The notes under the pieces are model-generated. The model made no database searches, was not told the DNA's origin, and worked only from the letters and a program-made list of their open reading frames with translations. DNA of 64,000 nt from Streptomyces mirabilis (GTDB lineage: Bacteria; Actinomycetota; Actinomycetes; Streptomycetales; Streptomycetaceae), in the NCBI RefSeq assembly GCF_018310535.1, contig NZ_CP074102.1, forward strand, positions 1,488,001-1,552,000, read 5' to 3'. The stretch's first letter is position 1. Every line of letters begins with the position of its first letter. This document shows, piece by piece, positions 1 to 64,000 of the stretch. Made by a program: the position numbers and the translations under genes.

Positions 1-1579
1 CGCCGCGAGCTTCGGCTACACGGACGACGGCTCGAACTACGTCATCGACACCGGCGCGAACCTCGTCTTCAAGGTCAGCAAGACCAACGGCGACCTGACC
101 TCGCTCGTCTACCGCGGCACCGAGTACCAGGGCTACGGCGGCAAGAACTCGCACGTCGAGTCCGGCCTGGGCACCTCCACCGTGACCATCGCTCAGTCCG
201 GTTCGACGATCCTCGTCTCCGTCGCGTACGGCACGCTCAAGCACTACTACGCGGCCCGCAGCGGCGAGAACAACGTCTATCTGTGGACCAACAAGGCCGA
301 CACGTCGGTCAGCGCGACCCGTTACATCGTGCGCGTCAAGGCAGGCCTGTTCCTCAACGACGAGCCGGACTCCTACACGTACGCGCCCACCACCATCGAG
401 TCCGCGGACGTCTTCGCGAAGTCCGACGGCCAGACCCGCTCGAAGCACTACTCGAAGCTCCGCGTCATCGACTACACCTACATCGGCTGGACCACCGGAA
501 GCGTCGGCCTGTGGATCGTGCGCAGCAACCACGAAAGGGCCTCCGGCGGCCCGTTCTACCGCTCCCTGCTGCGGCACCAGAGCGCGGACGGCGGCGGGCT
601 GTACGAGATCCTGTACTACGGCGAGAACCAGACCGAGTCGGAGCGCTTCGGCCTCCAGGGTCCGTACGTCATCGCCTTCACGGACGGCGGCGCGCCCTCC
701 TCCTCGCTGTACGCGGGGAATCTCACCACCTCCTGGGCGGACTCGCTCGGCATCTCCGGGTACACGGCCGCGAGCGGCCGGGGCCGGGTCGCGGGCGTGG
801 GCATCTCGGGGCGCGACACGGCATACGCGTACACGGTCGGGCTCGCCAACTCGGCCGCACAGTACTGGGGTTCGGCGCGGGCCTCGGACGGCTACTTCTC
901 GATCGCGGGCGCGCTGCCGGGGTCGTACACCCTCACGGTCTTCAAGGGCGAACTCGCCGTGTACACCACGTCGGTGACGGTCACGGCGGGCGGGACCACG
1001 ACGCTGAACAGCATCGCGATCCCCTCCTCCAACGACCCGTCCAACGCGAGCGCGATCTGGCGGATCGGCAACTGGGACGGCACGCCGGGCGGGTTCAAGA
1101 ACGCGGACCTGATGACGTACGCGCATCCGTCGGACGTACGGGCCGCGTCCTGGACCGGCAACGTCGTCGTCGGCAGCGGCAGCGGCAGCGAGACCTCGGC
1201 GTTCCCCTGCTACCTGTGGAAGGACGTCAACAGCGGCATCATCGTGTACTTCAAGCTGACCGCCGCCCAGGCCACCGCCGCGCACACCCTGCGCATCGGC
1301 GTGACCACGGCCTACGCGAACGGCCGCCCGCAGATCGTGGTCAACGACACCTGGACCTCGGCCGTCCCCTCGCCACCCACCCAGCCGAGCACCCGGTCGC
1401 TGACCGTGGGCTCGTACCGGGGCAACAACTACACGTTCAGCTACAGCGTTCCCGCGTCCGCCTGGCTGACGGACACGAGTGCGTACAACACGCTGAAGAT
1501 CTACGTGGCGAGCGGTTCGGGGTCGACGTCCTTCCTCAGCGCCGGCACCTCCGTCGACGCCGTCGACCTACTGACCTGA
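1..1579 (+). CDS. Rhamnogalacturonan lyase (PL4), 3' part of gene
   Basis: The frame is open from position 2 at the window edge and ends with TGA at 1579, so about 525 codons of a longer gene are present. The first visible stretch, FGYTDDGSNYVIDTGANLVF, is typical of the N-terminal catalytic domain of polysaccharide lyase family 4. Those enzymes cut the rhamnose-galacturonate backbone of rhamnogalacturonan I by beta-elimination outside the cell. A small beta-sandwich follows (around GYFSIAGALPGSYTLTVF), then a C-terminal jelly-roll carbohydrate-binding domain starting near SAIWRIGNWDGTPGGF. This is the three-domain order of the family. The signal peptide lies outside the window. Its stop is 2 bases from the end of the convergent galactanase gene. 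Family assignment is firm; exact substrate preference is inferred. Confidence 0.88.
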   Translation, partial: AASFGYTDDGSNYVIDTGANLVFKVSKTNGDLTSLVYRGTEYQGYGGKNSHVESGLGTSTVTIAQSGSTILVSVAYGTLKHYYAARSGENNVYLWTNKADTSVSATRYIVRVKAGLFLNDEPDSYTYAPTTIESADVFAKSDGQTRSKHYSKLRVIDYTYIGWTTGSVGLWIVRSNHERASGGPFYRSLLRHQSADGGGLYEILYYGENQTESERFGLQGPYVIAFTDGGAPSSSLYAGNLTTSWADSLGISGYTAASGRGRVAGVGISGRDTAYAYTVGLANSAAQYWGSARASDGYFSIAGALPGSYTLTVFKGELAVYTTSVTVTAGGTTTLNSIAIPSSNDPSNASAIWRIGNWDGTPGGFKNADLMTYAHPSDVRAASWTGNVVVGSGSGSETSAFPCYLWKDVNSGIIVYFKLTAAQATAAHTLRIGVTTAYANGRPQIVVNDTWTSAVPSPPTQPSTRSLTVGSYRGNNYTFSYSVPASAWLTDTSAYNTLKIYVASGSGSTSFLSAGTSVDAVDLLT

Positions 1580-1581
1580 CG

Positions 1582-2991
1582 TCATGTTCCGCGCGTCCAC
1601 TGCTGGTTGGTACCTCCGTTGCAGGTGTACGTGATGATCGCGGCGGAGTTGGCGGTGGACGCGCCGGACACGTCCAGGCACTCGCCGCTCGCCCGGGCCT
1701 TGACGAGCACATAACTGCCGGACGTGGTCAGGCTCCACTGCTGGGCGGTGGTGCCGGTGCAGTTCTCCTGGGTGACAGTGGCGGAGTTCTCCTGGAGGCA
1801 CAGGGAGCTGCCCCGGCCCATGAGTTCGTAGTAGCCGGTACCCAGGTCCTTGAACCACCACTTCTGGTTGGTGCCGCTGTTGCAGGTGTACTGGCTGATC
1901 GCGACACCCTGCCACAGCGACTGGCTGGGAACGTCCGCGCACTTGGCGCTGGACCGGCCGACGAGGGTGTTGTACGTGGCGCTCGTCCCGTTGACCGTGC
2001 CGGCGGCGGTGTCGACCGAGACCTCCGGGTACCAGGACATGGACATCGAGGTGGAGGTCGGGAAGGTCAACGGCAGCCAGACGTAGCGCGAGTCATTGAC
2101 GGTGCCGCCGAAGGAGTTGCCCCAGCGGTCGCCCATGTAGAGGTACGAGGTGCCCGAAGTCCCCTGCACCGGAAGGACGTACGCGGTCTGCGAGTTGTAC
2201 GTCGTCGAGTCGCCGACGTTGGCCATCGCGGTCCAGGGACCGGCGATGCTGGTCGCGGTGGCGTACTGCTGCTGGTTAGCGTTCCAGCCCGTGGCTGCCG
2301 AGGTCAGCATGAAGTAGACGCCGTTGCGCTTGAACAGCGCCGGTGCCTCGCGGTGGCCGCCCACCCACGGGTTGGCGACCAGGCTGTCGATGCCCGTGTA
2401 GTCGGCGGTGAGCTTGTAGATCTGGAGGTCGTAGTTCTCGCGGGCCGCCGACACCATGTAGCCGGTGCCGTCCGTGTCGACGAAGGTCGTGATGTCACGG
2501 GACATGTACTGGCCGAGCGGCTGGAAGCTGCCCTGGTAGGCGTAGTTCCCGTCGACCGTGTCCGAGACGGCGACGGCGGCGCGCGCCTCGCTGTAGTCGA
2601 CGCCGTTCTCCTTGTGCATCCACATGACGAACTTGCCGGTGGACGCGTTGTACATGACCTTGGGCCGCTCGATGTAGGCGGTGCCCAGCTCGGAGGCGCT
2701 GGACTGGGTCAGGACGTGGTTACGGAACTCCCAGTTCTTCAGGTCCGTGGAACGGTAGGCGTCCACGTACCGGAAGGTGTTGTCGGCGTTGCGGTCCTCG
2801 CCGAACCAGTAGTAGTAGCTGCCGACCTTGATGACCCCACCGCCGTGCGCGTGCACGGCGTTGCCCGAAGTGTCGGTGAACTGGGTGCCGTTGGTGATGG
2901 TCTGGGCGGCTGCCTGGGCCGGTCCGGCGGTCACCAGTGCCGCGGCGAGGGCACAGCACAGGGCGACAAGGATTGCGTACACACGTCTCAT
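1582..2991 (-). CDS. Secreted exo-beta-1,3-galactanase, GH43 with C-terminal ricin-type (CBM13) domain
   Basis: A 469-residue secreted protein. Residues 1-28 are a Sec signal peptide ending in AQAAA. Residues about 30-325 form a five-bladed GH43 propeller of the subfamily-24 type (HAHGGGVIKVGSYYYWFGED). Residues about 335-469 form a ricin B / CBM13 trefoil with three QxW-type repeats (QKWWF, QQWSL, QQWTR). In the characterised fungal member the acid, the modulator and an unusual Gln base are spaced about 106 and 55 residues apart. Here E108, E215 and Q268 show nearly the same spacing, which is my inference for the active site. It would remove galactose from the galactan side chains of rhamnogalacturonan or arabinogalactan, fitting the convergent PL4 lyase. 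The ATG has GAGAGG as ribosome binding site. Confidence 0.85.
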   Translation of the reverse strand: MRRVYAILVALCCALAAALVTAGPAQAAAQTITNGTQFTDTSGNAVHAHGGGVIKVGSYYYWFGEDRNADNTFRYVDAYRSTDLKNWEFRNHVLTQSSASELGTAYIERPKVMYNASTGKFVMWMHKENGVDYSEARAAVAVSDTVDGNYAYQGSFQPLGQYMSRDITTFVDTDGTGYMVSAARENYDLQIYKLTADYTGIDSLVANPWVGGHREAPALFKRNGVYFMLTSAATGWNANQQQYATATSIAGPWTAMANVGDSTTYNSQTAYVLPVQGTSGTSYLYMGDRWGNSFGGTVNDSRYVWLPLTFPTSTSMSMSWYPEVSVDTAAGTVNGTSATYNTLVGRSSAKCADVPSQSLWQGVAISQYTCNSGTNQKWWFKDLGTGYYELMGRGSSLCLQENSATVTQENCTGTTAQQWSLTTSGSYVLVKARASGECLDVSGASTANSAAIITYTCNGGTNQQWTRGT

Positions 2992-3126
2992 CTGACGCCT
3001 CTCGAAGGTGGGGGGACAGGGCAGGAAACAGGCGGGGGTTCGAGATCTCGTACGTCATCTGTCATTACGAACGTCGAAAAGGTAAGGGTGTGTTACGGGA
3101 AGGTCAACGGGTCGCGCGGGACAAAG
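2992..3126. promoter_or_regulatory. Divergent promoter region with repeats
   Basis: These 135 bases separate the divergent galactanase and surface-protein genes and must hold both promoters. A compact repeat cluster lies at 3048-3070: TCGTA and TACGA half sites in inverted orientation flank two direct GTCAT copies 7 bases apart. This looks like an operator, but no regulator can be named from the sequence. Confidence 0.3.
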
Positions 3127-5301
3127 ATGGACGCGGGATTTCTGTTATCGCCGCCGTCCGCGCGCGTCTCCGATGACGTGCGCAGCCATTCCCGCAAGAC
3201 AGCAGCCGCCGTTGGCGCCCTCGCGACCGTCGCCTTCCTGGTCACCGCGCCTCCCTCTGTTGGCGCCGTTCGCCTCCGGGGCGCTCCAGCCGGCGGCCGT
3301 GACGCCACCGCCGACGTCCTCGCGGACCGGGACGTCACGCTCACCGGCGACACGGTGGTCACCGTGCCGTCCGGCACCATGACGTACGACGGGGTGTTCC
3401 GCGGCCAGGGCACCCTCACCGTGCGCGGCGGCGGCACGCTGATCCTCAACAAGGACAGCGACTTCACGCTCCCGGCGGCCCGGCAGCGGCAGAAGGTGAC
3501 CACCCAGGGCGGCAACCACCCGTACACCACCGTGAGCAACCCCGACCCGCCCGCGATCACCGTCGAGCGGGGCACCACCCTCCAGTACGGCACCGGCGGC
3601 GGCACCGGTCTGATCGGCCACTTCCCCTACAACACGCCCGGCTACCAGCTGAACCAGCTCAACGTGCGTGTCGACGGCACCCTGCGCCTCTCCCTCACCC
3701 GCACCTTCAACATCGGCACCATCAGCGGCTCGGGCCTGGTCACCCAGCCGCGCAACATGTGGGGCACCCTCGACCTGGCCGGCACCCACCCCTTCTCCGG
3801 AGTGATCGACAACGGCACCGGCATGGCGGTGGGCCGCCCCGAGTACCCGGTGGCGCTCCCGAACGCCCGCGCCGTCCTCAACCAGGGCTCCTGGATCATC
3901 GACACCCCGCTGTACCAGACGATCACCCTGCGCCAGAACTTCTACCAGCGGGCGTACGGCAGCGACGTCAACGTCCACTCGCGGCCAGGCAGCAAGGTCG
4001 TACTCACCGGCCAGTACGGCTACAGCGACCAGGGCGGCGACAACGACCCGTCGTTGAGCGACCCTGGCCTCAACTGGCGCCCCGTTCCTCACCAGTTGAA
4101 CAAGCGCGGCACCAATATCGAGGGCGCGGACGTCCAGTGGGGCGACGGGACCACCCACAAGATCTTCATGCCGGGGACGAAGGACACCGTCTACATCAAC
4201 CTGCACATGGCGAGCGGCGTCCGGTCCCGGCTGACCTTCGCCTACGACGGTCCCGTCACCCTGGGCGCGCCCATCGGCGGCGGCCGGTACCACGACACAC
4301 TCGCCGCGCCCGGCGCCGGGGACGTCGTGATCAAGGGGACACGCGGCAACGACGTGACCTTCGCGGCACAGCAGTACTACGACGGGTCGACGACCATCGA
4401 GAAGGGCGCCGTGCTGCGGCTGGGCTCGGGCGCGCGGGGCGGTGACGGCTCTCTCCTGGCCGGCACCGAGCGCAGACGGATCGTCGACAACGGCACGCTG
4501 ATCGTCCGCAACACCGCAACTCCCCTGTCACTGGCCCGTCTCGGCGGCATCGGCGGGCTCACCCAGTCCGGCGCCGCGACGACGACCCTGACGGGCGGCG
4601 AGGTGTCGTACACGGGCCCGACAACGGTCACCAAGGGCACGCTCGCCCTCGCCTCCGGCGCCACGCTCGCGCACAGCAAGGCGATCCGGCTCACCTCGGC
4701 CGACGCGCGGCTGGACGTGCGGACGACGGGACTTCGGGTGTCCACGTCCCTCAGCGGCAAGGGCACGGTACGGGGTGCGGTCGTCAACGACGGCGAGGTC
4801 GCGGGCGCCCTCACGGTGACCGGCGACTACACCCAGGGCGCGAAGGGCACGCTGGTCCTGCGCGATCGGCCCCTGAGGGTGACGGGCGCGGTCCGGCTGG
4901 CCGGGGACCTCGATCTGTCGGCCGCCGGGACCGACCCCGCCCGCGAGATCAGGGTGCTCGACCACACCGGCCGGGCGAGGACGACCGGCACCTTCTCCGG
5001 CCTGCGCGAGGGCGCCACGCTCGCGCTCGCCGACGCGACGTACCGGATCAGTTATCGCGGGGGCGACGGCAACGACGTCACTCTGAAGGCAGTGTCGAAC
5101 CATCGGACCGTGGCGGCGCCGTCCCCTGCCACGTCCGGGCTCCCGTCCGTGAAGAACTCCACCGCCGTCGGCGACAGCGAGAACGCGAACTCGTGGTGGC
5201 CGCTGCTGCTCGCACCGCTTCTGGCCACGCTCGCCGTGCCGATCGTCCGGCGGGAGCGGTCACGGCGCCGCGGCGGACGGCGGCACGCGGCCTCCCGGTG
5301 A
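3127..5301 (+). CDS. Surface-anchored protein with autotransporter-type beta-strand repeats
   Basis: A 724-residue protein with an N-terminal export segment (about residues 20-45, AAVGALATVAFLVTAPPSVG). A long Gly/Thr/Val-rich beta-solenoid follows. Repeats such as YTGPTTVTKGTLALASGA match the autotransporter-associated beta-strand repeat (PATR). The C-terminus has a single membrane helix (WWPLLLAPLLATLAVPIV) followed by an arginine-rich tail, so it is probably membrane-anchored with the solenoid outside. No Gram-negative translocator barrel is present. The ATG at 3127 was chosen because the upstream part of the open frame overlaps the lyase and galactanase genes; GTG at 3178 is an alternative. 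It may display or bind polysaccharide next to the two secreted enzymes, but no enzymatic function can be assigned. Confidence 0.72.
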   Translation: MDAGFLLSPPSARVSDDVRSHSRKTAAAVGALATVAFLVTAPPSVGAVRLRGAPAGGRDATADVLADRDVTLTGDTVVTVPSGTMTYDGVFRGQGTLTVRGGGTLILNKDSDFTLPAARQRQKVTTQGGNHPYTTVSNPDPPAITVERGTTLQYGTGGGTGLIGHFPYNTPGYQLNQLNVRVDGTLRLSLTRTFNIGTISGSGLVTQPRNMWGTLDLAGTHPFSGVIDNGTGMAVGRPEYPVALPNARAVLNQGSWIIDTPLYQTITLRQNFYQRAYGSDVNVHSRPGSKVVLTGQYGYSDQGGDNDPSLSDPGLNWRPVPHQLNKRGTNIEGADVQWGDGTTHKIFMPGTKDTVYINLHMASGVRSRLTFAYDGPVTLGAPIGGGRYHDTLAAPGAGDVVIKGTRGNDVTFAAQQYYDGSTTIEKGAVLRLGSGARGGDGSLLAGTERRRIVDNGTLIVRNTATPLSLARLGGIGGLTQSGAATTTLTGGEVSYTGPTTVTKGTLALASGATLAHSKAIRLTSADARLDVRTTGLRVSTSLSGKGTVRGAVVNDGEVAGALTVTGDYTQGAKGTLVLRDRPLRVTGAVRLAGDLDLSAAGTDPAREIRVLDHTGRARTTGTFSGLREGATLALADATYRISYRGGDGNDVTLKAVSNHRTVAAPSPATSGLPSVKNSTAVGDSENANSWWPLLLAPLLATLAVPIVRRERSRRRGGRRHAASR

Positions 5302-5302
5302 G

Positions 5303-6263
5303 TCATGGGTGGACGACGGTCACCCCGCGTTCCGCGAGTTCCGTCATGACGGGGTCGGGATCTCCGTGGTACTCGCTGTACCACATGCGGTAGGGCATGG
5401 TGACGTGCTTCAGGGACGGCATGTCGAGCAGAGGGCGGCAGTCCTCCAGGTCGCGGCAGTGGCCCAGGTTGATCTCCGTGAGTTCGGACAGTCCCGTCAG
5501 CGCGCCGAGGTCCCGCAGCTCGGACAGGCCCCGGATGTCGAGTTCGCGGAGGCTCGTGTGGCCGGCCAGGCGGGACAGGTCCTTCCAGTCCAGGCCGGAC
5601 AGACAGAGCGTCTCGATTCCCCCGGCGGGTATGTCCTGCGCCCGGGGGCAGCTGATCAGACTCAGCCCACGCCGTGTCGTCGTCCAGCAGCTCCTGGCCG
5701 ACGGTCTGCGCGGAGATGTAGTCGCGGAGGAAGCGACGGGAGAGCCAGGGCCGGTCCCAGCCCGGGGCGACGCCATGGGTGCCGTCGGCGCCGTCCATGA
5801 GTGCCGCTCCGTGCGCGGCGCCCAGACGCCGCGCGTGCTCGGCATGGCGGGCGACCGACCACGTCCTGCCGGACTCCCCCCGCACGTCCTCCAGCCAGAG
5901 TGTCACGTCGCCGTCCGGGCGGTCGACGGAGGCGAGCAGCCGGGGGGCGGTGATGCCCCACGGCTGCCAGCTCCGGGCAAGCCCGGACTCGTACGCATGG
6001 GCCTCGCGGCGCCAGAAGTTCCAGTGCCTCGGGTCGTCGGACGCGTCCCAGGCGCCGCCGGTGTCCTTGCCCCGGGTGAGCACCTTCAGGACGACGGAAC
6101 GATCATCGACGGTGACCCGCCACACGCCACCGGTGACGCCGTTCTTGAGGTTGTGGACGAGGGGTTCGAAAACGGCCCGGTCCGCCGGGGCCCCGAGGAT
6201 CTCCCGCACTTCGGCGCGGAGGATCTCACCGCCTTCGGTGTCGAGTTGATCGACTTCACGCAT
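5303..6263 (-). pseudogene. Chimeric remnant: phosphotransferase N-terminus joined to leucine-rich-repeat C-terminus
   Basis: Reading from the ATG at 6263, about 195 codons encode the N-terminal part of an aminoglycoside-phosphotransferase-like kinase (nucleotide-binding lobe VTVDDRSVVLKVLTRG; later WLEDVRGESGRTWSVARHA). The frame is lost just after QELLDDDTAW, around 5670. In another minus frame, 5303 to about 5660 encodes the end of an unrelated leucine-rich-repeat protein (LRELDIRGLSELRDLGALTG, ending TELAERGVTVVHP). The catalytic HxD loop and the rest of the kinase C-lobe are missing, as is the N-terminus of the repeat protein. The simplest reading is a deletion that fused two neighbouring genes out of frame. 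No functional product is expected. Confidence 0.75.
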
Positions 6264-6275
6264 GCCCCCAGGCTA

Positions 6276-6299
6276 GGGCCTGTCCGGCCGGACAGGCCC
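6276..6299. repeat. Perfect 24-bp palindrome identical to MITE ends
   Basis: GGGCCTGTCCGG is followed directly by its reverse complement. The left flank plus first arm (GGCTAGGGCCTGTCCGG) is identical to the left end of the MITE at 18221. It may be the collapsed footprint of such an element, or a terminator hairpin for the chimeric remnant or its former parent gene. Confidence 0.7.
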
Positions 6300-6384
6300 G
6301 GCTCTCGTGCTCCGCATCGTGGTCGCTCTGCTCATCAGGCGGACATAACGGGGCGCGGCCGTCCCCATCGACTAGCGTCGTGAC

Positions 6385-7329
6385 ATGACCAGCGACACCT
6401 CCCGCAGCGCTTCCTCCCCCTCCCTCGCCGGCGCCCTCGCCGACGGAACGGTCGTCCTGGACGGCGGCATGTCCAACCAGCTGGAGTCGGCCGGGCACGA
6501 CCTGAGCGACGAGCTGTGGTCGGCCCGTCTGCTTGCCGAGCGGCCCGAGGCGATCACCGAGGCGCACCTCGCGTACTTCGAGGCGGGCGCGGACGTGGCG
6601 ATCACCTCCAGCTACCAGGCCACCTTCGAGGGCTTCGCGAAGCGCGGCATCCCGCACGGGCGGGCGGCCGAACTCCTCGGCCTCAGCGTGGAGCTGGCGC
6701 GGGAGGCGGCCCGCCGCGCGCACGCGAAGGGTACGACCCGGCCGCTGTGGGTGGCCGCTTCGGTCGGCCCGTACGGGGCGATGCTCGCGGACGGTTCGGA
6801 GTACCGGGGCCGGTACGGGCTGAGCATCGCCGAACTGGAGCGGTTCCACCGCCCCCGCCTGGAGGTGCTGGCCGCCGCCGCGCCCGACGTACTGGCCCTG
6901 GAGACCGTGCCCGACGCCGACGAGGCCGAGGCGCTGCTGCGGGCGGTGCGCGGGCTGGCCGTACCGGCGTGGCTGTCGTACACCGTCGCCGGGGACCGTA
7001 CGCGGGCCGGGCAGCCCCTGGAGGAGGCCTTCGCCCTGGCCGCCGACACGGACGAGATCATCGCGGTCGGCGTGAACTGCTGCGCCCCCGAGGATGTGGA
7101 CGGCGCGGTGGAGACGGCGGCGCGGGTGACCGGGAAGCCGGTGGTGGTGTACCCGAACAGCGGCGAGGTCTGGGACGCCGAGGCGCGGGCCTGGAACGGG
7201 CTCTCGACCTTCACCGCCGAGCAGGTGACCGGCTGGCGGCGGGGCGGGGCGCGGCTGATCGGGGGGTGCTGCCGGGTGGGACCGGGAGCGATCACGGGGA
7301 TCACCCGGGCGCTGACGCCGGTGCGGTGA
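6385..7329 (+). CDS. mmuM: Homocysteine S-methyltransferase
   Basis: A 314-residue cytosolic TIM-barrel enzyme that transfers a methyl group, normally from S-methylmethionine, to homocysteine to give methionine. The zinc ligands of the family are present: the NCC motif at residues 231-233 and the GGCC motif at 293-296. The N-terminal VVLDGGMSNQLESAGHDL and VAITSSYQATFEGF are family signatures. Length matches the bacterial MmuM type. It stands alone between the chimeric remnant and the small-protein/amidase pair. A triple 25-bp tandem repeat overlaps its last codons and stop. Confidence 0.9.
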   Translation: MTSDTSRSASSPSLAGALADGTVVLDGGMSNQLESAGHDLSDELWSARLLAERPEAITEAHLAYFEAGADVAITSSYQATFEGFAKRGIPHGRAAELLGLSVELAREAARRAHAKGTTRPLWVAASVGPYGAMLADGSEYRGRYGLSIAELERFHRPRLEVLAAAAPDVLALETVPDADEAEALLRAVRGLAVPAWLSYTVAGDRTRAGQPLEEAFALAADTDEIIAVGVNCCAPEDVDGAVETAARVTGKPVVVYPNSGEVWDAEARAWNGLSTFTAEQVTGWRRGGARLIGGCCRVGPGAITGITRALTPVR

Positions 7330-7380
7330 GCGGGTGCCGACACCTGTGCGGTGATCAGGTGCTGACGCCCGTGCAGTAAC
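7306..7380 (+). repeat. Three tandem copies of a 25-bp repeat across the mmuM stop codon
   Basis: Units lie at 7306-7330, 7331-7355 and 7356-7380, with the shared core GGTGCYGACRCCNGTGCRGT. The first unit encodes the last residues and stop of MmuM, and the next two are non-coding. The unit length is not a multiple of three, so expansion added 3'-untranslated sequence rather than residues. Confidence 0.75.
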
Positions 7381-7462
7381 TCCGGCGAAGCACGCGCTCA
7401 ACGAGGGCTTCACAGACGGGTGATGGAGTCCCCGTACTCGTCAGCCGATCATGGAGGCCCTC

Positions 7463-7747
7463 TTGAGCGAGCCCACCACCGAGCAACTGGACGCCTACGT
7501 ACGGACCCGCCTGGCGCTCGCGGGGTTCGACCTCTCCCTGCTGCCCGAGGTGTTCGACGCGGCGACGGGGGTGCCCACACGGGACCAGGTACTGGCCAAC
7601 CTGCGGTCGTTCGTGGCCTCCACCCCCGGCGCGATCTCCGGTTGGGCACCGCCCGCCGAGGGCCCCGCGTACGCGCAGCAGGCCTCGCCGCCCCTCATCT
7701 ACCCCTCCATCACGGAGGCCTGGACGGGGAAGGCGGACGCCCGATGA
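7463..7747 (+). CDS. Small companion protein of the downstream amidase (AtzG-like candidate)
   Basis: A 94-residue acidic cytosolic protein (starting SEPTTEQLDAYVRTRLALAG). The best start is TTG at 7463, with GGAGG five bases upstream; the in-frame ATG at 7451 overlaps that ribosome binding site and lacks its own. The stop overlaps the ATG of the Tat amidase (ATGA), so the two are translationally coupled. Small helical proteins of this kind (AtzG/DUF4089 type) pair with amidase-signature hydrolases. That assignment rests on size and context as much as on sequence. A decayed copy with an internal deletion occurs at about 15738-15870. Confidence 0.7.
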   Translation: MSEPTTEQLDAYVRTRLALAGFDLSLLPEVFDAATGVPTRDQVLANLRSFVASTPGAISGWAPPAEGPAYAQQASPPLIYPSITEAWTGKADAR

Positions 7748-9303
7748 GCAGATCCCTCAACCGCCGGGTGTTCCTGGCGAGTTCGACGGCCGTGGCGAGC
7801 GGGGTCGCCTTGCGGACGGCCACCGCGGCGCAGGCCTCCACGACACCCCGTGTCCCCGACATCCGCGTACGCGAGGCGGCCCTCGACGACCCCACCGAGG
7901 CCACACTCACCGAGGCCGTCGTGCTCATGCGGCGCGGGAAGCTGACCTCGACGTCCCTCACCGAGGCCTACCTCGACCGGATCGAGCGGTACGACGGGAC
8001 GTATCAGGCGTACGCGGAGGTGACCGCGGACGCGGCGCTCTCGGCGGCGCGCAAGGCGGACCGGGGGCAGGGCGCCCGGGGCGTACTGCGCGGGATACCG
8101 CTCTGCATCAAGGACAACTACTTCACCCGAGGCGTGCCGACGCGCTGCAACTCCTCCATCTTCGAGGACTTCGTGCCGGACGAGGACGCGACGGCCGTGG
8201 CCCGGCTGAAGGCGGCCGGCGGGATCGTGCTCGGCAAGGGGCAGATGGGCCCGCTGGCCACCACCCGGGCGACGAAGCCGAACGGGACGGTGACCACGGT
8301 CAACGCGTGGACGCCCGGGGACCCGGGCGTCGACCCGGGCGGTTCCTCGACCGGGCCGGCCTGTTCGGTCGCCGGGCGCATGGCGGCGTCCTCGATCGGC
8401 ACCCAGACCGGCGGCTCCATCGTGCTGCCCTCCAACCAACAGAACCTGACCGGTCTGAAGCCGACCATGGGCCGGGTGTCCATCCACGGCGTCATCCCGC
8501 TGTCCTTCACCCGCGACCACTCGGGCCCGCTCGCCCGCGACGCCATGGACGCGGCGCTCATGCTCCAGGTCATGGCCGGTCCCGACGCGAAGGACCCGCG
8601 CACGCTGGGACTTCCGGCCGTGCCCGATCTCGTACGGGCCGCCACGCCCGTTCTCTCGCGCGGCGGGGCCCCGCGGATGCGCCGGGCCACCCGGATCGGG
8701 GTGCCGTCGGACTTCCTGACCGCGCAGAAGGAGCTGCGCACCGCCCTCCTGAACCAGCTGGACGCCATGCCCGGTGTCACCCTCGTCGACATCGCCTACC
8801 CCGCCGACTGGACCCTCCTGACCGGCACCTTCAACGCGGCCCGGCTCGCCGAGCGCACCGAGCCGTTCCGGCACTGGCTGCGCGAGGACCCGGCCAAGTT
8901 CGGTGTCTCGCTGCTGAGTTGGCTCCAGGGGCTGATGCTCTCGGGCGACGAGTGGATCACTGCCCAGCGCGCCAAGAACCATCTGCTGCGGGAGGTCCTG
9001 GACGGGGTCATGAACCGCTGCGACGTGCTCCTGCAGACCGGCCCCGTCCCCTTCGACATCCTGGGGCTGCCCGAGATCGCGTTCCCCATCGGCTTCGACG
9101 CGGGCGGGGTGCCGGTGGGGGCGATCCTCGGCGGGCAGCCCTACGAGGAGGACCGGCTGCTGGAGGTCGCCGCCGCGTATCAGGCGGTCACCGACTGGCA
9201 CACGCGGCGGCCCGCCGACCCGGTCCCGGCCGCCGCGCGTCTCAAGGCCGTGATCGCGCGCCCCCGGCTCTCGGCGGAAGAGGTGGCCACGAGCTCGGCC
9301 TGA
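7744..9303 (+). CDS. Tat-exported amidase-signature hydrolase
   Basis: A 519-residue amidase-signature enzyme. A twin-arginine leader (SLNRRVFLASS, residues 4-14) directs folded export. The Lys-cisSer-Ser triad is visible as K123 (CIKDNY), S201 (GGSSTG) and S225 (QTGGSIVLPS). The 24-residue spacing between the serines is that of the family. It hydrolyses amide bonds, with unknown substrate. The start overlaps the stop of the small upstream protein by ATGA. The 3' end overlaps the convergent esterase gene by 62 bases. Export of this enzyme from a pair whose partner has no signal is odd and may mean the partner acts only before export. Confidence 0.85.
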   Translation: MSRSLNRRVFLASSTAVASGVALRTATAAQASTTPRVPDIRVREAALDDPTEATLTEAVVLMRRGKLTSTSLTEAYLDRIERYDGTYQAYAEVTADAALSAARKADRGQGARGVLRGIPLCIKDNYFTRGVPTRCNSSIFEDFVPDEDATAVARLKAAGGIVLGKGQMGPLATTRATKPNGTVTTVNAWTPGDPGVDPGGSSTGPACSVAGRMAASSIGTQTGGSIVLPSNQQNLTGLKPTMGRVSIHGVIPLSFTRDHSGPLARDAMDAALMLQVMAGPDAKDPRTLGLPAVPDLVRAATPVLSRGGAPRMRRATRIGVPSDFLTAQKELRTALLNQLDAMPGVTLVDIAYPADWTLLTGTFNAARLAERTEPFRHWLREDPAKFGVSLLSWLQGLMLSGDEWITAQRAKNHLLREVLDGVMNRCDVLLQTGPVPFDILGLPEIAFPIGFDAGGVPVGAILGGQPYEEDRLLEVAAAYQAVTDWHTRRPADPVPAAARLKAVIARPRLSAEEVATSSA

Positions 9304-10879
9304 CGGCCATGACCCGGCGGGGTCGGCGCGGGCGTGACGAAGGGGTGGACTCCGGGGAGCTGAGCGGCGCACCGGGCCTCCCCGACTCGGCGTCCCACAG
9401 CGCCAGTTCACGGTCGCGTGGTCCGAGTACGGTGTGCGGTGCGCCCGCGCCGAAGATCCGGACCGGGTGCGAGGCGTCCCAGGCATGCCAGCCCGGGTCA
9501 CCCTCGACCGCGAACCGCACCCACGCAGCGTGCATCGCGTCGGCCAGTTCCTGCGGGGCGCCCGGGCCCGCGAGCTGCGCCGCCTGGGGCACCTTCACGG
9601 TGTCGAAGACGAAGCCGAGTTCCAGGGCGTGGCAGGCACCGAGGCCGGGCACGTTGGAGGGCCAGGTGAACTCGTAGACGTAGGCGGGTGTCCGCGGTGG
9701 ACGGGCGTCGGCGAGCCGGTGCAGCGGCACCCGCAGCAGATGGTCGGTGACCATCTGCCCGACGAGGTCCGCGGTGCCCGCCTCCGGGTGGATCGCGCGA
9801 TAGCCGCGGAGCACCTCGTGGCCGCAGCGGCAGCGGGCCATGGCGCCGGCCAGGGCGACGGGACCGAGCCGGTCGACACGCTCCAGCAGACCTCCCGGGG
9901 CCAGCCACAGCCGGTACTCCTCGCTGGTCCACCCCAGCAGCAGTTCGACGTCGGGCGCGCCGCCCGCGCCGCCTGCGACAAGCGCCTCCATCGGGTCGCG
10001 CGGGACGAGGTCGCCGTCGACGACGATCCCGAAGGCCGGCCCGCCGAGGACCGGGCTGCTGAGCCTGGCCACGTCGGCCTGGGTGCGCAGCAGCAGCGCG
10101 CGGTCCACGGCGGCGAACGCCCGCGCCGTCGCCGGGACCTTCAGCCGGGTGGCCATCCTGCGCACCATGCGCCGCACCTTGTCGCGCTCGCTCGCCTCCG
10201 GCGGTCCGCTCTGCAGGACGGCCCGCCGGAACAGCCCCCGGGCGCGCGGACTGGCCAGCAGCGCCCCGATGCTGATGGCCCCGGCCGACTCACCGAACAC
10301 GGTCACCCGGTCCGGGTCGCCGCCGAACCGCGCGATCGACTCCCGTACCCACTCCAGCGCGGCGAGCTGGTCGCGCAGCCCGGCGTTGGGCGGCGCGTCC
10401 GGGAAGAGGCCGTAACCCTCCACACCCAGCCGGTAGTTGATCGAGACGAGGACGACACCGTCCCGGGCGAAGGCGTGGCCGTCGTAGACGGGCACGGCCG
10501 ACGAGCCGCGGGTCAGGGCGCCGCCGTGGATCCACACCATGACGGGCAGCCGGGCGCCGGGGCCGGGTTCCGGTGTCCAGACGTTCAGGTTGAGGCAGTC
10601 GTCGCCGGGGACCACGGGGTCGGCGAGGAGTCGTGCGAACGCCTCGGAGTAGGGCGGCTTGGGCGGCGTCGGCCCGAACTCCCCCGCGTCGCGCACACCG
10701 TCCCAGGGCTCGGGCGGGACGGGTGGCCGGAAGCGGCGGGCGCCGAACGGCGGGGCCGCGTAGGGGATGCCACGGAACACGGCGATCCCGTCCTCGTACC
10801 GGCCGCGCACCGCTCCGTAGGGAGTGGTGACCACCGGGTCGTGCGTCTGTGGAACCGAGTCCACCGCGTCCACTGCCAT
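9242..10879 (-). CDS. Type-B carboxylesterase/lipase
   Basis: A 545-residue alpha/beta hydrolase of the carboxylesterase type B family. The nucleophile elbow is FGESAGA with S198. The oxyanion-hole HGG lies at residues 118-120, and the family marker DCLNLNVWTPE at 94-104. The likely catalytic His is in GACHALELGF. No signal peptide is seen, so it is probably cytosolic. The last ~60 bases overlap the end of the convergent amidase. The C-terminal 45 residues are Arg/Pro-rich and probably not part of the fold, so the ancestral stop may have been lost. A closely related, inactivated copy lies at 17172-18646. Confidence 0.87.
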   Translation of the reverse strand: MAVDAVDSVPQTHDPVVTTPYGAVRGRYEDGIAVFRGIPYAAPPFGARRFRPPVPPEPWDGVRDAGEFGPTPPKPPYSEAFARLLADPVVPGDDCLNLNVWTPEPGPGARLPVMVWIHGGALTRGSSAVPVYDGHAFARDGVVLVSINYRLGVEGYGLFPDAPPNAGLRDQLAALEWVRESIARFGGDPDRVTVFGESAGAISIGALLASPRARGLFRRAVLQSGPPEASERDKVRRMVRRMATRLKVPATARAFAAVDRALLLRTQADVARLSSPVLGGPAFGIVVDGDLVPRDPMEALVAGGAGGAPDVELLLGWTSEEYRLWLAPGGLLERVDRLGPVALAGAMARCRCGHEVLRGYRAIHPEAGTADLVGQMVTDHLLRVPLHRLADARPPRTPAYVYEFTWPSNVPGLGACHALELGFVFDTVKVPQAAQLAGPGAPQELADAMHAAWVRFAVEGDPGWHAWDASHPVRIFGAGAPHTVLGPRDRELALWDAESGRPGAPLSSPESTPSSRPRRPRRVMAVRPSSWPPLPPRAGGARSRP

Positions 10880-10969
10880 CCGCCCACCAGCTCCTCACCC
10901 GGCGCGTCGTTTCCTTCCACAGCAGAGCATCACACCGCCTCCGCCCATTCCCCGGCAGGCCACGGGTGA

Positions 10970-12301
10970 TCAGGCGAGGCCGAACCAGCCCAGGACGGTC
11001 TGGACGAGGAGGACGGTGGACATGGCGGCCACACCGACGACCACGGTGGTGGCGGCGACGCGGTAGCGCGGGCTGTTGGCCGCGGGGCCGAGCAGGGAGC
11101 GGCGGTTGGTGAGGACCAGCAGGTAGACGAGGACGACGGGGCTGATCAGGCCCTGGAGGACCTGGGTGCCGATCAGCAGCTGGATGACGTTGACGGGGGT
11201 GAGGGCGACGGTGGCGCCGAGGGCGATCTGGGCGGTGAACAGTCCCAGGAACAGCGGGGCGTCACGGAAGCTGCGGGAGACCGAGCGCTCCACGCCCGCG
11301 GCCTCGCCGACCGCGTAGCTCGCGGACAGCGGGACCACGGCTCCGGCGAGGGCCGAGGCGCCGATCAGGCCGAGGGCGAAGAGCAGTTCGGCGCTCTGTC
11401 CCGCGACCGGTTCGAGGGCCTTGGCGGCCTCGGCGGCGGAGGTGAGCGGTCCGGTGCCGCCGATGGCCGAGGCGGTGGCGATGATGATGGTCAGGCTGAT
11501 GACGCAGGCGAAGACCGCGCCGAGGATCGCGTCGGCCCGGATCAGGGGGTAGTCCTCGGGCTTGGCGCCGCGGTCCACGACACCCGCGGCGGCGTAGAAC
11601 TGCATGTAGGGGCTGACGGTGGTGCCGATCAGCGCGACCGCGAGCAGGATGAAGGCCTTGCTGCCCGCCATGTGGGGAAGCACCAGGTGGGAGCCGACCT
11701 GGCCCCAGTGCGGGTGGCCGAGGATCATCGCGACGGGGTAGGTGAAGAAGGCCAGCGACATGATCAGGAAGATACGTTCGGCCCAGCGGTAGGAGCCGAA
11801 CAGGACGAGCGACCACAGCAGGATGGCGGCCGGGGGGATGACGGCCCACTTGGGGACGCCGAGGAGTTCGAAGGCGGCGCCGATGCCCGCGAACTCGCTC
11901 ACGACCAGACCGGTGTTGGCCAGCAGCAGACAGCACACGGCGAGCGCGGTGAGGCGCAGGCTGAACTGTTCGCGGATCAGCGCGCCGAGGCCCTTGCCGG
12001 TGTACGCGCCGAGCCGTACCGCCATCTCCTGGACCATGACCAGGGCGACGGTCACCAACACCATGAAGAACAGCGTGCCGTAGGCGAACTGGGCGCCCGC
12101 GGAGGCGTACGTGGCGATGCCGGCGGCGTCGTTGCCCGCGTTCGCGGCGACCAGACCGGGCCCCGCGACCGTCGCGACAACGGCCAGGCGCCGCAGGCCC
12201 TTGCGGCCGACGGGGGACCTGGTGACCGCCTCGACGGGGGCGGCGGCATCGACGGGGACGACTGCCTCGACGGGGGCGGCGGCATCGAGTTCGCGGGTCA
12301 C
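10970..12301 (-). CDS. NRAMP-family metal transporter with altered metal motifs (possible Mg2+ type)
   Basis: A 443-residue membrane protein with about 11 helices and the NRAMP fold signature (GPGLVAANAGNDAAGIATYA). In classical Mn2+/Fe2+ NRAMPs the two broken helices carry DPGN and MPH. Here they read DAAG (D58-G61) and SPY (S230-Y232), so the Asn and the Met ligands are gone. Loss of the Met is a feature of NRAMP-related magnesium transporters, and the neighbouring gene encodes an MgtE_N/CBS protein; Mg2+ transport is therefore my inference. The start overlaps the stop of that gene by 4 bases. The N-terminus carries a repeated AAPVEAVVPVD segment from a 36-bp tandem duplication near 12228-12288. 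Confidence 0.85.
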   Translation of the reverse strand: MTRELDAAAPVEAVVPVDAAAPVEAVTRSPVGRKGLRRLAVVATVAGPGLVAANAGNDAAGIATYASAGAQFAYGTLFFMVLVTVALVMVQEMAVRLGAYTGKGLGALIREQFSLRLTALAVCCLLLANTGLVVSEFAGIGAAFELLGVPKWAVIPPAAILLWSLVLFGSYRWAERIFLIMSLAFFTYPVAMILGHPHWGQVGSHLVLPHMAGSKAFILLAVALIGTTVSPYMQFYAAAGVVDRGAKPEDYPLIRADAILGAVFACVISLTIIIATASAIGGTGPLTSAAEAAKALEPVAGQSAELLFALGLIGASALAGAVVPLSASYAVGEAAGVERSVSRSFRDAPLFLGLFTAQIALGATVALTPVNVIQLLIGTQVLQGLISPVVLVYLLVLTNRRSLLGPAANSPRYRVAATTVVVGVAAMSTVLLVQTVLGWFGLA

Positions 12302-13665
12302 TGCAGGAACCTCCGGAAGTGCAGCCGGCCGCGCTCGGGCAGCACGGCGTCGAGGATGTCGTCGGCCAGGATCCGGCCGAGCGGGCGCTCGGCGTCGTCC
12401 ACGACGAGGAGCGAGGAGGCGCGGGCGGCGACGAGCTGGTCGGCGGCCTCGGCCAGGCGGGTGTCGGGGCGTACGACGGCGGGCGGCCCGAACTGGGCCA
12501 GCCAGACCACCAGATCGGCCACCGTGGCGGTGTCGTCGGCCACCGCCACGTCGAACAGGGAGATGTCGCCGATCAGGCGGCCGTCGTCGTCGAGCACCGC
12601 GACCGCGTCGATCTCGGTACGGTGCTCGGCCTCGGCGGCCAGAGCCGCCCGTACCTGGGCGATGGTCCGGTCCTTCGTCGTGGTGATCAGCACGGTCGTC
12701 ATCGCGCCGCCCGCGGTGCCCTCACGGTGGGTCAGCAGTCTCCGCAGCTCGGCCGCCTCGGCGGTGGGCATGCGCGTGAGCAGGGTCTCGCGTTCGTCGG
12801 GGGTGAGGTCGCGCAGGGCGTCGGCGGCCTCGTCCGGTTCCATCTCGTCCACCAGCCGGGCGGCGTGCTCGGGGCGGGCCTCGCGCAGCAGGTTCTCCAG
12901 CTCGGCCGGTTCCATCTCCTCCAGGGCGTCGGCGGCCTGCTCCGGCTCCAGCCAGCCCAGCAGTTGCTGGCGCTCGCTGCGGCCGAGGTCCTCGAGGATG
13001 TCGGCGAGGTCGGCCGGGCGCAGCCGGTGCAACGCGGAGCGGGAGGCGCGCAGCCGTACCTCGGCGGGGCCGTCGGTGGCCTGCTCGGCGAACGGCGCCA
13101 CGGACTGCCAGTCCAGCACCCGTTCCGGGGTCGGCCTGGCCTGCCAGCGGCGCGGGCCCAGCCGCCGCAGCAGGGTCGGCAGGGAGACGTCCACACCGAC
13201 CAGCACCACCTTGTCGACGAGCGGTGCGAGGTACAGGTCGGCGGCCCGGGTGACCTGCACGCCGTCCACGTCGACGAGTTGGTGGTCCAGTACGTCCCGG
13301 GCGAGCAGCACCTCACCGGGGCGGCGGGCGAAGTCGCGCAGGTCCACGCGCGCGGACCGCAGCCGCACATGACCGGCGTGCACCTTCTCCAGCGCGTCCG
13401 CGGGCAGGAACGCCCGCCGTCGGCCGATACGGATGATCAGGCCGGTGACCGGCGGGTACGGCTCGGGTCCGTAGAGCCGGGCGACCACGTCCACGACGCG
13501 GCCGACCTCCTCGCCGGCCTGGTGGGTGACCGGGGCGCCGATCAGCCCGGCCAGCGAGACGAGGGAGGCGCGGACCGCCCTGGAGGCGGTGGCGCGGCGT
13601 TCCAGATGGACTCTGCGGTCGCGCAGGCGGGCCGTGGTGGACATGAGCCGAGTGTTGGCGGCCAA
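12298..13665 (-). CDS. Magnesium-sensor-like protein: PRC-barrel, MgtE N-terminal and paired CBS domains
   Basis: A 455-residue soluble protein. The N-terminal ~180 residues contain PRC-barrel-like segments (EEVGRVVDVVARLYGP). An MgtE_N superhelical domain follows, with repeats such as LEPEQAADALEEMEPAELEN. Two CBS motifs end the protein (IDAVAVLDDDGRLIGDIS and SLLVVDDAERPLGRILADD). It lacks the MgtE membrane channel. In MgtE these cytosolic domains bind Mg2+ and close the pore; here they would have to act in trans, plausibly on the overlapping NRAMP-like transporter. TTG at 13665 was chosen because GGGGGTG lies at suitable distance; GTG 13674 and ATG 13644 are alternatives. Confidence 0.82.
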   Translation of the reverse strand: MAANTRLMSTTARLRDRRVHLERRATASRAVRASLVSLAGLIGAPVTHQAGEEVGRVVDVVARLYGPEPYPPVTGLIIRIGRRRAFLPADALEKVHAGHVRLRSARVDLRDFARRPGEVLLARDVLDHQLVDVDGVQVTRAADLYLAPLVDKVVLVGVDVSLPTLLRRLGPRRWQARPTPERVLDWQSVAPFAEQATDGPAEVRLRASRSALHRLRPADLADILEDLGRSERQQLLGWLEPEQAADALEEMEPAELENLLREARPEHAARLVDEMEPDEAADALRDLTPDERETLLTRMPTAEAAELRRLLTHREGTAGGAMTTVLITTTKDRTIAQVRAALAAEAEHRTEIDAVAVLDDDGRLIGDISLFDVAVADDTATVADLVVWLAQFGPPAVVRPDTRLAEAADQLVAARASSLLVVDDAERPLGRILADDILDAVLPERGRLHFRRFLQ

Positions 13666-13834
13666 GGTGAACACCCCCTGGCCCCGGCATGGCGGGGCGG
13701 CAGGGCGGCACGGGACGGCACTCCCCCGGTGACCGGCGGCGTCGGACCGCACGCACACACCACGACGTCCCGCTGGGCACGGGCCGGGCGGGTACGGCCG
13801 ACAGCGGACACGGCGCGGACCGCGGGGTACCGCG

Positions 13835-13948
13835 TCAGCCGGACGGGGCGGGGAGGGGCTGTCCCGGGCCGCGGAAGGACGGCGAGAAGAACGAGGACAA
13901 CGCGGACAACGCGGGCAGGGGCCGACTATGGCCCGGACTACTGTCCAT
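13835..13948 (-). CDS. Putative proline/serine-rich leader peptide of the magnesium-type operon
   Basis: A 37-codon ORF begins with ATG at 13948, preceded by a very strong ribosome binding site (GGGAGGAGGC, 13952-13961). The peptide starts MDSSPGHSRPLPALSALSS and ends GPGQPLPAPSG. It contains 8 prolines, several as PxP, and about 10 serines. It ends 169 bases before the start of the MgtE_N/CBS gene on the same strand. Proline-coded leader peptides are known to sense Mg2+ in enterobacteria (mgtL). The same role here is inference from position and composition. Chance ORFs are common in GC-rich DNA, so the main support is the ribosome binding site. Confidence 0.45.
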   Translation of the reverse strand: MDSSPGHSRPLPALSALSSFFSPSFRGPGQPLPAPSG

Positions 13949-14177
13949 CACGCCTCCTCCCGGTCCACGCACGTGCGGACGCCTCATCGAACGAGGTGTC
14001 CCGTCAAACCGTGGCAAGACTACGTCTCCGCCGCCCCGGTCCCCGCCTTCATGACCAGCCCTTGACCGCATCCCTGTCGGGCTCCTACCTGCGGGGGATG
14101 TCGTACCGGGCACGAATTGGTTGCGGCCCGGACTTCCCACGGCGGCGGGCGGCGGCACTGCGGCAGCATGACAGCCC
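13949..14177. promoter_or_regulatory. Divergent promoter region between the leader ORF and the acyltransferase gene
   Basis: On the plus strand TTGACC (14062-14067) and TACCTG (14086-14091), 18 bases apart, form a weak candidate promoter for the acyltransferase. On the minus strand a TTGACG box (14002-14007) lies upstream of the leader ORF but lacks a clear -10 box. I see no recognisable riboswitch, and no long ORF here looks coding. Confidence 0.35.
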
Positions 14178-15497
14178 ATGAGCAGAGACCGCTATGTCGA
14201 CTTCCTGCGTGCGTGGGCGATCGGCCTGGTGGTGCTCGGCCACTGGCTGATCACCGCCCTGGTCCGGGAGCCGGACGGAGAGATCCGCGCGCCGGAGCTG
14301 CTGGCGACCGTGCCCTGGACCCAGTGGCTGACGCTGGGGTTTCAGATCATGCCGCTGTTCTTCCTCGCCGGGGGCCATGCGGCGGGCGGCAGTTGGACAC
14401 GGGCCCGGGCGGCGGGCGGTACGGCCGCCGGGTGGGTCGGAGCGCGGGCGCTGCGGCTGCTGCTTCCGGCCGCCGTGTACAGCTGTCTTGTGCTGTCCGC
14501 CGTAGGGATCTGCTCGACGGTCGGCGTGGACCCGAACACCCTTGAGCTGGTGGGCTGGGCGATGGCGATGCAGTTCTGGTTCCTTCCGGTGTATCTGCTG
14601 CTCAGCGCACTGACCCCGCCGCTGCACGCGGCGCACCGGCGCTGGGGGCTCCTCGTCCCGGTGGCGATGGGCGCGGTCGCCCTCGTGGCCGACACCCTGG
14701 TGGTGACGGTGCACACGCCGTACGTCGGACTGCTCGACTACGTGCTCGTCTGGGGCGTGGCCTACCAACTGGGTTTCTGCTGGCGGGACGGCCTGCTGAC
14801 GGAGCGCCGGCCGCTCCCGGCCGCGCTGGCGGCGGGCGGCGGACTGGCCTTCACCGCGCTGATCACCCTCGGGCCGTTCCCGGTCAGTCTGATCCTGGTG
14901 ACCGGGCAGACCCCCAGCAACACCGATCCGCCGTCGGCGGCGATGCTGGCGTGGGCGGTGGCCCAGGTCGGTCTGTGCCTGCTGGCCGCGCCCGCGGTAC
15001 GACGGCTGCTGGACCGCGAGCGGGTGTGGCGGGCGGTGCGCCCCGTGGGCGGTGCCAGCATGACGCTGTATTTGTGGCACATGCTGCCGGTGCTGATCGT
15101 CGCCGCCGCGTTCTATCTGACCGGCCTCGCGCCCGAACCCACGCTCGGGTCCGTGGCCTGGTGGGGACTCCGGTTGCCGTGGCTCCTCGTGCTCGGCGTC
15201 GTCCTGACCGGTGTCGTGCGGGCGCTGCGTCCCCTGGAGCGCGGGCCGGCCCTCCTCTACGAACGGACTCGCCCGGATCCCGACTCGCCCCGCCTGTGGC
15301 TGACCTGGCTCGGCCTCGCGGCGAGCGTCACCGCCCTGACCCGCTTCGCCACCCGGGGCTTCGCACCCGACGGCCGGTTCCCCGTACTGCCCGCGCTGGG
15401 GCTGCTGTTGGGCACGACACTGTTGACGACCCCTCGACGGACGACAGTCCGTCAGAACCCGGAGAAGCCCAAGGAGACACTGGGGGAAGCCGCCTGA
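14178..15497 (+). CDS. Membrane acyltransferase, acyltransferase-3 family
   Basis: A 439-residue polytopic membrane protein with about 10 helices. The first helix carries the family R-x10-H signature (R11 and H22 in FLRAWAIGLVVLGHW), used for O-acylation of extracytoplasmic sugars or lipids. Typical later segments are FFLAGGHAAGGSW, QFWFLPVYLLLSAL and SMTLYLWHMLPVLIVAA. The natural acceptor cannot be read from the sequence. It is divergent from the magnesium-type operon and followed by gene remnants. There is no good ribosome binding site ahead of the ATG, so translation may be weak or leaderless. Confidence 0.8.
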   Translation: MSRDRYVDFLRAWAIGLVVLGHWLITALVREPDGEIRAPELLATVPWTQWLTLGFQIMPLFFLAGGHAAGGSWTRARAAGGTAAGWVGARALRLLLPAAVYSCLVLSAVGICSTVGVDPNTLELVGWAMAMQFWFLPVYLLLSALTPPLHAAHRRWGLLVPVAMGAVALVADTLVVTVHTPYVGLLDYVLVWGVAYQLGFCWRDGLLTERRPLPAALAAGGGLAFTALITLGPFPVSLILVTGQTPSNTDPPSAAMLAWAVAQVGLCLLAAPAVRRLLDRERVWRAVRPVGGASMTLYLWHMLPVLIVAAAFYLTGLAPEPTLGSVAWWGLRLPWLLVLGVVLTGVVRALRPLERGPALLYERTRPDPDSPRLWLTWLGLAASVTALTRFATRGFAPDGRFPVLPALGLLLGTTLLTTPRRTTVRQNPEKPKETLGEAA

Positions 15498-15564
15498 CGT
15501 CACATCGGCCGCATCCTGATCTGTTGTAGGGCTGCCCAACGGTCCGCACGATGATGTAGCCAAG

Positions 15565-15737
15565 TCAGAACCGGCCCTCGTGGTACGAGAGCGAGGGGGC
15601 CCACACGTCCGCCGAGTCCGGGACGCCCCGCAGGTCGAGGGGGTCGGTGCGATCCAGGATGTGGTCGGCCGGATCCCAGTGGACGAGATCCGTCGAGCGG
15701 TGCACGGGCACGCCCGGGAACCATTCGAAGTACCCGC
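15565..15737 (-). pseudogene. Remnant of a GH43 beta-xylosidase N-terminus
   Basis: About 57 codons on the minus strand encode YFEWFPGVPVHRSTDLVHW and then LRGVPDSADVWAPSLSYHEG, stopping at TGA. This matches the start of the intact GH43 at 35353 (FEWFPTLPIHRSRDLAHW, AGVPDSGGIWAPSLSW). The region before YFEW is replaced abruptly at about 15737 by sequence belonging to the amidase-companion remnant on the other strand. It is a recombination scar with no functional product. Confidence 0.75.
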
Positions 15738-15870
15738 CAGCCGATCGCGGAGGCCCCCTCGAGCGAGCTCTCCCACCCGCCGGAGGTGTTCGACGCTTCG
15801 ACCGGGGTCTCCGGGCGGGACGAAGTACTCGCCGCCCTGCGGGCGACGATGGACTTCGGCGGAGCCGGAG
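15738..15870 (+). pseudogene. Decayed copy of the amidase companion gene
   Basis: CAGCCGATCGCGGAGG then CTCGAGCGAG corresponds closely to the start region of the small gene at 7463, but its start codon is destroyed. After an internal deletion of about 84 bases the coding match resumes (PEVFDA-TGV--RDEVLA). It stops matching before the C-terminus. It forms the left end of a degenerate second copy of the block seen at 7.4-10.9 kb. Confidence 0.7.
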
Positions 15871-15952
15871 GCGGGGACACCGACGTAGGCGTCGACGGGG
15901 TCGCATTCCCCGCCGCTCGCCGCGCTCCGTTCCCACTGCTAGCCTCCCGCTC

Positions 15953-15966
15953 GGGAACCGGTTGCC
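15953..15966. promoter_or_regulatory. LacI-type operator upstream of lacI (16051)
   Basis: GGGAACCGGTTGCC is centred on the palindrome AACCGGTT, about 85 bases before the lacI start. The same core appears just after that gene (17124) and upstream of the uronate operon (28208), which suggests autoregulation and a shared regulon. Confidence 0.6.
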
Positions 15967-16050
15967 TTCAGTGTTGCCGCACTTCCCGAGGGGCGGGCAG
16001 GCCCCGGGCGACGGAGAAGTCGCCGCCCGGGGCGGACGAAGGGAGCCGGC

Positions 16051-17124
16051 ATGACGAGGAAGAGCATCACGGACGCCGGGAGCCGGCGCACGATCCGGGA
16101 CGTAGCGGCCCGCGCGGGGGTGTCCGCGTCGACGGTGTCGCGGGTGCTCGGCGGCGATTACCCGGTGAGCACGGCGACGCGTACCCGGGTGATGCGGGCG
16201 GTCCGTGAGCTGGACTATGTGGCCGACGCCCGCGCCAAGGCGATCGCCGGGGCCGGCACACCGACGCTCGCGTTCGTCCTCGAGGACATCACCGGGCCGT
16301 CGTTCGCGCACATGGCGCACGGCGTGGAGCGCGAGGCGACCCGGCTCGGCCATCTGTGCTTGGTGTGCAGCACGGACGGCGATGCCGAACACGAGCTGGA
16401 GTTCATCGAGATGATGCGCGCCCAGCGGGCCGCCGCGGTGATCCTGGTCGGCGGTGCCACGGACACCGCGGAGTACCGTGCGCGGATGGCCCGCATCGCC
16501 GACTCCCTCGCGTCGGCCGGGTCACGGCTCGTCCTGTGCGGGCGGCCACCGCTGGACCCTGGCACGCCGGTGACGGTCATCGAGTACGACAACGAGGGCG
16601 GAGCCTACGCCCTGTGCGCGCACGTCCTCGCCCAGGGTCACCGGCGGGTCCTGTTTCTCGGGGGCAAGCCGGACAGCACCACGGCCCTGGGCCGCGAGCG
16701 CGGTTACCTCGCCGCTCACCGGGCACGCGGCCTCGAACCCGACCCGGCGCTGCGTCCGACCGGCGACTTCACCCGCGACTCGGGCCACCGCCTGATGCGC
16801 CGGGCGCTGGAGCAGGACCTGGACTTCACGGCGGTGATGGCCTCCACCGACATGGTCGCCTCTGGCGCCCTGACCGCCCTGCACGAGGCGGGTCTGCGCG
16901 TCCCGGCCGACGTCTCCCTCGTCGGCTACGACGACATCCCCTTCGCCCGCGACCTCCACCCCCCGCTGACGACGGTCCACGTCCCCTACGAGGAACTGGG
17001 CCGCCTGGCTGTCCGCACCGCCCTGGGCCGCACGCCGGATGCCCCGAACGAACACCTTCTCCTGGGGACACATGTAGTGGTGCGCGACTCTGTGGCGGGG
17101 CCAGCGGGTGGGGCCCGCCGATAG
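16051..17124 (+). CDS. LacI-family transcriptional repressor
   Basis: A 357-residue repressor. The N-terminal helix-turn-helix and hinge read TIRDVAARAGVSASTVSRVL then YPVSTATRTRVMRAVRELDY. A periplasmic-binding-protein-like sugar sensor follows, ending THVVVRDSV. It is closely related to the LacI at 30739, with shared blocks EYDNEGGAYA, FTAVMASTDMVASGA and VGYDDIPFA. The operator AACCGGTT lies upstream of this gene and of the uronate-oligosaccharide operon, so it may repress that operon and itself; this is inference. It sits where the amidase would be in the decayed second copy of the 7.4-10.9 kb block, so its insertion there was probably secondary. Confidence 0.88.
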   Translation: MTRKSITDAGSRRTIRDVAARAGVSASTVSRVLGGDYPVSTATRTRVMRAVRELDYVADARAKAIAGAGTPTLAFVLEDITGPSFAHMAHGVEREATRLGHLCLVCSTDGDAEHELEFIEMMRAQRAAAVILVGGATDTAEYRARMARIADSLASAGSRLVLCGRPPLDPGTPVTVIEYDNEGGAYALCAHVLAQGHRRVLFLGGKPDSTTALGRERGYLAAHRARGLEPDPALRPTGDFTRDSGHRLMRRALEQDLDFTAVMASTDMVASGALTALHEAGLRVPADVSLVGYDDIPFARDLHPPLTTVHVPYEELGRLAVRTALGRTPDAPNEHLLLGTHVVVRDSVAGPAGGARR

Positions 17125-17135
17125 AAACCGGTTGC
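17124..17135. promoter_or_regulatory. Second AACCGGTT operator-like site
   Basis: GAAACCGGTTGC starts on the last base of the lacI stop codon. It could be an auxiliary site for looping, or a relic of the promoter of a lost downstream gene. Confidence 0.45.
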
Positions 17136-17171
17136 GGCACGTGGGCGAACCGGCAGAGGGGCGCGCTGCGG

Positions 17172-18646
<1,475 letters not shown>

Positions 18647-18750
18647 CCGACCACCAGTTCCTCGCCCCTCGCGAACGGTTCACATCAGAGCATCACATCA
18701 CCTCCGGCCATTCCTGCGGACGTCCCTGACGGGCGGACTTCCGGACGTCC

Positions 18751-19998
18751 CTATTTGGCGTACATCAACGTGCCGAAGCCGAGCTGGTCGAAGCCTCCGC
18801 TGTTCGGGCCGTAGTCCCCGCCGCCGCCCTCGGGGCGGACGCTCTCCGCCATGGCCTGGATATACGGGACGGAGAGCCCGCGGCGGCGCGCGTAGTGGTA
18901 GTACAGGATGTCCCAGACCGGCCGGATCTCGCCGCGGCTCGCGGACGAGATCACGGTCTGCGACTGCTGGGCGCAGCTCTGGCCCGTGCCCCACGTGTAC
19001 GTCGCGTAGGGCACGTCCTGGCCGAGGTTGTACTTGGCGACGTACTGGGCACACTTCATGATCCGGTCGTTGCTGTAGCCGTACAGGTCGTCGCCCTGGG
19101 ACCAGGCCATCTCGCAGAAGGCGCCGAGCTGACCCATGCCCATCATGGTGTGGCCCTGGTCCCGGCCGCTCTCCTGGTACTGGGCCAGGCCCTGGCTGTC
19201 GTAGACGAACGGGATGGCGTGAGAGATGGATCCGTTGCCCGCGCCGTTCTTGAAGTAGTTCACCGCCTGGTCGTACTTGGCCGCGTCGTCGCAGAGGATG
19301 CCGATGGCCAGGATCGAGTTCATGTTGCACAGATCCCAGTTGGCCCAGTAGTTGGTGATGCAGGCGGTGTTGTGGTTGAGCAGGAAGTCGTTGTTGAGCG
19401 GGTAGAAGACGTCGAGCATCATCGTCTTGAACCGCGCGAGGTCGAACCCGGCGTAGCCACGCATGAGTTCGGCGGCGTTCGCGAACTGGTAGCCGTAGAT
19501 CCCGGCGGCCAGGAACCGGTCGGCGTTGCCGGTGACGGTGGTGAGCTTGGCCGACCAGGCGTTGAGGATCTTGACGGCCGTGTCGCCGTTGGCGGCGGTC
19601 CCCGCGATCTTCCAGCGCAGGGCGTTCTGGTAGGCGGCGTGGATGTCGTTGTAGAGGATGCCGTAGTTCTCGCCGGTGCCGCCGCGGATGATGGTGGCCT
19701 GCGGGGTGGGGGTCCAGGTGCCGGCCGAGTGGCCGTTGGCGGTCAGGCGGTTCCAGCCGGGGAGCCACGGGTCGTCGCCCGCGGCGACCCGTACCTTGGC
19801 GCGGTTGAGCTCTCCGTAGGCGTGCAGCATTCCGGGGTGGGTGAAGGTCGCCGGTGCGGCGTCCGCGGTACCACCGGTCAGGGCGTCGGCACCGGTGCCG
19901 ACGGCGAGTGCGGCGGTGAGACCGCCGGTGGCCCTCAGGAGACCGCGGCGGCTCAACTCAGGCTTTTGGAGTGGCTGGTGGGGGGATGTGCGGCTCAT
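18751..19998 (-). CDS. Tat-exported polysaccharide lyase, alginate-lyase-like fold
   Basis: A 415-residue exported protein with a twin-arginine leader (ELSRRGLLRATGG). The mature part is an all-helical toroid of the alginate-lyase superfamily (PF05426 type). The hallmark ESGRDQGHTMMGMGQLG and the NYWANWDLCNMNSILAIG block are both present. It would eliminate uronic-acid-containing polymers; which polymer is uncertain, but the GH28-like neighbour points to pectin or another uronan. ATG 19998 is preferred over ATG 20019 because GGAG lies ahead of it. It is last in a six-gene operon and shares the same domain with the next upstream gene. Confidence 0.8.
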   Translation of the reverse strand: MSRTSPHQPLQKPELSRRGLLRATGGLTAALAVGTGADALTGGTADAAPATFTHPGMLHAYGELNRAKVRVAAGDDPWLPGWNRLTANGHSAGTWTPTPQATIIRGGTGENYGILYNDIHAAYQNALRWKIAGTAANGDTAVKILNAWSAKLTTVTGNADRFLAAGIYGYQFANAAELMRGYAGFDLARFKTMMLDVFYPLNNDFLLNHNTACITNYWANWDLCNMNSILAIGILCDDAAKYDQAVNYFKNGAGNGSISHAIPFVYDSQGLAQYQESGRDQGHTMMGMGQLGAFCEMAWSQGDDLYGYSNDRIMKCAQYVAKYNLGQDVPYATYTWGTGQSCAQQSQTVISSASRGEIRPVWDILYYHYARRRGLSVPYIQAMAESVRPEGGGGDYGPNSGGFDQLGFGTLMYAK

Positions 19999-20026
19999 CG
20001 CGATGCAGCTCCAATCCATGGAGGAT

Positions 20027-23000
20027 CTAGAGGGAGGTGATGCTCACCTCGTCGAACTCGGTGGTGCAGCGGGCCAGGGGGCTGCGCGAGCAGACCACGA
20101 GGCCCACGTAGTAGGGGGCGTCACCGAAGCCGGGGATCTCTCCCGCGGCGAGGGGGGTCCAGGTGGCGCCGTCGTCGGTGGAGACGGCTGCGCTGAAGGC
20201 GGTCCCGGCGCGCTTCAGTCGCAGCAGGCTGGGGAGGGTGACCGCGGCGGTGCCGGAGAAGGCGGAGGCACCCGCCACGGTCTTGCGGAGCATGAGCTGC
20301 GCGATGGTGCCGCCCGTGACGATCAACCCGGCCGCCTGGTCGAACGGCGACAGGGACTTGGCCATGAGCACCCCCACCCGATCCGCACTGGCGCCGGTAC
20401 GCGAGAGAAGCCGGGTGGTGATCTCGCAGTCGCCGGTAACGGGCTGTCGTACGAACTGGCCCGTCATTCCCTGGCCGTTGACGGACAGGTCGACCCCCGC
20501 GCCGCGGACCGTGAAGGCTCCCCCGTCGTACGCCGTGCTGCCGGGGGTACGGATCGCCACCACGCCGAGGGTCCCGAAGTCCCGGTCGTCGAGGACGACG
20601 TCGCCGAGGTCGCCGTACGTCCACGGGTCGGGTGGGGGCGTGCCCACCGTGAGAGTCAGGGTGCCGGAAGCGGTCCCGGACGCGTTGCCCGCGGTCGTGG
20701 TGACGGTGAACTCACCTGTCTGGGTGGGGGTTCCGGAGATGAGACCGGTGCGCCGGTCGACGCGGAGCCCGTCGGGCAGGCCGTCCGCGGTAAACCGTAC
20801 GGGCTCGTGCGAGGCCCGCAGCAGATGGCGGAAGGCGCCGCCCTGGTTCGCGAACGCGGCAATCGCGGAGGTGAGTTCAGGCTTGGTCGGCGTCGGCATC
20901 ACGGCGTGCGCGCGCGCCGAACGCGGACCGCGACCGCCGGTATTGGTCTTGGCGACCGCGTAGTGGTAGGTCGTTCCGGGCGTCCCCGTCGCGTCGGTGC
21001 ACCGGGGTCGGGTGCCGAAGCCGACCGGGCCGACGCCGGTGGCGAGGGTCTCGTAGGGTCCGCCGGCGCGTGTGGAGCGCAGCACCGTGTACTGGGCCGC
21101 GGGGTCCGGGTCACTCCAGGCCAGCTCGACGGCGTCGGCGCCCGTGGCAGCGCGCAGGTTGGCGGCGGTGCGCGTGGGGCGCGGCACCGACCAGACATCG
21201 CCGGCGGAGGAGATCACGCTGACGTTGTCGAAGGCGCCGGTACCGGTCTCGGCGTAGTCCTCGTCGATGCCAAGGCAGGAGGTGAGGGCGAGGCCCGCGT
21301 ACGCGGTACGCCCCAACTCGACTTCTGTGGAGCCGACTTCGGTCCACCGGATACCGTCCGGCGAGATGGCCCCGGTACAGCGGTTGCCCCTCCGGGTCAC
21401 CCGAACCCAGTACGGCGCCCGCAGCCGGTAGCCGTCGCCCGCGCCCTCGACGTACGGCGCTTCCAGCGGCGTGGCCGAGTCCGGCAGCTCGCCGAGTTCG
21501 GAGATCGGGAAGGATGCGTTAGTGGTGATCGTCTGCTGCTGGGACGGCGGCACGGGTGTGCTGCCGGTGGCGGAGACCGTCGCCCCCGCCTTTGGGCGTA
21601 CGGTCCACACGCCGCTCCAGGTGTGCAGCGGCAGCCCCTGGATCAGCATGGCGGCGTGTGCCGCGCCCGCGTCGAGGGAGGCGCGGACCGTGACACCGAT
21701 CTTGGAGTACTGCGAGCTGAGCGGCCACACGATCCGTGCGGTGACCGTGCCGTCGCCGTGCAGCAAAAGGTGTGCCAGGCGGTAGGTGTCGGCGGTGCCG
21801 GATGCCTCCAGCACGAACCGCTCGCCGTCGAAGACAGCGGCGCCGGGGATCCGCACCTCGCCGACGTCCCGGGTCGACCAGGGTTCGGGGAGCCCGGCGG
21901 TGGCCGCCGCCCAGGTCGAATTATCACTGCTGCCCCGGGAGTTGGAGGCGGAGATCGTGTAGAAGTACGTACGGCCGGCGTGTACATCGCTGTCGGTGTA
22001 CGTCGGCATGTCGACGCCGGACGCGATCTGCTCGTACGGGCCCTCGGCTGCGTCGGCCCGCCGGACCGTGTAGGAGGCGGCCCACGCGGACGGCAGCCAG
22101 GTCACGGTGACGGTCTTGTCGTCGCCCACCGCCGTGACGCCCGCCGGAGCCGTCGGCACGGTCGGCGAGAGGGCCGTCGCGCCGGCGTAGGCGAAGGTGC
22201 CCCAGCTTGGCAGGTCGTCGTTGCTGCCCTCGACGACGCGGGCGCCGCCGGTGCCGCGGAAGACGGCGTCCTTCGTGTACGGGGCGTCGAGGCCGCGGAC
22301 ACCCGCGTAGTGCGCGTACGCCATCTCGTAGATCGGCGGCATGGTGCCGCGCCCGGTGGCCGAAACGGTCTTCTTGATGTACTTGCCGGTACGGTCGAGG
22401 TCGGTGACGAAGGGGACGTCACCACCGAGGTTGTAGCGGGCGGCGTACTCGAAGTTGGCGAGGATGCGGTGGGCGTCGTAGCCCCACAGGTCGACGCCCT
22501 GGTTCCAGGCGACCTGGGCGGCGTCGGCGAGCAGGCCGACCGCGAGCTGTTCGTGGCCCTGGTCGCGGCCGCTCTCCTGGCCCTGTCCGGCGTCGGTGAC
22601 GATGCGGTGCAGGACGCTGCCGTTGCCCGCGCCCGCCGCGGCGAAGCGGAGGGTGTCCTCGAAGAGCGGGCGTTCGTCGCAGAACACGCCGATGGCCAGA
22701 ATGGATTGAAGGGACGTCAGATCCCAGTTGCCGTTGGCGTAGAGCATGTAGCCGGAGAGGGCCGGATACCAGACGGTGAGGAAGGACTCCTCGCAGCACG
22801 CGACGTCGGCGTCCGTCCAGCCGTCGTAGCCGGTGTGGCGGAGCAGCTCGGCCGCGTTGACGAACTTGAAGGCCTGGAGCCCGGCGCCGAGCGGGCCGTC
22901 CGCTCCGGTGATGGCGGTCAATGACCCCGACCAGGCGCCCAGGATGTCGCGGGCCTTGTCGGCATGCGCGCGGTCGCCGGTGACGGACCAGACGAGTGCG

Positions 23001-23359
23001 TTCTGGTAGGCGGCGGCCGAGTCGACGACCGCCTGGCTCATGAAGTTCGAGGGGCCACGGCCCCAGGAGGTGATCTGTCCCGTGTTCTGCACGGTGTACG
23101 ACGACGAGGAGCGCGCGTGGGCCGCGAGCGCCAAATAGCCGTCGTAGATGGGCGATTCCTTCGCGGCGATCGCGGCCTTCATACGGGTCAGGTCGTCGGC
23201 GCTGTGCAGGAGTCCGGGGTGGGTGAAGGCCCTGAGGCCGGCTGAGGTGCTGTCGTCGGCCCGTGCCGTGCCGGGCACGAGCAGTCCGCTCGCGCCCGAC
23301 GCCAGCAGCAGGGCCGCGGCGCCGAGGAAGCCCCGGCGGCTCGTGGCGGGGATCGTCAT
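20027..23359 (-). CDS. Large modular Tat-exported polysaccharide lyase
   Basis: A 1110-residue secreted protein. A twin-arginine leader (TSRRGFLGAAALLLASG) is followed by an alginate-lyase-like catalytic domain (about residues 35-370), with the hallmark ESGRDQGHEQLAVG. After it come a fibronectin-III domain (about 375-460), a concanavalin/LamG-like module (about 465-690), a second FnIII (about 695-790), a putative Ig-like segment (DGLPDGLRVDRRTGLISGTP) and a final LamG-like module. The accessory modules probably bind insoluble substrate. Its ATG overlaps the stop of the GH28-like gene (ATGA). The catalytic domain is a paralogue of the next gene in the operon. Confidence 0.82.
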   Translation of the reverse strand: MTIPATSRRGFLGAAALLLASGASGLLVPGTARADDSTSAGLRAFTHPGLLHSADDLTRMKAAIAAKESPIYDGYLALAAHARSSSSYTVQNTGQITSWGRGPSNFMSQAVVDSAAAYQNALVWSVTGDRAHADKARDILGAWSGSLTAITGADGPLGAGLQAFKFVNAAELLRHTGYDGWTDADVACCEESFLTVWYPALSGYMLYANGNWDLTSLQSILAIGVFCDERPLFEDTLRFAAAGAGNGSVLHRIVTDAGQGQESGRDQGHEQLAVGLLADAAQVAWNQGVDLWGYDAHRILANFEYAARYNLGGDVPFVTDLDRTGKYIKKTVSATGRGTMPPIYEMAYAHYAGVRGLDAPYTKDAVFRGTGGARVVEGSNDDLPSWGTFAYAGATALSPTVPTAPAGVTAVGDDKTVTVTWLPSAWAASYTVRRADAAEGPYEQIASGVDMPTYTDSDVHAGRTYFYTISASNSRGSSDNSTWAAATAGLPEPWSTRDVGEVRIPGAAVFDGERFVLEASGTADTYRLAHLLLHGDGTVTARIVWPLSSQYSKIGVTVRASLDAGAAHAAMLIQGLPLHTWSGVWTVRPKAGATVSATGSTPVPPSQQQTITTNASFPISELGELPDSATPLEAPYVEGAGDGYRLRAPYWVRVTRRGNRCTGAISPDGIRWTEVGSTEVELGRTAYAGLALTSCLGIDEDYAETGTGAFDNVSVISSAGDVWSVPRPTRTAANLRAATGADAVELAWSDPDPAAQYTVLRSTRAGGPYETLATGVGPVGFGTRPRCTDATGTPGTTYHYAVAKTNTGGRGPRSARAHAVMPTPTKPELTSAIAAFANQGGAFRHLLRASHEPVRFTADGLPDGLRVDRRTGLISGTPTQTGEFTVTTTAGNASGTASGTLTLTVGTPPPDPWTYGDLGDVVLDDRDFGTLGVVAIRTPGSTAYDGGAFTVRGAGVDLSVNGQGMTGQFVRQPVTGDCEITTRLLSRTGASADRVGVLMAKSLSPFDQAAGLIVTGGTIAQLMLRKTVAGASAFSGTAAVTLPSLLRLKRAGTAFSAAVSTDDGATWTPLAAGEIPGFGDAPYYVGLVVCSRSPLARCTTEFDEVSITSL

Positions 23360-24885
23360 GACGCGGCGGCCGCCTCGGCCTCGGCGGTGGTGAGGAACGT
23401 GAGGTTCAGGACGTGCTCGTTGTAGTACCACTGCACCGAGTCGGTGGTCGCGTACCACTTGGGCTTCTTCATCGAGTCGGCGATAACTGTCCCGTTGATC
23501 ACCAGGTTCTCGAAGGTGACGTCCTTGATGGCGTGGTCGGCGTCGTAGCCGAGGAAGAGCGACGGGTTGGCGTGCGTGCCCGTGTAGGTGAGGTTCTTGA
23601 CGTAGACGTCCTCGATGCCACGGCCGACCGAGGTGTTGTACTTGGTGTTGTACATGACCCGCATGTGGATCACCTGGCCCCAGCGGAAGTCCTCGATGCG
23701 CACGTCCTCGATCAGCACGTTCTTGATGAGGTTGGAGTCGCCGGGGTTGAGGGCGATGCAGCCCTGGTAGCCCATCTGGGGCTCGCGGTGGTCGAGGATG
23801 TCGAGGTTCTTGAAGACCAGGTTCTCCAGCACCTCGGGGGCGTCGGTGTTGCCGTGCGTGCCGACGTTGATCGGGTGCGCGACGTCCGCCCACAGGATGC
23901 AGTTCTGGACGGTGATGTCGCGGGTGTCGCCGTAGTAGTCCCAGCGGTGGGCATAGATCGCGATGCAGTCGTCGGAGTTGCGCAGGAAGCAGCCGTCGAT
24001 GACGACGCTGCTGCTGGAGAAGACGTCGATGCCGTCGCCGTTGCCCCGCGAGCTGAACCCGCGCAGATTCTTGATGTGGACGTTCTCGCTCTCGCCGAGG
24101 GTGGCTATGTAGCCGCCCCCCGGGTTCATGACGATGACGTCCTCGACCCGGATGTTCTTGCTGCCCTCGCACAGGACGCCGTTCGCCGTGCCCGCGTAGA
24201 GCATGCCGTGCCCGGTGAGGGAGGCCTTCTCCACGTCCTTGAAGTAGACCTGGGCGGCCAGGACGGCGCCGCCCTCCAGGTAGACGGTCTTGCCGCTGGG
24301 GACGGTGAGGACGCCGCCCGTGACGGTGTGCATGCCGGGGCCGAAGTAGATGACGTCCGGGTCGTCGGCGGCGGGCGGGTCGGGGTCGATGTGGTTGGTG
24401 AACACATGCAGGCAGTCGAAGACCTGGTCGTTGGTCTGGACGACGACGTCCCGCGGCTCGTCGAGGGTGAAACGGACGGTGTCGCCGAGCAGTTCGGGGG
24501 TGATGCCGAGCGCATCGGGTCTCACGCGGGCCTTGGTGGTGCCGCCCTTGAGGTAGGTGATCTCAAGTTCGACGGAGCCGCGGAAGTCGAAGTACACCAT
24601 CGACGTGTCCCAGACCTTGCCCGACCCGGTGGTGGGGTTGATCTCCTCCAGCCGTGGCCGCCAGATGTCCAGGGTCTGCCACTCGCCGTCGGGGACGACA
24701 CGGACCCGCACCTTGAAGCTGGTGTTGGTCGGCATGGTGGACGGGCGCGGGTAGGTGACCAGCTTCGGCGCGGAGTTGTCGTCCGCGTGGACCGCCGTGG
24801 CGGTCAGACCGCCGGACAGACCGGCTGCGAGCACGGTGGCACCCGCCGCCTGGAGTGCGGTGCGGCGGGACAGTGGCGTGTTCAT
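23356..24885 (-). CDS. Tat-exported GH28-like (polygalacturonase-type) beta-helix hydrolase
   Basis: A 509-residue secreted protein with twin-arginine leader LSRRTALQAAGATVLA. An N-terminal beta-sandwich (about residues 40-155) precedes a right-handed beta-helix. The carboxylate motifs of polygalacturonase-type enzymes are visible: GNGDGID at 281-287 and SDDC at 304-307. The sandwich-plus-helix arrangement also occurs in GH49, so the family is slightly open, but the operon of lyases supports a uronan or pectin substrate. The stop overlaps the start of the modular lyase. Confidence 0.78.
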   Translation of the reverse strand: MNTPLSRRTALQAAGATVLAAGLSGGLTATAVHADDNSAPKLVTYPRPSTMPTNTSFKVRVRVVPDGEWQTLDIWRPRLEEINPTTGSGKVWDTSMVYFDFRGSVELEITYLKGGTTKARVRPDALGITPELLGDTVRFTLDEPRDVVVQTNDQVFDCLHVFTNHIDPDPPAADDPDVIYFGPGMHTVTGGVLTVPSGKTVYLEGGAVLAAQVYFKDVEKASLTGHGMLYAGTANGVLCEGSKNIRVEDVIVMNPGGGYIATLGESENVHIKNLRGFSSRGNGDGIDVFSSSSVVIDGCFLRNSDDCIAIYAHRWDYYGDTRDITVQNCILWADVAHPINVGTHGNTDAPEVLENLVFKNLDILDHREPQMGYQGCIALNPGDSNLIKNVLIEDVRIEDFRWGQVIHMRVMYNTKYNTSVGRGIEDVYVKNLTYTGTHANPSLFLGYDADHAIKDVTFENLVINGTVIADSMKKPKWYATTDSVQWYYNEHVLNLTFLTTAEAEAAAAS

Positions 24886-24925
24886 CTATGGCTCCTTGCG
24901 ATGGTGAACAAAGGGGAATGGAAGG

Positions 24926-25789
24926 TCACTTGAGGCCGGAGGTCGACATCCCGGCGACGAAACCGCGCTGGGCGACGAGGAAGACCAGCAGGATGGGGAC
25001 GACGTACATCACCGAGGCCGCGGCCTGGAGGTTGGCGACCGGCGTTCCGGCCGACGTGACGTAGGTGGACATGACGGCGACGGCGAGCGTGGAGCGGTCG
25101 GTGGACAGCAGCAGCTGCGGGGCGATGTAGTCGCCCCAGGACCAGGTGAAGGCGATCACGAAGCTCGCGGACAGCGCGGGCCAGGACTGCGGCAGGAAGA
25201 TCCGCCAGAAGACCGCTGTGTAGCCGCAGCCGTCGACAATCGCGGCCTCCTCCAGTTCGCGGGGCAGACCGGCGAAGAACTGGCGGAAGAGGAAGACGAG
25301 ATACGGCGCGGCGGACAGACCCCACAGAACCCACGGCCAGTAGGTGTCGACCATGCCGAGCTTGGCGAAGATCAGGTAGGTCGGCAGGAGCGTGATGAGC
25401 TGGGGCAGCATCATCGAGCCGAGCAGGATGCCGAACAGCATCTTCTTGCCGGGCGCGTCGAGGCGGGCGAATCCGAAACCGACCCAGGCCGAACTCAGGG
25501 TGACCAAGGTGGCGTAGATGAGGGCGATGATCAGGGAGTTGCGGGCATAGCCCAGGAAGTCGATCAGGTTGAAGGCGTCCGCGAAGTTGCTCCACTGGAA
25601 GTGGTCGGGCAGCCAGTGCACGGGCGAGGCGGCCAGTTCGGCCGGGGTCTTCAGTCCGGTGAGGATCAACCAGCCGAAGGGACCGAGGAACAACCCGATG
25701 ACGGCGACGAGAACGGTGTAGAGGACAAGGCGGTTGACGCGTACCCGCACCCGGGGAGCGGAGTTGGGGGACAGGCTGGACGCGGTCAC
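24926..25789 (-). CDS. Sugar ABC transporter permease (MalG type)
   Basis: A 287-residue inner-membrane protein with six helices and the ABC-permease coupling loop EEAAIVDGCGYTAVFWRIFLP. GTG at 25789 has GGAGGCGAAGAA upstream and overlaps the stop of the preceding permease (GTGA). It pairs with the MalF-type permease and binding protein just upstream to import oligosaccharides released by the encoded lyases. As is usual for CUT1 importers in Streptomyces, no ATPase gene is nearby, so the shared MsiK-type ATPase would be needed. Confidence 0.88.
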   Translation of the reverse strand: MTASSLSPNSAPRVRVRVNRLVLYTVLVAVIGLFLGPFGWLILTGLKTPAELAASPVHWLPDHFQWSNFADAFNLIDFLGYARNSLIIALIYATLVTLSSAWVGFGFARLDAPGKKMLFGILLGSMMLPQLITLLPTYLIFAKLGMVDTYWPWVLWGLSAAPYLVFLFRQFFAGLPRELEEAAIVDGCGYTAVFWRIFLPQSWPALSASFVIAFTWSWGDYIAPQLLLSTDRSTLAVAVMSTYVTSAGTPVANLQAAASVMYVVPILLVFLVAQRGFVAGMSTSGLK

Positions 25790-26784
25790 TTCTTCGCCTC
25801 CGGGTCGACGTTGTAGAACACCACACCGGACGTGAACTTGAAGATGAGTCCGGTCACGATGAGGATCAGGACGAAGAGCACCCACAGGAGTGCGGAGGCG
25901 TAGCCGTAACGGCCGAGCGCGAAATACTGACTGAACACGTGCATCATGTACAGGTAGTTGGACTGCGGCAGCGCGGTGACGCCCGCCGTGGTGCCGTCCG
26001 GCGACAGCAGCAGCGGCATGATGGTCTGCACCGAGGCGATCACGCCGGTCACCGTCTGGAAGAGCAGCACCGGGGAGAGCAGCGGCACGGTGACGCTGCG
26101 GAAGGTTCGCCAGGCGCTCGCCCCGTCGATGCGGGCCGCCTCATGGAGTTCGCGGGGCACCTCCTGGAGGCCGGCCAGTGAGATGATCATGATGTTTCCG
26201 GCGGCCCACAGCACGCTCATCAAGAGCACGTACCGCGCGTAGGGGTCGGCGAGCCAGCCGACGGCGTCGATGCCGAAAAGGGTCAGGACACCGTTGGCGG
26301 CGCCGGAGTTCTGGTCGAAGAGCGCCTTGAAGGTGAGGCCCACGCCCACCGGGGGCACCACGGCCGGCAGATAGAGCAAGGTGCGGAACAGTCCGCGTGC
26401 CTTGATCGGCCGGTTGACCAGGACGGCGAGCCCGAGCCCGGCTGTGATCGACAGCGGCACCGAGGTCACCGCGAACAGGCCCGTACGGCCCAGCGCGTCC
26501 CAGGTCTGGGAGTCGGAGAACAGCTCGCGGTAGTTGCCGAGGCCGACGTAGCGCCAGTTGGGCGAGATGCCGTCGAACGTGGTGAAGCTCAGCCACAGCG
26601 CGTACGCCATGGGCAGGACGGTCAGCAGCAGGAACCCGATGATCCAGGGCGCGGTGAACCGGTAGAACGCCCGGTGCCTGCGCGTGGCCATGGAGGTCCG
26701 CGGCCGCCCCGCGGCCCGCGTGCGGCTCGCGCTCGCCGTCGGGCCGGGCCGGTCCGCGATGGAGGAGATCTGGTCGACCGTCAT
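25786..26784 (-). CDS. Sugar ABC transporter permease (MalF type)
   Basis: A 332-residue permease with six membrane helices after a charged 45-residue N-terminal tail. The coupling motif is HEAARIDGASAWRTFRSVTV. ATG 26784 overlaps the stop of the binding-protein gene and has AAGGAG at good distance. It forms the membrane channel with the MalG-type partner. Confidence 0.88.
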   Translation of the reverse strand: MTVDQISSIADRPGPTASASRTRAAGRPRTSMATRRHRAFYRFTAPWIIGFLLLTVLPMAYALWLSFTTFDGISPNWRYVGLGNYRELFSDSQTWDALGRTGLFAVTSVPLSITAGLGLAVLVNRPIKARGLFRTLLYLPAVVPPVGVGLTFKALFDQNSGAANGVLTLFGIDAVGWLADPYARYVLLMSVLWAAGNIMIISLAGLQEVPRELHEAARIDGASAWRTFRSVTVPLLSPVLLFQTVTGVIASVQTIMPLLLSPDGTTAGVTALPQSNYLYMMHVFSQYFALGRYGYASALLWVLFVLILIVTGLIFKFTSGVVFYNVDPEAKK

Positions 26785-28130
26785 CCCACTTGCTCCTTGC
26801 CGCGCTTCAGCTGCTCGTTCATGACCGAGTCCAGGCGGCCCGCCAAGGTGTCGACGGACATCTGGCCCTGCATCGCGGCCGGGGCGATCTGGTTGAAGAG
26901 GGCGTAGAGCGAATCCGCTGTGGCGTAAGGCGTGAAGGCGATCACCGAGAAGTGCCTCAGCTCGGCGTTCTGCGCCCTCAGCACCCGCTTCTGGTACTCC
27001 TCCTGGGCCGGCATCAGCGACCGCAGGGACTTCAGGGTGGGAATGCCCCAACCGCTGGAGGCGCGTGCCTTGGCCGGTGCCTCGCCGAAGAACCACTCGA
27101 AGACCCGCCAGGCGGCGTCCTTGTTCCGTGCCTTTCTCGGCATCCAGAGGCCGGTGCCGGCCTGGCAGGGGCTGATCCGCCGGCCGCCCTCGAAGACCGG
27201 GGCGGGGGCGAGGCGGGAGATCGACGCCAGCTTCTTGTCGGTGTTGATCAGGCCGCCGAGCCAGTAGCCCGAGTTCGACATGGCCATCCGGTTCGCCTGG
27301 TAGGTGGGCCCGTCCCAGGCGTTAGGGTCCGGCTGGATGAGACTCGGCCCGGTCTTGGCCCGGCAGTAGTCGATGTACCAGCCCAGCGCCTTGCGGGCCT
27401 CCGGTGTGGTGAAGTCGACTCGGGAGAAGTCGTCGGTGAAGAGACTTCCTCCGGCGGACACCGTCAGGCTCGCCAGGAGATTGGGGGTGAGCACGCCGTT
27501 GTAGCTGCCGCCGAAGACGGTCGTCTGGCCGTCCTTGCGCCGAGTGAGCCGCTTGGCGCTGTCCAGCCACTCTTCGTACGTGACCGGCTCGGTCTCCGGC
27601 GGGTAGTCGATGCCCGCCTTGTCGAAGAGCGCGGTGTTGTACCAGTACATGGAGTCCTGGGAGAAGTCCTTCGCCATGCCGTAGCGCGGGCCCTCGCCCT
27701 GGGTCCGGCCGTCGTACCGCCACAGGTCGTTGACCGGGTCCAGGTCGTCGAGATGGAGAACGCTGCTCCTGGCGAAGTACGCGTCCAGCTCCTCCATGAC
27801 GCCCCGCGCCGCGAAGTACGGCGCGTCCACGGCGCCGAGACCGCGCACCAGGTCGGGCGGGTTGCCGTTGGTCATCATCCCGATCAGCTTGGTGAGGTCG
27901 TACCTCACCGTAACGATCTTGATGCCGATGTCCTTCTGGGCCTTCTTGACCAGTTCCGGGGAGATGTCGTCGGGCTTGACCATCAGCGTGACGGTCTCAC
28001 CGGAGCCGCTGACCCCGGTGGACACCTGGAGGGCGCAGCCGCTCAGCGCTGCCGCACCGGTTGCGGCGCCGGCCGCCGAGAACGTGAGAAATCGGCGGCG
28101 GCTCAGCGGGGCACCAGTGCGTGGGCGCAT
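26781..28130 (-). CDS. Extracellular sugar-binding lipoprotein of the uronate-oligosaccharide ABC importer
   Basis: A 449-residue family-1 solute-binding protein. The leader combines a twin-arginine motif (SRRRFLTF, residues 10-17) with a lipobox LSGC (Cys32), so it is exported folded and lipid-anchored. The family core appears as VNDLWRYDG, TVFGGSYNG and GTGLWMPRKARNKDAAWRVF. It is the first gene of a six-gene operon (binding protein, two permeases, GH28-like enzyme, two lyases) with start-stop overlaps at most junctions. An AACCGGTT operator lies about 80 bases upstream. Ligand identity is inferred from the lyases. Confidence 0.87.
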   Translation of the reverse strand: MRPRTGAPLSRRRFLTFSAAGAATGAAALSGCALQVSTGVSGSGETVTLMVKPDDISPELVKKAQKDIGIKIVTVRYDLTKLIGMMTNGNPPDLVRGLGAVDAPYFAARGVMEELDAYFARSSVLHLDDLDPVNDLWRYDGRTQGEGPRYGMAKDFSQDSMYWYNTALFDKAGIDYPPETEPVTYEEWLDSAKRLTRRKDGQTTVFGGSYNGVLTPNLLASLTVSAGGSLFTDDFSRVDFTTPEARKALGWYIDYCRAKTGPSLIQPDPNAWDGPTYQANRMAMSNSGYWLGGLINTDKKLASISRLAPAPVFEGGRRISPCQAGTGLWMPRKARNKDAAWRVFEWFFGEAPAKARASSGWGIPTLKSLRSLMPAQEEYQKRVLRAQNAELRHFSVIAFTPYATADSLYALFNQIAPAAMQGQMSVDTLAGRLDSVMNEQLKRGKEQVG

Positions 28131-28207
28131 GAACGCACCACCTCCTGCTCCATCGGTTCGACATTTCGGCCATGAATCGACCTATCGATCGCGGGCCGAT
28201 TGGCTTA

Positions 28208-28219
28208 GCAACCGGTTGT
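28208..28219. promoter_or_regulatory. LacI-type operator of the uronate operon
   Basis: GCAACCGGTTGT, with the perfect core AACCGGTT, lies about 80 bases before the binding-protein start. The core matches the sites flanking the lacI at 16051. Confidence 0.65.
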
Positions 28220-28267
28220 TATGCGGTGGGGCAGAGCTTCTTCCTGCCCGGAAACCGCGTCAAGAGT

Positions 28268-28306
28268 CTTGACGAGTTTTCGAAAACAATGGGTACCCTC
28301 AGCGAC
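28268..28306 (+). promoter_or_regulatory. Promoter and palindrome ahead of the ROK remnant
   Basis: TTGACG at 28270-28275 starts a candidate promoter. The perfect palindrome GTTTTCGAAAAC overlaps the spacer at about 28275-28288. The site could be the old autoregulatory operator of the ROK gene. It survives although the gene is broken. Confidence 0.45.
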
Positions 28307-29182
28307 ATGAGCCGGACGGCCGTAGCGTCGCTGTGCAGCCTGCGGCGGTCGAACGAAGAGCAGATCACCGCCCTGCTTCTCGCCCAAGGCCCCTTGCATG
28401 GAGCCGAGTTGGCATGTCAGGCAGGGGTGTCCCGGACCACGGTTTCGACGATCGTGGGCAAGCTGGTGGAACGCGGCCTGATCACCACGGCGGACGAGGA
28501 GCCTGACGGTTCTCTCGACGCCCGCACCGGAAACCGGTTGTTCGCCAATCCGCGGGCTGCCGTGGGGGCGTGGCCGAGGCCCGCTGGGGCGCCGACCGAG
28601 GCGTGGCGAATCTGCTCCATTTCGTCCTGTCCAGCAGCATCGGCTCCGGGCCGATCCTCGACGGGCCGCTATATCGCGGGGCGGTCGGCGCCGCTGGCGA
28701 GCTGGGCCACGTGTCGGTGAACATCGACGGGCCGCGCCCGGTGCGGCAACCGGGGCTGCCTGGTGCTGCAGGCCGGCCTCCCCGCCGTGCTCGCGGCGCT
28801 GCTGACGGTCTTCGGCGAGGACACGGGCCCGGCGGAGATGCCGGCCCGCACCGCGGACGGGGACCGCACGGGCGAGAAGGTGTTCACCGACGTGGGCACC
28901 GTGGTCGGCCGGGCGCTCGCCAACCTGTGCAATCTGCTCCCTCCCGAGCGCATCGTCGTGGGCGGCGAGCAGTCCCGCGCGGGCGAGGTGCCGCTCGACC
29001 CGATGCGCGACGCGATCCGCTGCCACGCCCTGCCCCTTGCCCGTGAAGTGGACCTCGTACCGGCCGAGTTGGGGCTCGGCGTGCACATCGGGGCGCTGCG
29101 CGGCGCCGCGCTCGTCCTCAGCGAGACACCCGACCTGGCCGCGGCCCTCAACCGCATGGCCGGGAAGGGCAGGACCGCCTGA
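28307..29182 (+). pseudogene. ROK-family regulator, internally deleted and frameshifted
   Basis: The N-terminal winged helix is readable from ATG 28307 (LRRSNEEQITALLLAQGPLH and ACQAGVSRTTVSTIVGKLVE). Near 28560 about 100 codons of the sugar-kinase-like domain are missing and the frame changes. The ROK fold then resumes (VLSSSIGSGPILDGPLYRG, GAAGELGHV). A second frame change near 28735 separates it from the zinc motif CGNRGC and the last ~140 codons. Intact ROK repressors are about 400 residues; this one cannot be made. It lies divergent from the uronate operon and probably once regulated it. Confidence 0.85.
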
Positions 29183-29605
29183 CGCTCACCGCAGCCGCGC
29201 CCCTGCGCCGCATCCCCGCGGACCTCTGCGAGCATCCGGAGAGCACGGCCGTCGTCACGGACTTCGCGCAGAGCAACCGAACCACTGGACCGCCGCACCA
29301 GGCGATGCGGCCGAACTGCTCAGCCGCTGAACCGCTGAACCGCTGACGACCGGGAACACCAAGTAACCGCTTTCGCTCCAGAATCGCATCAGGGGCCCCA
29401 TTAGCGGCACAGGCATGGACCGCCCGAAGTTCGCGCGATCCCCGGTCATGCCGCCTCACCCTGCCTCGACAAGGGCGCATACGGCCGGTCGGTTCACCGG
29501 CATCCGTACTCAGCTCTCCGTCCCGCACGATTGACCCGCCCTTCCTGCCGGATCTACGGTAGAAGGCGCTTTCTGAAAATGTTTCCCCAGCGTCTCAGGA
29601 GAGTC
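29183..29605. promoter_or_regulatory. Intergenic region with two operator-like sites and a promoter
   Basis: No gene is recognisable in this 423-base stretch. GTAACCGCTTTCGC (29363-29376) and the near-palindrome AGAAGGCGCTTTCT (29571-29584) resemble LacI-family operators. TTGACC at about 29531 and TACGGT 18 bases later form a good promoter just upstream of the second site, so the dehydrogenase gene was probably under LacI control. Confidence 0.5.
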
Positions 29606-30618
29606 ATGTCAAGCGCCCATCCACCAAGGGCCGTGTTCGCCATGGATCCGGTGCACCTGCCTCTGCTCTTTCCTCCGCCACTCCTGGCACGGCTCCAGCA
29701 GACGGCCGACCTCGACCCCGCGCTCGTCGTCCAGGACTTCACCGATCCGTCGGCGGCGGACGCGTTGTCCCGGGCCGAGGTACTGATCACCGGGTGGGGC
29801 TGCCCCCACCTCGACGCGGAGGTCCTGGCCGCGGCGCCCCGGCTGCGCACCGTCCTGCACGCCGCGGGCTCCGTCCGCTCGCTGGTCGGCGAGGCTCTGT
29901 GGCAGAGCGGAGTCACCGTCGCCAGCGCGGTGACCGGCAACGCGCTGCCGGTCGCGGAGTACACGCTCGCCATGATCCTTCTCTGTGGAAAGGACACCTT
30001 CGCGCACCGCGAGCGCTTCCGGGGCACCCATGCCTACCCCTCCCCCACCGAGACCGCGGACACCGGCAATCTCGGCCGCCGGGTGGGGATCATCGGCGCC
30101 TCACGCGTGGGCCGCCGGCTGCTGGAACTGCTGCGGCCGTTCGACCTCGCCGTCTCGCTGTACGACCCCTACGTGGGCGCTACCGAAGCGGCCGCACTGG
30201 GGGCCGAACCGCTGTCGCTGGAGGACCTGTTGCACACCAGCGACATCGTCAGCCTGCACGCCCCCGACATCCCCGAGACCCACGCATGCTCGACCGCGAC
30301 CGGCTCGCCCTCATCAGGGACGGCGGCGTCCTGATCAACACCTCCCGCGGAGCCCTGGTCGACCCGGACGCGCTCACGGACCAGCTGCTCTCCGGCCGAC
30401 TGAGCGCGGTGCTGGACGTCACCGAACCCGAGCCACTGCCCATCGGATCCCCGCTGTACGGCCTGCCCAACGTCTTCCTCACCCCACACATCGCCGGCTC
30501 GCTCGGCAACGAGCTGGCACGCCTCGGCGGCATCGTCGTCGAGGAGCTGGAACGCCTGGCCGCGGGCCTGCCGCCGGCCCACGAGGTGCGTCACGCGGAT
30601 CTGACTCATGTCGCCTGA
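29606..30618 (+). pseudogene. D-2-hydroxyacid dehydrogenase with a one-base frameshift
   Basis: From ATG 29606 (AGGAG upstream) the frame encodes a D-isomer-specific NAD-dependent dehydrogenase with the nucleotide-binding motif GRRVGIIGASRVGRRLLELL. At about 30283 one base is missing after the codons for PETH. The sequence continues in the next frame with MLDRDRLALIRDGGVLINTS and the active-site region PNVFLTPHIAGS, ending at 30618. Repaired length would be about 337 residues. The rest is well preserved, so this is either a very recent mutation or a sequencing error. Confidence 0.8.
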
Positions 30619-30738
30619 GTCCCGCACCTACGACCCGCCTTACCTCGAAGTAACGATGGGATACGGTTTCGGCACCGGCAGGGGGCGTCCCCCCGGCACG
30701 TCCGGTCAAGGAGTCGCTACGGCGAAGGAGCCACTACG

Positions 30739-31827
30739 GTGAGTCAGCGCAAGGCATCGGGCGACGCCGGCCGGGCCACCATCCGGGACGTGGCGGAAAG
30801 GGCGGGTGTCTCCGTCGCCAGCGTGTCGCGCGTCCTGTCCGGCAACTATCCGGTCTCGGACGAACTGCGCCGACGCGTGATGAAGGTCGTACGGGACCTG
30901 GACTACGTCACCAACGCCCACGCCCGCTCCCTCGCCGGCGGCGGCACGCCCACGGTGGCCATCCTCATCAACAACATCACCGGTGCCGCGTTCGCGCACG
31001 TGGCCAAGGGAGTCGAGGGTGCCGCCTCGCTGCGCGGCTGGCTCTCGCTGGTCGGCACTACCGGGGACGACCCGGAGCGGGAACTCGCGCTGGTGAACCT
31101 CATGCGCCAGCAGGGCGTTGCCGCGGTGATCCTGCTCGGCGGCGCGTACGACTTCGACGAGTACCAGCTGAGAATGGCCCGGTTCGCCCGCTCCCTCGAC
31201 GCGGCGGGCTCGCATCTCGTGCTGGTAGGCAGGCCTCCGTTGGAGGGCGACGTGCCGGCCACGACGGTCGACTACGACAACGAGGGCGGCGCCTACGCCA
31301 TGGCCAGCCACCTCCTGTCCGCGGGCCATCGCCGCGTCCTGGTGCTGCCGGGCCCTGCTGAACTCACCACGGCACAGGGACGGTTGAGAGGCGCTCAGCG
31401 AGCCTTCGAGGCGTACGGCGCGCCCTTCGATCCGGGCCTGGTGCTGCACGGCCCGTACGACTACGAGCACGGGTACGACGCGGTCGAGGAGGGCCTGCAG
31501 CGAGGACTCGACTTCACGGCGGTGCTCGCGGGGACCGACGTGGTCGCCGCGGGTGCCATGCAGGCCCTGCGCGCGGCCGGGATGAGGGTGCCCGAGGACG
31601 TCTCGATCGTCGGCTACGACGACATCCCCCTGGCCTCCCAGCTCACTCCGCAGCTGACGACCGTGCATGTCCCGTACGAGGAGATGGGCCGCGTCGCACT
31701 GCGCGCGGTGGCCGACCGGCGAGAGGGCGGCGCCGGCCGCCGCAAGGGCGGCGACGGCGAGCACTTGGTACTGGGTACACATGTCGTCGTACGGCGCTCC
31801 GTCCAGCCACCCGCTCAGCGGGCTTAG
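30739..31827 (+). CDS. LacI-family transcriptional repressor
   Basis: A 362-residue repressor with helix-turn-helix TIRDVAERAGVSVASVSRVL and hinge YPVSDELRRRVMKVVRDLDY, followed by the sugar-binding core and the closing THVVVRRSV. GTG 30739 is preceded by AAGGAG at eight bases. It is a close paralogue of the LacI at 16051. The downstream promoter region carries two AAGCGNTT-type half-palindromes (31849, 32064), so the binding-protein/permease/GH43 operon is its likely target. Confidence 0.88.
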   Translation: MSQRKASGDAGRATIRDVAERAGVSVASVSRVLSGNYPVSDELRRRVMKVVRDLDYVTNAHARSLAGGGTPTVAILINNITGAAFAHVAKGVEGAASLRGWLSLVGTTGDDPERELALVNLMRQQGVAAVILLGGAYDFDEYQLRMARFARSLDAAGSHLVLVGRPPLEGDVPATTVDYDNEGGAYAMASHLLSAGHRRVLVLPGPAELTTAQGRLRGAQRAFEAYGAPFDPGLVLHGPYDYEHGYDAVEEGLQRGLDFTAVLAGTDVVAAGAMQALRAAGMRVPEDVSIVGYDDIPLASQLTPQLTTVHVPYEEMGRVALRAVADRREGGAGRRKGGDGEHLVLGTHVVVRRSVQPPAQRA

Positions 31828-32202
31828 CGTGTTTCACAGCAACGTTACGTAAGCGTTTTCGCTGCGCCTTTCGCGGCTCGCCAAAGGCGTTCACAGCGCC
31901 GACAGAGGACCGCCCGATCCCCGGCGAAGCACCTCTGACCTGCATGCTTTCTCTCTCGCATCGGCGCGTGCGAGGGCAGCCGACATAACCGCCCAGACAA
32001 CCCGCCGTAACAATCTTCGGCAGACCTCTTGCTTAGGGCTGACCGCTCGGCCTACCGTCCACAGCAACCGCTTACTACCGCTTCTGCTTGGCCGACCCCC
32101 ACAACCGCGAGCCGACGGTTTTCCGGCCGCCGTTTCCTGGCCAACACGGAGCCGCCGTCCTCTCGTTCTGAGAACGCCAATCTCCCGAAGGATCACGGTC
32201 AG
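31828..32202 (+). promoter_or_regulatory. Promoter region of the oligosaccharide operon with two LacI-type sites
   Basis: There is no gene in these 375 bases. GTAAGCGTTTTCGC (31849-31862) and GCAACCGCTTACT (32064-32076) resemble LacI operators. A candidate promoter, TTGCTT then TACCGT 18 bases later, ends just before the second site, so repressor binding there would block initiation. Confidence 0.55.
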
Positions 32203-33534
32203 ATGAACTCCATCAGCCCCCGCAGAAGAGTCGTCCACGCCGCAGTCGCGGGTCTCGCGCTGACCGGCCTGCTCACCGCGTGTGGTGGATCCGGCTCCGG
32301 AGACTCGTCCTCCTCCGGTCCGGTCACCCTCCCCTTCTGGGGCTGGGCCAACGGCCAGGAAGCCGTCGTCAAGGCCTTCAATGCAAGCCACAAGGACATC
32401 AAGCTCAAGTACACGAAGGTCACCGACCAGCTGACCATGCAGAAGCAGCTGACCAACGCCGTCAAGGCCGGTAACGCACCCTGCCTGGTGCAGAACACCG
32501 CCGAGTACGTGACCACATGGGTTTCGCAGGGTGCGCTCGCCGACATCACCAAGTACGTCGGGTCCAGCAAGGACAAGTTCAACGCCGGCGCCTGGGCCGG
32601 TGCCCAGGTACAGGGCAAGGTCTTCGGCGTTCCCACCAGCTCCGCGCCCGCCTTCACCATCTACCGCACCGACGTCTTCCAGAAGTACGGCCTGAAGGCG
32701 CCGGCGACCTGGGACGACTTCATCACCGCCGGCAAGGTACTGAAGAAGCACGGCATCAAGGTCACCAACTACGCCGGTGAGGACCCGAGCACGCTTGAGG
32801 TGCTCGCGATGCAGGCCGGGGCGCACTGGTACAGCATCGACGGCAACGCGTGGAAGGTGAACTTCCAGGACGCGGGCACCCTCAAGGCCGCGCAGACGAT
32901 CCAGGAGATCATCGACAACGACCTGAACTCCAAGCTCTCCTTCGCCGACTACGCAGCCGTGCAGCGCAACTACGACAACGGCGGCACCGCTACCCGGCAG
33001 ATCTCGACCTGGCAGATGGCCGGCATGGTGCAGAACTTCACCAAGTCCAACGGAAAGTGGGCGCTGGCGCCGTGGCCGACGTTCAAGGGTGAGGCGGCAA
33101 AGACCCCGGCCGGAACCAACCAGAGCGGCGGACTGACCCTGGTCACCAAGCAGTGCAAGAACCAGCAGCAGGCGGCCGAGGCGGCTCTGTGGATGTCCAC
33201 CGACACCGGCGCGGTCAAGACGATGGCAAGCCCGACCACCGGCAACGGCGTCATGCCCGCGCTGGCCGACAGCGACTCGTACGTCGGCGAGGCGATCTCC
33301 GACAAGCTGCTCGGGGACAGCTACGCGCCGGGCAAGAAGGTCGTGACGGACAGCCTGGGCACGGTCACCAGCGACTGGACCTTCGGCCCCGACTGGACCG
33401 CGATGTTCACGGAGATGCAGAGCGGCTGGGCCAAGGTCATCAACAAGGACCAGAAGGTCACCGACCTGCTGGCCCACATGCAGGAGTGGACGGTGGGCGA
33501 CCTCAAGTCCCGCGGCATCAGCGTCAAGAACTGA
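32203..33534 (+). CDS. Extracellular sugar-binding lipoprotein (xylo- or arabino-oligosaccharide type)
   Basis: A 443-residue family-1 solute-binding protein with a short positively charged leader and lipobox LTAC (Cys27), so it is a membrane-anchored lipoprotein. Core features are VTLPFWGWANGQEAVVKAF and the aromatic sugar-binding region IEDWTFG-like (TSDWTFGPDWTAMF). GAAGGA precedes the ATG. It starts a four-gene operon with two permeases and a GH43 enzyme, so the ligand is probably a xylan- or arabinan-derived oligosaccharide. No ATPase is encoded nearby. Confidence 0.87.
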   Translation: MNSISPRRRVVHAAVAGLALTGLLTACGGSGSGDSSSSGPVTLPFWGWANGQEAVVKAFNASHKDIKLKYTKVTDQLTMQKQLTNAVKAGNAPCLVQNTAEYVTTWVSQGALADITKYVGSSKDKFNAGAWAGAQVQGKVFGVPTSSAPAFTIYRTDVFQKYGLKAPATWDDFITAGKVLKKHGIKVTNYAGEDPSTLEVLAMQAGAHWYSIDGNAWKVNFQDAGTLKAAQTIQEIIDNDLNSKLSFADYAAVQRNYDNGGTATRQISTWQMAGMVQNFTKSNGKWALAPWPTFKGEAAKTPAGTNQSGGLTLVTKQCKNQQQAAEAALWMSTDTGAVKTMASPTTGNGVMPALADSDSYVGEAISDKLLGDSYAPGKKVVTDSLGTVTSDWTFGPDWTAMFTEMQSGWAKVINKDQKVTDLLAHMQEWTVGDLKSRGISVKN

Positions 33535-33545
33535 GGCATCCCCGC

Positions 33546-34430
33546 ATGATCCGCTCCCAGCGCTGGAAGGGTGCCGCCTTCACGGTGCCCTTCCAGCTCG
33601 GCTTCGTCTTCCTGTACCTCGTCCCGATCGGCTACGCCGTCTACCAGTCCCTGTTCCTGGAACAGCAGTCCGGACTCGGCCTCGGCGGCGCGACGGAGAA
33701 GTTCGTCGGACTGGACAACTACCAGCACGGCCTTACCGATTCGACGTTCATGAACTCCGTACTGCGGGTGTTCCTGTTCGCTTGTGTCCAAATCCCGGTG
33801 ATGCTCGCCGTCAGCCTGCTGCTCGCCCTCCTGCTGGACACGCTCACCGCACGGGCGGCCGGCAGGTTCCGGATCCTGCTGCTGGTCCCGTACATGATCC
33901 CCGGGGTGGTCGCCGCCATCGTGTGGATCAACCTCTACAGCCCCGCTGTGGGCCCGCTGACATCGCTGGGCGATTTCTTCGGGTTCCACTGGAACTTCTT
34001 CGCGCCCTCGATGGTCTGGCCGTCCATCGGCAACCTGCTCACCTGGCACGGCATCGGCTACAACATGGTCATCATCTACTCGGCGCTCCAGGGTGTGCCC
34101 CGCGACCTATTCGAGGCCGCGCGCCTGGACGGCGCCTCCGAGGTGCGCATAGCGCGGAGCATCAAGATCCCGTACGTGCGCGGAGCCCTGGTGCTGACCG
34201 GCCTGCTGTCCATCATCCAGATGCTGCAGATCTTCAACGAGCCCGCGCTGTTCAGGAACGTCACGCCGCAGACGGTCGACGACAGCTTCACCCCGATCAT
34301 GATCATCTACAACCAGGCGTTCAACGCCGGCAACTACCACTACGCCGCGGCCCTGTCGGTGCTACTCGCTCTCATCCTCGGCGTCGCCTCCTTCCTCTTC
34401 TACCGGTTCACTTCGAAGGAGGTCGACTGA
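33546..34430 (+). CDS. Sugar ABC transporter permease (MalF type)
   Basis: A 294-residue permease with six helices (first: GFVFLYLVPIGYAVYQSLF) and the coupling loop FEAARLDGASEVRIARSIKIP. It begins 11 bases after the binding-protein stop. Its TGA overlaps the ATG of the next permease. Confidence 0.88.
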   Translation: MIRSQRWKGAAFTVPFQLGFVFLYLVPIGYAVYQSLFLEQQSGLGLGGATEKFVGLDNYQHGLTDSTFMNSVLRVFLFACVQIPVMLAVSLLLALLLDTLTARAAGRFRILLLVPYMIPGVVAAIVWINLYSPAVGPLTSLGDFFGFHWNFFAPSMVWPSIGNLLTWHGIGYNMVIIYSALQGVPRDLFEAARLDGASEVRIARSIKIPYVRGALVLTGLLSIIQMLQIFNEPALFRNVTPQTVDDSFTPIMIIYNQAFNAGNYHYAAALSVLLALILGVASFLFYRFTSKEVD

Positions 34431-35356
34431 TGATGCTGACGGAGCCTCGGAGCGAAGACAGCACCGAGCGGCCCCCCGCCCGTCCCGTCCGGCGGCTCAC
34501 CCGCCCCGACGGCGCCTCCCGCGGGCGGGGCGGCCAGCGCTTCCTGCTGGTCGGTCTGATCCTGGCCAGCGCCTACAGCCTCTTCCCGGTGTGGTGGCTG
34601 ATCGTCGCTGCCACCAAGGACCGCACCGGGCTGTACCAGAGCAACGGCCTGTGGTTCTCCGGCATGCACCTATGGGACAACCTGCACCAGCTGTTCACCT
34701 ACGAGGACGGCATCTTCCTGCGCTGGACCGCCAACTCCTTCCTGTACGCGGGAGTCGGCTCCCTCGGCGGCACCCTCATCGCCCTCGCCACCGGATACGG
34801 CCTGGCCCGGTTCGAGTTCCCCGGGCGCAATGTGGTGTTCGCCTGCGTCGTGGGCTCCTTCCTGATCCCGCTCGCCCTGCTCACCCTCCCGCTGTACCTG
34901 CTGTTCTCGAAGATCGGGCTGGTCGACACCCCGTGGGCGATGCTCATCCCCTGTCTGATCAACCCGTTCAGCGTGTACCTGGCCAAGGTCTACACCGAGG
35001 CCACGATCCCCTTCGAACTCCTCGAGGCGGCCCGCCTGGACGGCGCCGGGGAGCTGCGGATCTTCTTCAGCATCGTTCTGCGAATGATGACGACGGGCGG
35101 CGCCACCGTGTTCCTGCTCGCCTTCGTGAACACCTGGAACGCGTTCTTCCTCCCGCTGACCGTGCTGCGCGGCGAGGACAACTGGACCCTCAACATCGGC
35201 CTGTACAACTGGACCGGCAAGCGGCTGGAGTCCGGCGTCGACCTGACGAGCCTCGTCCTGACCGGCGCACTGCTGTCCATCGTACCGATGGCGATCATGA
35301 TGACCGCGATGCGCCGCTACTGGCGGTCCGGCGTCACCCTGGGAGCCCTCAAATGA
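34430..35356 (+). CDS. Sugar ABC transporter permease (MalG type)
   Basis: A 308-residue permease with a 35-residue basic N-terminal tail, six helices and the coupling loop LEAARLDGAGELRIFFSIVL. Two adjacent ATG codons occur; the first (34430) has AAGGAGG seven bases upstream. Its stop overlaps the GH43 start (ATGA). It is the second half of the channel for the oligosaccharide importer. Confidence 0.88.
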   Translation: MMLTEPRSEDSTERPPARPVRRLTRPDGASRGRGGQRFLLVGLILASAYSLFPVWWLIVAATKDRTGLYQSNGLWFSGMHLWDNLHQLFTYEDGIFLRWTANSFLYAGVGSLGGTLIALATGYGLARFEFPGRNVVFACVVGSFLIPLALLTLPLYLLFSKIGLVDTPWAMLIPCLINPFSVYLAKVYTEATIPFELLEAARLDGAGELRIFFSIVLRMMTTGGATVFLLAFVNTWNAFFLPLTVLRGEDNWTLNIGLYNWTGKRLESGVDLTSLVLTGALLSIVPMAIMMTAMRRYWRSGVTLGALK

Positions 35357-36963
35357 CCGAGCCCCGGACCGTGGCGCGCAACCCCGTCATCCGTGGCTTC
35401 GCCCCGGACCCCTCGCTGGTCAGGGTCGGCGAGTGGTACTACGTGGCCACCAGCTCGTTCGAGTGGTTCCCCACCCTCCCCATCCACCGGTCCCGGGACC
35501 TGGCGCACTGGGAGTACGCGGGGCATGTGCGGGGCGCGGTCCCGGGGGACTCCCTGGCCGGGGTTCCCGACTCGGGCGGCATCTGGGCGCCGTCGCTGAG
35601 CTGGGACGGCGAACGGTTCTGGATGGTCTACTCGATCGTGCGCTCGGTTGGCACCGCCTACTTCGACCTGGACACCTACGTCACCACCGCCACCGAAGTG
35701 GACGGGAAGTGGACAGCTCCGCGCCGGGTCGCGAGCCACGGCTTCGACCCGGCCCTCTTCCACCACGAGGGACGCCTGTGGCTGCTCAACATGCAGAGCG
35801 ACCACCGTCCCGGGGGGCAGCGCTTCGCCGGGATCGTCCTGACCGAGTTCGACCGCGACACGCTCACCCCGGTCGGCGAGACGCATCTGCTGCTCCAGCA
35901 CGACCGGCTCATCGAGGGCCCCAAGCTGCTGAGGCGGGAGGGCTGGTACTACCTCGTACTCGCGGAGGGCGGCACGGGATTCGAGCACGGGGTCCTGATG
36001 GCCCGCAGCCGTGCCCTCACCGGGCCGTACGAGCTCGACAGCCTGCCCTTGCTGACGACGCGGGACGATCCTGAAGTGCCGTTGCAGAAGGCCGGGCACG
36101 CGGAGCTGGTCGAGACGCCGGAGGGCGAGTGGTTCCTGAGCCATCTGGCGGCCCGTCCGCTGCGGACCGCGGACGGCCCGCGTTGCACTCTCGGCCGTGA
36201 GACCGCGATCCAGGCCGTGACCTGGAACGCCGACGGCTGGCCCCGCCTGCGCCAGGGGGGCTGGCACCCCGCGGTCGAGGTCGACGTACCCGCCCGTCCC
36301 GGCACCCGGCCGTCGCCGCCCGCCACCGAGGTCCCCACCTTGTCCTGGCCGTGGAGCACGCTGCGCGAGTACGCGGATCCTTCCTGGGCCGACACCACCG
36401 GCCGCCCCGGCTGGATCCGGCTGCGCGGCCGTCAGGGCCCCGAGTCACTGTGGTCCCAGAGCCTGCTCGCCCAGCGCATCACCGAGCACCGGGTGGAGGC
36501 CGAGGTCACCGTCGAGGCCTCTCCCCGCACCTTCACCCAGGCCGCCGGCCTGGTGCTCTGGTACAACACAGAGTCCTGTCTCACGCTCGACCTCACCTGG
36601 GCCGAGCCCGCGGGCGAGCCACAGCGCGGCCAGCAGTGGCAGGGCATCGGCCGCACCGTGCTCAGCCTCCAGGAACGGGATCTCGAGGGTCCCCGGCAGG
36701 TGGCCACGCCGGTCGACGTCGACGCGGGAACCCCGGTCACCCTGGGCGTGCACATCGACGGCGCCGACGCGCAGTTCTGGTTCCTTCGGGACGGGGTGCG
36801 CACCCCGATCGGACCGCCGCTCGACTTCAGCCGCCTGTCCGACGACTACGGATCCCGGCTGCGTTTCACCGGCGCGTTCGCCGGCATCCGCGCCCATGAC
36901 CTCGTCGATGCCGCCTTCACCGCCGACTTCAGCGGCTTCCGGCTCATGTGCACGCTCGGGTGA
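35353..36963 (+). CDS. Intracellular GH43 beta-xylosidase/arabinofuranosidase
   Basis: A 536-residue enzyme without signal peptide. The N-terminal ~320 residues are a GH43 propeller. The base region is GFAPDPSLVRVGEWYYVATS (catalytic Asp in PDPS), and the usual EGPKLLRREGWYYL carries the acid Glu. The C-terminal ~200 residues are the beta-sandwich typical of subfamily 10-12 xylosidases (LAQRITEHRVEAEVTVEA). It would hydrolyse imported xylo- or arabino-oligosaccharides in the cytoplasm. It is fourth and last in the operon. A fragment of a related gene lies at 15565-15737. Confidence 0.87.
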   Translation: MTEPRTVARNPVIRGFAPDPSLVRVGEWYYVATSSFEWFPTLPIHRSRDLAHWEYAGHVRGAVPGDSLAGVPDSGGIWAPSLSWDGERFWMVYSIVRSVGTAYFDLDTYVTTATEVDGKWTAPRRVASHGFDPALFHHEGRLWLLNMQSDHRPGGQRFAGIVLTEFDRDTLTPVGETHLLLQHDRLIEGPKLLRREGWYYLVLAEGGTGFEHGVLMARSRALTGPYELDSLPLLTTRDDPEVPLQKAGHAELVETPEGEWFLSHLAARPLRTADGPRCTLGRETAIQAVTWNADGWPRLRQGGWHPAVEVDVPARPGTRPSPPATEVPTLSWPWSTLREYADPSWADTTGRPGWIRLRGRQGPESLWSQSLLAQRITEHRVEAEVTVEASPRTFTQAAGLVLWYNTESCLTLDLTWAEPAGEPQRGQQWQGIGRTVLSLQERDLEGPRQVATPVDVDAGTPVTLGVHIDGADAQFWFLRDGVRTPIGPPLDFSRLSDDYGSRLRFTGAFAGIRAHDLVDAAFTADFSGFRLMCTLG

Positions 36964-37155
36964 CCTCCAGCCGGCGTTCGATGTTTCGAAAGTTTTGATC
37001 AGCGTGATCCTGCGAATACCGGACTCTTCACGCCCCCATGGAGGCGGGCTTAATGTAGGAAGCGCTTACCATGCGTCGCTTGGTTCCCTTTGCGCGAGCA
37101 GCGCGACGCGAAACTTTCGGATGGCCCTCGGGCGGGCCGGAGAGGCGGTTTCTCG
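36964..37155 (+). promoter_or_regulatory. Regulatory region with CGAAACTTTCG and GGAAGCGCTTACC sites
   Basis: CGAAACTTTCG (37109-37119) is the perfect operator reported for xylan-utilisation genes in Streptomyces, and CGAAAGTTTTG (36987-36997) is a degenerate copy. GGAAGCGCTTACC (37058-37070) is a separate LacI-type site. All precede the lacI gene at 37156, so autoregulation and cross-control by the 30739 LacI are likely. Confidence 0.6.
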
Positions 37156-38244
37156 ATGGCCCGTACCGGGAGCGGGAGCACGACGGCCGGACCCACCTTG
37201 GCGGTCGTCGCCCGCGAGGCCGGGGTGTCCGTGCCCACGGCGTCGAAGGTCGTCAACGGCCGGGAGGACGTGGCCCCGGAGACCCGCCGCCGGGTTACCG
37301 AGGCCCTCGACCGCCTCGGCTATGTGCGCAGACCCCGCTTCGAGACGTCGAAGGCACCCGGCCTGGTCGACCTCGTGGTGCACTCGCTGGACAGCTCCTG
37401 GTCGGGTGCGGTGCTGCACGGTGTGGAGGGGGCGGCGCACGACGCGGGCCTGGAGGTGGTGGTCTCGGCGGGGCTGACCCGGACGAGGGACGGGCGCCCC
37501 GAACCGGGCTGGCTGGACAAGCTCACCACCCGCGGTTCGTCAGGGGTGTTGTTCAACCTGGCCGAGCTGACGCCGTCGCAGTACGCCTGGCTCGACCAGC
37601 GCCGCATCCCGTTCGTGATGATCGATCCGGTCCACGAACCGCCGCCGGGCGTCGTGTCGGTGGGCGCGGCGAACTGGCAGGGCGGCCTGCTGGCGACGGA
37701 GCACCTGCTGTCCCTGGGCCATGAGCGCATCGCCGTCATCGGCGGCTACCGCCGCAAGATGTGCGGCAGCGCCCGGGTCGCCGGCTACCGCTCGGCCCTC
37801 GCCTCGGCCGGCCTGCGGTATCGCCCCGCGTACATCCGCTATGGCAACTTCGACGAGACCGGCGCCCACCACCGCATGCTGGAGCTCCTCGACCTCCCCG
37901 AACCGCCCACCGCCGTCTTCGTCTGCTCCGACAAGATGGCGCTCGGCGCCTACCAGGCCCTGACTGAGCGGAAGTTGAACGTCCCGGACGACATCAGCGT
38001 GGTCGGTTTCGACGACCTTCCCGAGTCGCGCTGGGCCACCCCGGCCCTCACCACCGTGCGCCAGCCGCTCTCCGAGATGGCCGCGACGGCACTGCGCCTG
38101 CTCGTGCGGATGATGGCGGGCGAGCAACCCGAGGGCACCCGTACGGAGTTGTCGACGCGTCTGGTGGAACGGGCGAGTACGGGGCCGGTACCGGCCGTCG
38201 GCCGAGGGCGAACTCAACGACCCCTTGACCTCCCCCGCTCATGA
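37156..38244 (+). CDS. LacI-family repressor, BxlR/XlnR-like
   Basis: A 362-residue repressor of a different LacI branch from the two others here. Its helix-turn-helix reads LAVVAREAGVSVPTASKVVN and the hinge DVAPETRRRVTEALDRLGYV. The effector domain contains GYRRKMCGSARVAGYRSAL and SVVGFDDLPESRWATPALTT. ATG 37156 is chosen because GGAGAGG lies upstream; an earlier in-frame ATG at 37090 would place the CGAAACTTTCG operator inside the gene. That operator just upstream matches xylan-regulator sites, so control of xylan genes and itself is inferred. Confidence 0.87.
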   Translation: MARTGSGSTTAGPTLAVVAREAGVSVPTASKVVNGREDVAPETRRRVTEALDRLGYVRRPRFETSKAPGLVDLVVHSLDSSWSGAVLHGVEGAAHDAGLEVVVSAGLTRTRDGRPEPGWLDKLTTRGSSGVLFNLAELTPSQYAWLDQRRIPFVMIDPVHEPPPGVVSVGAANWQGGLLATEHLLSLGHERIAVIGGYRRKMCGSARVAGYRSALASAGLRYRPAYIRYGNFDETGAHHRMLELLDLPEPPTAVFVCSDKMALGAYQALTERKLNVPDDISVVGFDDLPESRWATPALTTVRQPLSEMAATALRLLVRMMAGEQPEGTRTELSTRLVERASTGPVPAVGRGRTQRPLDLPRS

Positions 38245-38328
38245 GGCGCATCGCGGACGTGCGGACGCACCGGATTCCGGCACGGGCGGCAGCCGTCGCC
38301 GCCGAGCGGGGCGGCTGCGAGTCGCGAC

Positions 38329-38655
38329 TCAGTCGCCACCGTCCAGCAGCCAGCGCAACTCGATCTCGAACCAATGACTTTCGTGGCGCCACGTGTCCAA
38401 GGCGGTCACGAGCCGGCGACTCAAGGCGCCGGCCGTCAGTGAGCGCCACCGGCATCCGGCGAGAAACGCGACGAGCGCTCCGATCCGCTCGTCATGACGG
38501 GCCACTGGCACCACGTCGGCCACTCCGCGTCCGTCGATCGCGGCGAGCGCGCGACGGCTGAGCATTTCCGGGGTGAACCTTCGCCACGCGTACGGGCTCA
38601 GCGCCTCGCTCACCGCGCGCACGCGCGCGTCGTCCGAAGAAGCCAGTGGCACCAT
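38329..38655 (-). CDS. Small hypothetical protein
   Basis: A 108-residue ORF starting at ATG 38655 with an excellent ribosome binding site (GGGAGG five bases away). The sequence begins VPLASSDDARVRAVSEALSP and is rich in Arg, Ala and Trp (WRSLTAGALSRRLVTALDTW). It has no signal peptide, membrane helix or recognised motif. It stands alone between the lacI gene and the START-like gene. The ribosome binding site and balanced amino-acid content are the main reasons to call it. Confidence 0.55.
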   Translation of the reverse strand: MVPLASSDDARVRAVSEALSPYAWRRFTPEMLSRRALAAIDGRGVADVVPVARHDERIGALVAFLAGCRWRSLTAGALSRRLVTALDTWRHESHWFEIELRWLLDGGD

Positions 38656-38801
38656 CTCGACCTCCCGAACCCTACGTCACACGGAGTGGCATATCGCGCA
38701 TATCGTATGTTGGTGACCTCACCCGTCTCCATGTCCGCGGTCACAGAGCGAGGCGGGTCACACACCACTGCTCCGGTGATCGCGGGGCCGGGGGTCCGGC
38801 G

Positions 38802-39302
38802 TCAGTCGCTGACGTGGACGCGGATGACGCGCAGGGTGCGGCGTTGTACGAGTCCGATGACCGGGCCACCGTCCCACGCCAACGGGGTCATCAGCGGGCG
38901 CACCTCGATGGCCATCGTCCAGGTGAGACGCGAGCCGGCGGGCGTGGGCTCGACGATCCAGTCCTCCGCCCCGCGCCGGAGGCCGGGAAGGGATGCCTCG
39001 ACGACCCCGAAGATACAGCGCTGTGTCCTTCGTCCCAGCGGAAGAAACCGCTCACGGGCGGTGAACACTCCCAGCAGCGTGACTTCACGTACCGTCCCGA
39101 CCCCGAACGGACGCGACGAATCCCAGCGCAGACCGGTGAACACGGGCACCCAGCGGACCAGTGCTTCGCCGGTCAGTGCCTCCCAGATACGCTCGGCGGA
39201 GGCCGTGGTCTCCACGGAGTGCGCATAGCGGAAGGGCGCGGAATTCAGAAATGCGTCTCCGCTCTCGGCGAGCGGATACCAATGCCGAGCCATGAACACC
39301 AT
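38802..39302 (-). CDS. START/SRPBCC-superfamily protein
   Basis: A 166-residue protein with the polyketide-cyclase/START helix-grip pattern: YAHSVETTASAERIWEALTG at the N-terminus and SRLTWTMAIEVRPLMTPLAW near the end. Such proteins bind hydrophobic ligands in a cavity; the ligand is unknown. ATG 39302 is preferred because GGAGAGG lies six bases upstream, although the frame is open further. It is divergent from the sulfatase gene. Confidence 0.7.
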   Translation of the reverse strand: MVFMARHWYPLAESGDAFLNSAPFRYAHSVETTASAERIWEALTGEALVRWVPVFTGLRWDSSRPFGVGTVREVTLLGVFTARERFLPLGRRTQRCIFGVVEASLPGLRRGAEDWIVEPTPAGSRLTWTMAIEVRPLMTPLAWDGGPVIGLVQRRTLRVIRVHVSD

Positions 39303-39758
39303 TGCGCCCTCTCCGGTGCGGGCTGCGCATGCGGGAGATCCCGGGATCAGGACGAGGGCCGCGATGACCGAGCGGGGTCCGCTGTGCGCAGCGAACACGC
39401 CTGCTGGGTCCGCTCGTTGGACACACCGGTTTCACTCCCGGCCGCACCGGTGGCAGCCGCCCCGCCGACGATCTAGCATGAATACCGTGAGGTATGCGCT
39501 GCGGGCGGGCAGCCGGACCGCGCTCGATTCCGTCGCACATGACCGGAAAACGCATGCCCCCGCGATTTCACACGACGGAATTCTGGTCCGTGATCCGCGA
39601 CTTTATTTGAGCACATGCATGTCGCGGAACAGCCCGCATACGGCCAACCCCATGTGCCGGAAGTCGTCGACGCGGTCCCGTACAAGCGTGCCGCTCCGCC
39701 GGGTACGGGTGCGCCTGCCGAACCGCTCAGCGATTCGGCGGGAAGGAGGACAGGCACC
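39303..39758. other. 456-bp intergenic stretch without a recognised gene
   Basis: This stretch lies between the divergent START-like and sulfatase genes. Open frames here have no ribosome binding site or recognisable motif. Promoters for both genes must lie within it, but none is clear. Confidence 0.4.
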
Positions 39759-42115
39759 ATGCCGATAGACGAGTACAAGCCAGGAAGTGCGTTCCCCGGA
39801 GTGATCGGGCGGACCGCGGATACGTCGAGTCCTGCATGGCCCGAGCCGGCGAGAGCGGTGCCGGGATCACCCAACGTGCTGACGATCGTGCTCGACGACA
39901 CGGGCTACGGGCAACTCGGCTGCTACGGCAGCCCGATGCAGACGCCCAGCCTCGACGGGCTGGCCGCCGGCGGACTGCTCTACAACAACATGCACACCAC
40001 GGCACTGTGCTCGCCGTCGCGTTCGTGCATCATCACCGGCCGCAACCACCACGCCAACGGCATGGCGGCGGTCACCGAGATGGCCACCGGGTACCCGGGC
40101 TACAACGGCAACATCCCGCTCGAGAACGGGTTCCTGTCCGAGATGCTGCTGCAGCACGGATACAACACGTACATGCTCGGCAAGTGGCATCTGATGCCCT
40201 CGGAGCAGGAGTCTCCCGCCGGCCCTTACGACCGCTGGCCGCTCGGTCGCGGATTCGAGCGCTTCTACGGATTCCTCGGCGGCGACACCAACCAGTGGTA
40301 TCCGGAGCTGGTGTATGACAACCACCAGGTTGATCCCCCCGCCTCGCCGGAGCAGGGCTACCACCTCAGCGCGGACCTGGCGGACAAGGCGATGATCTTC
40401 ATCTCCGACGCCAAACAGGTCGCCCCCGACAAACCGTTCTTCCTGCACTTCTGCACCGGCGCCACCCCACCCACGCACCGCACCACGTCCCGCGGGAGTG
40501 GGCGGATCGCTACCGGGGGCAGTTCGACGAGGGCTGGGACGCCTACCGTGAGGTGACGTTCGCCAACCAGAAGCGGCTGGGCGTCGCACCGCCCGACGCC
40601 GTGCTCTCACGCCACGACCCGGACGTCCCGGACTGGGACTCCCTGTCCCCTGACGCCCGGCGCCTCGCCGCGCGCATGATGGAGGTCTACGCCGGATTCC
40701 TCTCCCACACCGACCATCAGATAGGGCGGCTGCTGGAGTTCCTCCGGGACACCGCCGAACTCGACAACACCCTGATCATGGTGGTCTCCGACAACGGGGC
40801 CAGCCCGGAGGGCGGGGTCGCGGGGACCACCAACGAGGCGCAGTTCTTCAACAACGCGCCCGAACCGATCGAGGACAGCCTCCGGGCGATCGACGAACTC
40901 GGTGGCCCGACCACGTTCAACCACTACCCCTGGGGCTGGACCTGGGCAGGCGACACCCCGTTCCGGCGCTGGAAGCGGGAGACCTACCGCGGCGGCGTCA
41001 GTGACCCGTTCCTCGTCCACTGGCCGCGTGGCATCAAGGCCCGCGGAGAGGTGCGTACCCAGTACGCACACCTCGTGGACATGGTCCCCACTGTGCTCGA
41101 CATCCTCGGGTTCGAGCCGCCCGACACCATCAAGGGCGTCACCCAGTCACCCCTGCACGGCGTCAGCTTCGCCCACACCTTCGACGACGCGGCCGCGCCG
41201 ACGCGCCACCGCACCCAGTACTTCGAGATGCTCGGACACCGCGCCATCGACCACGACGGCTGGCGCGCCGTGTGCCCCTGGCCGGGCCCCTCCTTCACCG
41301 AGGCCAGCCAGCCGTTCGGCACGCCCATCAGCAACGAGAAACTCTCCGAACTGGACGCCGACTCGTGGGAGCTCTACCACATCGACGAGGACTTCACGGA
41401 GACCCATGACGTCGCCGCGGACCACCGTGCCAAGGCCATCGAGATGGTTTCCCTGTGGTACGTGGAAGCCGGCAAATACGGTGTGCTGCCGATCGACGGG
41501 AGCACCCTCGCGCGGATGTCCGTGGAACGCCCGCAGATCACCAAGGGGCGCACCAGCTACACCTTCCGGCCCGGCACCGAAACCCTGCCGTCCTCCGTCG
41601 CTCCTCGGGTGCTCAACCGTCCGCACAGCATCACCGCCGACGCGGAGATCCCCGCCGACGGCGCCGAAGGCGTACTGATGAGCCAAGGGTCGATGGCCGG
41701 CGGCTGGAGCTTCTACATCAAGGACGGCAAGCTGACGTACGTCCACAACTACGTCTCCCGGAACCTCTACACCGTGTCCTCCACGGACCCGGTGCCCGCG
41801 GGCCGTCATGAACTGCGCTTCGAGTTCGAGCCGTCCGGCAAGCCCGACATCGCCGCCGGCAAGGGCGCGCCGGGGCGTGCCCAGCTCTACGTCGACCGCC
41901 GCCTCGTCGGCGAGGCCGACTTCCCGGTGACCACCCCCGTCATGTTCAACCCCGGCGGTCTGACCTGCGGCGCCAACCCCGGCCAGCCGGTCACGGGCGA
42001 CTACCGGCCCCCTTTCCGGTTCACCGGCACGCTCCACACCGTGACCATCGACCTGTCGGGAGAGCTCATCACCGACGCGGACAGCGAGATGCGTATGCAC
42101 ATGGCCCGGCAGTAG
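39759..42115 (+). pseudogene. Arylsulfatase interrupted by a 5-bp duplication frameshift
   Basis: ATG 39759 has GGAAGGAGG upstream. The first ~235 codons carry the metal-binding DDTGYGQLGCYG and the formylglycine motif CSPSR (Cys84) in LCSPSRSCIITGR. At 40462-40471 CCACC is tandemly duplicated, which adds five bases and breaks the frame. Removing one copy restores ATHAPHHVPREWADRYRGQF and joins the second open frame, which runs from 40553 to 42115 (NTLIMVVSDNGASPEGG, FRRWKRETYRGGVSDPF). The repaired enzyme would be about 784 residues, normal for large bacterial arylsulfatases. A sequencing error is possible, as the rest is well conserved. Confidence 0.85.
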
Positions 42116-42125
42116 ACCTCCGCTC

Positions 42126-42671
42126 TCAGCGGTTGGCGGCCCAGCTGATGCCGCCGAGCAGATGCGCACGGAAGTCCGGGTCCTCGAACGCCTCCGAGGC
42201 ATGCCCGAGCGCGGTGTAGAAGACCCGGCCCGCGCCCTTTTCCCGGCACCACACGAGGGGATGGTCCCGGCCCATGCCGCCGCCCTCGTAGGAGGATTCG
42301 TCGGCGGAGGCGAGGACGCGGACCGCACCGCGCGGGCTGGTCCGGAAGTCGTACCACTCGTCGGTGAACTCCCAGACGGGTGGCAGGTGTCCGGTCGCCG
42401 GATGTCCGCGATCCTCGACGACGGCCTTGCCCGGCTGGTACTCAGGGTGCCGGTCGAAGCGCGCGCCGAGGAGTTCGCCGTAGTACGGCCAGTCGACGAG
42501 TTCCGGTGCGACCTGCAACGCGCGTACACGTGCGTCGAGTTCGGCCCGGCTCGGCACGGCAACCGACGCCGACGAGTCCGCCCCGGTCCCGGCCCCCGCC
42601 TCGGCGATGAACACGCCCACCGCGAGGAAGGCCGCTGCCGCGAACGCCATGACGACCACCGGTCCCGTCAT
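42126..42671 (-). CDS. ThuA-like domain protein lacking its N-terminal half
   Basis: A 181-residue ORF. The C-terminal ~120 residues match the end of the ThuA-like fold (YYGELLGARFDRHPEYQPGK, TDEWYDFRTSPRG, CREKGAGRVFYTALGH). The first half of that domain is absent. In its place is a hydrophobic segment (VVVMAFAAAAFLAVGVFIAE) and a linker. A deletion joining a signal or membrane segment to the domain end would explain this. It is probably non-functional. It is convergent with the broken sulfatase, ten bases away. Confidence 0.6.
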   Translation of the reverse strand: MTGPVVVMAFAAAAFLAVGVFIAEAGAGTGADSSASVAVPSRAELDARVRALQVAPELVDWPYYGELLGARFDRHPEYQPGKAVVEDRGHPATGHLPPVWEFTDEWYDFRTSPRGAVRVLASADESSYEGGGMGRDHPLVWCREKGAGRVFYTALGHASEAFEDPDFRAHLLGGISWAANR

Positions 42672-42830
42672 GTGCCGGCCACATCCGCACTCCGGCCCGC
42701 TGCGGGTTGTGCGGCGGATGGATCACGGGCACGGTCGGCCCGGTGAGGTCGGTTCCGGTCGATGCGCCCCGGAGGGACTCTGTCCGATTCGTTCAAGACC
42801 CGCTTCCCGCCCCCTGCCTACGGTGTCCCC

Positions 42831-43235
42831 ATGACTCCACGATTCGCCGTGATCGGCCTGGTCGCCTCCGACATGGCCGCCACGCTCGCCTTCTACCGCC
42901 GCCTCGGCCTCGTCTTCCCCGAGGGCGCCGAGGACCAGCCGCACGTCGAGGCCGAACTGCCCGGTGGGTCCCGGCTGGCGATCGACACCGAGGAGACGAT
43001 CCGTTCGTTCCACGCGGGGTGGCGACCGCCGGCCGACGGGGGCGGCCGGATGTCGCTCGCCTTCGGCTGCGCGGGCCCGGCGGAGGTCGACTCCGTCTAC
43101 GAGGACCTGGTCGGCGCCGGGTACCACGGCGAGCTCAAACCGTGGGACGCGTTCTGGGGGATGCGATACGCGGTCGTGCACGACCCGGACGGCAATGGCG
43201 TCGATCTGTTCGCGCCGCTACCCGCGCGCGAGTAG
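42831..43235 (+). CDS. VOC (glyoxalase/bleomycin-resistance) family protein
   Basis: A 134-residue single-domain VOC protein: [20 protein letters not shown] at the start and [18 protein letters not shown] at the end, with two beta-alpha-beta-beta-beta halves. Members bind metal and act on small molecules or sequester drugs; the substrate here is unknown. The last 18 bases overlap the convergent AraC gene. Confidence 0.8.
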
Positions 43236-43904
43236 TTCCCCCAGCGGCATGCCCGCCAACTCCCTTACGTCCCGGGCCAGATGGGCCTGGTCGGCGAAGC
43301 CGGAGCGGGCCGCCGTCTCCGCGAAGGGGACCCCGGTGCGCGCGAGGGCGAGCGCCCGCTGCAGGCGCAGGACGCGGGCGAGGGTCTTGGGGCCGTAGCC
43401 GAAGGCGGTCAGCGAGCGGCGGTGCAACTGACGTGCGCTCAGGCCGAGTCCGTCGGCCGTCGCCGCGATCGACCGGCCCGCGTCCAGGGCCGTCACGACC
43501 TCCCGCAGCAGCGGGTCGGGAGGATCGGTGGCAGCCGCCCGGTCCAGCGCCACCTGCTCCAGCGCGGTGACCGGGTCGGCGGCCGCGGCGACCCGCGCGG
43601 TGCGGCGCCGGACCTCCGAAGCGGGCCACAGGTCCGCCAGGTCGACGCGCAGGTCGCGGAGTTCGTGGGCGGCTACGCCGAGAAACGTCGGCCCCGTGCC
43701 GGGGTAGAAACGGACGCCCGCCCAGTGCCCGGCCGCGTCCCCGGGAACGTACGCCTGGGTGTCGGGCCCGGCGACGAGCAGTCGCCCCTCGTGCCAGAGC
43801 AGGTCCATGCAGCCGTCGGGAAGCACGGCCCCCACCGTGGAACCGGACGTTCCACGGGACCACACGACGGCGCCCGCCAACCGGGAAGCCCGCTCCACGT
43901 ACAC
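43218..43904 (-). CDS. AraC-family transcriptional regulator
   Basis: A 228-residue regulator. The N-terminal part ([20 protein letters not shown]) is the DUF6597-like sensing domain found in stand-alone AraC regulators. The C-terminal helix-turn-helix pair includes [20 protein letters not shown] and [20 protein letters not shown]. The start is probably GTG 43904 or GTG 43898; the frame is open further upstream but runs into the adjacent AraC gene. Its 3' end overlaps the VOC gene. Confidence 0.75.
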
Positions 43905-43914
43905 GTACGTCAGG

Positions 43915-44850
43915 CTACGCCGCCCGCGTCCGGTGCTCCTGCGGGCTGACCCCGTACACCCGTTTGAAGGCGCTGGACAGGGCGAACGCGCTGCCGTAGC
44001 CGACGTGACGGGCGATCGCCTCAAGGGTGTCGTCCGTTTCGCGCAGCCGGTCGGCGGCGAGGGCGAGGCGCCAGCCGGTGAGGTACGCCATCGGGGGCTC
44101 GCCCACGAGTTCGCTGAAGCGGCGGGCCAGCGCGGCCCTGGACACCCCGGCCTTCGCGGCGAGCGTCGCCACGGTCCAGGGGTGTGCCGGGTCGTCCTGG
44201 ACGAGCCGCAGCACCCGGCCGACGACGGGGTCCGCGAGCGCCCGGTACCAGGCGGGGGCGGCGGCCTCCGGGCGGGAGAACCAGGCGCGCAGCGCGGCGA
44301 TCATGAGGAGGTCGAGGAGCCGGTCCAGGACCACTTCCTGGCCCGGCTCGTCGCGGACGATCTCCTCGGTGAGGATCGCGGTGAGCGGACAGTCCCACAC
44401 GTCCTGGGTGAGGGAGAGCAGCGGCGGCAGGGCGTCGAGCAGTCTGCCGTTGATCTCGCCCCGCATCATGTACGTCCCGATCAGCAGCACCGTGGAGCCG
44501 TCGAGCCGGTCGCCCCAGGTGCGGACGTCCAGGTCCCACTGGCCCTTCAGGGACCGCCCGTCGGGGTGGGTGCACTCGCCGCCCGGCAGGATCACCGCCT
44601 GGGGCGGGGTCCCCGGGTCGTCCGCGCAGGTGTACGGGTCCGGGCCGCGGGCGATCGCGAGGTCACCGGCCCGCAGGAACACGCGCTCCCCCGCGTCCGG
44701 CACGACGCAGGCCTCGCCGCGCACCACGAGCATGATCGTGAGAGGGGCGCGGTCCTCGACGCGTACGCACCAGGGCGGGTCGAAGCACGCACGGATCATG
44801 AAGGCGCCACGTGCCCGGGGGCCCTCCAGCAGGCCGGCGAGTGCGTCCAT
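43915..44850 (-). CDS. AraC-family regulator with cupin sensor domain
   Basis: A 311-residue regulator. An N-terminal cupin ([40 protein letters not shown]) precedes two AraC helix-turn-helix motifs ([20 protein letters not shown] and [20 protein letters not shown]). ATG 44850 starts just downstream of two GTAGACGTC repeats. It is divergent from an NmrA-like oxidoreductase, the usual arrangement for this pair, so it probably controls that gene. Confidence 0.83.
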
Positions 44851-44859
44851 GGCGTCAGC

Positions 44860-44891
44860 GTAGACGTCTGGGGGGAAGGGACGTAGACGTC
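44860..44891. promoter_or_regulatory. Direct repeats between divergent araC and oxidoreductase genes
   Basis: GTAGACGTC occurs at 44860-44868 and 44883-44891, 23 bases apart on the same face of the helix. Two direct sites in the divergent promoter region are what an AraC dimer would bind. Confidence 0.55.
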
Positions 44892-44953
44892 CGCTTATGG
44901 GAATGAGTTCCTCGGCGATGGGAGTCCTGCGCGGGCGGCGATTCACTGGCGGT

Positions 44954-45805
44954 ATGACGCAGAACAGGGCACGCGAAGAGCACGTACGGGACATGACGGT
45001 GCTGGTCACGGGCGCCACGGGGCGTACCGGGCGGCGGGTGGCCGAGGCCGCGCGGACGGCGGGGCTGCGTGTGCGGGCCGCGTCCCGCGCGGCGGGGTTC
45101 GACTGGACGGACCGGTCGACGTGGGCGGACGCCCTTCGGGGTGCCGACGCGGCGTATCTCGTCCACCCCGCGGACGTCGGCTCGCCCTACGCGGCCGAGG
45201 TGGTCGGGGGTCTGGCACGGGAGGCGGTCGGGCTGGGGGTGCGGCGGCTGGTGCTGCTGTCCTCCCGGGGTGAGGAGCGGGCGCGGCCGGCCGAGGAGGC
45301 GCTGAGGGCGTCGGGCGCCGACTGGACGGTCGTTCGGGCCGCGTGGTTCGCGCAGAACTTCAGCGAGGGGCCGTTGGTGGAGGGGCTGCTCCGCGGGGAG
45401 CTGGTGTTTCCCGCCGGTGAGGTGCGGGAGCCGTTCATCGATGTCCGGGACATCGCGGACGTCGTGGTGGCCGTGCTCACAGGGGGCGACCGGTATGCCG
45501 GGCAGGAGCTCGCCGTCTCGGGGCCCCGGCTGCTGAGTTTTCGGGAGGCGGTGGGGGAGATCGCGGCGGCGACGGGGGGTGAGCTGACATATCTCCCGGT
45601 GACGGCGCGCCAGTACGGCGATCGGCTCGCCGGGTTCGGGGTGCCGGCGGAGGAGGTCGAGTTCCTCGTCGAGCTCTTCGAGAGCCTGCTCGACGGGCGC
45701 AACTCCTACCTTTCGGGGGGTGTGCGGGAGGTCCTGGGGCGGGAGCCGCGCGATTTCACTGCGTTCGCTCGGGAGGCGGCGGGGGCGGGTGTCTGGAAGG
45801 GGTAG
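44954..45805 (+). CDS. NmrA-like NAD(P)-binding oxidoreductase
   Basis: A 283-residue Rossmann-fold protein: TVLVTGATGRTGRRVAEAAR near the N-terminus, then ADAAYLVHPADVGSPYAAEV and TVVRAAWFAQNFSEG. It belongs to the atypical SDR/NmrA group, which includes quinone-stress sensors and reductases. ATG 44993 is an alternative start. It is probably regulated by the divergent AraC gene. Confidence 0.8.
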   Translation: MTQNRAREEHVRDMTVLVTGATGRTGRRVAEAARTAGLRVRAASRAAGFDWTDRSTWADALRGADAAYLVHPADVGSPYAAEVVGGLAREAVGLGVRRLVLLSSRGEERARPAEEALRASGADWTVVRAAWFAQNFSEGPLVEGLLRGELVFPAGEVREPFIDVRDIADVVVAVLTGGDRYAGQELAVSGPRLLSFREAVGEIAAATGGELTYLPVTARQYGDRLAGFGVPAEEVEFLVELFESLLDGRNSYLSGGVREVLGREPRDFTAFAREAAGAGVWKG

Positions 45806-45831
45806 GTTCGGGCGGAACTCCGGGGTGCGTA

Positions 45832-45900
45832 CTTCGGGTGCGGGTGGTGGGGGTTGAGCGCGCAGTTCCCCGCGCCCCTCGGGCGGGGGCTGCGCCCCCG
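45832..45900. repeat. Streptomyces intergenic repeat with terminator-like hairpin
   Basis: The core CGCGCAGTTCCCCGCGCCCC and the upstream CTTCGGGTGCGGG match the repeat at 51996. A G/C hairpin (CGGGGGC, CGCCCCCG) follows. It lies between convergent genes, so it may terminate both. Confidence 0.65.
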
Positions 45901-45927
45901 CATCCGGCGCCCGCTCCCCACCGGCTG

Positions 45928-47088
45928 CTACTCGTCCGCGCAGTGGTCGTCGTCGTGCTTGCGGGGGTGGTGGGGGCTCTTCACGTGGGTGCGGAGGCGG
46001 GAGGTCACGTCCTCCGGGGGGAGGAAGCGGGACCAGCGTTCCGGGAACTCGGAGGGCATGTCCGGATCGTCGGGGTCGGGGTCGGCAGCGCGGTGGGCGG
46101 CGGCGCGGGCGACGTACTCGGCGGCCTGCTCCTGACGCAGACGCTCGTTCGCGGCGCGGGCCGCGGCCGTGGCGGCGGCCGGCCAGACCCGGTCGATGGC
46201 TGCGTTGACCGCGGCGCCGACGAGGACGGCGAACGCGGACACACCGATCCACAGGAGGACGGCCACGGGAGCGGCGAGTGAGCCGTAGATCGTCGGGCCC
46301 TCGACCGTGCTGGTCAGATAGATACGGAGCAGGAAGCTGCCCAAGACCCACATGGCGAGGGCGACCAGTGCGCCGGGCACGTCCTCCACCCAGGGTGAGC
46401 GGACGGGCACTGACACGTGGTACAGCGTGGTCAGGAAGACGACCGAGAGCACGATGACGACAGGCCAGTACAACACCTGCACGAGCGTCGCCGACCACGG
46501 CACGATCTGCACCACCGCGTCCGGGCCCGCGACCATCAGCGGCAGCGCGATCGAGCCGATCAGCAGCGCCACGATGAACAGCAGGAACGACATCACGCGG
46601 GTCGCCACGATCCCGCGGGTGCCGTCGAGGCCGTACATCACGGTGATGGTGTCGACGAAGACGTTCACCGCGCGTGAGCCCGACCACAGGGCGAAGAGGA
46701 AACCGATGGAGATGATGTCGGGCCGGCCGCCCTTCATCACGTCGTGAAGGATCGGTTCGGCGATCTGGTGGACGCCCTTGTCGGTCAGGACCGTGCGGGA
46801 GGCCTCCAGGATGTTGGACTCCAGGCTCGCGATCGAGTGCGCGCCGGTCCAGTCGTCGACGTAGCCGAGCAGTCCGATGAGGCTCAGCAGCAGGGGCGGC
46901 ACGGACAGGAGTGTGAAGAAGGCGGCCTCGGCCGCCAGCCCCAGGATCCGGTACTCCATGCAGGAGTTGACGGTGTCCTTGAGCAGCAGCCAGGCGGTCC
47001 TGCGCTTCGACACGTTCCTGTACAGCGCGCGAGCGCGGTGAAAGCGGCCCACGGGAGGCCGTTCAGGTGTTTCTTTTGCCTGGTGCAC
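45928..47088 (-). CDS. YihY/BrkB-family membrane protein
   Basis: A 386-residue integral membrane protein with about six helices and the family pattern RILGLAAEAAFFTLLSVPPL, DIISIGFLFALWSGSRAVNV and GPTIYGSLAAPVAVLLWIGV. The C-terminus is a charged, His-rich cytosolic tail. Proteins of this family have no agreed biochemical role. The start is uncertain: GTG 47088 fits the divergent gene but has a poorly placed ribosome binding site. Only 17 bases separate it from the divergent acyl-CoA dehydrogenase start. Confidence 0.8.
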   Translation of the reverse strand: MHQAKETPERPPVGRFHRARALYRNVSKRRTAWLLLKDTVNSCMEYRILGLAAEAAFFTLLSVPPLLLSLIGLLGYVDDWTGAHSIASLESNILEASRTVLTDKGVHQIAEPILHDVMKGGRPDIISIGFLFALWSGSRAVNVFVDTITVMYGLDGTRGIVATRVMSFLLFIVALLIGSIALPLMVAGPDAVVQIVPWSATLVQVLYWPVVIVLSVVFLTTLYHVSVPVRSPWVEDVPGALVALAMWVLGSFLLRIYLTSTVEGPTIYGSLAAPVAVLLWIGVSAFAVLVGAAVNAAIDRVWPAAATAAARAANERLRQEQAAEYVARAAAHRAADPDPDDPDMPSEFPERWSRFLPPEDVTSRLRTHVKSPHHPRKHDDDHCADE

Positions 47089-47105
47089 GTCCTTACCGTA
47101 TCCGT

Positions 47106-48740
47106 ATGGCAGCCAGCACCCACACCGTGACCAACCAGGCTCCGCCCCTGGTCGGATATGACGTCTTTGCCGCAGACCGGGCCCTCGTGGAGGCGGTCGA
47201 CCGGCATCTTGATCCAGGGCTTCTCGACGAGGCACGCGAGGAGCTGTCGCTGCTCGGGCGCACGACGGGCTCCGCGCAGGTGCAGGAGTGGGGGGTGCTG
47301 GCCAACGAGAACCCACCGAAGCTGCGCACCCACGACCGCTACGGCAACCGCGTCGACGAGGTCGATTTCCATCCCGCCTGGCACCGACTGCTCGGCAAGG
47401 GGGTCTCGGCGGGGCTGACGGCGGCCTGGAGCCGTCCCGGCGGTCACCTCAGGCGCGCGGCCGGCTTCGTCGTGTGGTCGCAGGCCGAGGCGGGCCACGG
47501 CTGCCCGCTGTCGATGACCCACGCGGCGGTGCCCGCCCTGCGCACCGACCCGGCGCTCGCCGCCCTCTGGGAGCCGCTGCTCACGTCCACCGTCTACGAC
47601 CAGGGGCTGCGGCCCGCCTCCCAGAAGGCCGGTGTGCTCTTCGGGATGGGCATGACGGAGAAGCAGGGCGGCAGTGACGTACGGGCGAACAGGACCGAGG
47701 CACGGCCGCTCGCCGAGGACGGCACGTATGAGCTGACGGGGCACAAATGGTTCTGTTCGGCGCCGATGTCGGACGGGTTCCTGGTGCTCGCGCAGGCCCC
47801 GGGCGGCCTCACCTGTTTTCTGGTGCCTCGGGTGCTGGAGGACGGGAACCGCAACGTGTTCCGCATCCAGCGGCTCAAGGACAAGCTCGGCAACAAGTCG
47901 AACGCGTCGAGCGAGGTCGAGTTCGACGGGACCTGGGCACGCCGGGTCGGGGACGAGGGACGCGGGGTGCGCACCATCATCGAGATGGTCGCGGTGACCC
48001 GGCTGGACTGTGTGCTCGGCGCCGCGGCGATCATGCGGCAGGCCGTGGCGCAGGCCGTGCACCACTGCACCTACCGGGAGGCCTTCGGCGGCAAGTTGAT
48101 CGACAAGCCGCTGATGCGCAACGTGCTGGCGGACCTGGCGCTGGAGTCGGAGGCGGCGACGACACTGGCGATGCGTCTCGCGGCCGCTTACGACAACGGC
48201 GGCGAGGACGAGCGGGCGTTCCTGCGGCTCGCGGTGCCGGCCGCCAAGTACTGGGTGACCAAGCGCTGCACCTCGGTGGCGGTGGAGGCGCTGGAGTGCC
48301 TCGGCGGCAACGGGTACGTCGAGGAGTCCGGCATGCCGAGGCTGCTGCGCGAGTCGCCGCTCAACTCCATCTGGGAGGGCGCGGGCAATGTGCAGGCCCT
48401 CGACCTGCTGCGCGCGCTCCAGCGGGAGCCGCAGGCGCTGAACGCGTTCCTGCAGGAGGTGGGCCGGGCCCGAGGCGCCGACCACCGGCTCGACGGCGCG
48501 ATCAAGAACCTGCTGGGCGAACTCGCCGACCTGGACGGTATCGAGGGGCGCGGGCGCAGGCTCGCGGAGCGAGTCGCGCTGGTGCTGCAGGGGTCGCTGC
48601 TCGTCCAGTACGCGCCCCCGGAGGTCGCCGACGCGTTCTGCGCCTCACGGCTGGGCGGCGACTGGGGCTCGGCCTTCGGCACCCTGCCGCACAGTCTCGA
48701 TCTGGCCACGGTGGTGGAACGGGCCCGACCGGTTTCCTGA
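47106..48740 (+). CDS. AidB-like acyl-CoA dehydrogenase
   Basis: A 544-residue flavoprotein close in length to E. coli AidB (541). Diagnostic segments are GMGMTEKQGGSDVRANRTEA, RLKDKLGNKSNASSEVEFDG and YREAFGGKLIDKPLMRNVLA. The C-terminal RLLRESPLNSIWEGAGNVQA is also typical. In E. coli the protein is induced by alkylation damage and binds DNA. That role here is inference; it could be an ordinary isovaleryl-type dehydrogenase. The ATG is only 17 bases from the divergent gene start, so the transcript may be leaderless. Confidence 0.82.
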   Translation: MAASTHTVTNQAPPLVGYDVFAADRALVEAVDRHLDPGLLDEAREELSLLGRTTGSAQVQEWGVLANENPPKLRTHDRYGNRVDEVDFHPAWHRLLGKGVSAGLTAAWSRPGGHLRRAAGFVVWSQAEAGHGCPLSMTHAAVPALRTDPALAALWEPLLTSTVYDQGLRPASQKAGVLFGMGMTEKQGGSDVRANRTEARPLAEDGTYELTGHKWFCSAPMSDGFLVLAQAPGGLTCFLVPRVLEDGNRNVFRIQRLKDKLGNKSNASSEVEFDGTWARRVGDEGRGVRTIIEMVAVTRLDCVLGAAAIMRQAVAQAVHHCTYREAFGGKLIDKPLMRNVLADLALESEAATTLAMRLAAAYDNGGEDERAFLRLAVPAAKYWVTKRCTSVAVEALECLGGNGYVEESGMPRLLRESPLNSIWEGAGNVQALDLLRALQREPQALNAFLQEVGRARGADHRLDGAIKNLLGELADLDGIEGRGRRLAERVALVLQGSLLVQYAPPEVADAFCASRLGGDWGSAFGTLPHSLDLATVVERARPVS

Positions 48741-48794
48741 GTAGTTTGCTGAGCAGCTTCCTGAGCTGTTCCTGAGCCGGTCTCCGCACCGGGC

Positions 48795-48832
48795 GCGGGG
48801 GTGGTGCTGCGCCGACACGGCACCACCCCCGC
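48795..48832. terminator. Strong hairpin terminator
   Basis: A perfect 13-bp stem, GCGGGGGTGGTGC (48795-48807) with GCACCACCCCCGC (48820-48832), closes a 12-base loop. It lies 54 bases after the acyl-CoA dehydrogenase stop. Strong stems without a U-run are usual terminators in Streptomyces. Confidence 0.8.
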
Positions 48833-49112
48833 TCTCTGGCCCCGTTGTGAGGAGCGCGAACGCCGCACGGGCGGCGTTGCTCAAGTTTCCGACCCCGTAC
48901 GGCTGTTCGCCAGGGTTGCAGGGGGTTGCAACTTTTCCGGCCTCTGTGGCCGGACTGTGTCCCTCCGTCGGCGCCGAGCGGCACTATGAGAACAGCAGTC
49001 AGTACGGGCCCGGGTGACCGTGGCCGAAAAGGGCCGGGCAGTGGTGGGCCACAGGTGCCCCGAACCCGTCGGTCCGTCGGCCCGTCCGTCCGGGGAGGAT
49101 GGGGAGGATTCC
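48833..49112 (+). promoter_or_regulatory. Upstream region of the GAF regulator with a repeat
   Basis: There is no gene here. GGGTTGCA occurs at 48913-48920 and 48923-48930, a 10-base period that puts both copies on one face of the helix; a regulator site is plausible. I see no clear promoter boxes. Confidence 0.4.
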
Positions 49113-50519
49113 GTGGCGCACTCACCGATCGACGTGACGCGGCTCGCCGCCCTGGACGCCACCCAGGCGGCCCGTGTCCTGCGCGAGGTGCGCGACGCCA
49201 CACTCTCCGGACACCCCGCCCGCCTCGCGCCACGCCCGGTGATCGAGCAGTCCTGGGAGCGCATGCTGCGCAGCGGAGTCGACCCCGACCACGACTTCCG
49301 GGCCGGGCTGCTGGTCCGCGACGAGGTCGAGCGGCGGCGCCAGACCTCACCGCTGCGGCACGTCCTGCCGGTGCTGCGCGAGGGCCTGCTCACGGTCGCG
49401 GACGTCGCGCACCACATCATGGTGGTCGCGGACGCGGAGGGCCGGGTGCTGTGGCGGGAGGGCAGCGCGTCCGTGCTGCGCAAGGCCGACGGGTTCGGCT
49501 TCGAACTCGGGGCGGACTGGCGCGAGGGCGTCGTCGGTACGAACGGTGTGGGCACCCCGCTGGTCGCCCGGCGCCCCGTGCAGGTCTTCTCCGCCGAGCA
49601 CTTCGTGCGCACCCACCACTCGTGGACCTGCACCGGCGCCCCGATCACCGACCCGCGCGACGGCAGTCTGATCGGCGTCGTGGACGTGAGCGGGCCGCTG
49701 GACACCCTGCACCCGGCGACGCTCGCCCTGGTCGGCGCGGTGGCCAAACTCGCCGAGGCGCGGCTGCGCGAGCTGCACCTGACCTCGCTGGAGGGGCTGC
49801 GCGCGGTGGCGGCGCCGGTGCTCGCCCGGCTCGGCGGGCGCGCCCTCGCCGTGGACCAGGACGGCTGGACGGCCGCGGTCACCGGGATGCCGTACACCGG
49901 ACGGCTCGCGCTGCCCAAAGCGCTCGTCCCCGGGCGGAGTTGGCTGCCGACGCTCGGGCTGTGCGTGGTGGAACCGCTGCCCGGCGGTTGGCTGCTGCGG
50001 GCCGCCGACGAGCCGGGGCCTCGGCGGGCCGCGCGGATCGTCCTGGACCTGGCGCACCCGCGCCGCCCCTCGGTGACCGTCTCGTCCGAAGCGGGCTCCT
50101 GGTGCCACGAACTGAGCCCCCGCCATGCCGAGTTGCTGTACCTGCTGGCCGTCCGACCCGCCGGGCGCAGCGCCTCCGGGCTCGCCGACGACCTGTTCGA
50201 CGACCCCGGTCGTACGGTGACGGTGCGGGCCGAGATGTCGCGCGTACGGCGGTATCTCGGGGCTTTTCTGGAACACCGGCCGTATCGTTTCTGCGAGGCC
50301 GCGGAGGTCGAGTTGGTACTCCCGGAGGACCCCCGGGACCTGCTCCCCCACTCGACGGCGCCGGCGGTGCGCGGGGCGCGGAAACCCGGGCCCCCTTGTA
50401 CCGCACCGGGGCCCGACGCGTCACCCGACCGGCCGAATATGCCCCCTGCGAGAGGCAAGGAGCGTATTTCGGGACCGTCTTCCGGGGTCCTTGACCAGGC
50501 ACGTGGCTCTCTGACGTAG
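49113..50519 (+). CDS. GAF-domain transcriptional regulator
   Basis: A 468-residue regulator. The N-terminal ~110 residues are a helical lead-in (PVIEQSWERMLRSGVDPDHD). A GAF sensor spans about residues 110-230 (GFELGADWREGVVGTNGVGT and HHSWTCTGAPITDPRDGSLI). The C-terminus has a winged-helix-like segment (LSPRHAELLYLLAVRPAGRS, RAEMSRVRRYLG). GTG 49113 has GGGGAGGA just upstream. Homologues often control aldehyde or alcohol dehydrogenase genes; none is adjacent here, so the target is unknown. Confidence 0.78.
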   Translation: MAHSPIDVTRLAALDATQAARVLREVRDATLSGHPARLAPRPVIEQSWERMLRSGVDPDHDFRAGLLVRDEVERRRQTSPLRHVLPVLREGLLTVADVAHHIMVVADAEGRVLWREGSASVLRKADGFGFELGADWREGVVGTNGVGTPLVARRPVQVFSAEHFVRTHHSWTCTGAPITDPRDGSLIGVVDVSGPLDTLHPATLALVGAVAKLAEARLRELHLTSLEGLRAVAAPVLARLGGRALAVDQDGWTAAVTGMPYTGRLALPKALVPGRSWLPTLGLCVVEPLPGGWLLRAADEPGPRRAARIVLDLAHPRRPSVTVSSEAGSWCHELSPRHAELLYLLAVRPAGRSASGLADDLFDDPGRTVTVRAEMSRVRRYLGAFLEHRPYRFCEAAEVELVLPEDPRDLLPHSTAPAVRGARKPGPPCTAPGPDASPDRPNMPPARGKERISGPSSGVLDQARGSLT

Positions 50520-50600
50520 CATCCCTCCACAGGCCACCCCACCCGTCTCTCCGTCAACGTTCTGATCATGAGGGGCAGTTGGCCTACCTCGGGAGGACGC

Positions 50601-51980
50601 ATGAAGCACCGCGGCAGGCACCGTCGTAGGCGAAGGGGACAGGCGCTGCGCGCCACCCTGGCCGGAACCGCCCTCGCGCTCACCGCGGCCGCCACGCTGA
50701 TCAGCACCTCCCAGGCCACCGGCAGCAACAGTCCGGGCGCGCTGACCCCGCTCACCTCGGCCTCCGAGACCAGCAGGCTCCGGCTGCACGAGAACCTGGT
50801 CGCCGGGGACACCCTCAGCACGCTCAGCCGGAACATGGGCGGGAACGTCGAGGTCTCCGGCGTGCTGGCGAGTGCCGACCACACGATGCGCGACGAGGCC
50901 GACTGCTCCGGGACCGAGCGGGCCGCGCTGCCGCTGGAACCGGTCGCCACCCGCGCGTACTGCTGGGCCTCGGACGACGCGGAGACCCCGCAGTGGGCGC
51001 CCGCCTCCGTCACCACCTCGGGTGACGCCGACGACGACGGCCGGTGGGGCGACCAGCGGGTCATCCTGGCGGGCTGGAACCACGACGACCGGGCCGCGGG
51101 CGCCTCCGCCACGGACCGGGGCCTGGCCCGGGTCGCCTTCATCGACGCGAGCGACCCGGCGGCGCTCAGGTACCGCTGGGTGCTGCTGGTCGCGCCGCGC
51201 GACGGCGGCAGGGACTTCGGCGCGGTCCGCTCCCGGATGGGCGGCATGGTCTGGTACCAGGGCAAGCTGATCGTCACCGCGCAGAACGGCGCGGGGCAGG
51301 ACGACTCCCTGCTCGTCTTCGACCTGCACCACCTCCTGAAGGCGGGCGTGAACAGCGGGGCGATCGGCAAGGTACGCGGCGGCTACTCCGCGCACGGCTA
51401 CCAGTACGTGCTGCCGGCCGTCGGCTCGTACAGCCCGGCGGGCGGCACGTGCGGCTCGGGCGAGGCCCGGGCGAACCCCTGTTTCGGTTCCCTCTCGCTG
51501 GACCGCACCTCGACGCCGGACAGCCTGGTCGCCACCGAGGCGGCACCGGCCGACGGCACGGAGCGGACCCGGATCTGGCGGTACTCGTACAGCACCGTCG
51601 CCGGCCGGGCGGGGTTGCTCGGCAGCGACTCCCTGGGGCGGGTCGACGCGCGCGAGGCCTACACGACCAAGGCCACCGGGCTCTCGGGCGTCCTCTCGTA
51701 CACGCCGGCCGGGGCGCGCAGGGCCGACTGGTATGTCGGCCACACCCCTGCCAGCGGTGGCCGGCACGGCATGCTGTGGCGCCAGAGCGGGCACACCGCC
51801 GAGGCGGTGCAGTGCACCGGGGACCAGTCCTACGCCTGCTGGGGCCAGCACACCGCCTCCCTGTCCTACTGGCAGGAGACCGGCGAACTGTGGACCCTCA
51901 CCGGCGCGGACCCCGACGCGACACCGGAGCGCGTGCTGTACGCGGTCCCCTTGGCCGCGGTGGACAAGTCCCTGGGCTAG
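50601..51980 (+). CDS. Secreted protein of unknown function
   Basis: A 459-residue protein with a very basic N-terminus (KHRGRHRRRRRGQALR) and a Sec signal ending near ISTSQATGSN. The mature part is rich in Tyr, Trp, Gly and Ser, with repeated short beta-strand blocks (WDQRVILAGWNHDD-like, GGMVWYQGKLIVTAQNGAG), which suggests a beta-propeller. A few Cys pairs could form disulfides. No catalytic motif is recognised. GGGAGG precedes the ATG. A repeat-type terminator follows. Confidence 0.75.
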   Translation: MKHRGRHRRRRRGQALRATLAGTALALTAAATLISTSQATGSNSPGALTPLTSASETSRLRLHENLVAGDTLSTLSRNMGGNVEVSGVLASADHTMRDEADCSGTERAALPLEPVATRAYCWASDDAETPQWAPASVTTSGDADDDGRWGDQRVILAGWNHDDRAAGASATDRGLARVAFIDASDPAALRYRWVLLVAPRDGGRDFGAVRSRMGGMVWYQGKLIVTAQNGAGQDDSLLVFDLHHLLKAGVNSGAIGKVRGGYSAHGYQYVLPAVGSYSPAGGTCGSGEARANPCFGSLSLDRTSTPDSLVATEAAPADGTERTRIWRYSYSTVAGRAGLLGSDSLGRVDAREAYTTKATGLSGVLSYTPAGARRADWYVGHTPASGGRHGMLWRQSGHTAEAVQCTGDQSYACWGQHTASLSYWQETGELWTLTGADPDATPERVLYAVPLAAVDKSLG

Positions 51981-51995
51981 AGGCTCCCGGGGGTT

Positions 51996-52055
51996 CTTCG
52001 GCTGCGGGCCTGTGGGGGCTGGTCGCACAGTTCCCCACGCCCCTTGAAGGGCGCC
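51996..52055. repeat. Streptomyces intergenic repeat, second copy
   Basis: CTTCGGCTGCGGG, then TCGCACAGTTCCCCACGCCC and an AAGGGCGC tail, match the copy at 45832. It follows the secreted-protein stop by 16 bases and may act as a terminator. Confidence 0.65.
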
Positions 52056-52132
52056 GGCGCGCATCTCCCAGCCCGTCGAAAACACCTGGCCCGCTTTGGA
52101 GCGCGGCACAACCCCGTGGTTCCCTGGCCCCC

Positions 52133-52705
52133 ATGAGCAACGTCACTGTGACCACCTGGTCCCTGGAGCAGACCGCGTCGAACGACCTGCTCCCCGCGAT
52201 CACGCCCGACGGCGACGTCCGGATCGTGCGCTCCGAAGTCCCCTCGCCCGAGTTCAGCCGCTTCCTGTACGCCTCCGTAGGCGGAGACATCCGCTGGACC
52301 GACCGCCTGAGCTGGACGTACGCCCAGTGGCAGGGGTTCCTGGACCGCCCCGGCGTGGAGACCTGGGTCGCCTACGACCGGGGAACGCCCGCGGGCTACG
52401 TCGAGCTGGACCCGCAGGACGACGGCGTCGTGGAAGTCAGTTACTTCGGGTTGATCCCGGCCTTCCGGGGCCGCCGGATCGGCGGGCACCTGCTCTCCTA
52501 CGGGGTGGCACGCGCCTGGGACCTCGCGGAGCGCTGGCCGGGACGGCCCGAGACGAAGCGCGTCTGGCTGCATACATGCAGCAAGGACGGGGAGCACGCG
52601 ATGGACAACTACCTGCGCCGCGGCTTCAAGCTCTTCGACACCAAGGTGGAGGAGGAGCCGGAGGTCGCCACACCCGGGCCCTGGCCGGGCGCACGAGCGG
52701 TCTGA
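52133..52705 (+). CDS. GNAT-family N-acetyltransferase
   Basis: A 190-residue acetyltransferase. The acetyl-CoA-binding motif A is YFGLIPAFRGRRIGGHLLSY (R-x-x-G-I/R-G pattern), followed by RVWLHTCSKDGEHAMDNYLR. The substrate is unknown. It is monocistronic, between the intergenic repeat and the sulfur operon leader. Confidence 0.83.
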   Translation: MSNVTVTTWSLEQTASNDLLPAITPDGDVRIVRSEVPSPEFSRFLYASVGGDIRWTDRLSWTYAQWQGFLDRPGVETWVAYDRGTPAGYVELDPQDDGVVEVSYFGLIPAFRGRRIGGHLLSYGVARAWDLAERWPGRPETKRVWLHTCSKDGEHAMDNYLRRGFKLFDTKVEEEPEVATPGPWPGARAV

Positions 52706-52790
52706 CCTGCCACGGACCGAGCCTCGGCCCGCCATCGGGCGGGCACCGGGCCGTCGGATCGTCCATTCCTGCCCAGCCGTGTGACCGACA

Positions 52791-52823
52791 ACACCTTTGT
52801 CTCGCCATTCAGGACAAGGGTGT
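52791..52823. terminator. Hairpin between acetyltransferase and sulfur operon
   Basis: ACACCTTTGTC (52791-52801) and GACAAGGGTGT (52813-52823) form an 11-bp stem with one G-U pair and an 11-base loop. It may terminate the acetyltransferase transcript. As DNA, the dyad could equally be an operator for the sulfur operon, whose leader begins 54 bases later. Confidence 0.5.
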
Positions 52824-52877
52824 CCACATGGTGGATGACGGTGGACTGGTCCGAGATCCCCGTGACACGCTTCCGTC

Positions 52878-52961
52878 ATGTCTGGAACTGGAATTGCCTT
52901 GGTGAGTCGGCGGCACGTCGACCTCGGCCGCATGTCCAGCGCCATCTGTCCGGCGAGCTGA
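52878..52961 (+). CDS. Cysteine-containing leader peptide of the sulfate-assimilation operon
   Basis: A 27-codon ORF whose end reads HVDLGRMSSAICPAS, the conserved pattern of putative leader peptides ahead of actinobacterial sulfur genes. The single Cys near the C-terminus is the likely regulatory codon: ribosome stalling when cysteine is scarce would change the downstream RNA fold and allow sirA expression. It ends 135 bases before sirA. The start could be ATG 52878 or the internal GTG at 52902; neither has a strong ribosome binding site. Confidence 0.75.
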   Translation: MSGTGIALVSRRHVDLGRMSSAICPAS

Positions 52962-53096
52962 CAGCCCCGGCCCAGCCGACATTCTCCCTTTTGCCTCCCT
53001 CTGCGCAATGACGCGCGCGCACTTCCGTATGCGCCCGCATGCGCAGATGAGAGCCGCTCTCCTTCCTGTCCCGCAGTCCCGAAGGACGTATCAACC

Positions 53097-54791
53097 ATGG
53101 CCGCCACCCCGCAGAATCCCGCCGCCGCGCCCCGCCGCAAGGTGAGTCGTCACCGCGGCGAGGGTCAGTGGGCCGTGGGTCACTTCACCCCGCTCAACGG
53201 AAACGAACAGTTCAAGAAGGACGACGACGGTCTCAATGTGCGGACACGCATTGAGACGATCTACTCGAAGCGCGGCTTCGACTCGATCGACCCCAACGAC
53301 CTTCGTGGACGTATGCGCTGGTGGGGGCTGTACACCCAGCGCAAGCCCGGGATCGACGGCGGCAAGACCGCGATCCTGGAGCCGGAGGAGCTGGACGACA
53401 AGTACTTCATGCTGCGCGTCCGCATCGACGGCGGCCGGCTGACCACCGACCAGCTGCGCGTCATCGGCGAGATCTCGCAGGAGTTCGCGCGCGGCACCGC
53501 CGACCTCACCGACCGCCAGAACGTGCAGTACCACTGGATCCGTATCGAGGACGTCCCCGAGATCTGGAACCGGCTCGAAGCCGTCGGGCTGTCCACCACC
53601 GAGGCCTGCGGTGACACGCCCCGCGTCATCCTCGGCTCGCCCGTCGCCGGCATCGCCGAGGACGAGATCATCGACGGCACCCCGGCCATCGACGAGATCC
53701 ACCGCCGGATCATCGGCAACAAGGACTTCTCGAACCTGCCCCGCAAGTTCAAGTCCGCGATCTCCGGCTCGCCGCTGCTCGACGTAGCACACGAGATCAA
53801 CGACGTCGCCTTCGTCGGCGTGAACCACCCGGAGCACGGCCCCGGCTTCGACCTCTGGGTCGGCGGCGGTCTCTCCACCAACCCGAAGATCGGCCAGCGC
53901 CTCGGCGCCTGGGTCCCGCTGGACGAGGTCCCGGACGTCTACGAAGGCGTGATCTCGATCTTCCGCGACTACGGCTACCGGCGCCTGCGCACCCGCGCCC
54001 GTCTGAAGTTCCTGGTCGCCGACTGGGGCGTGGAGAAGTTCCGCCAGATCCTGGAGGACGAGTACCTCAAGCGGAAGCTGGTCGACGGCCCGGCCCCCGA
54101 CCAGCCGGTCGCCCGCTGGCGCGACCACGTCGGTGTGCACCGCCAGCAGGACGGCCGCTTCTACGTCGGCTTCGCGCCGCGCGTCGGCCGCGTGGACGGC
54201 ACCACCCTCACGAAGATCGCCGAGCTGGCCGCGGCACACGGCTCCGGCCGGCTGCGCACCACCGTCGAGCAGAAGATGATCGTGCTCGACGTGACGGAGG
54301 ACCAGGTCGACTCGCTGGTGGAGGGACTCGAAGCCCTCGACCTGACGGTCAAGCCCTCCACCTTCCGGCGCGGCACGATGGCCTGCACCGGCATCGAGTA
54401 CTGCAAGCTCGCGATCGTCGAGACCAAGGCGCGCGGGGCTTCTCTGATCGACGAACTCGAGCGCCGCATCCCCGAGTTCGAAGAGCCCATCACCATCAAC
54501 ATCAACGGCTGCCCGAACGCCTGCGCCCGTATCCAGGTCGCGGACATCGGTCTCAAGGGCCAGCTGGTCCTCAACGACCAGGGCGAGCAGGTCGAGGGCT
54601 TCCAGGTGCACCTGGGCGGCGCGCTCGGCCTGGAAGCCGGCTTCGGCCGCAAGGTCCGTGGCCTGAAGGTCACCTCGGACGAACTGCCCGACTACATCGA
54701 GCGGGTCCTCAAGCGCTTCCAGGCGGAGCGCGAGGACGGCGAGCGCTTCGCCACGTGGGCGACCAGGGCTTCCGAGGAGTCGCTGTCGTGA
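53097..54791 (+). CDS. sirA: Ferredoxin-dependent sulfite reductase
   Basis: A 564-residue siroheme/[4Fe-4S] enzyme reducing sulfite to sulfide. Cluster ligands are C430, C436, C472 and C476 (CTGIEYC and CPNAC). Y79 and C171 are 92 residues apart, exactly the spacing of the active-site Tyr-Cys bond in the M. tuberculosis enzyme, so the same crosslink is likely. Length is near the mycobacterial homologue (555). GAAGGA precedes the ATG by ten bases. It heads the operon after the leader peptide. Confidence 0.93.
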   Translation: MAATPQNPAAAPRRKVSRHRGEGQWAVGHFTPLNGNEQFKKDDDGLNVRTRIETIYSKRGFDSIDPNDLRGRMRWWGLYTQRKPGIDGGKTAILEPEELDDKYFMLRVRIDGGRLTTDQLRVIGEISQEFARGTADLTDRQNVQYHWIRIEDVPEIWNRLEAVGLSTTEACGDTPRVILGSPVAGIAEDEIIDGTPAIDEIHRRIIGNKDFSNLPRKFKSAISGSPLLDVAHEINDVAFVGVNHPEHGPGFDLWVGGGLSTNPKIGQRLGAWVPLDEVPDVYEGVISIFRDYGYRRLRTRARLKFLVADWGVEKFRQILEDEYLKRKLVDGPAPDQPVARWRDHVGVHRQQDGRFYVGFAPRVGRVDGTTLTKIAELAAAHGSGRLRTTVEQKMIVLDVTEDQVDSLVEGLEALDLTVKPSTFRRGTMACTGIEYCKLAIVETKARGASLIDELERRIPEFEEPITININGCPNACARIQVADIGLKGQLVLNDQGEQVEGFQVHLGGALGLEAGFGRKVRGLKVTSDELPDYIERVLKRFQAEREDGERFATWATRASEESLS

Positions 54792-54824
54792 GAACCGAGC
54801 CAACAAAAGCGGGGAGTCGCTGTC

Positions 54825-55004
54825 ATGAGTGAGCGGGCCGCTCCCTTCTACTGCCCCTACTGCGGTGACGAAGACCTCCGTCCGAGCGAGCAGGGCCACG
54901 GCGCGTGGGAATGCGCGGCGTGCAACCGAGCCTTCCAGTTGAAGTTCCTCGGGCTGCTCGCCCGTGGGGTTCAGCGCAACGAAGGTGGAGGGGACGAGAT
55001 ATGA
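54825..55004 (+). CDS. 59-residue zinc-ribbon-like protein of the sulfur operon
   Basis: A small ORF between sirA and cysH (starts MSERAAPFYCPYCGDEDLRP). Two CxxC knuckles, CPYC (10-13) and CAAC (30-33), form a rubredoxin/zinc-ribbon pattern. Its stop overlaps the cysH start (ATGA), so it is translated with the operon. The gene is conserved at this place in Streptomyces sulfur clusters as far as I recall. A role in electron delivery or sulfur handling is only a guess. Confidence 0.85.
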   Translation: MSERAAPFYCPYCGDEDLRPSEQGHGAWECAACNRAFQLKFLGLLARGVQRNEGGGDEI

Positions 55005-55738
55005 CGATGATTCAGAAAGATCGGGAAGACCGGGAAGACCGTACGGCCGAGGATCTGAAGCGGCTCGCCGAGCAGGCGGGGCGCGACCTCGAGGACGCCT
55101 CGGCTCTGGAGATCCTCCAGTGGGCCGTCGAGACCTTCGGCAAGACGTTCTGCGTGACCTCCTCCATGGAGGACGCGGTCGTCGCCCACCTCGCCTCCCG
55201 CGCCCAGCCCGGCGACAGCCAAGTCGACGTAGTCTTCCTCGACACCGGCTACCACTTCCCCGAGACCATCGGCACCCGGGACGCGGTCGAGGCCGTGATG
55301 GACGTCAACGTCATCACCCTCACCCCGCGCCAGACCGTCGCCGAGCAGGACGCCGAGTACGGCCCCAAGCTGCACGACCGCGACCCCGACCTGTGCTGCG
55401 CCCTGCGCAAGGTCAAGCCCCTGGAAGAGGGCCTGACCAGGTACGACGCCTGGGCGACCGGACTACGCCGCGACGAGTCCCCGACCCGGGCGAACACCCC
55501 GGTCGTCGGCTGGGACGAGAAGCGGCAGAAGGTCAAGATCTCGCCGATCGCCCGCTGGACACAGGACGACGTGGACGCGTACGTCGCCGAGCACGGCGTC
55601 CTCACCAATCCGCTGCTGATGGACGGCTACGCCTCCGTCGGCTGCGCGCCCTGCACCCGCCGTGTTCTGGAGGGCGAGGACGCCCGCGCCGGACGCTGGG
55701 CGGGACGATCCAAGACCGAGTGCGGGCTGCACGGATGA
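55001..55738 (+). CDS. cysH: Assimilatory APS reductase
   Basis: A 245-residue enzyme reducing adenylyl sulfate to sulfite. The catalytic Cys is C241 in the C-terminal ECGLHG. The four [4Fe-4S] ligands C132, C133, C215 and C218 (LCCAL and GCAPC) mark it as the APS type, not PAPS. The PP-loop-like SSMEDAVVAHL binds nucleotide. Electrons come from thioredoxin. ATG 55001 overlaps the stop of the zinc-ribbon gene. Confidence 0.92.
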   Translation: MTMIQKDREDREDRTAEDLKRLAEQAGRDLEDASALEILQWAVETFGKTFCVTSSMEDAVVAHLASRAQPGDSQVDVVFLDTGYHFPETIGTRDAVEAVMDVNVITLTPRQTVAEQDAEYGPKLHDRDPDLCCALRKVKPLEEGLTRYDAWATGLRRDESPTRANTPVVGWDEKRQKVKISPIARWTQDDVDAYVAEHGVLTNPLLMDGYASVGCAPCTRRVLEGEDARAGRWAGRSKTECGLHG

Positions 55739-55770
55739 CCACGACCACCCAGATCTCTCAGGAGCAGCAA

Positions 55771-56307
55771 GTGACGACCGGAGCCACCATCTGGCTCACG
55801 GGTCTGCCGAGCGCCGGCAAGACCACCATCGCGTACGAGCTGGCCGGCCGGCTGCGCGACGAGGGCCACCGCGTCGAGGTGCTCGACGGCGACGAGATCC
55901 GCGAGTTCCTCTCGTCGGGCCTCGGCTTCTCGCGCGAGGACCGCGACACGAACGTGCAGCGGATCGGTTTCCTCGCCGAGCTGCTCGCCCGCAACGGCGT
56001 CAAGGCGCTTGTCCCGGTGATCGCGCCGTACGCCGACAGCCGTGAGGCGGTCCGCGGGCGTCACCAGAGCGGCGGCACCCCCTACCTGGAGGTGCACGTG
56101 GCGACCCCGGTCGAGGTCTGCTCCGTACGCGATGTGAAGGGCCTCTACGCCAAGCAGGCCGCGGGTGAGATCTCCGGGCTGACCGGCGTCGACGACCCGT
56201 ACGAGGAGCCCGCGTCGCCCGATCTGCGCATCGAGTCGCACACCCAGTCCGTGCAGGAGTCCGCGGCCGCGCTCCATGCGCTGCTCACCGAAAGGGGTCT
56301 CGCATGA
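55771..56307 (+). CDS. cysC: APS kinase
   Basis: A 178-residue kinase converting APS to PAPS. P-loop GLPSAGKT at residues 11-18; also LDGDEIREFLSSGLGFSRED and RDVKGLYAKQAAG. GTG 55771 has AGGAG six bases upstream and gives the usual length. An in-frame ATG at 55735 overlaps the cysH stop but has no ribosome binding site. PAPS made here would serve sulfation rather than the APS reductase. Confidence 0.9.
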   Translation: MTTGATIWLTGLPSAGKTTIAYELAGRLRDEGHRVEVLDGDEIREFLSSGLGFSREDRDTNVQRIGFLAELLARNGVKALVPVIAPYADSREAVRGRHQSGGTPYLEVHVATPVEVCSVRDVKGLYAKQAAGEISGLTGVDDPYEEPASPDLRIESHTQSVQESAAALHALLTERGLA

Positions 56308-57242
56308 CGACCGTCGCCAGTGTCTCCGAGGAGACGGACAGCACCCCGTACGCGCTCTCGCACTTGGACGCCCTGGAGTCCGAGGCCGTCCACATCTTCC
56401 GTGAGGTCGCGGGCGAGTTCGAACGGCCGGTGATCCTCTTCTCCGGCGGCAAGGACTCCATCGTCATGCTGCACCTCGCCCTGAAGGCCTTCGCCCCCGC
56501 CGCGATCCCCTTCACCCTGCTGCACGTCGACACCGGACACAACTTCCCCGAAGTCCTCGAATACCGCGACCGCACGGTCGAGAAGCACGGACTGCGCCTC
56601 CACATCGCCTCCGTACAGGACTACATCGACCGCGGAGTCCTGCGCGAACGCCCCGACGGCACCCGCAACCCCCTGCAGACCCTGCCCCTCACCGAGAAGA
56701 TCCAGTCCGAACACTTCGACGCCGTCTTCGGCGGCGGACGCCGCGACGAGGAGAAGGCCCGCGCGAAAGAACGCGTCTTCTCCCTGCGCGACGAGTTCTC
56801 CCAGTGGGACCCCCGACGCCAGCGCCCCGAACTGTGGCAGCTCTACAACGGCCGCCACGCACCCGGCGAACACGTCCGCGTCTTCCCCCTGTCCAACTGG
56901 ACCGAACTGGACGTCTGGCAGTACATCGCCCGCGAAGGCATCGAACTGCCCCAGATCTACTTCGCGCACGAGCGTGAGGTCTTCCAGCGGTCGAACATGT
57001 GGCTGACCGCCGGCGAGTGGGGCGGCCCGAAGGACGGCGAGACGGTCGAGAAGCGGCTCGTCCGCTACCGGACCGTCGGCGACATGTCCTGCACGGGCGC
57101 CGTCGACTCCGACGCGACCACGCTGGACGCCGTGATCACCGAAATCGCCGCCTCCCGCCTCACCGAGCGGGGCGCCACCCGCGCCGACGACAAGATGTCC
57201 GAGGCCGCGATGGAAGACCGCAAGCGCGAGGGGTACTTCTAG
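56304..57242 (+). CDS. cysD: Sulfate adenylyltransferase subunit 2
   Basis: A 312-residue PP-loop ATP sulfurylase subunit: SGGKDS at 47-52, LLHVDTGHNFPEVLEYRD, FGGGRRDEEKARAKER and the C-terminal DRKREGYF. With CysN it activates sulfate to APS. Its start overlaps the cysC stop by 4 bases. Confidence 0.94.
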   Translation: MTTVASVSEETDSTPYALSHLDALESEAVHIFREVAGEFERPVILFSGGKDSIVMLHLALKAFAPAAIPFTLLHVDTGHNFPEVLEYRDRTVEKHGLRLHIASVQDYIDRGVLRERPDGTRNPLQTLPLTEKIQSEHFDAVFGGGRRDEEKARAKERVFSLRDEFSQWDPRRQRPELWQLYNGRHAPGEHVRVFPLSNWTELDVWQYIAREGIELPQIYFAHEREVFQRSNMWLTAGEWGGPKDGETVEKRLVRYRTVGDMSCTGAVDSDATTLDAVITEIAASRLTERGATRADDKMSEAAMEDRKREGYF

Positions 57243-57244
57243 AC

Positions 57245-58600
57245 ATGACCAGCACCACCGAACCCACCGAGCCGCTGTCGGTCGAGCAGTTGTCGGCCAC
57301 CACGCTCCTGCGCTTCGCGACCGCCGGTTCCGTCGACGACGGCAAGTCCACGCTGGTCGGACGTCTGCTGCACGACTCCAAGTCGGTCCTGACGGACCAG
57401 CTGGAGGCCGTGGAACGGGCCTCGGCGAGCCGTGGCCAGGACACCCCCGACCTCGCCCTCCTCACCGACGGCCTGCGCGCCGAGCGCGAACAGGGCATCA
57501 CCATCGACGTCGCCTACCGCTACTTCGCCACGGCGCGCCGCCGGTTCATCCTGGCCGACACCCCCGGGCATGTGCAGTACACCCGGAACATGGTCACCGG
57601 CGCCTCCACCGCCGACCTGGCCGTCGTCCTCGTCGACGCCCGCAACGGCGTCATCGAACAGACCCGTCGGCACGCGGCCGTCGCCGCACTGCTGCGCGTC
57701 CCGCACGTGGTCCTCGCCGTCAACAAGATGGACCTCGTCGAGTACAAGGAGTCCGTCTTCGCGGCGATCGCCGAGGAGTTCACGGCGTACGCCTCCGAAC
57801 TGGGCGTTCCCGAGATCACCGCGATCCCGATCTCGGCGCTCGCCGGTGACAACGTGGTGGACGCCTCCGCGAACATGGACTGGTACGGCGGCCCGACGGT
57901 CCTGGAACACCTGGAGACGGTCCCGGTCAGCCACGACCTGGGGCACTGCCACGCCCGTCTGCCCGTGCAGTACGTGATCCGCCCGCAGACCGCCGAGCAC
58001 CCCGACTACCGCGGGTACGCCGGTCAGATCGCCGCCGGTACCTTCCGGGTCGGCGAGAGCGTGACCGTGCTGCCCTCCGGGCGCACCACGAAGGTCGCCG
58101 GGATCGATCTGCTGGGCAAGCCGGTCGACGTGGCATGGACCCCGCAGTCGGTGACCCTCCTGCTGGAGGACGACATCGACGTCTCGCGCGGCGACCTGAT
58201 CGTGCCGAGCAAGGACGCTCCCCCGACCACGCAGGACGTCGAGGCGACCGTCTGCCACGTGGCCGACCAGCCGCTCACCGTCGGTCACCGGGTGCTGCTC
58301 AAGCACGGCACCCGCACGGTGAAGGCGATCGTCAAGGACATCCCGTCCCGGCTGACACTGGACGACCTGTCGCTGCACCCGCACCCGGGTCAGCTGGTCG
58401 CCAACGACATCGGCCGCGTCAAGATCCGTGCCGCCGAACCGCTTCCGCTCGACTCGTACGCCGACTCCCGGCGCACCGGCGCGTTCATCCTCATCGACCC
58501 GGCGGACGGCACCACGCTGACCGCGGGCATGGTCGGCGAGTCGTTCGCCGCACCGCAGCCGGTCAAGGACGAGAGCGACGACGACGGGTGGGACTTCTGA
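57245..58600 (+). CDS. cysN: Sulfate adenylyltransferase subunit 1 (GTPase)
   Basis: A 451-residue elongation-factor-like GTPase: P-loop GSVDDGKST (28-36), DTPGHVQYTRNM, NKMDLVEY, then two beta-barrel domains. GTP hydrolysis drives APS formation by CysD. It starts two bases after the cysD stop. No APS-kinase domain is fused, matching the separate cysC. Confidence 0.94.
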   Translation: MTSTTEPTEPLSVEQLSATTLLRFATAGSVDDGKSTLVGRLLHDSKSVLTDQLEAVERASASRGQDTPDLALLTDGLRAEREQGITIDVAYRYFATARRRFILADTPGHVQYTRNMVTGASTADLAVVLVDARNGVIEQTRRHAAVAALLRVPHVVLAVNKMDLVEYKESVFAAIAEEFTAYASELGVPEITAIPISALAGDNVVDASANMDWYGGPTVLEHLETVPVSHDLGHCHARLPVQYVIRPQTAEHPDYRGYAGQIAAGTFRVGESVTVLPSGRTTKVAGIDLLGKPVDVAWTPQSVTLLLEDDIDVSRGDLIVPSKDAPPTTQDVEATVCHVADQPLTVGHRVLLKHGTRTVKAIVKDIPSRLTLDDLSLHPHPGQLVANDIGRVKIRAAEPLPLDSYADSRRTGAFILIDPADGTTLTAGMVGESFAAPQPVKDESDDDGWDF

Positions 58601-58601
58601 C

Positions 58602-58706
58602 ATGACGTCCACCGACTTCTACTCCACGTTCGCCAAGGAGGGCGGCCGCGTCGGCAGCGGCGCCCTCGGCAGCGGGCAGGGCGGAGTGGCGCGATGTGCG
58701 GAATGA
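58602..58706 (+). CDS. Very small ORF after cysN
   Basis: A 34-codon ORF beginning one base after the cysN stop (TSTDFYSTFAKEGGRVGSGA). It has no ribosome binding site of its own beyond coupling to cysN, and no recognisable motif. It may be a remnant or a chance frame in the 232-base gap before the transporter genes. Confidence 0.3.
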   Translation: MTSTDFYSTFAKEGGRVGSGALGSGQGGVARCAE

Positions 58707-58832
58707 CGTACGCGCACTGCCTGCGCGCCCCGTCCCCCCACCCGACGTCCCGGATGCGACGACGAAGACCTGCCGACCTCCCGGCCACGACCTGAAAACG
58801 TGACCGCCGGGCCAACGAGAGGAACCCCTCCC

Positions 58833-59948
58833 GTGCCTGCCATCCGCTCGAACCTTGTACGCCGTGGCATAGCCGCCGCCGTCGCACTCCCCCTGCTCGC
58901 GCTCGCCGCCTGCAGCTACGGCTCCGAGTCGAAGAGCGACTCCTCCTCCAAGGAGAAGGTCGCCGCCGGATCCACGAAGATCGACGGCCTCGACACCGTG
59001 AAGATCGGCTACTTCGGCAACCTCACCCACGCGACCGCGCTGGTCGGCCGCCAGGAAGGCCTCTTCCAGAAGGCGCTGGGCGGCACGAAGGCGGAGTACT
59101 CCATCTTCAACGCGGGCCCCTCCGAGATCGAGGCCCTGAACTCGGGCTCGATCGACATCGGCTGGATCGGCCCCTCGCCGGCGATCAACGGCTTCACCAA
59201 GTCCCAGGGCAAGAGCCTGCGCATCATCGGCGGTTCGGCGTCCGGCGGCGTGAAGCTCGTGGTCAACCCGAAGAAGATCAAGTCCCTGAAGGACGTCAAG
59301 GGCAAGAAGATCGCGACCCCGCAGCTCGGCAACACCCAGGACGTGGCGTTCCTCAACTGGATCGCGGACCAGGGCTGGAAGGTCGACGCGCAGAGCGGCA
59401 AGGGCGACGTCTCGGTCGTCCGCACGGACAACAAGATCACCCCGGACGCCTACAAGTCCGGCTCCATCGACGGCGCCTGGGTGCCGGAGCCGACCGCGTC
59501 CAAGCTGGTCGCCGAGGGCGGCAAGGTCCTGCTCGACGAGGCCTCGCTGTGGCCCGACAAGAAGTTCGTGATCACGAACATCATCGTGTCGCAGAAGTTC
59601 CTCAAGGAGCACCCGAAGGTCGTCGAGGCCGTGCTGAAGGGCTCGGTCGACACCAACAAGTGGATCAACGCCAACCCCGACCAGGCGAAGGCCGCGGCCA
59701 ACGCCCAGCTGAAGGTCGACTCCGGCAAGGAGCTCCCGGCGAACGTGCTCGACCCGGCCTGGAAGTCCATCCAGATCACCAATGACCCGCTGGCCGCCAC
59801 GCTCAACACCGAGGCGGAGCACGCGGTCAAGGCGGGCCTGCTGGAGAAGCCGGACCTGAACGGGATCTACGACCTCACGCTCCTGAACAAGGTCCTGGGG
59901 GCCGCGGGCGAGAGCACGGTCGCCGACGCCGGTCTCGGCGTCAAGTAA
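58833..59948 (+). CDS. Substrate-binding lipoprotein, sulfonate/nitrate/taurine type
   Basis: A 371-residue lipoprotein. Lipobox LAAC (Cys27). The fold is the SsuA/TauA type (VKIGYFGNLTHATALVGRQE, SIDIGWIGPSPAINGFT). GTG 58833 has GAGAGGAA upstream. It starts a three-gene importer inside the sulfur operon. Sulfonate or sulfate is the expected ligand; no CysTWA-type sulfate importer is present in this window. Confidence 0.87.
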   Translation: MPAIRSNLVRRGIAAAVALPLLALAACSYGSESKSDSSSKEKVAAGSTKIDGLDTVKIGYFGNLTHATALVGRQEGLFQKALGGTKAEYSIFNAGPSEIEALNSGSIDIGWIGPSPAINGFTKSQGKSLRIIGGSASGGVKLVVNPKKIKSLKDVKGKKIATPQLGNTQDVAFLNWIADQGWKVDAQSGKGDVSVVRTDNKITPDAYKSGSIDGAWVPEPTASKLVAEGGKVLLDEASLWPDKKFVITNIIVSQKFLKEHPKVVEAVLKGSVDTNKWINANPDQAKAAANAQLKVDSGKELPANVLDPAWKSIQITNDPLAATLNTEAEHAVKAGLLEKPDLNGIYDLTLLNKVLGAAGESTVADAGLGVK

Positions 59949-59984
59949 GGACCCACACCGATGAGTTCCCAGGAGGTGACGACC

Positions 59985-60773
59985 ATGGCCACGACCCTCG
60001 CCAAGGCCGCCGACGGCGCCGAAGTGGTGGAGCAAGCCGCCCGGATCGAGCATGTCTCGAAGTCCTTCGCCGGACCGGCAGGGCAGCAGCTCGTCCTCGA
60101 CGACATCACCCTCGATGTCGCGCCGGGCGAGTTCGTCACCCTCCTGGGGGCCTCGGGGTGTGGGAAGTCGACGCTGCTCAACCTGGTCGCGGGCCTCGAC
60201 GCCCCGACCGCGGGCAGCATCACGACCAACGGGCGCCCGGCCCTGATGTTCCAGGAGCACGCCCTCTTCCCGTGGCTGACCGCGGGCAAGAACATCGAAC
60301 TCGCCCTGCGGCTGCGCGGCGTCGCGAAGTCCGAGCGCCGCGACCGGGCGGAGGAGCTGCTCGAACTCGTCCGGCTGAAGGGCGCGTACGGGAAGCGGGT
60401 GCACGAGCTGTCCGGCGGTATGCGCCAGCGCGTCGCGATGGCCCGCGCGCTCGCCCAGGACAGCCAGATCCTGCTGATGGACGAGCCGTTCGCGGCACTG
60501 GACGCCATCACGCGCGACGTCCTGCACGACGAACTGACCCGGATCTGGCGCGAGACCCAGCTGTCCGTCCTCTTCGTCACCCACAACGTACGTGAGGCGG
60601 TGCGGCTGGCCGAGCGGGTCGTCCTGCTGTCCTCCCGCCCCGGCCGGGTGGCCCACGAGTGGCGGGTCGACATCCCGCAGCCGCGTCGTATCGAGGACGC
60701 GGCCGTGGCGGAGCTGTCCGTCGAGATCACCGAACAACTGCGTGGGGAGATCCGCCGCCATGGCCAGCACTGA
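59985..60773 (+). CDS. ABC transporter ATPase of the sulfur importer
   Basis: A 262-residue ATPase: Walker A GASGCGKST (55-63), signature LSGGMRQR, Walker B ILLMDEPF, and the H-loop FVTHNVREAVRL. ATG 59985 has AGGAGGTG at good distance; an earlier ATG at 59961 is possible. Its end overlaps the permease start by 14 bases. Confidence 0.9.
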   Translation: MATTLAKAADGAEVVEQAARIEHVSKSFAGPAGQQLVLDDITLDVAPGEFVTLLGASGCGKSTLLNLVAGLDAPTAGSITTNGRPALMFQEHALFPWLTAGKNIELALRLRGVAKSERRDRAEELLELVRLKGAYGKRVHELSGGMRQRVAMARALAQDSQILLMDEPFAALDAITRDVLHDELTRIWRETQLSVLFVTHNVREAVRLAERVVLLSSRPGRVAHEWRVDIPQPRRIEDAAVAELSVEITEQLRGEIRRHGQH

Positions 60774-61680
60774 GACGAAGGCCGACGCGGCCGACCAGCC
60801 CGTCAAGGACAGCCCCGGCAGCGACATGGCGGGCCTGGAAGCGGGCCTCGACGCCCTGGAGACGACCGGCCACACGGGCAGGCCGACGTTCCGCCAGACC
60901 TTCGTCGAGAAGATACTGCCGCCGCTCGTCGCCATCGCGCTGGTGCTGGTGGTGTGGCAGGCGCTGATCTCGTTCAAGGTCGTCACCGACCCGAGCAAGC
61001 TGCCCTCCCCGTCCGACGTCTGGGGCGAGGTCAAGAACGCCTGGCTGCAGGGCACGCTGCTCGGCTACATCTGGACGAGTGTCTCGCGCGGTCTGCTCGG
61101 GTTCCTCTTCGCCCTGGCGATCGGCACCCCGCTGGGTCTGCTGGTGGCCCGCGTGAAGTTCGTCCGCGCCGCGATCGGCCCGATCCTCTCCGGCCTCCAG
61201 TCGCTGCCCTCCGTGGCCTGGGTGCCGCCGGCCGTCATCTGGCTGGGCCTGAACAACTCGATGATGTTCGCGGTGATCCTGCTCGGCGCCGTCCCCTCCA
61301 TCGCCAACGGCCTGGTGTCGGGCGTGGACCAGGTGCCGCCGCTGTTCCTGCGGGCCGGCCGCACGATGGGCGCGACGGGCCTGCGCGGGACCTGGCACAT
61401 CGTGATGCCGGCCGCGCTGCCCGGCTATCTCGCCGGCCTGAAGCAGGGCTGGGCGTTCTCCTGGCGCTCCCTGATGGCGGCGGAGATCATCGCCTCCTCC
61501 CCCGACCTGGGCATCGGCCTCGGTCAGCTGCTGGAGAACGGCCGCACCGCCAGTTCCATGTCGATGGTCTTCCTCGCCATCTTCCTCATCCTGTTCGTCG
61601 GTATCGCCATCGACCTGCTGATCTTCAGCCCGCTTGAGCGGTGGGTGCTGCGCAGCCGCGGTCTTCTGGTGAAGAGCTGA
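60760..61680 (+). CDS. ABC transporter permease of the sulfur importer
   Basis: A 306-residue permease. A ~50-residue charged N-terminal tail precedes six helices; the coupling region reads GRTMGATGLRGTWHIVMPAA. It is of the SsuC/TauC/NrtB group. It works with the adjacent binding protein and ATPase. Confidence 0.9.
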   Translation: MASTETKADAADQPVKDSPGSDMAGLEAGLDALETTGHTGRPTFRQTFVEKILPPLVAIALVLVVWQALISFKVVTDPSKLPSPSDVWGEVKNAWLQGTLLGYIWTSVSRGLLGFLFALAIGTPLGLLVARVKFVRAAIGPILSGLQSLPSVAWVPPAVIWLGLNNSMMFAVILLGAVPSIANGLVSGVDQVPPLFLRAGRTMGATGLRGTWHIVMPAALPGYLAGLKQGWAFSWRSLMAAEIIASSPDLGIGLGQLLENGRTASSMSMVFLAIFLILFVGIAIDLLIFSPLERWVLRSRGLLVKS

Positions 61681-61688
61681 GCCAAGCC

Positions 61689-62429
61689 ATGACGAGTCAG
61701 CCGGTCCTCCTGGTCATCGCCCACGGCAGCCGCGATCCGCGTCATGCCGCGACGGTGCACGCCCTCGTGCGGCGTGTGCGGGCCCGGCGTCCGGGCCTGC
61801 GCGTGGAGACCGGCTTCCTCGACTTCAACATCCCCTCGGTGCAGGGGGTGCTGGAGTCCCTGGCGGCGGAGGGCGTACGCGATGTGATCGCCCTCCCCCT
61901 CCTGCTCACCCGTGCCTTCCATGCGAAGGCGGACATCCCGGCGGTCCTGCGGGAGGCCCCGGCGCGCCTGCACATCCAGCAGGCGGAGGTGCTCGGCCCC
62001 TCCCCCCTGCTGACGGCGGCGCTCGAACGCCGGCTGTACGAGGCGGGGCTGACCCCCGCCGACAAGTCCTCGACGGGGGTCGTGCTGGCCTCCGCGGGGT
62101 CCACCGACCCGGAGGCGATCGCGGTGATCGCAGAAATCGCGCGGGAGTGGCGGCACACCGGTTGGTGCGCCGTGCGGCCCGCGTTCGCCTCCGCATCCCT
62201 TCCGCGCACCGAGGACGCGGTGCGCGAACTGCGCGCCCTCGGCTGCGAACGTGTCGCCGTCGCCCCCTACGTCCTCGCCCCCGGCTTCCTCCCGGACCGC
62301 ATCGCCCGAGGCGCCGCCGAGGCGGACGTACTGGCCGACGTACTGGGCCCGGCACCGGAGGTGGCACGGGTCCTGCTCGAGCGTTACGACGAGGCACGCG
62401 TCCCGGTGCTGGCGGCGCTCGGCGCCTGA
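61689..62429 (+). CDS. Sirohydrochlorin chelatase (CbiX/SirB type)
   Basis: A 246-residue class II chelatase with the metal-binding His in AHGSRDP (H12) and LTRAFHAKADIP. The length corresponds to two fused halves. It inserts Fe2+ into sirohydrochlorin for siroheme, the cofactor of SirA; cobalt for B12 is the alternative. It starts eight bases after the permease stop and ends the sulfur operon. Confidence 0.85.
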   Translation: MTSQPVLLVIAHGSRDPRHAATVHALVRRVRARRPGLRVETGFLDFNIPSVQGVLESLAAEGVRDVIALPLLLTRAFHAKADIPAVLREAPARLHIQQAEVLGPSPLLTAALERRLYEAGLTPADKSSTGVVLASAGSTDPEAIAVIAEIAREWRHTGWCAVRPAFASASLPRTEDAVRELRALGCERVAVAPYVLAPGFLPDRIARGAAEADVLADVLGPAPEVARVLLERYDEARVPVLAALGA

Positions 62430-62433
62430 ACTC

Positions 62434-64000
62434 TCACGCCTTGGTGGTGGCCGTCACCGTGGCCGCCGGTCCGGTGCCCGCCGCCGTCACCGTCGCGATC
62501 GTGACGGTGTACGCCGTGCCCGGCCTGAGGCCTCCGATCACCCGGAACATGCCCTTCGCGGAGGGCTGGCCGACCAGGACGTCCCGGCCCGTGACGTCGA
62601 TCGGGGCGCGGCCGTCGGAGACGGTGACCCGGTAGCCGACGACCTTGGCGTCGCCGGTGGCCGTCGGCGGGGTCCAGGCGACGGTGGCCGCGGTGGACGC
62701 CGTACGCAGCTTGGGGCCGGTCGGTGCGCCCGGCAGCGCGGTCACGGCCGTCGGGGTCAGCGGGAGCGAGGCGAGCGACGGGGCACTGGTGCCGTGGGCG
62801 TTGCTCGCGCTGACGGTGACCGTGAGCGGGCCGGCCGGCGCGGGCAGTCCGCCGATCCGTACGACCGCCGTGCGCTTGAACTCGGCCGCGCCGATGGCCT
62901 GTTCGCCCACCTGGTGTCCTGACGCGTCGTACGCCCGTGCCGTGTAGCCCGTCACCGGTGAACCGCCGTCCACGAAGCTCGGGTTGAAGGTGACGTACAG
63001 GGCGTCGGCGCCCGCCGTGCTCGTACCGACGCGGGAGGGCGCCTCCGGGGCGGAGACGGCGCCGACGCGGCGGTTCAGCAGTCCTCGGTAGGCGGGTTCG
63101 AGTCCCGCGTTGCCGAGGATCTCCGGCGGTACGTCGGACGGGGCCGCCATGATCTTGTTGCCGGTCGTCACCAGTCCCTTGTTGTCGCCGTCGGAGGTTC
63201 CCTCCTCCCACCAGTTGTCCTTGACGAGGGTCGGGTCGTTGTTGCCGAGGGTGTCGCGGTAGTCGGTGTGGCGGGAGGCGACGTTGGCGTACGAGGCGTT
63301 GTAGAGGACGTTGCCCTCGACCGTCTCGTAGGTGCAGCCGTTGTCGGTGTAGACGTTCTTGCCCAGGCCCCACTGGTCGTGGATGACGTTGCCGGTGACC
63401 TTCTCACCGTCGGCCAGGGAGGTGCCCGTCAGTCCCTGGGTGTAGATGCCGCCGCCGTCGTCGAGCATCTGCATGTAGTCGAAGATCAGGTTGTCGCGGA
63501 CCGCGTTGTCGTGGCTGGGGTTGGGGGTCGCAGGGTCGCCGATCTTGTCGGGCCAGCCGCCCCAGCCGAGGGAGACGGCGCTGTAGCCGACGTGGTCGAT
63601 CTGGTTGTGGGCGATCGTGGTGCGCTGGGTCCAGCCGTTGAGGATCGCCACGCCGCCGTGGTACTCGCGGGGCAGTCCGTAGAGGTGATTGTCGGTCACC
63701 TGGACTCCGGAGGCCGGAGTCTGTCCGTCCACTCCGCCGATCTCCAGTCCGTTGCCGGAGATGTCGGTGAAGACGCTGCCGCTGACCGTGGAGTCCTTCG
63801 AGCCGGTGCCCAGGTCGAGGCCGGACGCACCGAGATGGGCGAAGACGTCGTCGCTGAACGCGATGCGCTGCCCGTACGCGAAGGAGACGTTGCCCGGCAT
63901 CTTGGTCCAGGACGCGAAGGGGCAGGTGCCGCCCTCGACGTACTGGCACAGGCCCTGCGTCGCCCAGCCCTTCTCGCCGGTGATGGTGTAGCCCGCCTGG
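62434..64000 (-). CDS. Secreted right-handed beta-helix protein with FnIII domains, 3' part of gene
   Basis: The minus frame is open at the right edge (visible start QAGYTITGEKGWATQGLC) and stops at 62434, so about 521 codons are present. The N-terminal portion is a parallel beta-helix of pectate-lyase-like rungs (VSGSVFTDISGNGLEIGGVD, NAVRDNLIFDYMQMLDDGGG, VTGNVIHDQWGLGKNVYTDN). At least two FnIII-type domains follow (SRVGTSTAGADALYVTFNPS; AATVAWTPPTATGDAKVVGY). It is probably an extracellular polysaccharide-active enzyme; the family cannot be named without the missing N-terminus. It is convergent with the chelatase, four bases away. Confidence 0.75.
   Translation of the reverse strand, partial: QAGYTITGEKGWATQGLCQYVEGGTCPFASWTKMPGNVSFAYGQRIAFSDDVFAHLGASGLDLGTGSKDSTVSGSVFTDISGNGLEIGGVDGQTPASGVQVTDNHLYGLPREYHGGVAILNGWTQRTTIAHNQIDHVGYSAVSLGWGGWPDKIGDPATPNPSHDNAVRDNLIFDYMQMLDDGGGIYTQGLTGTSLADGEKVTGNVIHDQWGLGKNVYTDNGCTYETVEGNVLYNASYANVASRHTDYRDTLGNNDPTLVKDNWWEEGTSDGDNKGLVTTGNKIMAAPSDVPPEILGNAGLEPAYRGLLNRRVGAVSAPEAPSRVGTSTAGADALYVTFNPSFVDGGSPVTGYTARAYDASGHQVGEQAIGAAEFKRTAVVRIGGLPAPAGPLTVTVSASNAHGTSAPSLASLPLTPTAVTALPGAPTGPKLRTASTAATVAWTPPTATGDAKVVGYRVTVSDGRAPIDVTGRDVLVGQPSAKGMFRVIGGLRPGTAYTVTIATVTAAGTGPAATVTATTKA

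Follow-up and report, generated by a model that had tools for sequence, protein, structure and literature searches.

A short leader ORF in front of a probable Mg2+ uptake operon of Streptomyces mirabilis, found in a 64,000-nucleotide stretch of DNA (the window), belongs by its sequence to a class of short ORFs, widespread in actinobacteria, that have strong initiation and AGU serine codons among their first codons; many of these ORFs lie between an M-box riboswitch and a Mg2+-related gene. Judged by alignment, most of the M-box is deleted in S. mirabilis and the leader is retained. With moderate confidence, we read the leader as a widespread cis-acting, Mg2+-linked element that here would work without its riboswitch. 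The transporter/MgtE-fragment gene pair behind it is already known, and the leader is the part of interest.

The transporter and its MgtE-like partner

The features lie as follows, all on the minus strand, with the basis for each in brackets.

13948..10970, minus: leader ORF, then soluble MgtE-like fragment, then NRMT-like transporter, in gene order (sequence)
10970..12301, minus: NRMT-like transporter, 443 aa, GTG start (Pfam PF01566; closest solved relative EleNRMT, 7qia)
12298..13665, minus: soluble PRC-like/MgtE_N/CBS protein ("sensor"), 455 aa from TTG 13665 (Pfam, start-codon position, structure model, Foldseek)
13681..13698, minus: hairpin GCCCCG/CGGGGC immediately 5′ of the sensor-gene Shine-Dalgarno (SD), role presumed (17-sequence alignment)
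13835..13948, minus: leader ORF, 37 codons, MDSSPGHSRPLPALSALSSFFSPSFRGPGQPLPAPSG (SD-led ORF, 17/17 congeneric orthologues)
13925..13927, minus: AGT codon 8 of the leader (AGT in 17/17)
13937..13942, minus: leader codons 3 and 4, both AGT (the same in 17/17)
13953..13961, minus: leader SD, GGGAGGAGG (sequence; identical in 16/17 orthologues)
13978..14000, minus: putative M-box remnant (5′ part), 23 bases, GACACCTCGTTCGATGAGGCGTC (alignment with intact M-boxes)
14050..14067, minus: GGTCA-N6-GGTCA direct repeat 5′ of the leader, candidate regulator or promoter element (motif in 15/17 orthologues; function presumed)

The transporter matches Pfam Nramp (PF01566) at 4.4e-78. The canonical NRAMP metal-ligand motifs are DPGN and MPH; as the initial annotation had read from the letters, both are missing, and DAAG and TTVSPY stand there. 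The best solved relative is EleNRMT (7qia, 3.6e-91), with the MntH structure 8e6h as runner-up at 1.7e-18, and by these comparisons the transporter is closer to the characterized NRMT than to canonical NRAMPs. Its TM1 motif, DAAG, matches the DxxG that replaces DxxN as the NRMT signature (PMC8806188). In TM6 (GTTVSPY), Thr replaces Ala, which fits the NRMT pattern TxxA/T, and the Met position, the second of that pattern (TTVS), is filled not by Met but by Ser, where Ala or Thr is expected of an NRMT. Across 80 related loci, this position is Thr in 55 (TTITPY in 54, TTVTPY in 1) and Ser in 25 (TTISPY in 20, TTVSPY in 5).

The GTG start of the transporter gene at 12301 overlaps the stop of the sensor gene, which ends at 12298, by the 4 bases originally noted. 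The sensor carries MgtE_N (3.8e-24) and CBS (1.1e-13) domains; its PRC match, at 0.053, falls under the Pfam cut-off, and that of one homologue, L258, passes it at 1.7e-5. An AlphaFold model (mean pLDDT 81.5) matches the MgtE cytosolic domains 2oux, 2zy9, and 2yvy in Foldseek, and a search of the genome found no MgtE channel domain. The initial picture of a soluble MgtE_N/CBS protein without a channel of its own stands, with the PRC-barrel part as PRC-like. Translation of the sensor probably starts at TTG 13665, behind the SD AGGGGGTG, rather than at 13758 of the mechanical ORF; the same position is TTG, GTG, or ATG across five orthologues. The arms of the predicted GCCCCG/CGGGGC hairpin are invariant or near-invariant in the 17-sequence alignment. 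The gene next to the transporter is a homologue of the MgtE cytosolic domain, and a sensor match lies upstream on the same strand at 79 of the 80 related loci.

Such a pairing has been in print since 2014, so the initial view of an undescribed system is not supported: the available text of Shin et al. (2014; PMC4072509) pairs NRMTs with MgtE-like fragments and already proposes the fragment as a feedback regulator. In the A. capsulatum pair tested there, according to the same text, co-expression gave no extra rescue, and the transporter rescued mainly Mn2+ transport. Compared with the NrmT/NRMT and MgtE-like-fragment systems as far as these are described in the available text (PMC4072509; EleNRMT, PMC8806188), the window has the same transporter class and the partner gene directly 5′, and several orthologues share an upstream M-box; it differs in the TM6 Ser, in the short leader ORF in front, and in the deleted M-box. 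Kitasatospora L206 and 8 of the 16 fetched orthologues have an intact M-box just 5′ of the leader. Together with the NRMT likeness, these M-boxes support the Mg2+ role first suggested, and because M-boxes mark a number of operons of this NRMT clade, they support Mg2+ as its substrate. The operon, an NRMT-like transporter with an MgtE-type soluble partner, is probably a Mg2+ uptake operon.

The Streptomyces leader and the missing M-box

The leader runs from ATG 13948 to a stop at 13835 and has the 8 prolines (in 37 aa) and the strong ribosome binding site (GGGAGGAGG) first described for it. An SD-led leader ORF occurs in all 17 intact congeneric orthologues, the window's included; DSSPGHSRP, and within it SPGHS, is kept by every one, and the SD is identical in all except L102, which has GGAAGGAGG. 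Among 392 genomes, a 24-base leader core matched exactly the 17 orthologue genomes, and the reversed control pattern matched 2. This conservation supports the earlier suggestion of a leader that is probably translated in S. mirabilis. The pattern GGTCA.{5,7}GGTCA lies 5′ of the leader in 15 of the 17 orthologues, the window's own included, and is absent in L103 and L111.

The initial annotation had linked the prolines to Mg2+ sensing. The window's leader has 37 codons and 8 prolines, compared with 28–29 codons and 4–6 prolines in the orthologues, and an 18-base in-frame insert appears in the alignment. Only P5 and P10 are common to all 17 leaders, which hold 4–8 prolines, and we rejected proline content as the key; what is invariant instead is SPGHS and the AGU codons 3, 4, and 8. 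Over codons 2–10, just three columns vary among the 17, all of them synonymous third positions (P5, H7, R9). Over its first 23 codons, the Streptomyces-type leader shows no surplus of variation at third positions (37/36/24 minor cells across the codon positions), so its C-terminal half carries no visible protein-level selection.

A short ORF with a strong SD follows the intact M-box in the 8 orthologues and in L206. The window itself has lost this M-box: Rfam gave no M-box match (RF00380) at or above the gathering score, and a 23-base remnant aligns with the 5′ start of the intact M-boxes of L096, L104, and L206, followed by long gaps. Along with the M-box, control by Mg2+ may have disappeared.

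One alternative is that the leader served only as the output ORF in the expression platform of the M-box and is now a passive relic; with the M-box lost, Mg2+ would no longer be sensed, and the operon would be constitutive or governed by its promoter, for instance through the GGTCA repeat. The reduction of the M-box to 23 bases and the retention of the repeat in 15/17 agree with this, as does the M. tuberculosis M-box, which, in the available text of D'Halluin et al. (2026; PMC12810186), itself controls a uORF, translationally and together with Rho. However, the nine of 17 orthologues without an intact M-box change codons 2–10 only synonymously, while the spacer from leader to sensor has diverged in the five of them that were aligned, and leaders with the AGU signature occur at 13 scanned loci where no M-box was found (the EPPS type, below). 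We consider a passive relic rather unlikely. That the leader outlived the M-box suggests instead that it is itself part of the control.

Early AGU codons in related leaders

Codons 3, 4, and 8 are AGT in 17/17 Streptomyces-type leaders, and none of the 37 serine codons of the two operon genes is. Counting both strands, the window has 92 SD-led short ORFs (the leader counted twice, from two start codons), and the leader is the sole one with at least two AGT in codons 2–10; it has three, which speaks against a chance occurrence.

A related leader, mostly of an EPPS type, lies 5′ of 57 of 73 related operons and was not found in 16; the same filter returned 0/73 on the antisense strand and 2/1460 in shuffles. 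The EPPS leaders were chosen by peptide, not by codon, and their motif serine is AGT in 53 of 54, compared with 49 of 1091 serine codons in their sensor genes. The AGT falls at codon 8 in 47/54, as in the window's leader, and at codon 7 in 7/54. Leader start codons interchange among ATG, GTG, and TTG, a frame-blind search for the strict EPPS motif found an in-frame NTG start in 46/46, and no M-box was found at the 13 EPPS loci scanned. In other NRMT subfamilies, an EPPS/SPGHS/PHS peptide filter found no leader at 12 sensor-bearing loci (35% and 40% groups) nor at L107 and L108; leaders do occur in L124, behind an M-box, and in L213.

The signature also follows M-boxes more generally. Within 260 nt past the M-box, 68 of 85 loci have an SD-led ORF with AGT in codons 2–12, 47 of them with two or more; many loci are close relatives, and the 68 ORFs have 51 distinct starts. 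Controls gave 0/85 (antisense) and 1/85 and 0/83 (shifted windows), and no such ORF was found behind 17 of the 85 M-boxes. In the 68 ORFs, AGT makes up 134 of 190 serine codons at positions 2–10 and 8 of 153 later ones; after one AGT per ORF is discounted, since the ORFs were selected for AGT, at least 66 of 122 remain. The M-box-linked leaders span 18–44 codons, and many of them repeat AGT codons 12 nt apart. In the searched family they begin S-P-G-[DH]-S or alike, with AGT codons (L279: MDSSPGHSWP). At chosen loci, the genes behind M-box and leader encode Nramp, CorA, MgtE_N, P-type ATPase, MgtC, and PPE proteins.

Within each leader type, the N-terminal residues are conserved and the C terminus is little conserved. 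The N-terminal conservation would suit a trans-acting small protein, for instance one that regulates the transporter or forms a subunit of it, one option proposed for the mycobacterial uORF2 in the available text of PMC12810186. We hold this to be very unlikely: lengths range over 18–44 codons with little C-terminal conservation, the leaders stand before unrelated transporters, and constraint is strongest at the level of the AGU codon rather than of an amino acid alone.

The AGU stretch might also serve as an RNA motif, either recognized by a protein or another RNA or folded into a structure, with the ORF incidental. Constraint at the nucleotide level, the recurrent 12-nt spacing, the whole leader's want of a third-position excess, and a first proline codon that is CCC/CCT in 50/50 EPPS-set leaders with proline there all point that way. 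Against it stand the SD and the interchangeable start codons, the in-frame placement of the strict motif in 46/46, the purely synonymous changes in codons 2–10, and the 44 leaders without a consensus fold, and we judge it improbable.

From leader to sensor, we found no RNA switch that is conserved, the RNAalifold alignment of 44 leaders giving no consensus structure. Pairing that sequesters the SD beyond shuffles (<5th percentile) occurs in 14/44 EPPS leaders and 2/17 Streptomyces-type leaders, with two control windows at 9% and 5% of the 44; a single conserved SD-sequestering hairpin was rejected, being a mere tendency in the EPPS set and not seen in the Streptomyces type. In RNAalifold predictions for the 17 Streptomyces-type UTRs, the leader SD pairs with the leader's own 3′ half, and most such bases are invariant or nearly so.

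A candidate mechanism and its known relatives

In the cis-acting reading that we favor, ribosomes would initiate strongly on the leader, and their progress across its first codons would depend on Mg2+ or on the translation state. That progress would set whether the downstream mRNA continues (Rho) or opens for translation. Low Mg2+ would favor the operon by way of slow or prematurely ended leader translation; when Mg2+ is plentiful, the partner protein may throttle the transporter.

A close parallel is mycobacterial, and the translational control of the M. tuberculosis uORF by its M-box together with Rho speaks for this reading as well. The available text of PMC12810186 calls the uORF2/Rv1805A peptide mycobacteria-specific and its role unclear. 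As described there, it resembles the M-box-linked leaders, which are short strong-SD ORFs 3′ of the M-box. In contrast, the window's leader is not mycobacterial, precedes an NRMT operon, and lacks an intact M-box; it also has P5 and P10 but neither EPPS nor the mycobacterial peptide's proline at position 7, for which reason we call it related to the Rv1805A type and not a member. Leaders akin to the uORF2 of that text also occur in further lineages of actinobacteria, where they precede unrelated genes linked to Mg2+ and carry a rare-codon signature. Similar leaders across lineages, this signature, and the cases of riboswitch lost and leader kept argue for a cis-acting function at the codon level.

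A broader reading, which we offer tentatively, is that AGU-rich leader ORFs act autonomously throughout the phylum Actinomycetota as a translation sensor that responds to Mg2+, functional with or without an M-box and placed before several unrelated Mg2+ transporter classes. The M-box would be one input and the leader the constant part, and the window would be a natural riboswitch deletion that leaves the leader sensor alone. If so, the mycobacterial uORF2, as the available text presents it, would gain its missing function, in cis.

Like MgtL of enterobacterial mgtA (PMC11282234, PMC6335274), the window's leader is very short and precedes a Mg2+ transporter gene, and the EPPS leaders resemble the MgtL motif EPDP, with the first proline CCC/CCT (50/50) as in MgtL. 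The feature shared by the present leaders is the AGU signature. Unlike in MgtL, no EP pair occurs in the window's leader: its acidic or proline residues near the N terminus are D2 and P5 only, where related operons have the EPPS type. The m1G37/CCY codon model was rejected as a universal key; it suits the EPPS set, but P5 is CCG in 15/17 Streptomyces-type leaders, and M-box-linked DDPPS leaders often use CCG.

The operon and its substrate

The operon and the repeat upstream of it occupy the minus strand (window positions):

14050-14067, minus strand: GGTCA-N6-GGTCA direct repeat, preceding the leader (15 of 17 orthologues have it)
13948-13835, minus strand: leader ORF
End at 12298, minus strand: soluble protein (Pfam MgtE_N and CBS), the "sensor"
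12301-10970, minus strand: NRAMP-like transporter (Pfam Nramp, 4.4e-78), overlapping the preceding stop by 4 bases

The arrangement of leader, soluble protein, and overlapping transporter proposed in the initial annotation was thus borne out. The MgtE_N and CBS domains assigned to the soluble protein were found, but the PRC domain fell below the Pfam cut-off here, although one homologue passed it. An AlphaFold model of this protein (20-sequence alignment, mean pLDDT 81.5) matched MgtE's cytosolic portion best among PDB structures (2oux, 2zy9, 2yvy). The soluble protein was matched in 147 of 150 congeneric genomes, with orthologues at 84-85% identity in only four besides our own; most other full-length matches had ∼29-34% identity, as did our genome's second copy. 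Orthologues of the transporter at ≥85% identity occur in 17 of 392 genomes, our own included. Additional to these are a second, broken operon copy with two transporter stops in one of the 17 genomes and a transporter fragment in another genome (loci L106 and L109). The sensor of L108, a locus of the same genus, shares 96% identity with that of L197, titled S. spiralis, which points to Streptomyces as the genus.

The transporter's best solved relative was EleNRMT (7qia, 3.6e-91), an Nramp-related Mg2+ transporter (NRMT), with MntH (8e6h, 1.7e-18) next and far below. PMC8806188 gives DxxG and TxxA/T as NRMT marks; the transporter carries DAAG and TTVS. The suggestion of an undescribed system is not supported, as the pairing of an NRMT with an MgtE-like fragment has been in print since 2014, with feedback regulation suggested (PMC4072509). 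In that account, the transporter of A. capsulatum, from a locus with no M-box (Mg2+ riboswitch, RF00380), fully rescued a defect in Mn2+ transport but one in Mg2+ transport only at low millimolar concentrations of the ion, and gained no added rescue from coexpression of the fragment; its authors propose that the M-box may mark Mg2+ specificity. Intact M-boxes (128-134 bits, Rfam) immediately precede the leader in 8 of the 16 orthologues fetched and also in Kitasatospora sp. CB01950 (L206), where the M-box is followed after 74 nt by MDCSSPGHSRP and then the operon. Judged by this marker, the transporter's clade is a Mg2+ system. Where two orthologous loci (L096, L104) have the full aptamer, the window keeps only GACACCTCGTTCGATGAGGCGTC (14000-13978), which had no Rfam match even at E ≤ 10, and no M-box was found in our genome under the stricter filters used in the class-wide search.

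Searches of our genome (9.62 Mb) turned up one Nramp, two MgtE_N proteins, and, for CorA, seven matches including a short one; no MgtE channel domain was found in it. Because there is one Nramp, the second MgtE_N copy has none adjoining. With a CorA gene ∼1.7 kb upstream of it (L002 region, G000:C1:2767805-2771641, G000 being our genome), this copy may be a further free-standing sensor that partners a Mg2+ channel. The window also has two similar carboxylesterase-like genes (9242-10879 and about 16522-18654, minus strand), the latter apparently, by eye, broken into several frames.

The leader in Streptomyces

A Shine-Dalgarno (SD)-led ORF opening [MVL]DSSPGHSRP is present in all 17 intact orthologues, answering the question of conservation. 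Its 24-base core (≤3 mismatches) occurs once in each of exactly these 17 genomes among the 392; the reversed control gave one match in each of two genomes. Within codons 2-10, variation is limited to three columns, all of them synonymous third positions. Across the first 23 codons (counted without the window leader's own 18-base insert), a third-position excess is absent, with minor cells of 37/36/24. AGT encodes serine at codons 3, 4, and 8 in 17/17, and at none of the 37 serines of the operon's two genes. Length is 28-29 codons, 37 in the window. The proline-rich character first ascribed to the leader holds as a count (four to eight prolines each) and fails as a conserved feature, with only P5 and P10 common to all 17.

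The leader is kept in 17/17 orthologues and an intact riboswitch is missing in 9/17, a pattern suggestive of an independent function for the leader. Alternatively, it may be a relic, with the operon under promoter control. The GGTCA-N6-GGTCA repeat resembles an 11-nt direct-repeat response-regulator site.

EPPS-type leaders in related operons

Searching one genome per species (84,980 species) with the transporter alignment gave 462 relatives; the 80 best were retained. By record title, these 80 are mainly Acidimicrobiia or unspecified Actinomycetota, and in 79 the sensor is matched upstream in the same orientation. Four titled Bifidobacterium breve (L138, L139, L170, L187) look mislabeled; their operons closely resemble ones from other actinobacterial MAGs (e.g., L113, L117). 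After seven loci without a sensor start or upstream sequence were dropped, 54 of 73 had an SD-led ORF within 350 nt that carries [EDQ]-P-P-S, or one of the listed variants, among residues 1-13 (antisense, 0/73; mononucleotide shuffles, 2/1460). Adding L133 (DIPHS) and, farther upstream, L200 (EPPS) and L206 (SPGHS) brings the total to 57/73; in the remaining 16, a search of 1500 nt upstream, or of as much sequence as was available there, found no leader. No M-box was found at 13 EPPS loci.

The motif serine is AGT in 53 of the 54 leaders, against a background of 49/1091 serine codons in the sensor genes; in the exception, L212, the next serine is AGT. Counting L212 by that serine, AGT is codon 8 in 47 leaders and codon 7 in 7. 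Where the motif's first position is proline (L134-L212), its codon is CCC/CCT in 50/50 (sensor-gene background, 501/1138), a bias that recalls by analogy the m1G37-dependent proline codons of MgtL (PMC6335274). A frame-blind search for the strict motif found an in-frame NTG start upstream in 46/46, at 12 nt (42) or 9 nt (4). Across 296 genomes of G492's class, the strict DNA pattern gave 19 matches in 18 genomes (reversed control, 3): 15 directly before a sensor gene, 1 before a sensor-less NRAMP-like ORF (L213), and 3 elsewhere. Upstream of the sensor gene, L176, L191, and L209 (two being MAGs titled Saccharibacteria) share GATCGTGCGC...GGGTGGGCGCGCACGAA, which matched no Rfam family at gathering score and may be an RNA element.

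AGT-marked leaders behind M-boxes

M-box searches returned 9 from the class-wide set (5 of 148 genomes) and 83 from one family (55 of 201 genomes); 7 were shared, leaving 85 distinct loci. An SD-led ORF of 8-60 aa with AGT in codons 2-12 follows the M-box within 260 nt in 68 of the 85, with two or more AGT in 47 (antisense, 0/85; shifted windows, 1/85 and 0/83). These 68 ORFs, many from close relatives, have 51 distinct first nine residues, including MSPGDSPY, MPSGDSPYS, V-D-[DE]-P-P-S-R (EPPS type), and, in L279, MDSSPGHSWP, which is almost that of the window. AGT accounts for 134 of 190 serine codons at positions 2-10 vs. 8 of 153 later ones, an excess partly built in because the ORFs were chosen for having AGT; at least 66/122 are left after one AGT per ORF is removed. 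In a survey of 18 proteins from chosen loci among the 85, genes behind M-box and leader encode Nramp, CorA, an MgtE_N sensor, a P-type ATPase, MgtC, PPE, and an ABC permease, with a tRNA synthetase farther downstream; two proteins from leaderless loci are a P-type ATPase and a Stealth protein.

D'Halluin et al. 2026 (PMC12810186) describe the Mycobacterium tuberculosis pe20 M-box as controlling, with Rho, translation of a conserved uORF, whose peptide has a conserved proline at position 7, is termed specific for mycobacteria, and has its role left open. From M-box, PPE genes (L239, L240), and Pro7, we infer that the L239-L242 leaders are probably this uORF. Outside mycobacteria, we found no description of AGU leaders in the open-access literature searched.

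What recurs is a strong SD, a start codon, and AGU early in the ORF; peptide C terminus, length, and downstream RNA vary. This speaks for an action through translation of the first codons rather than as a protein product. Their translation would entail slow decoding or drop-off, which Rho or the following ribosome binding site would sense in cis; a model for MgtL has ribosomes dropping off at EPDP (PMC11282234). Mg2+ would be the signal, to go by the M-box, the transporters, and the MgtL analogy.

Among 18 further NRMT loci, an M-box precedes four (L124 to L127); L124 adds an AGT-marked leader, and none was found at L125-L127. One locus, L101, has two intact divergent M-boxes (3455-3629, minus; 4043-4216, plus), one before the NRMT operon.
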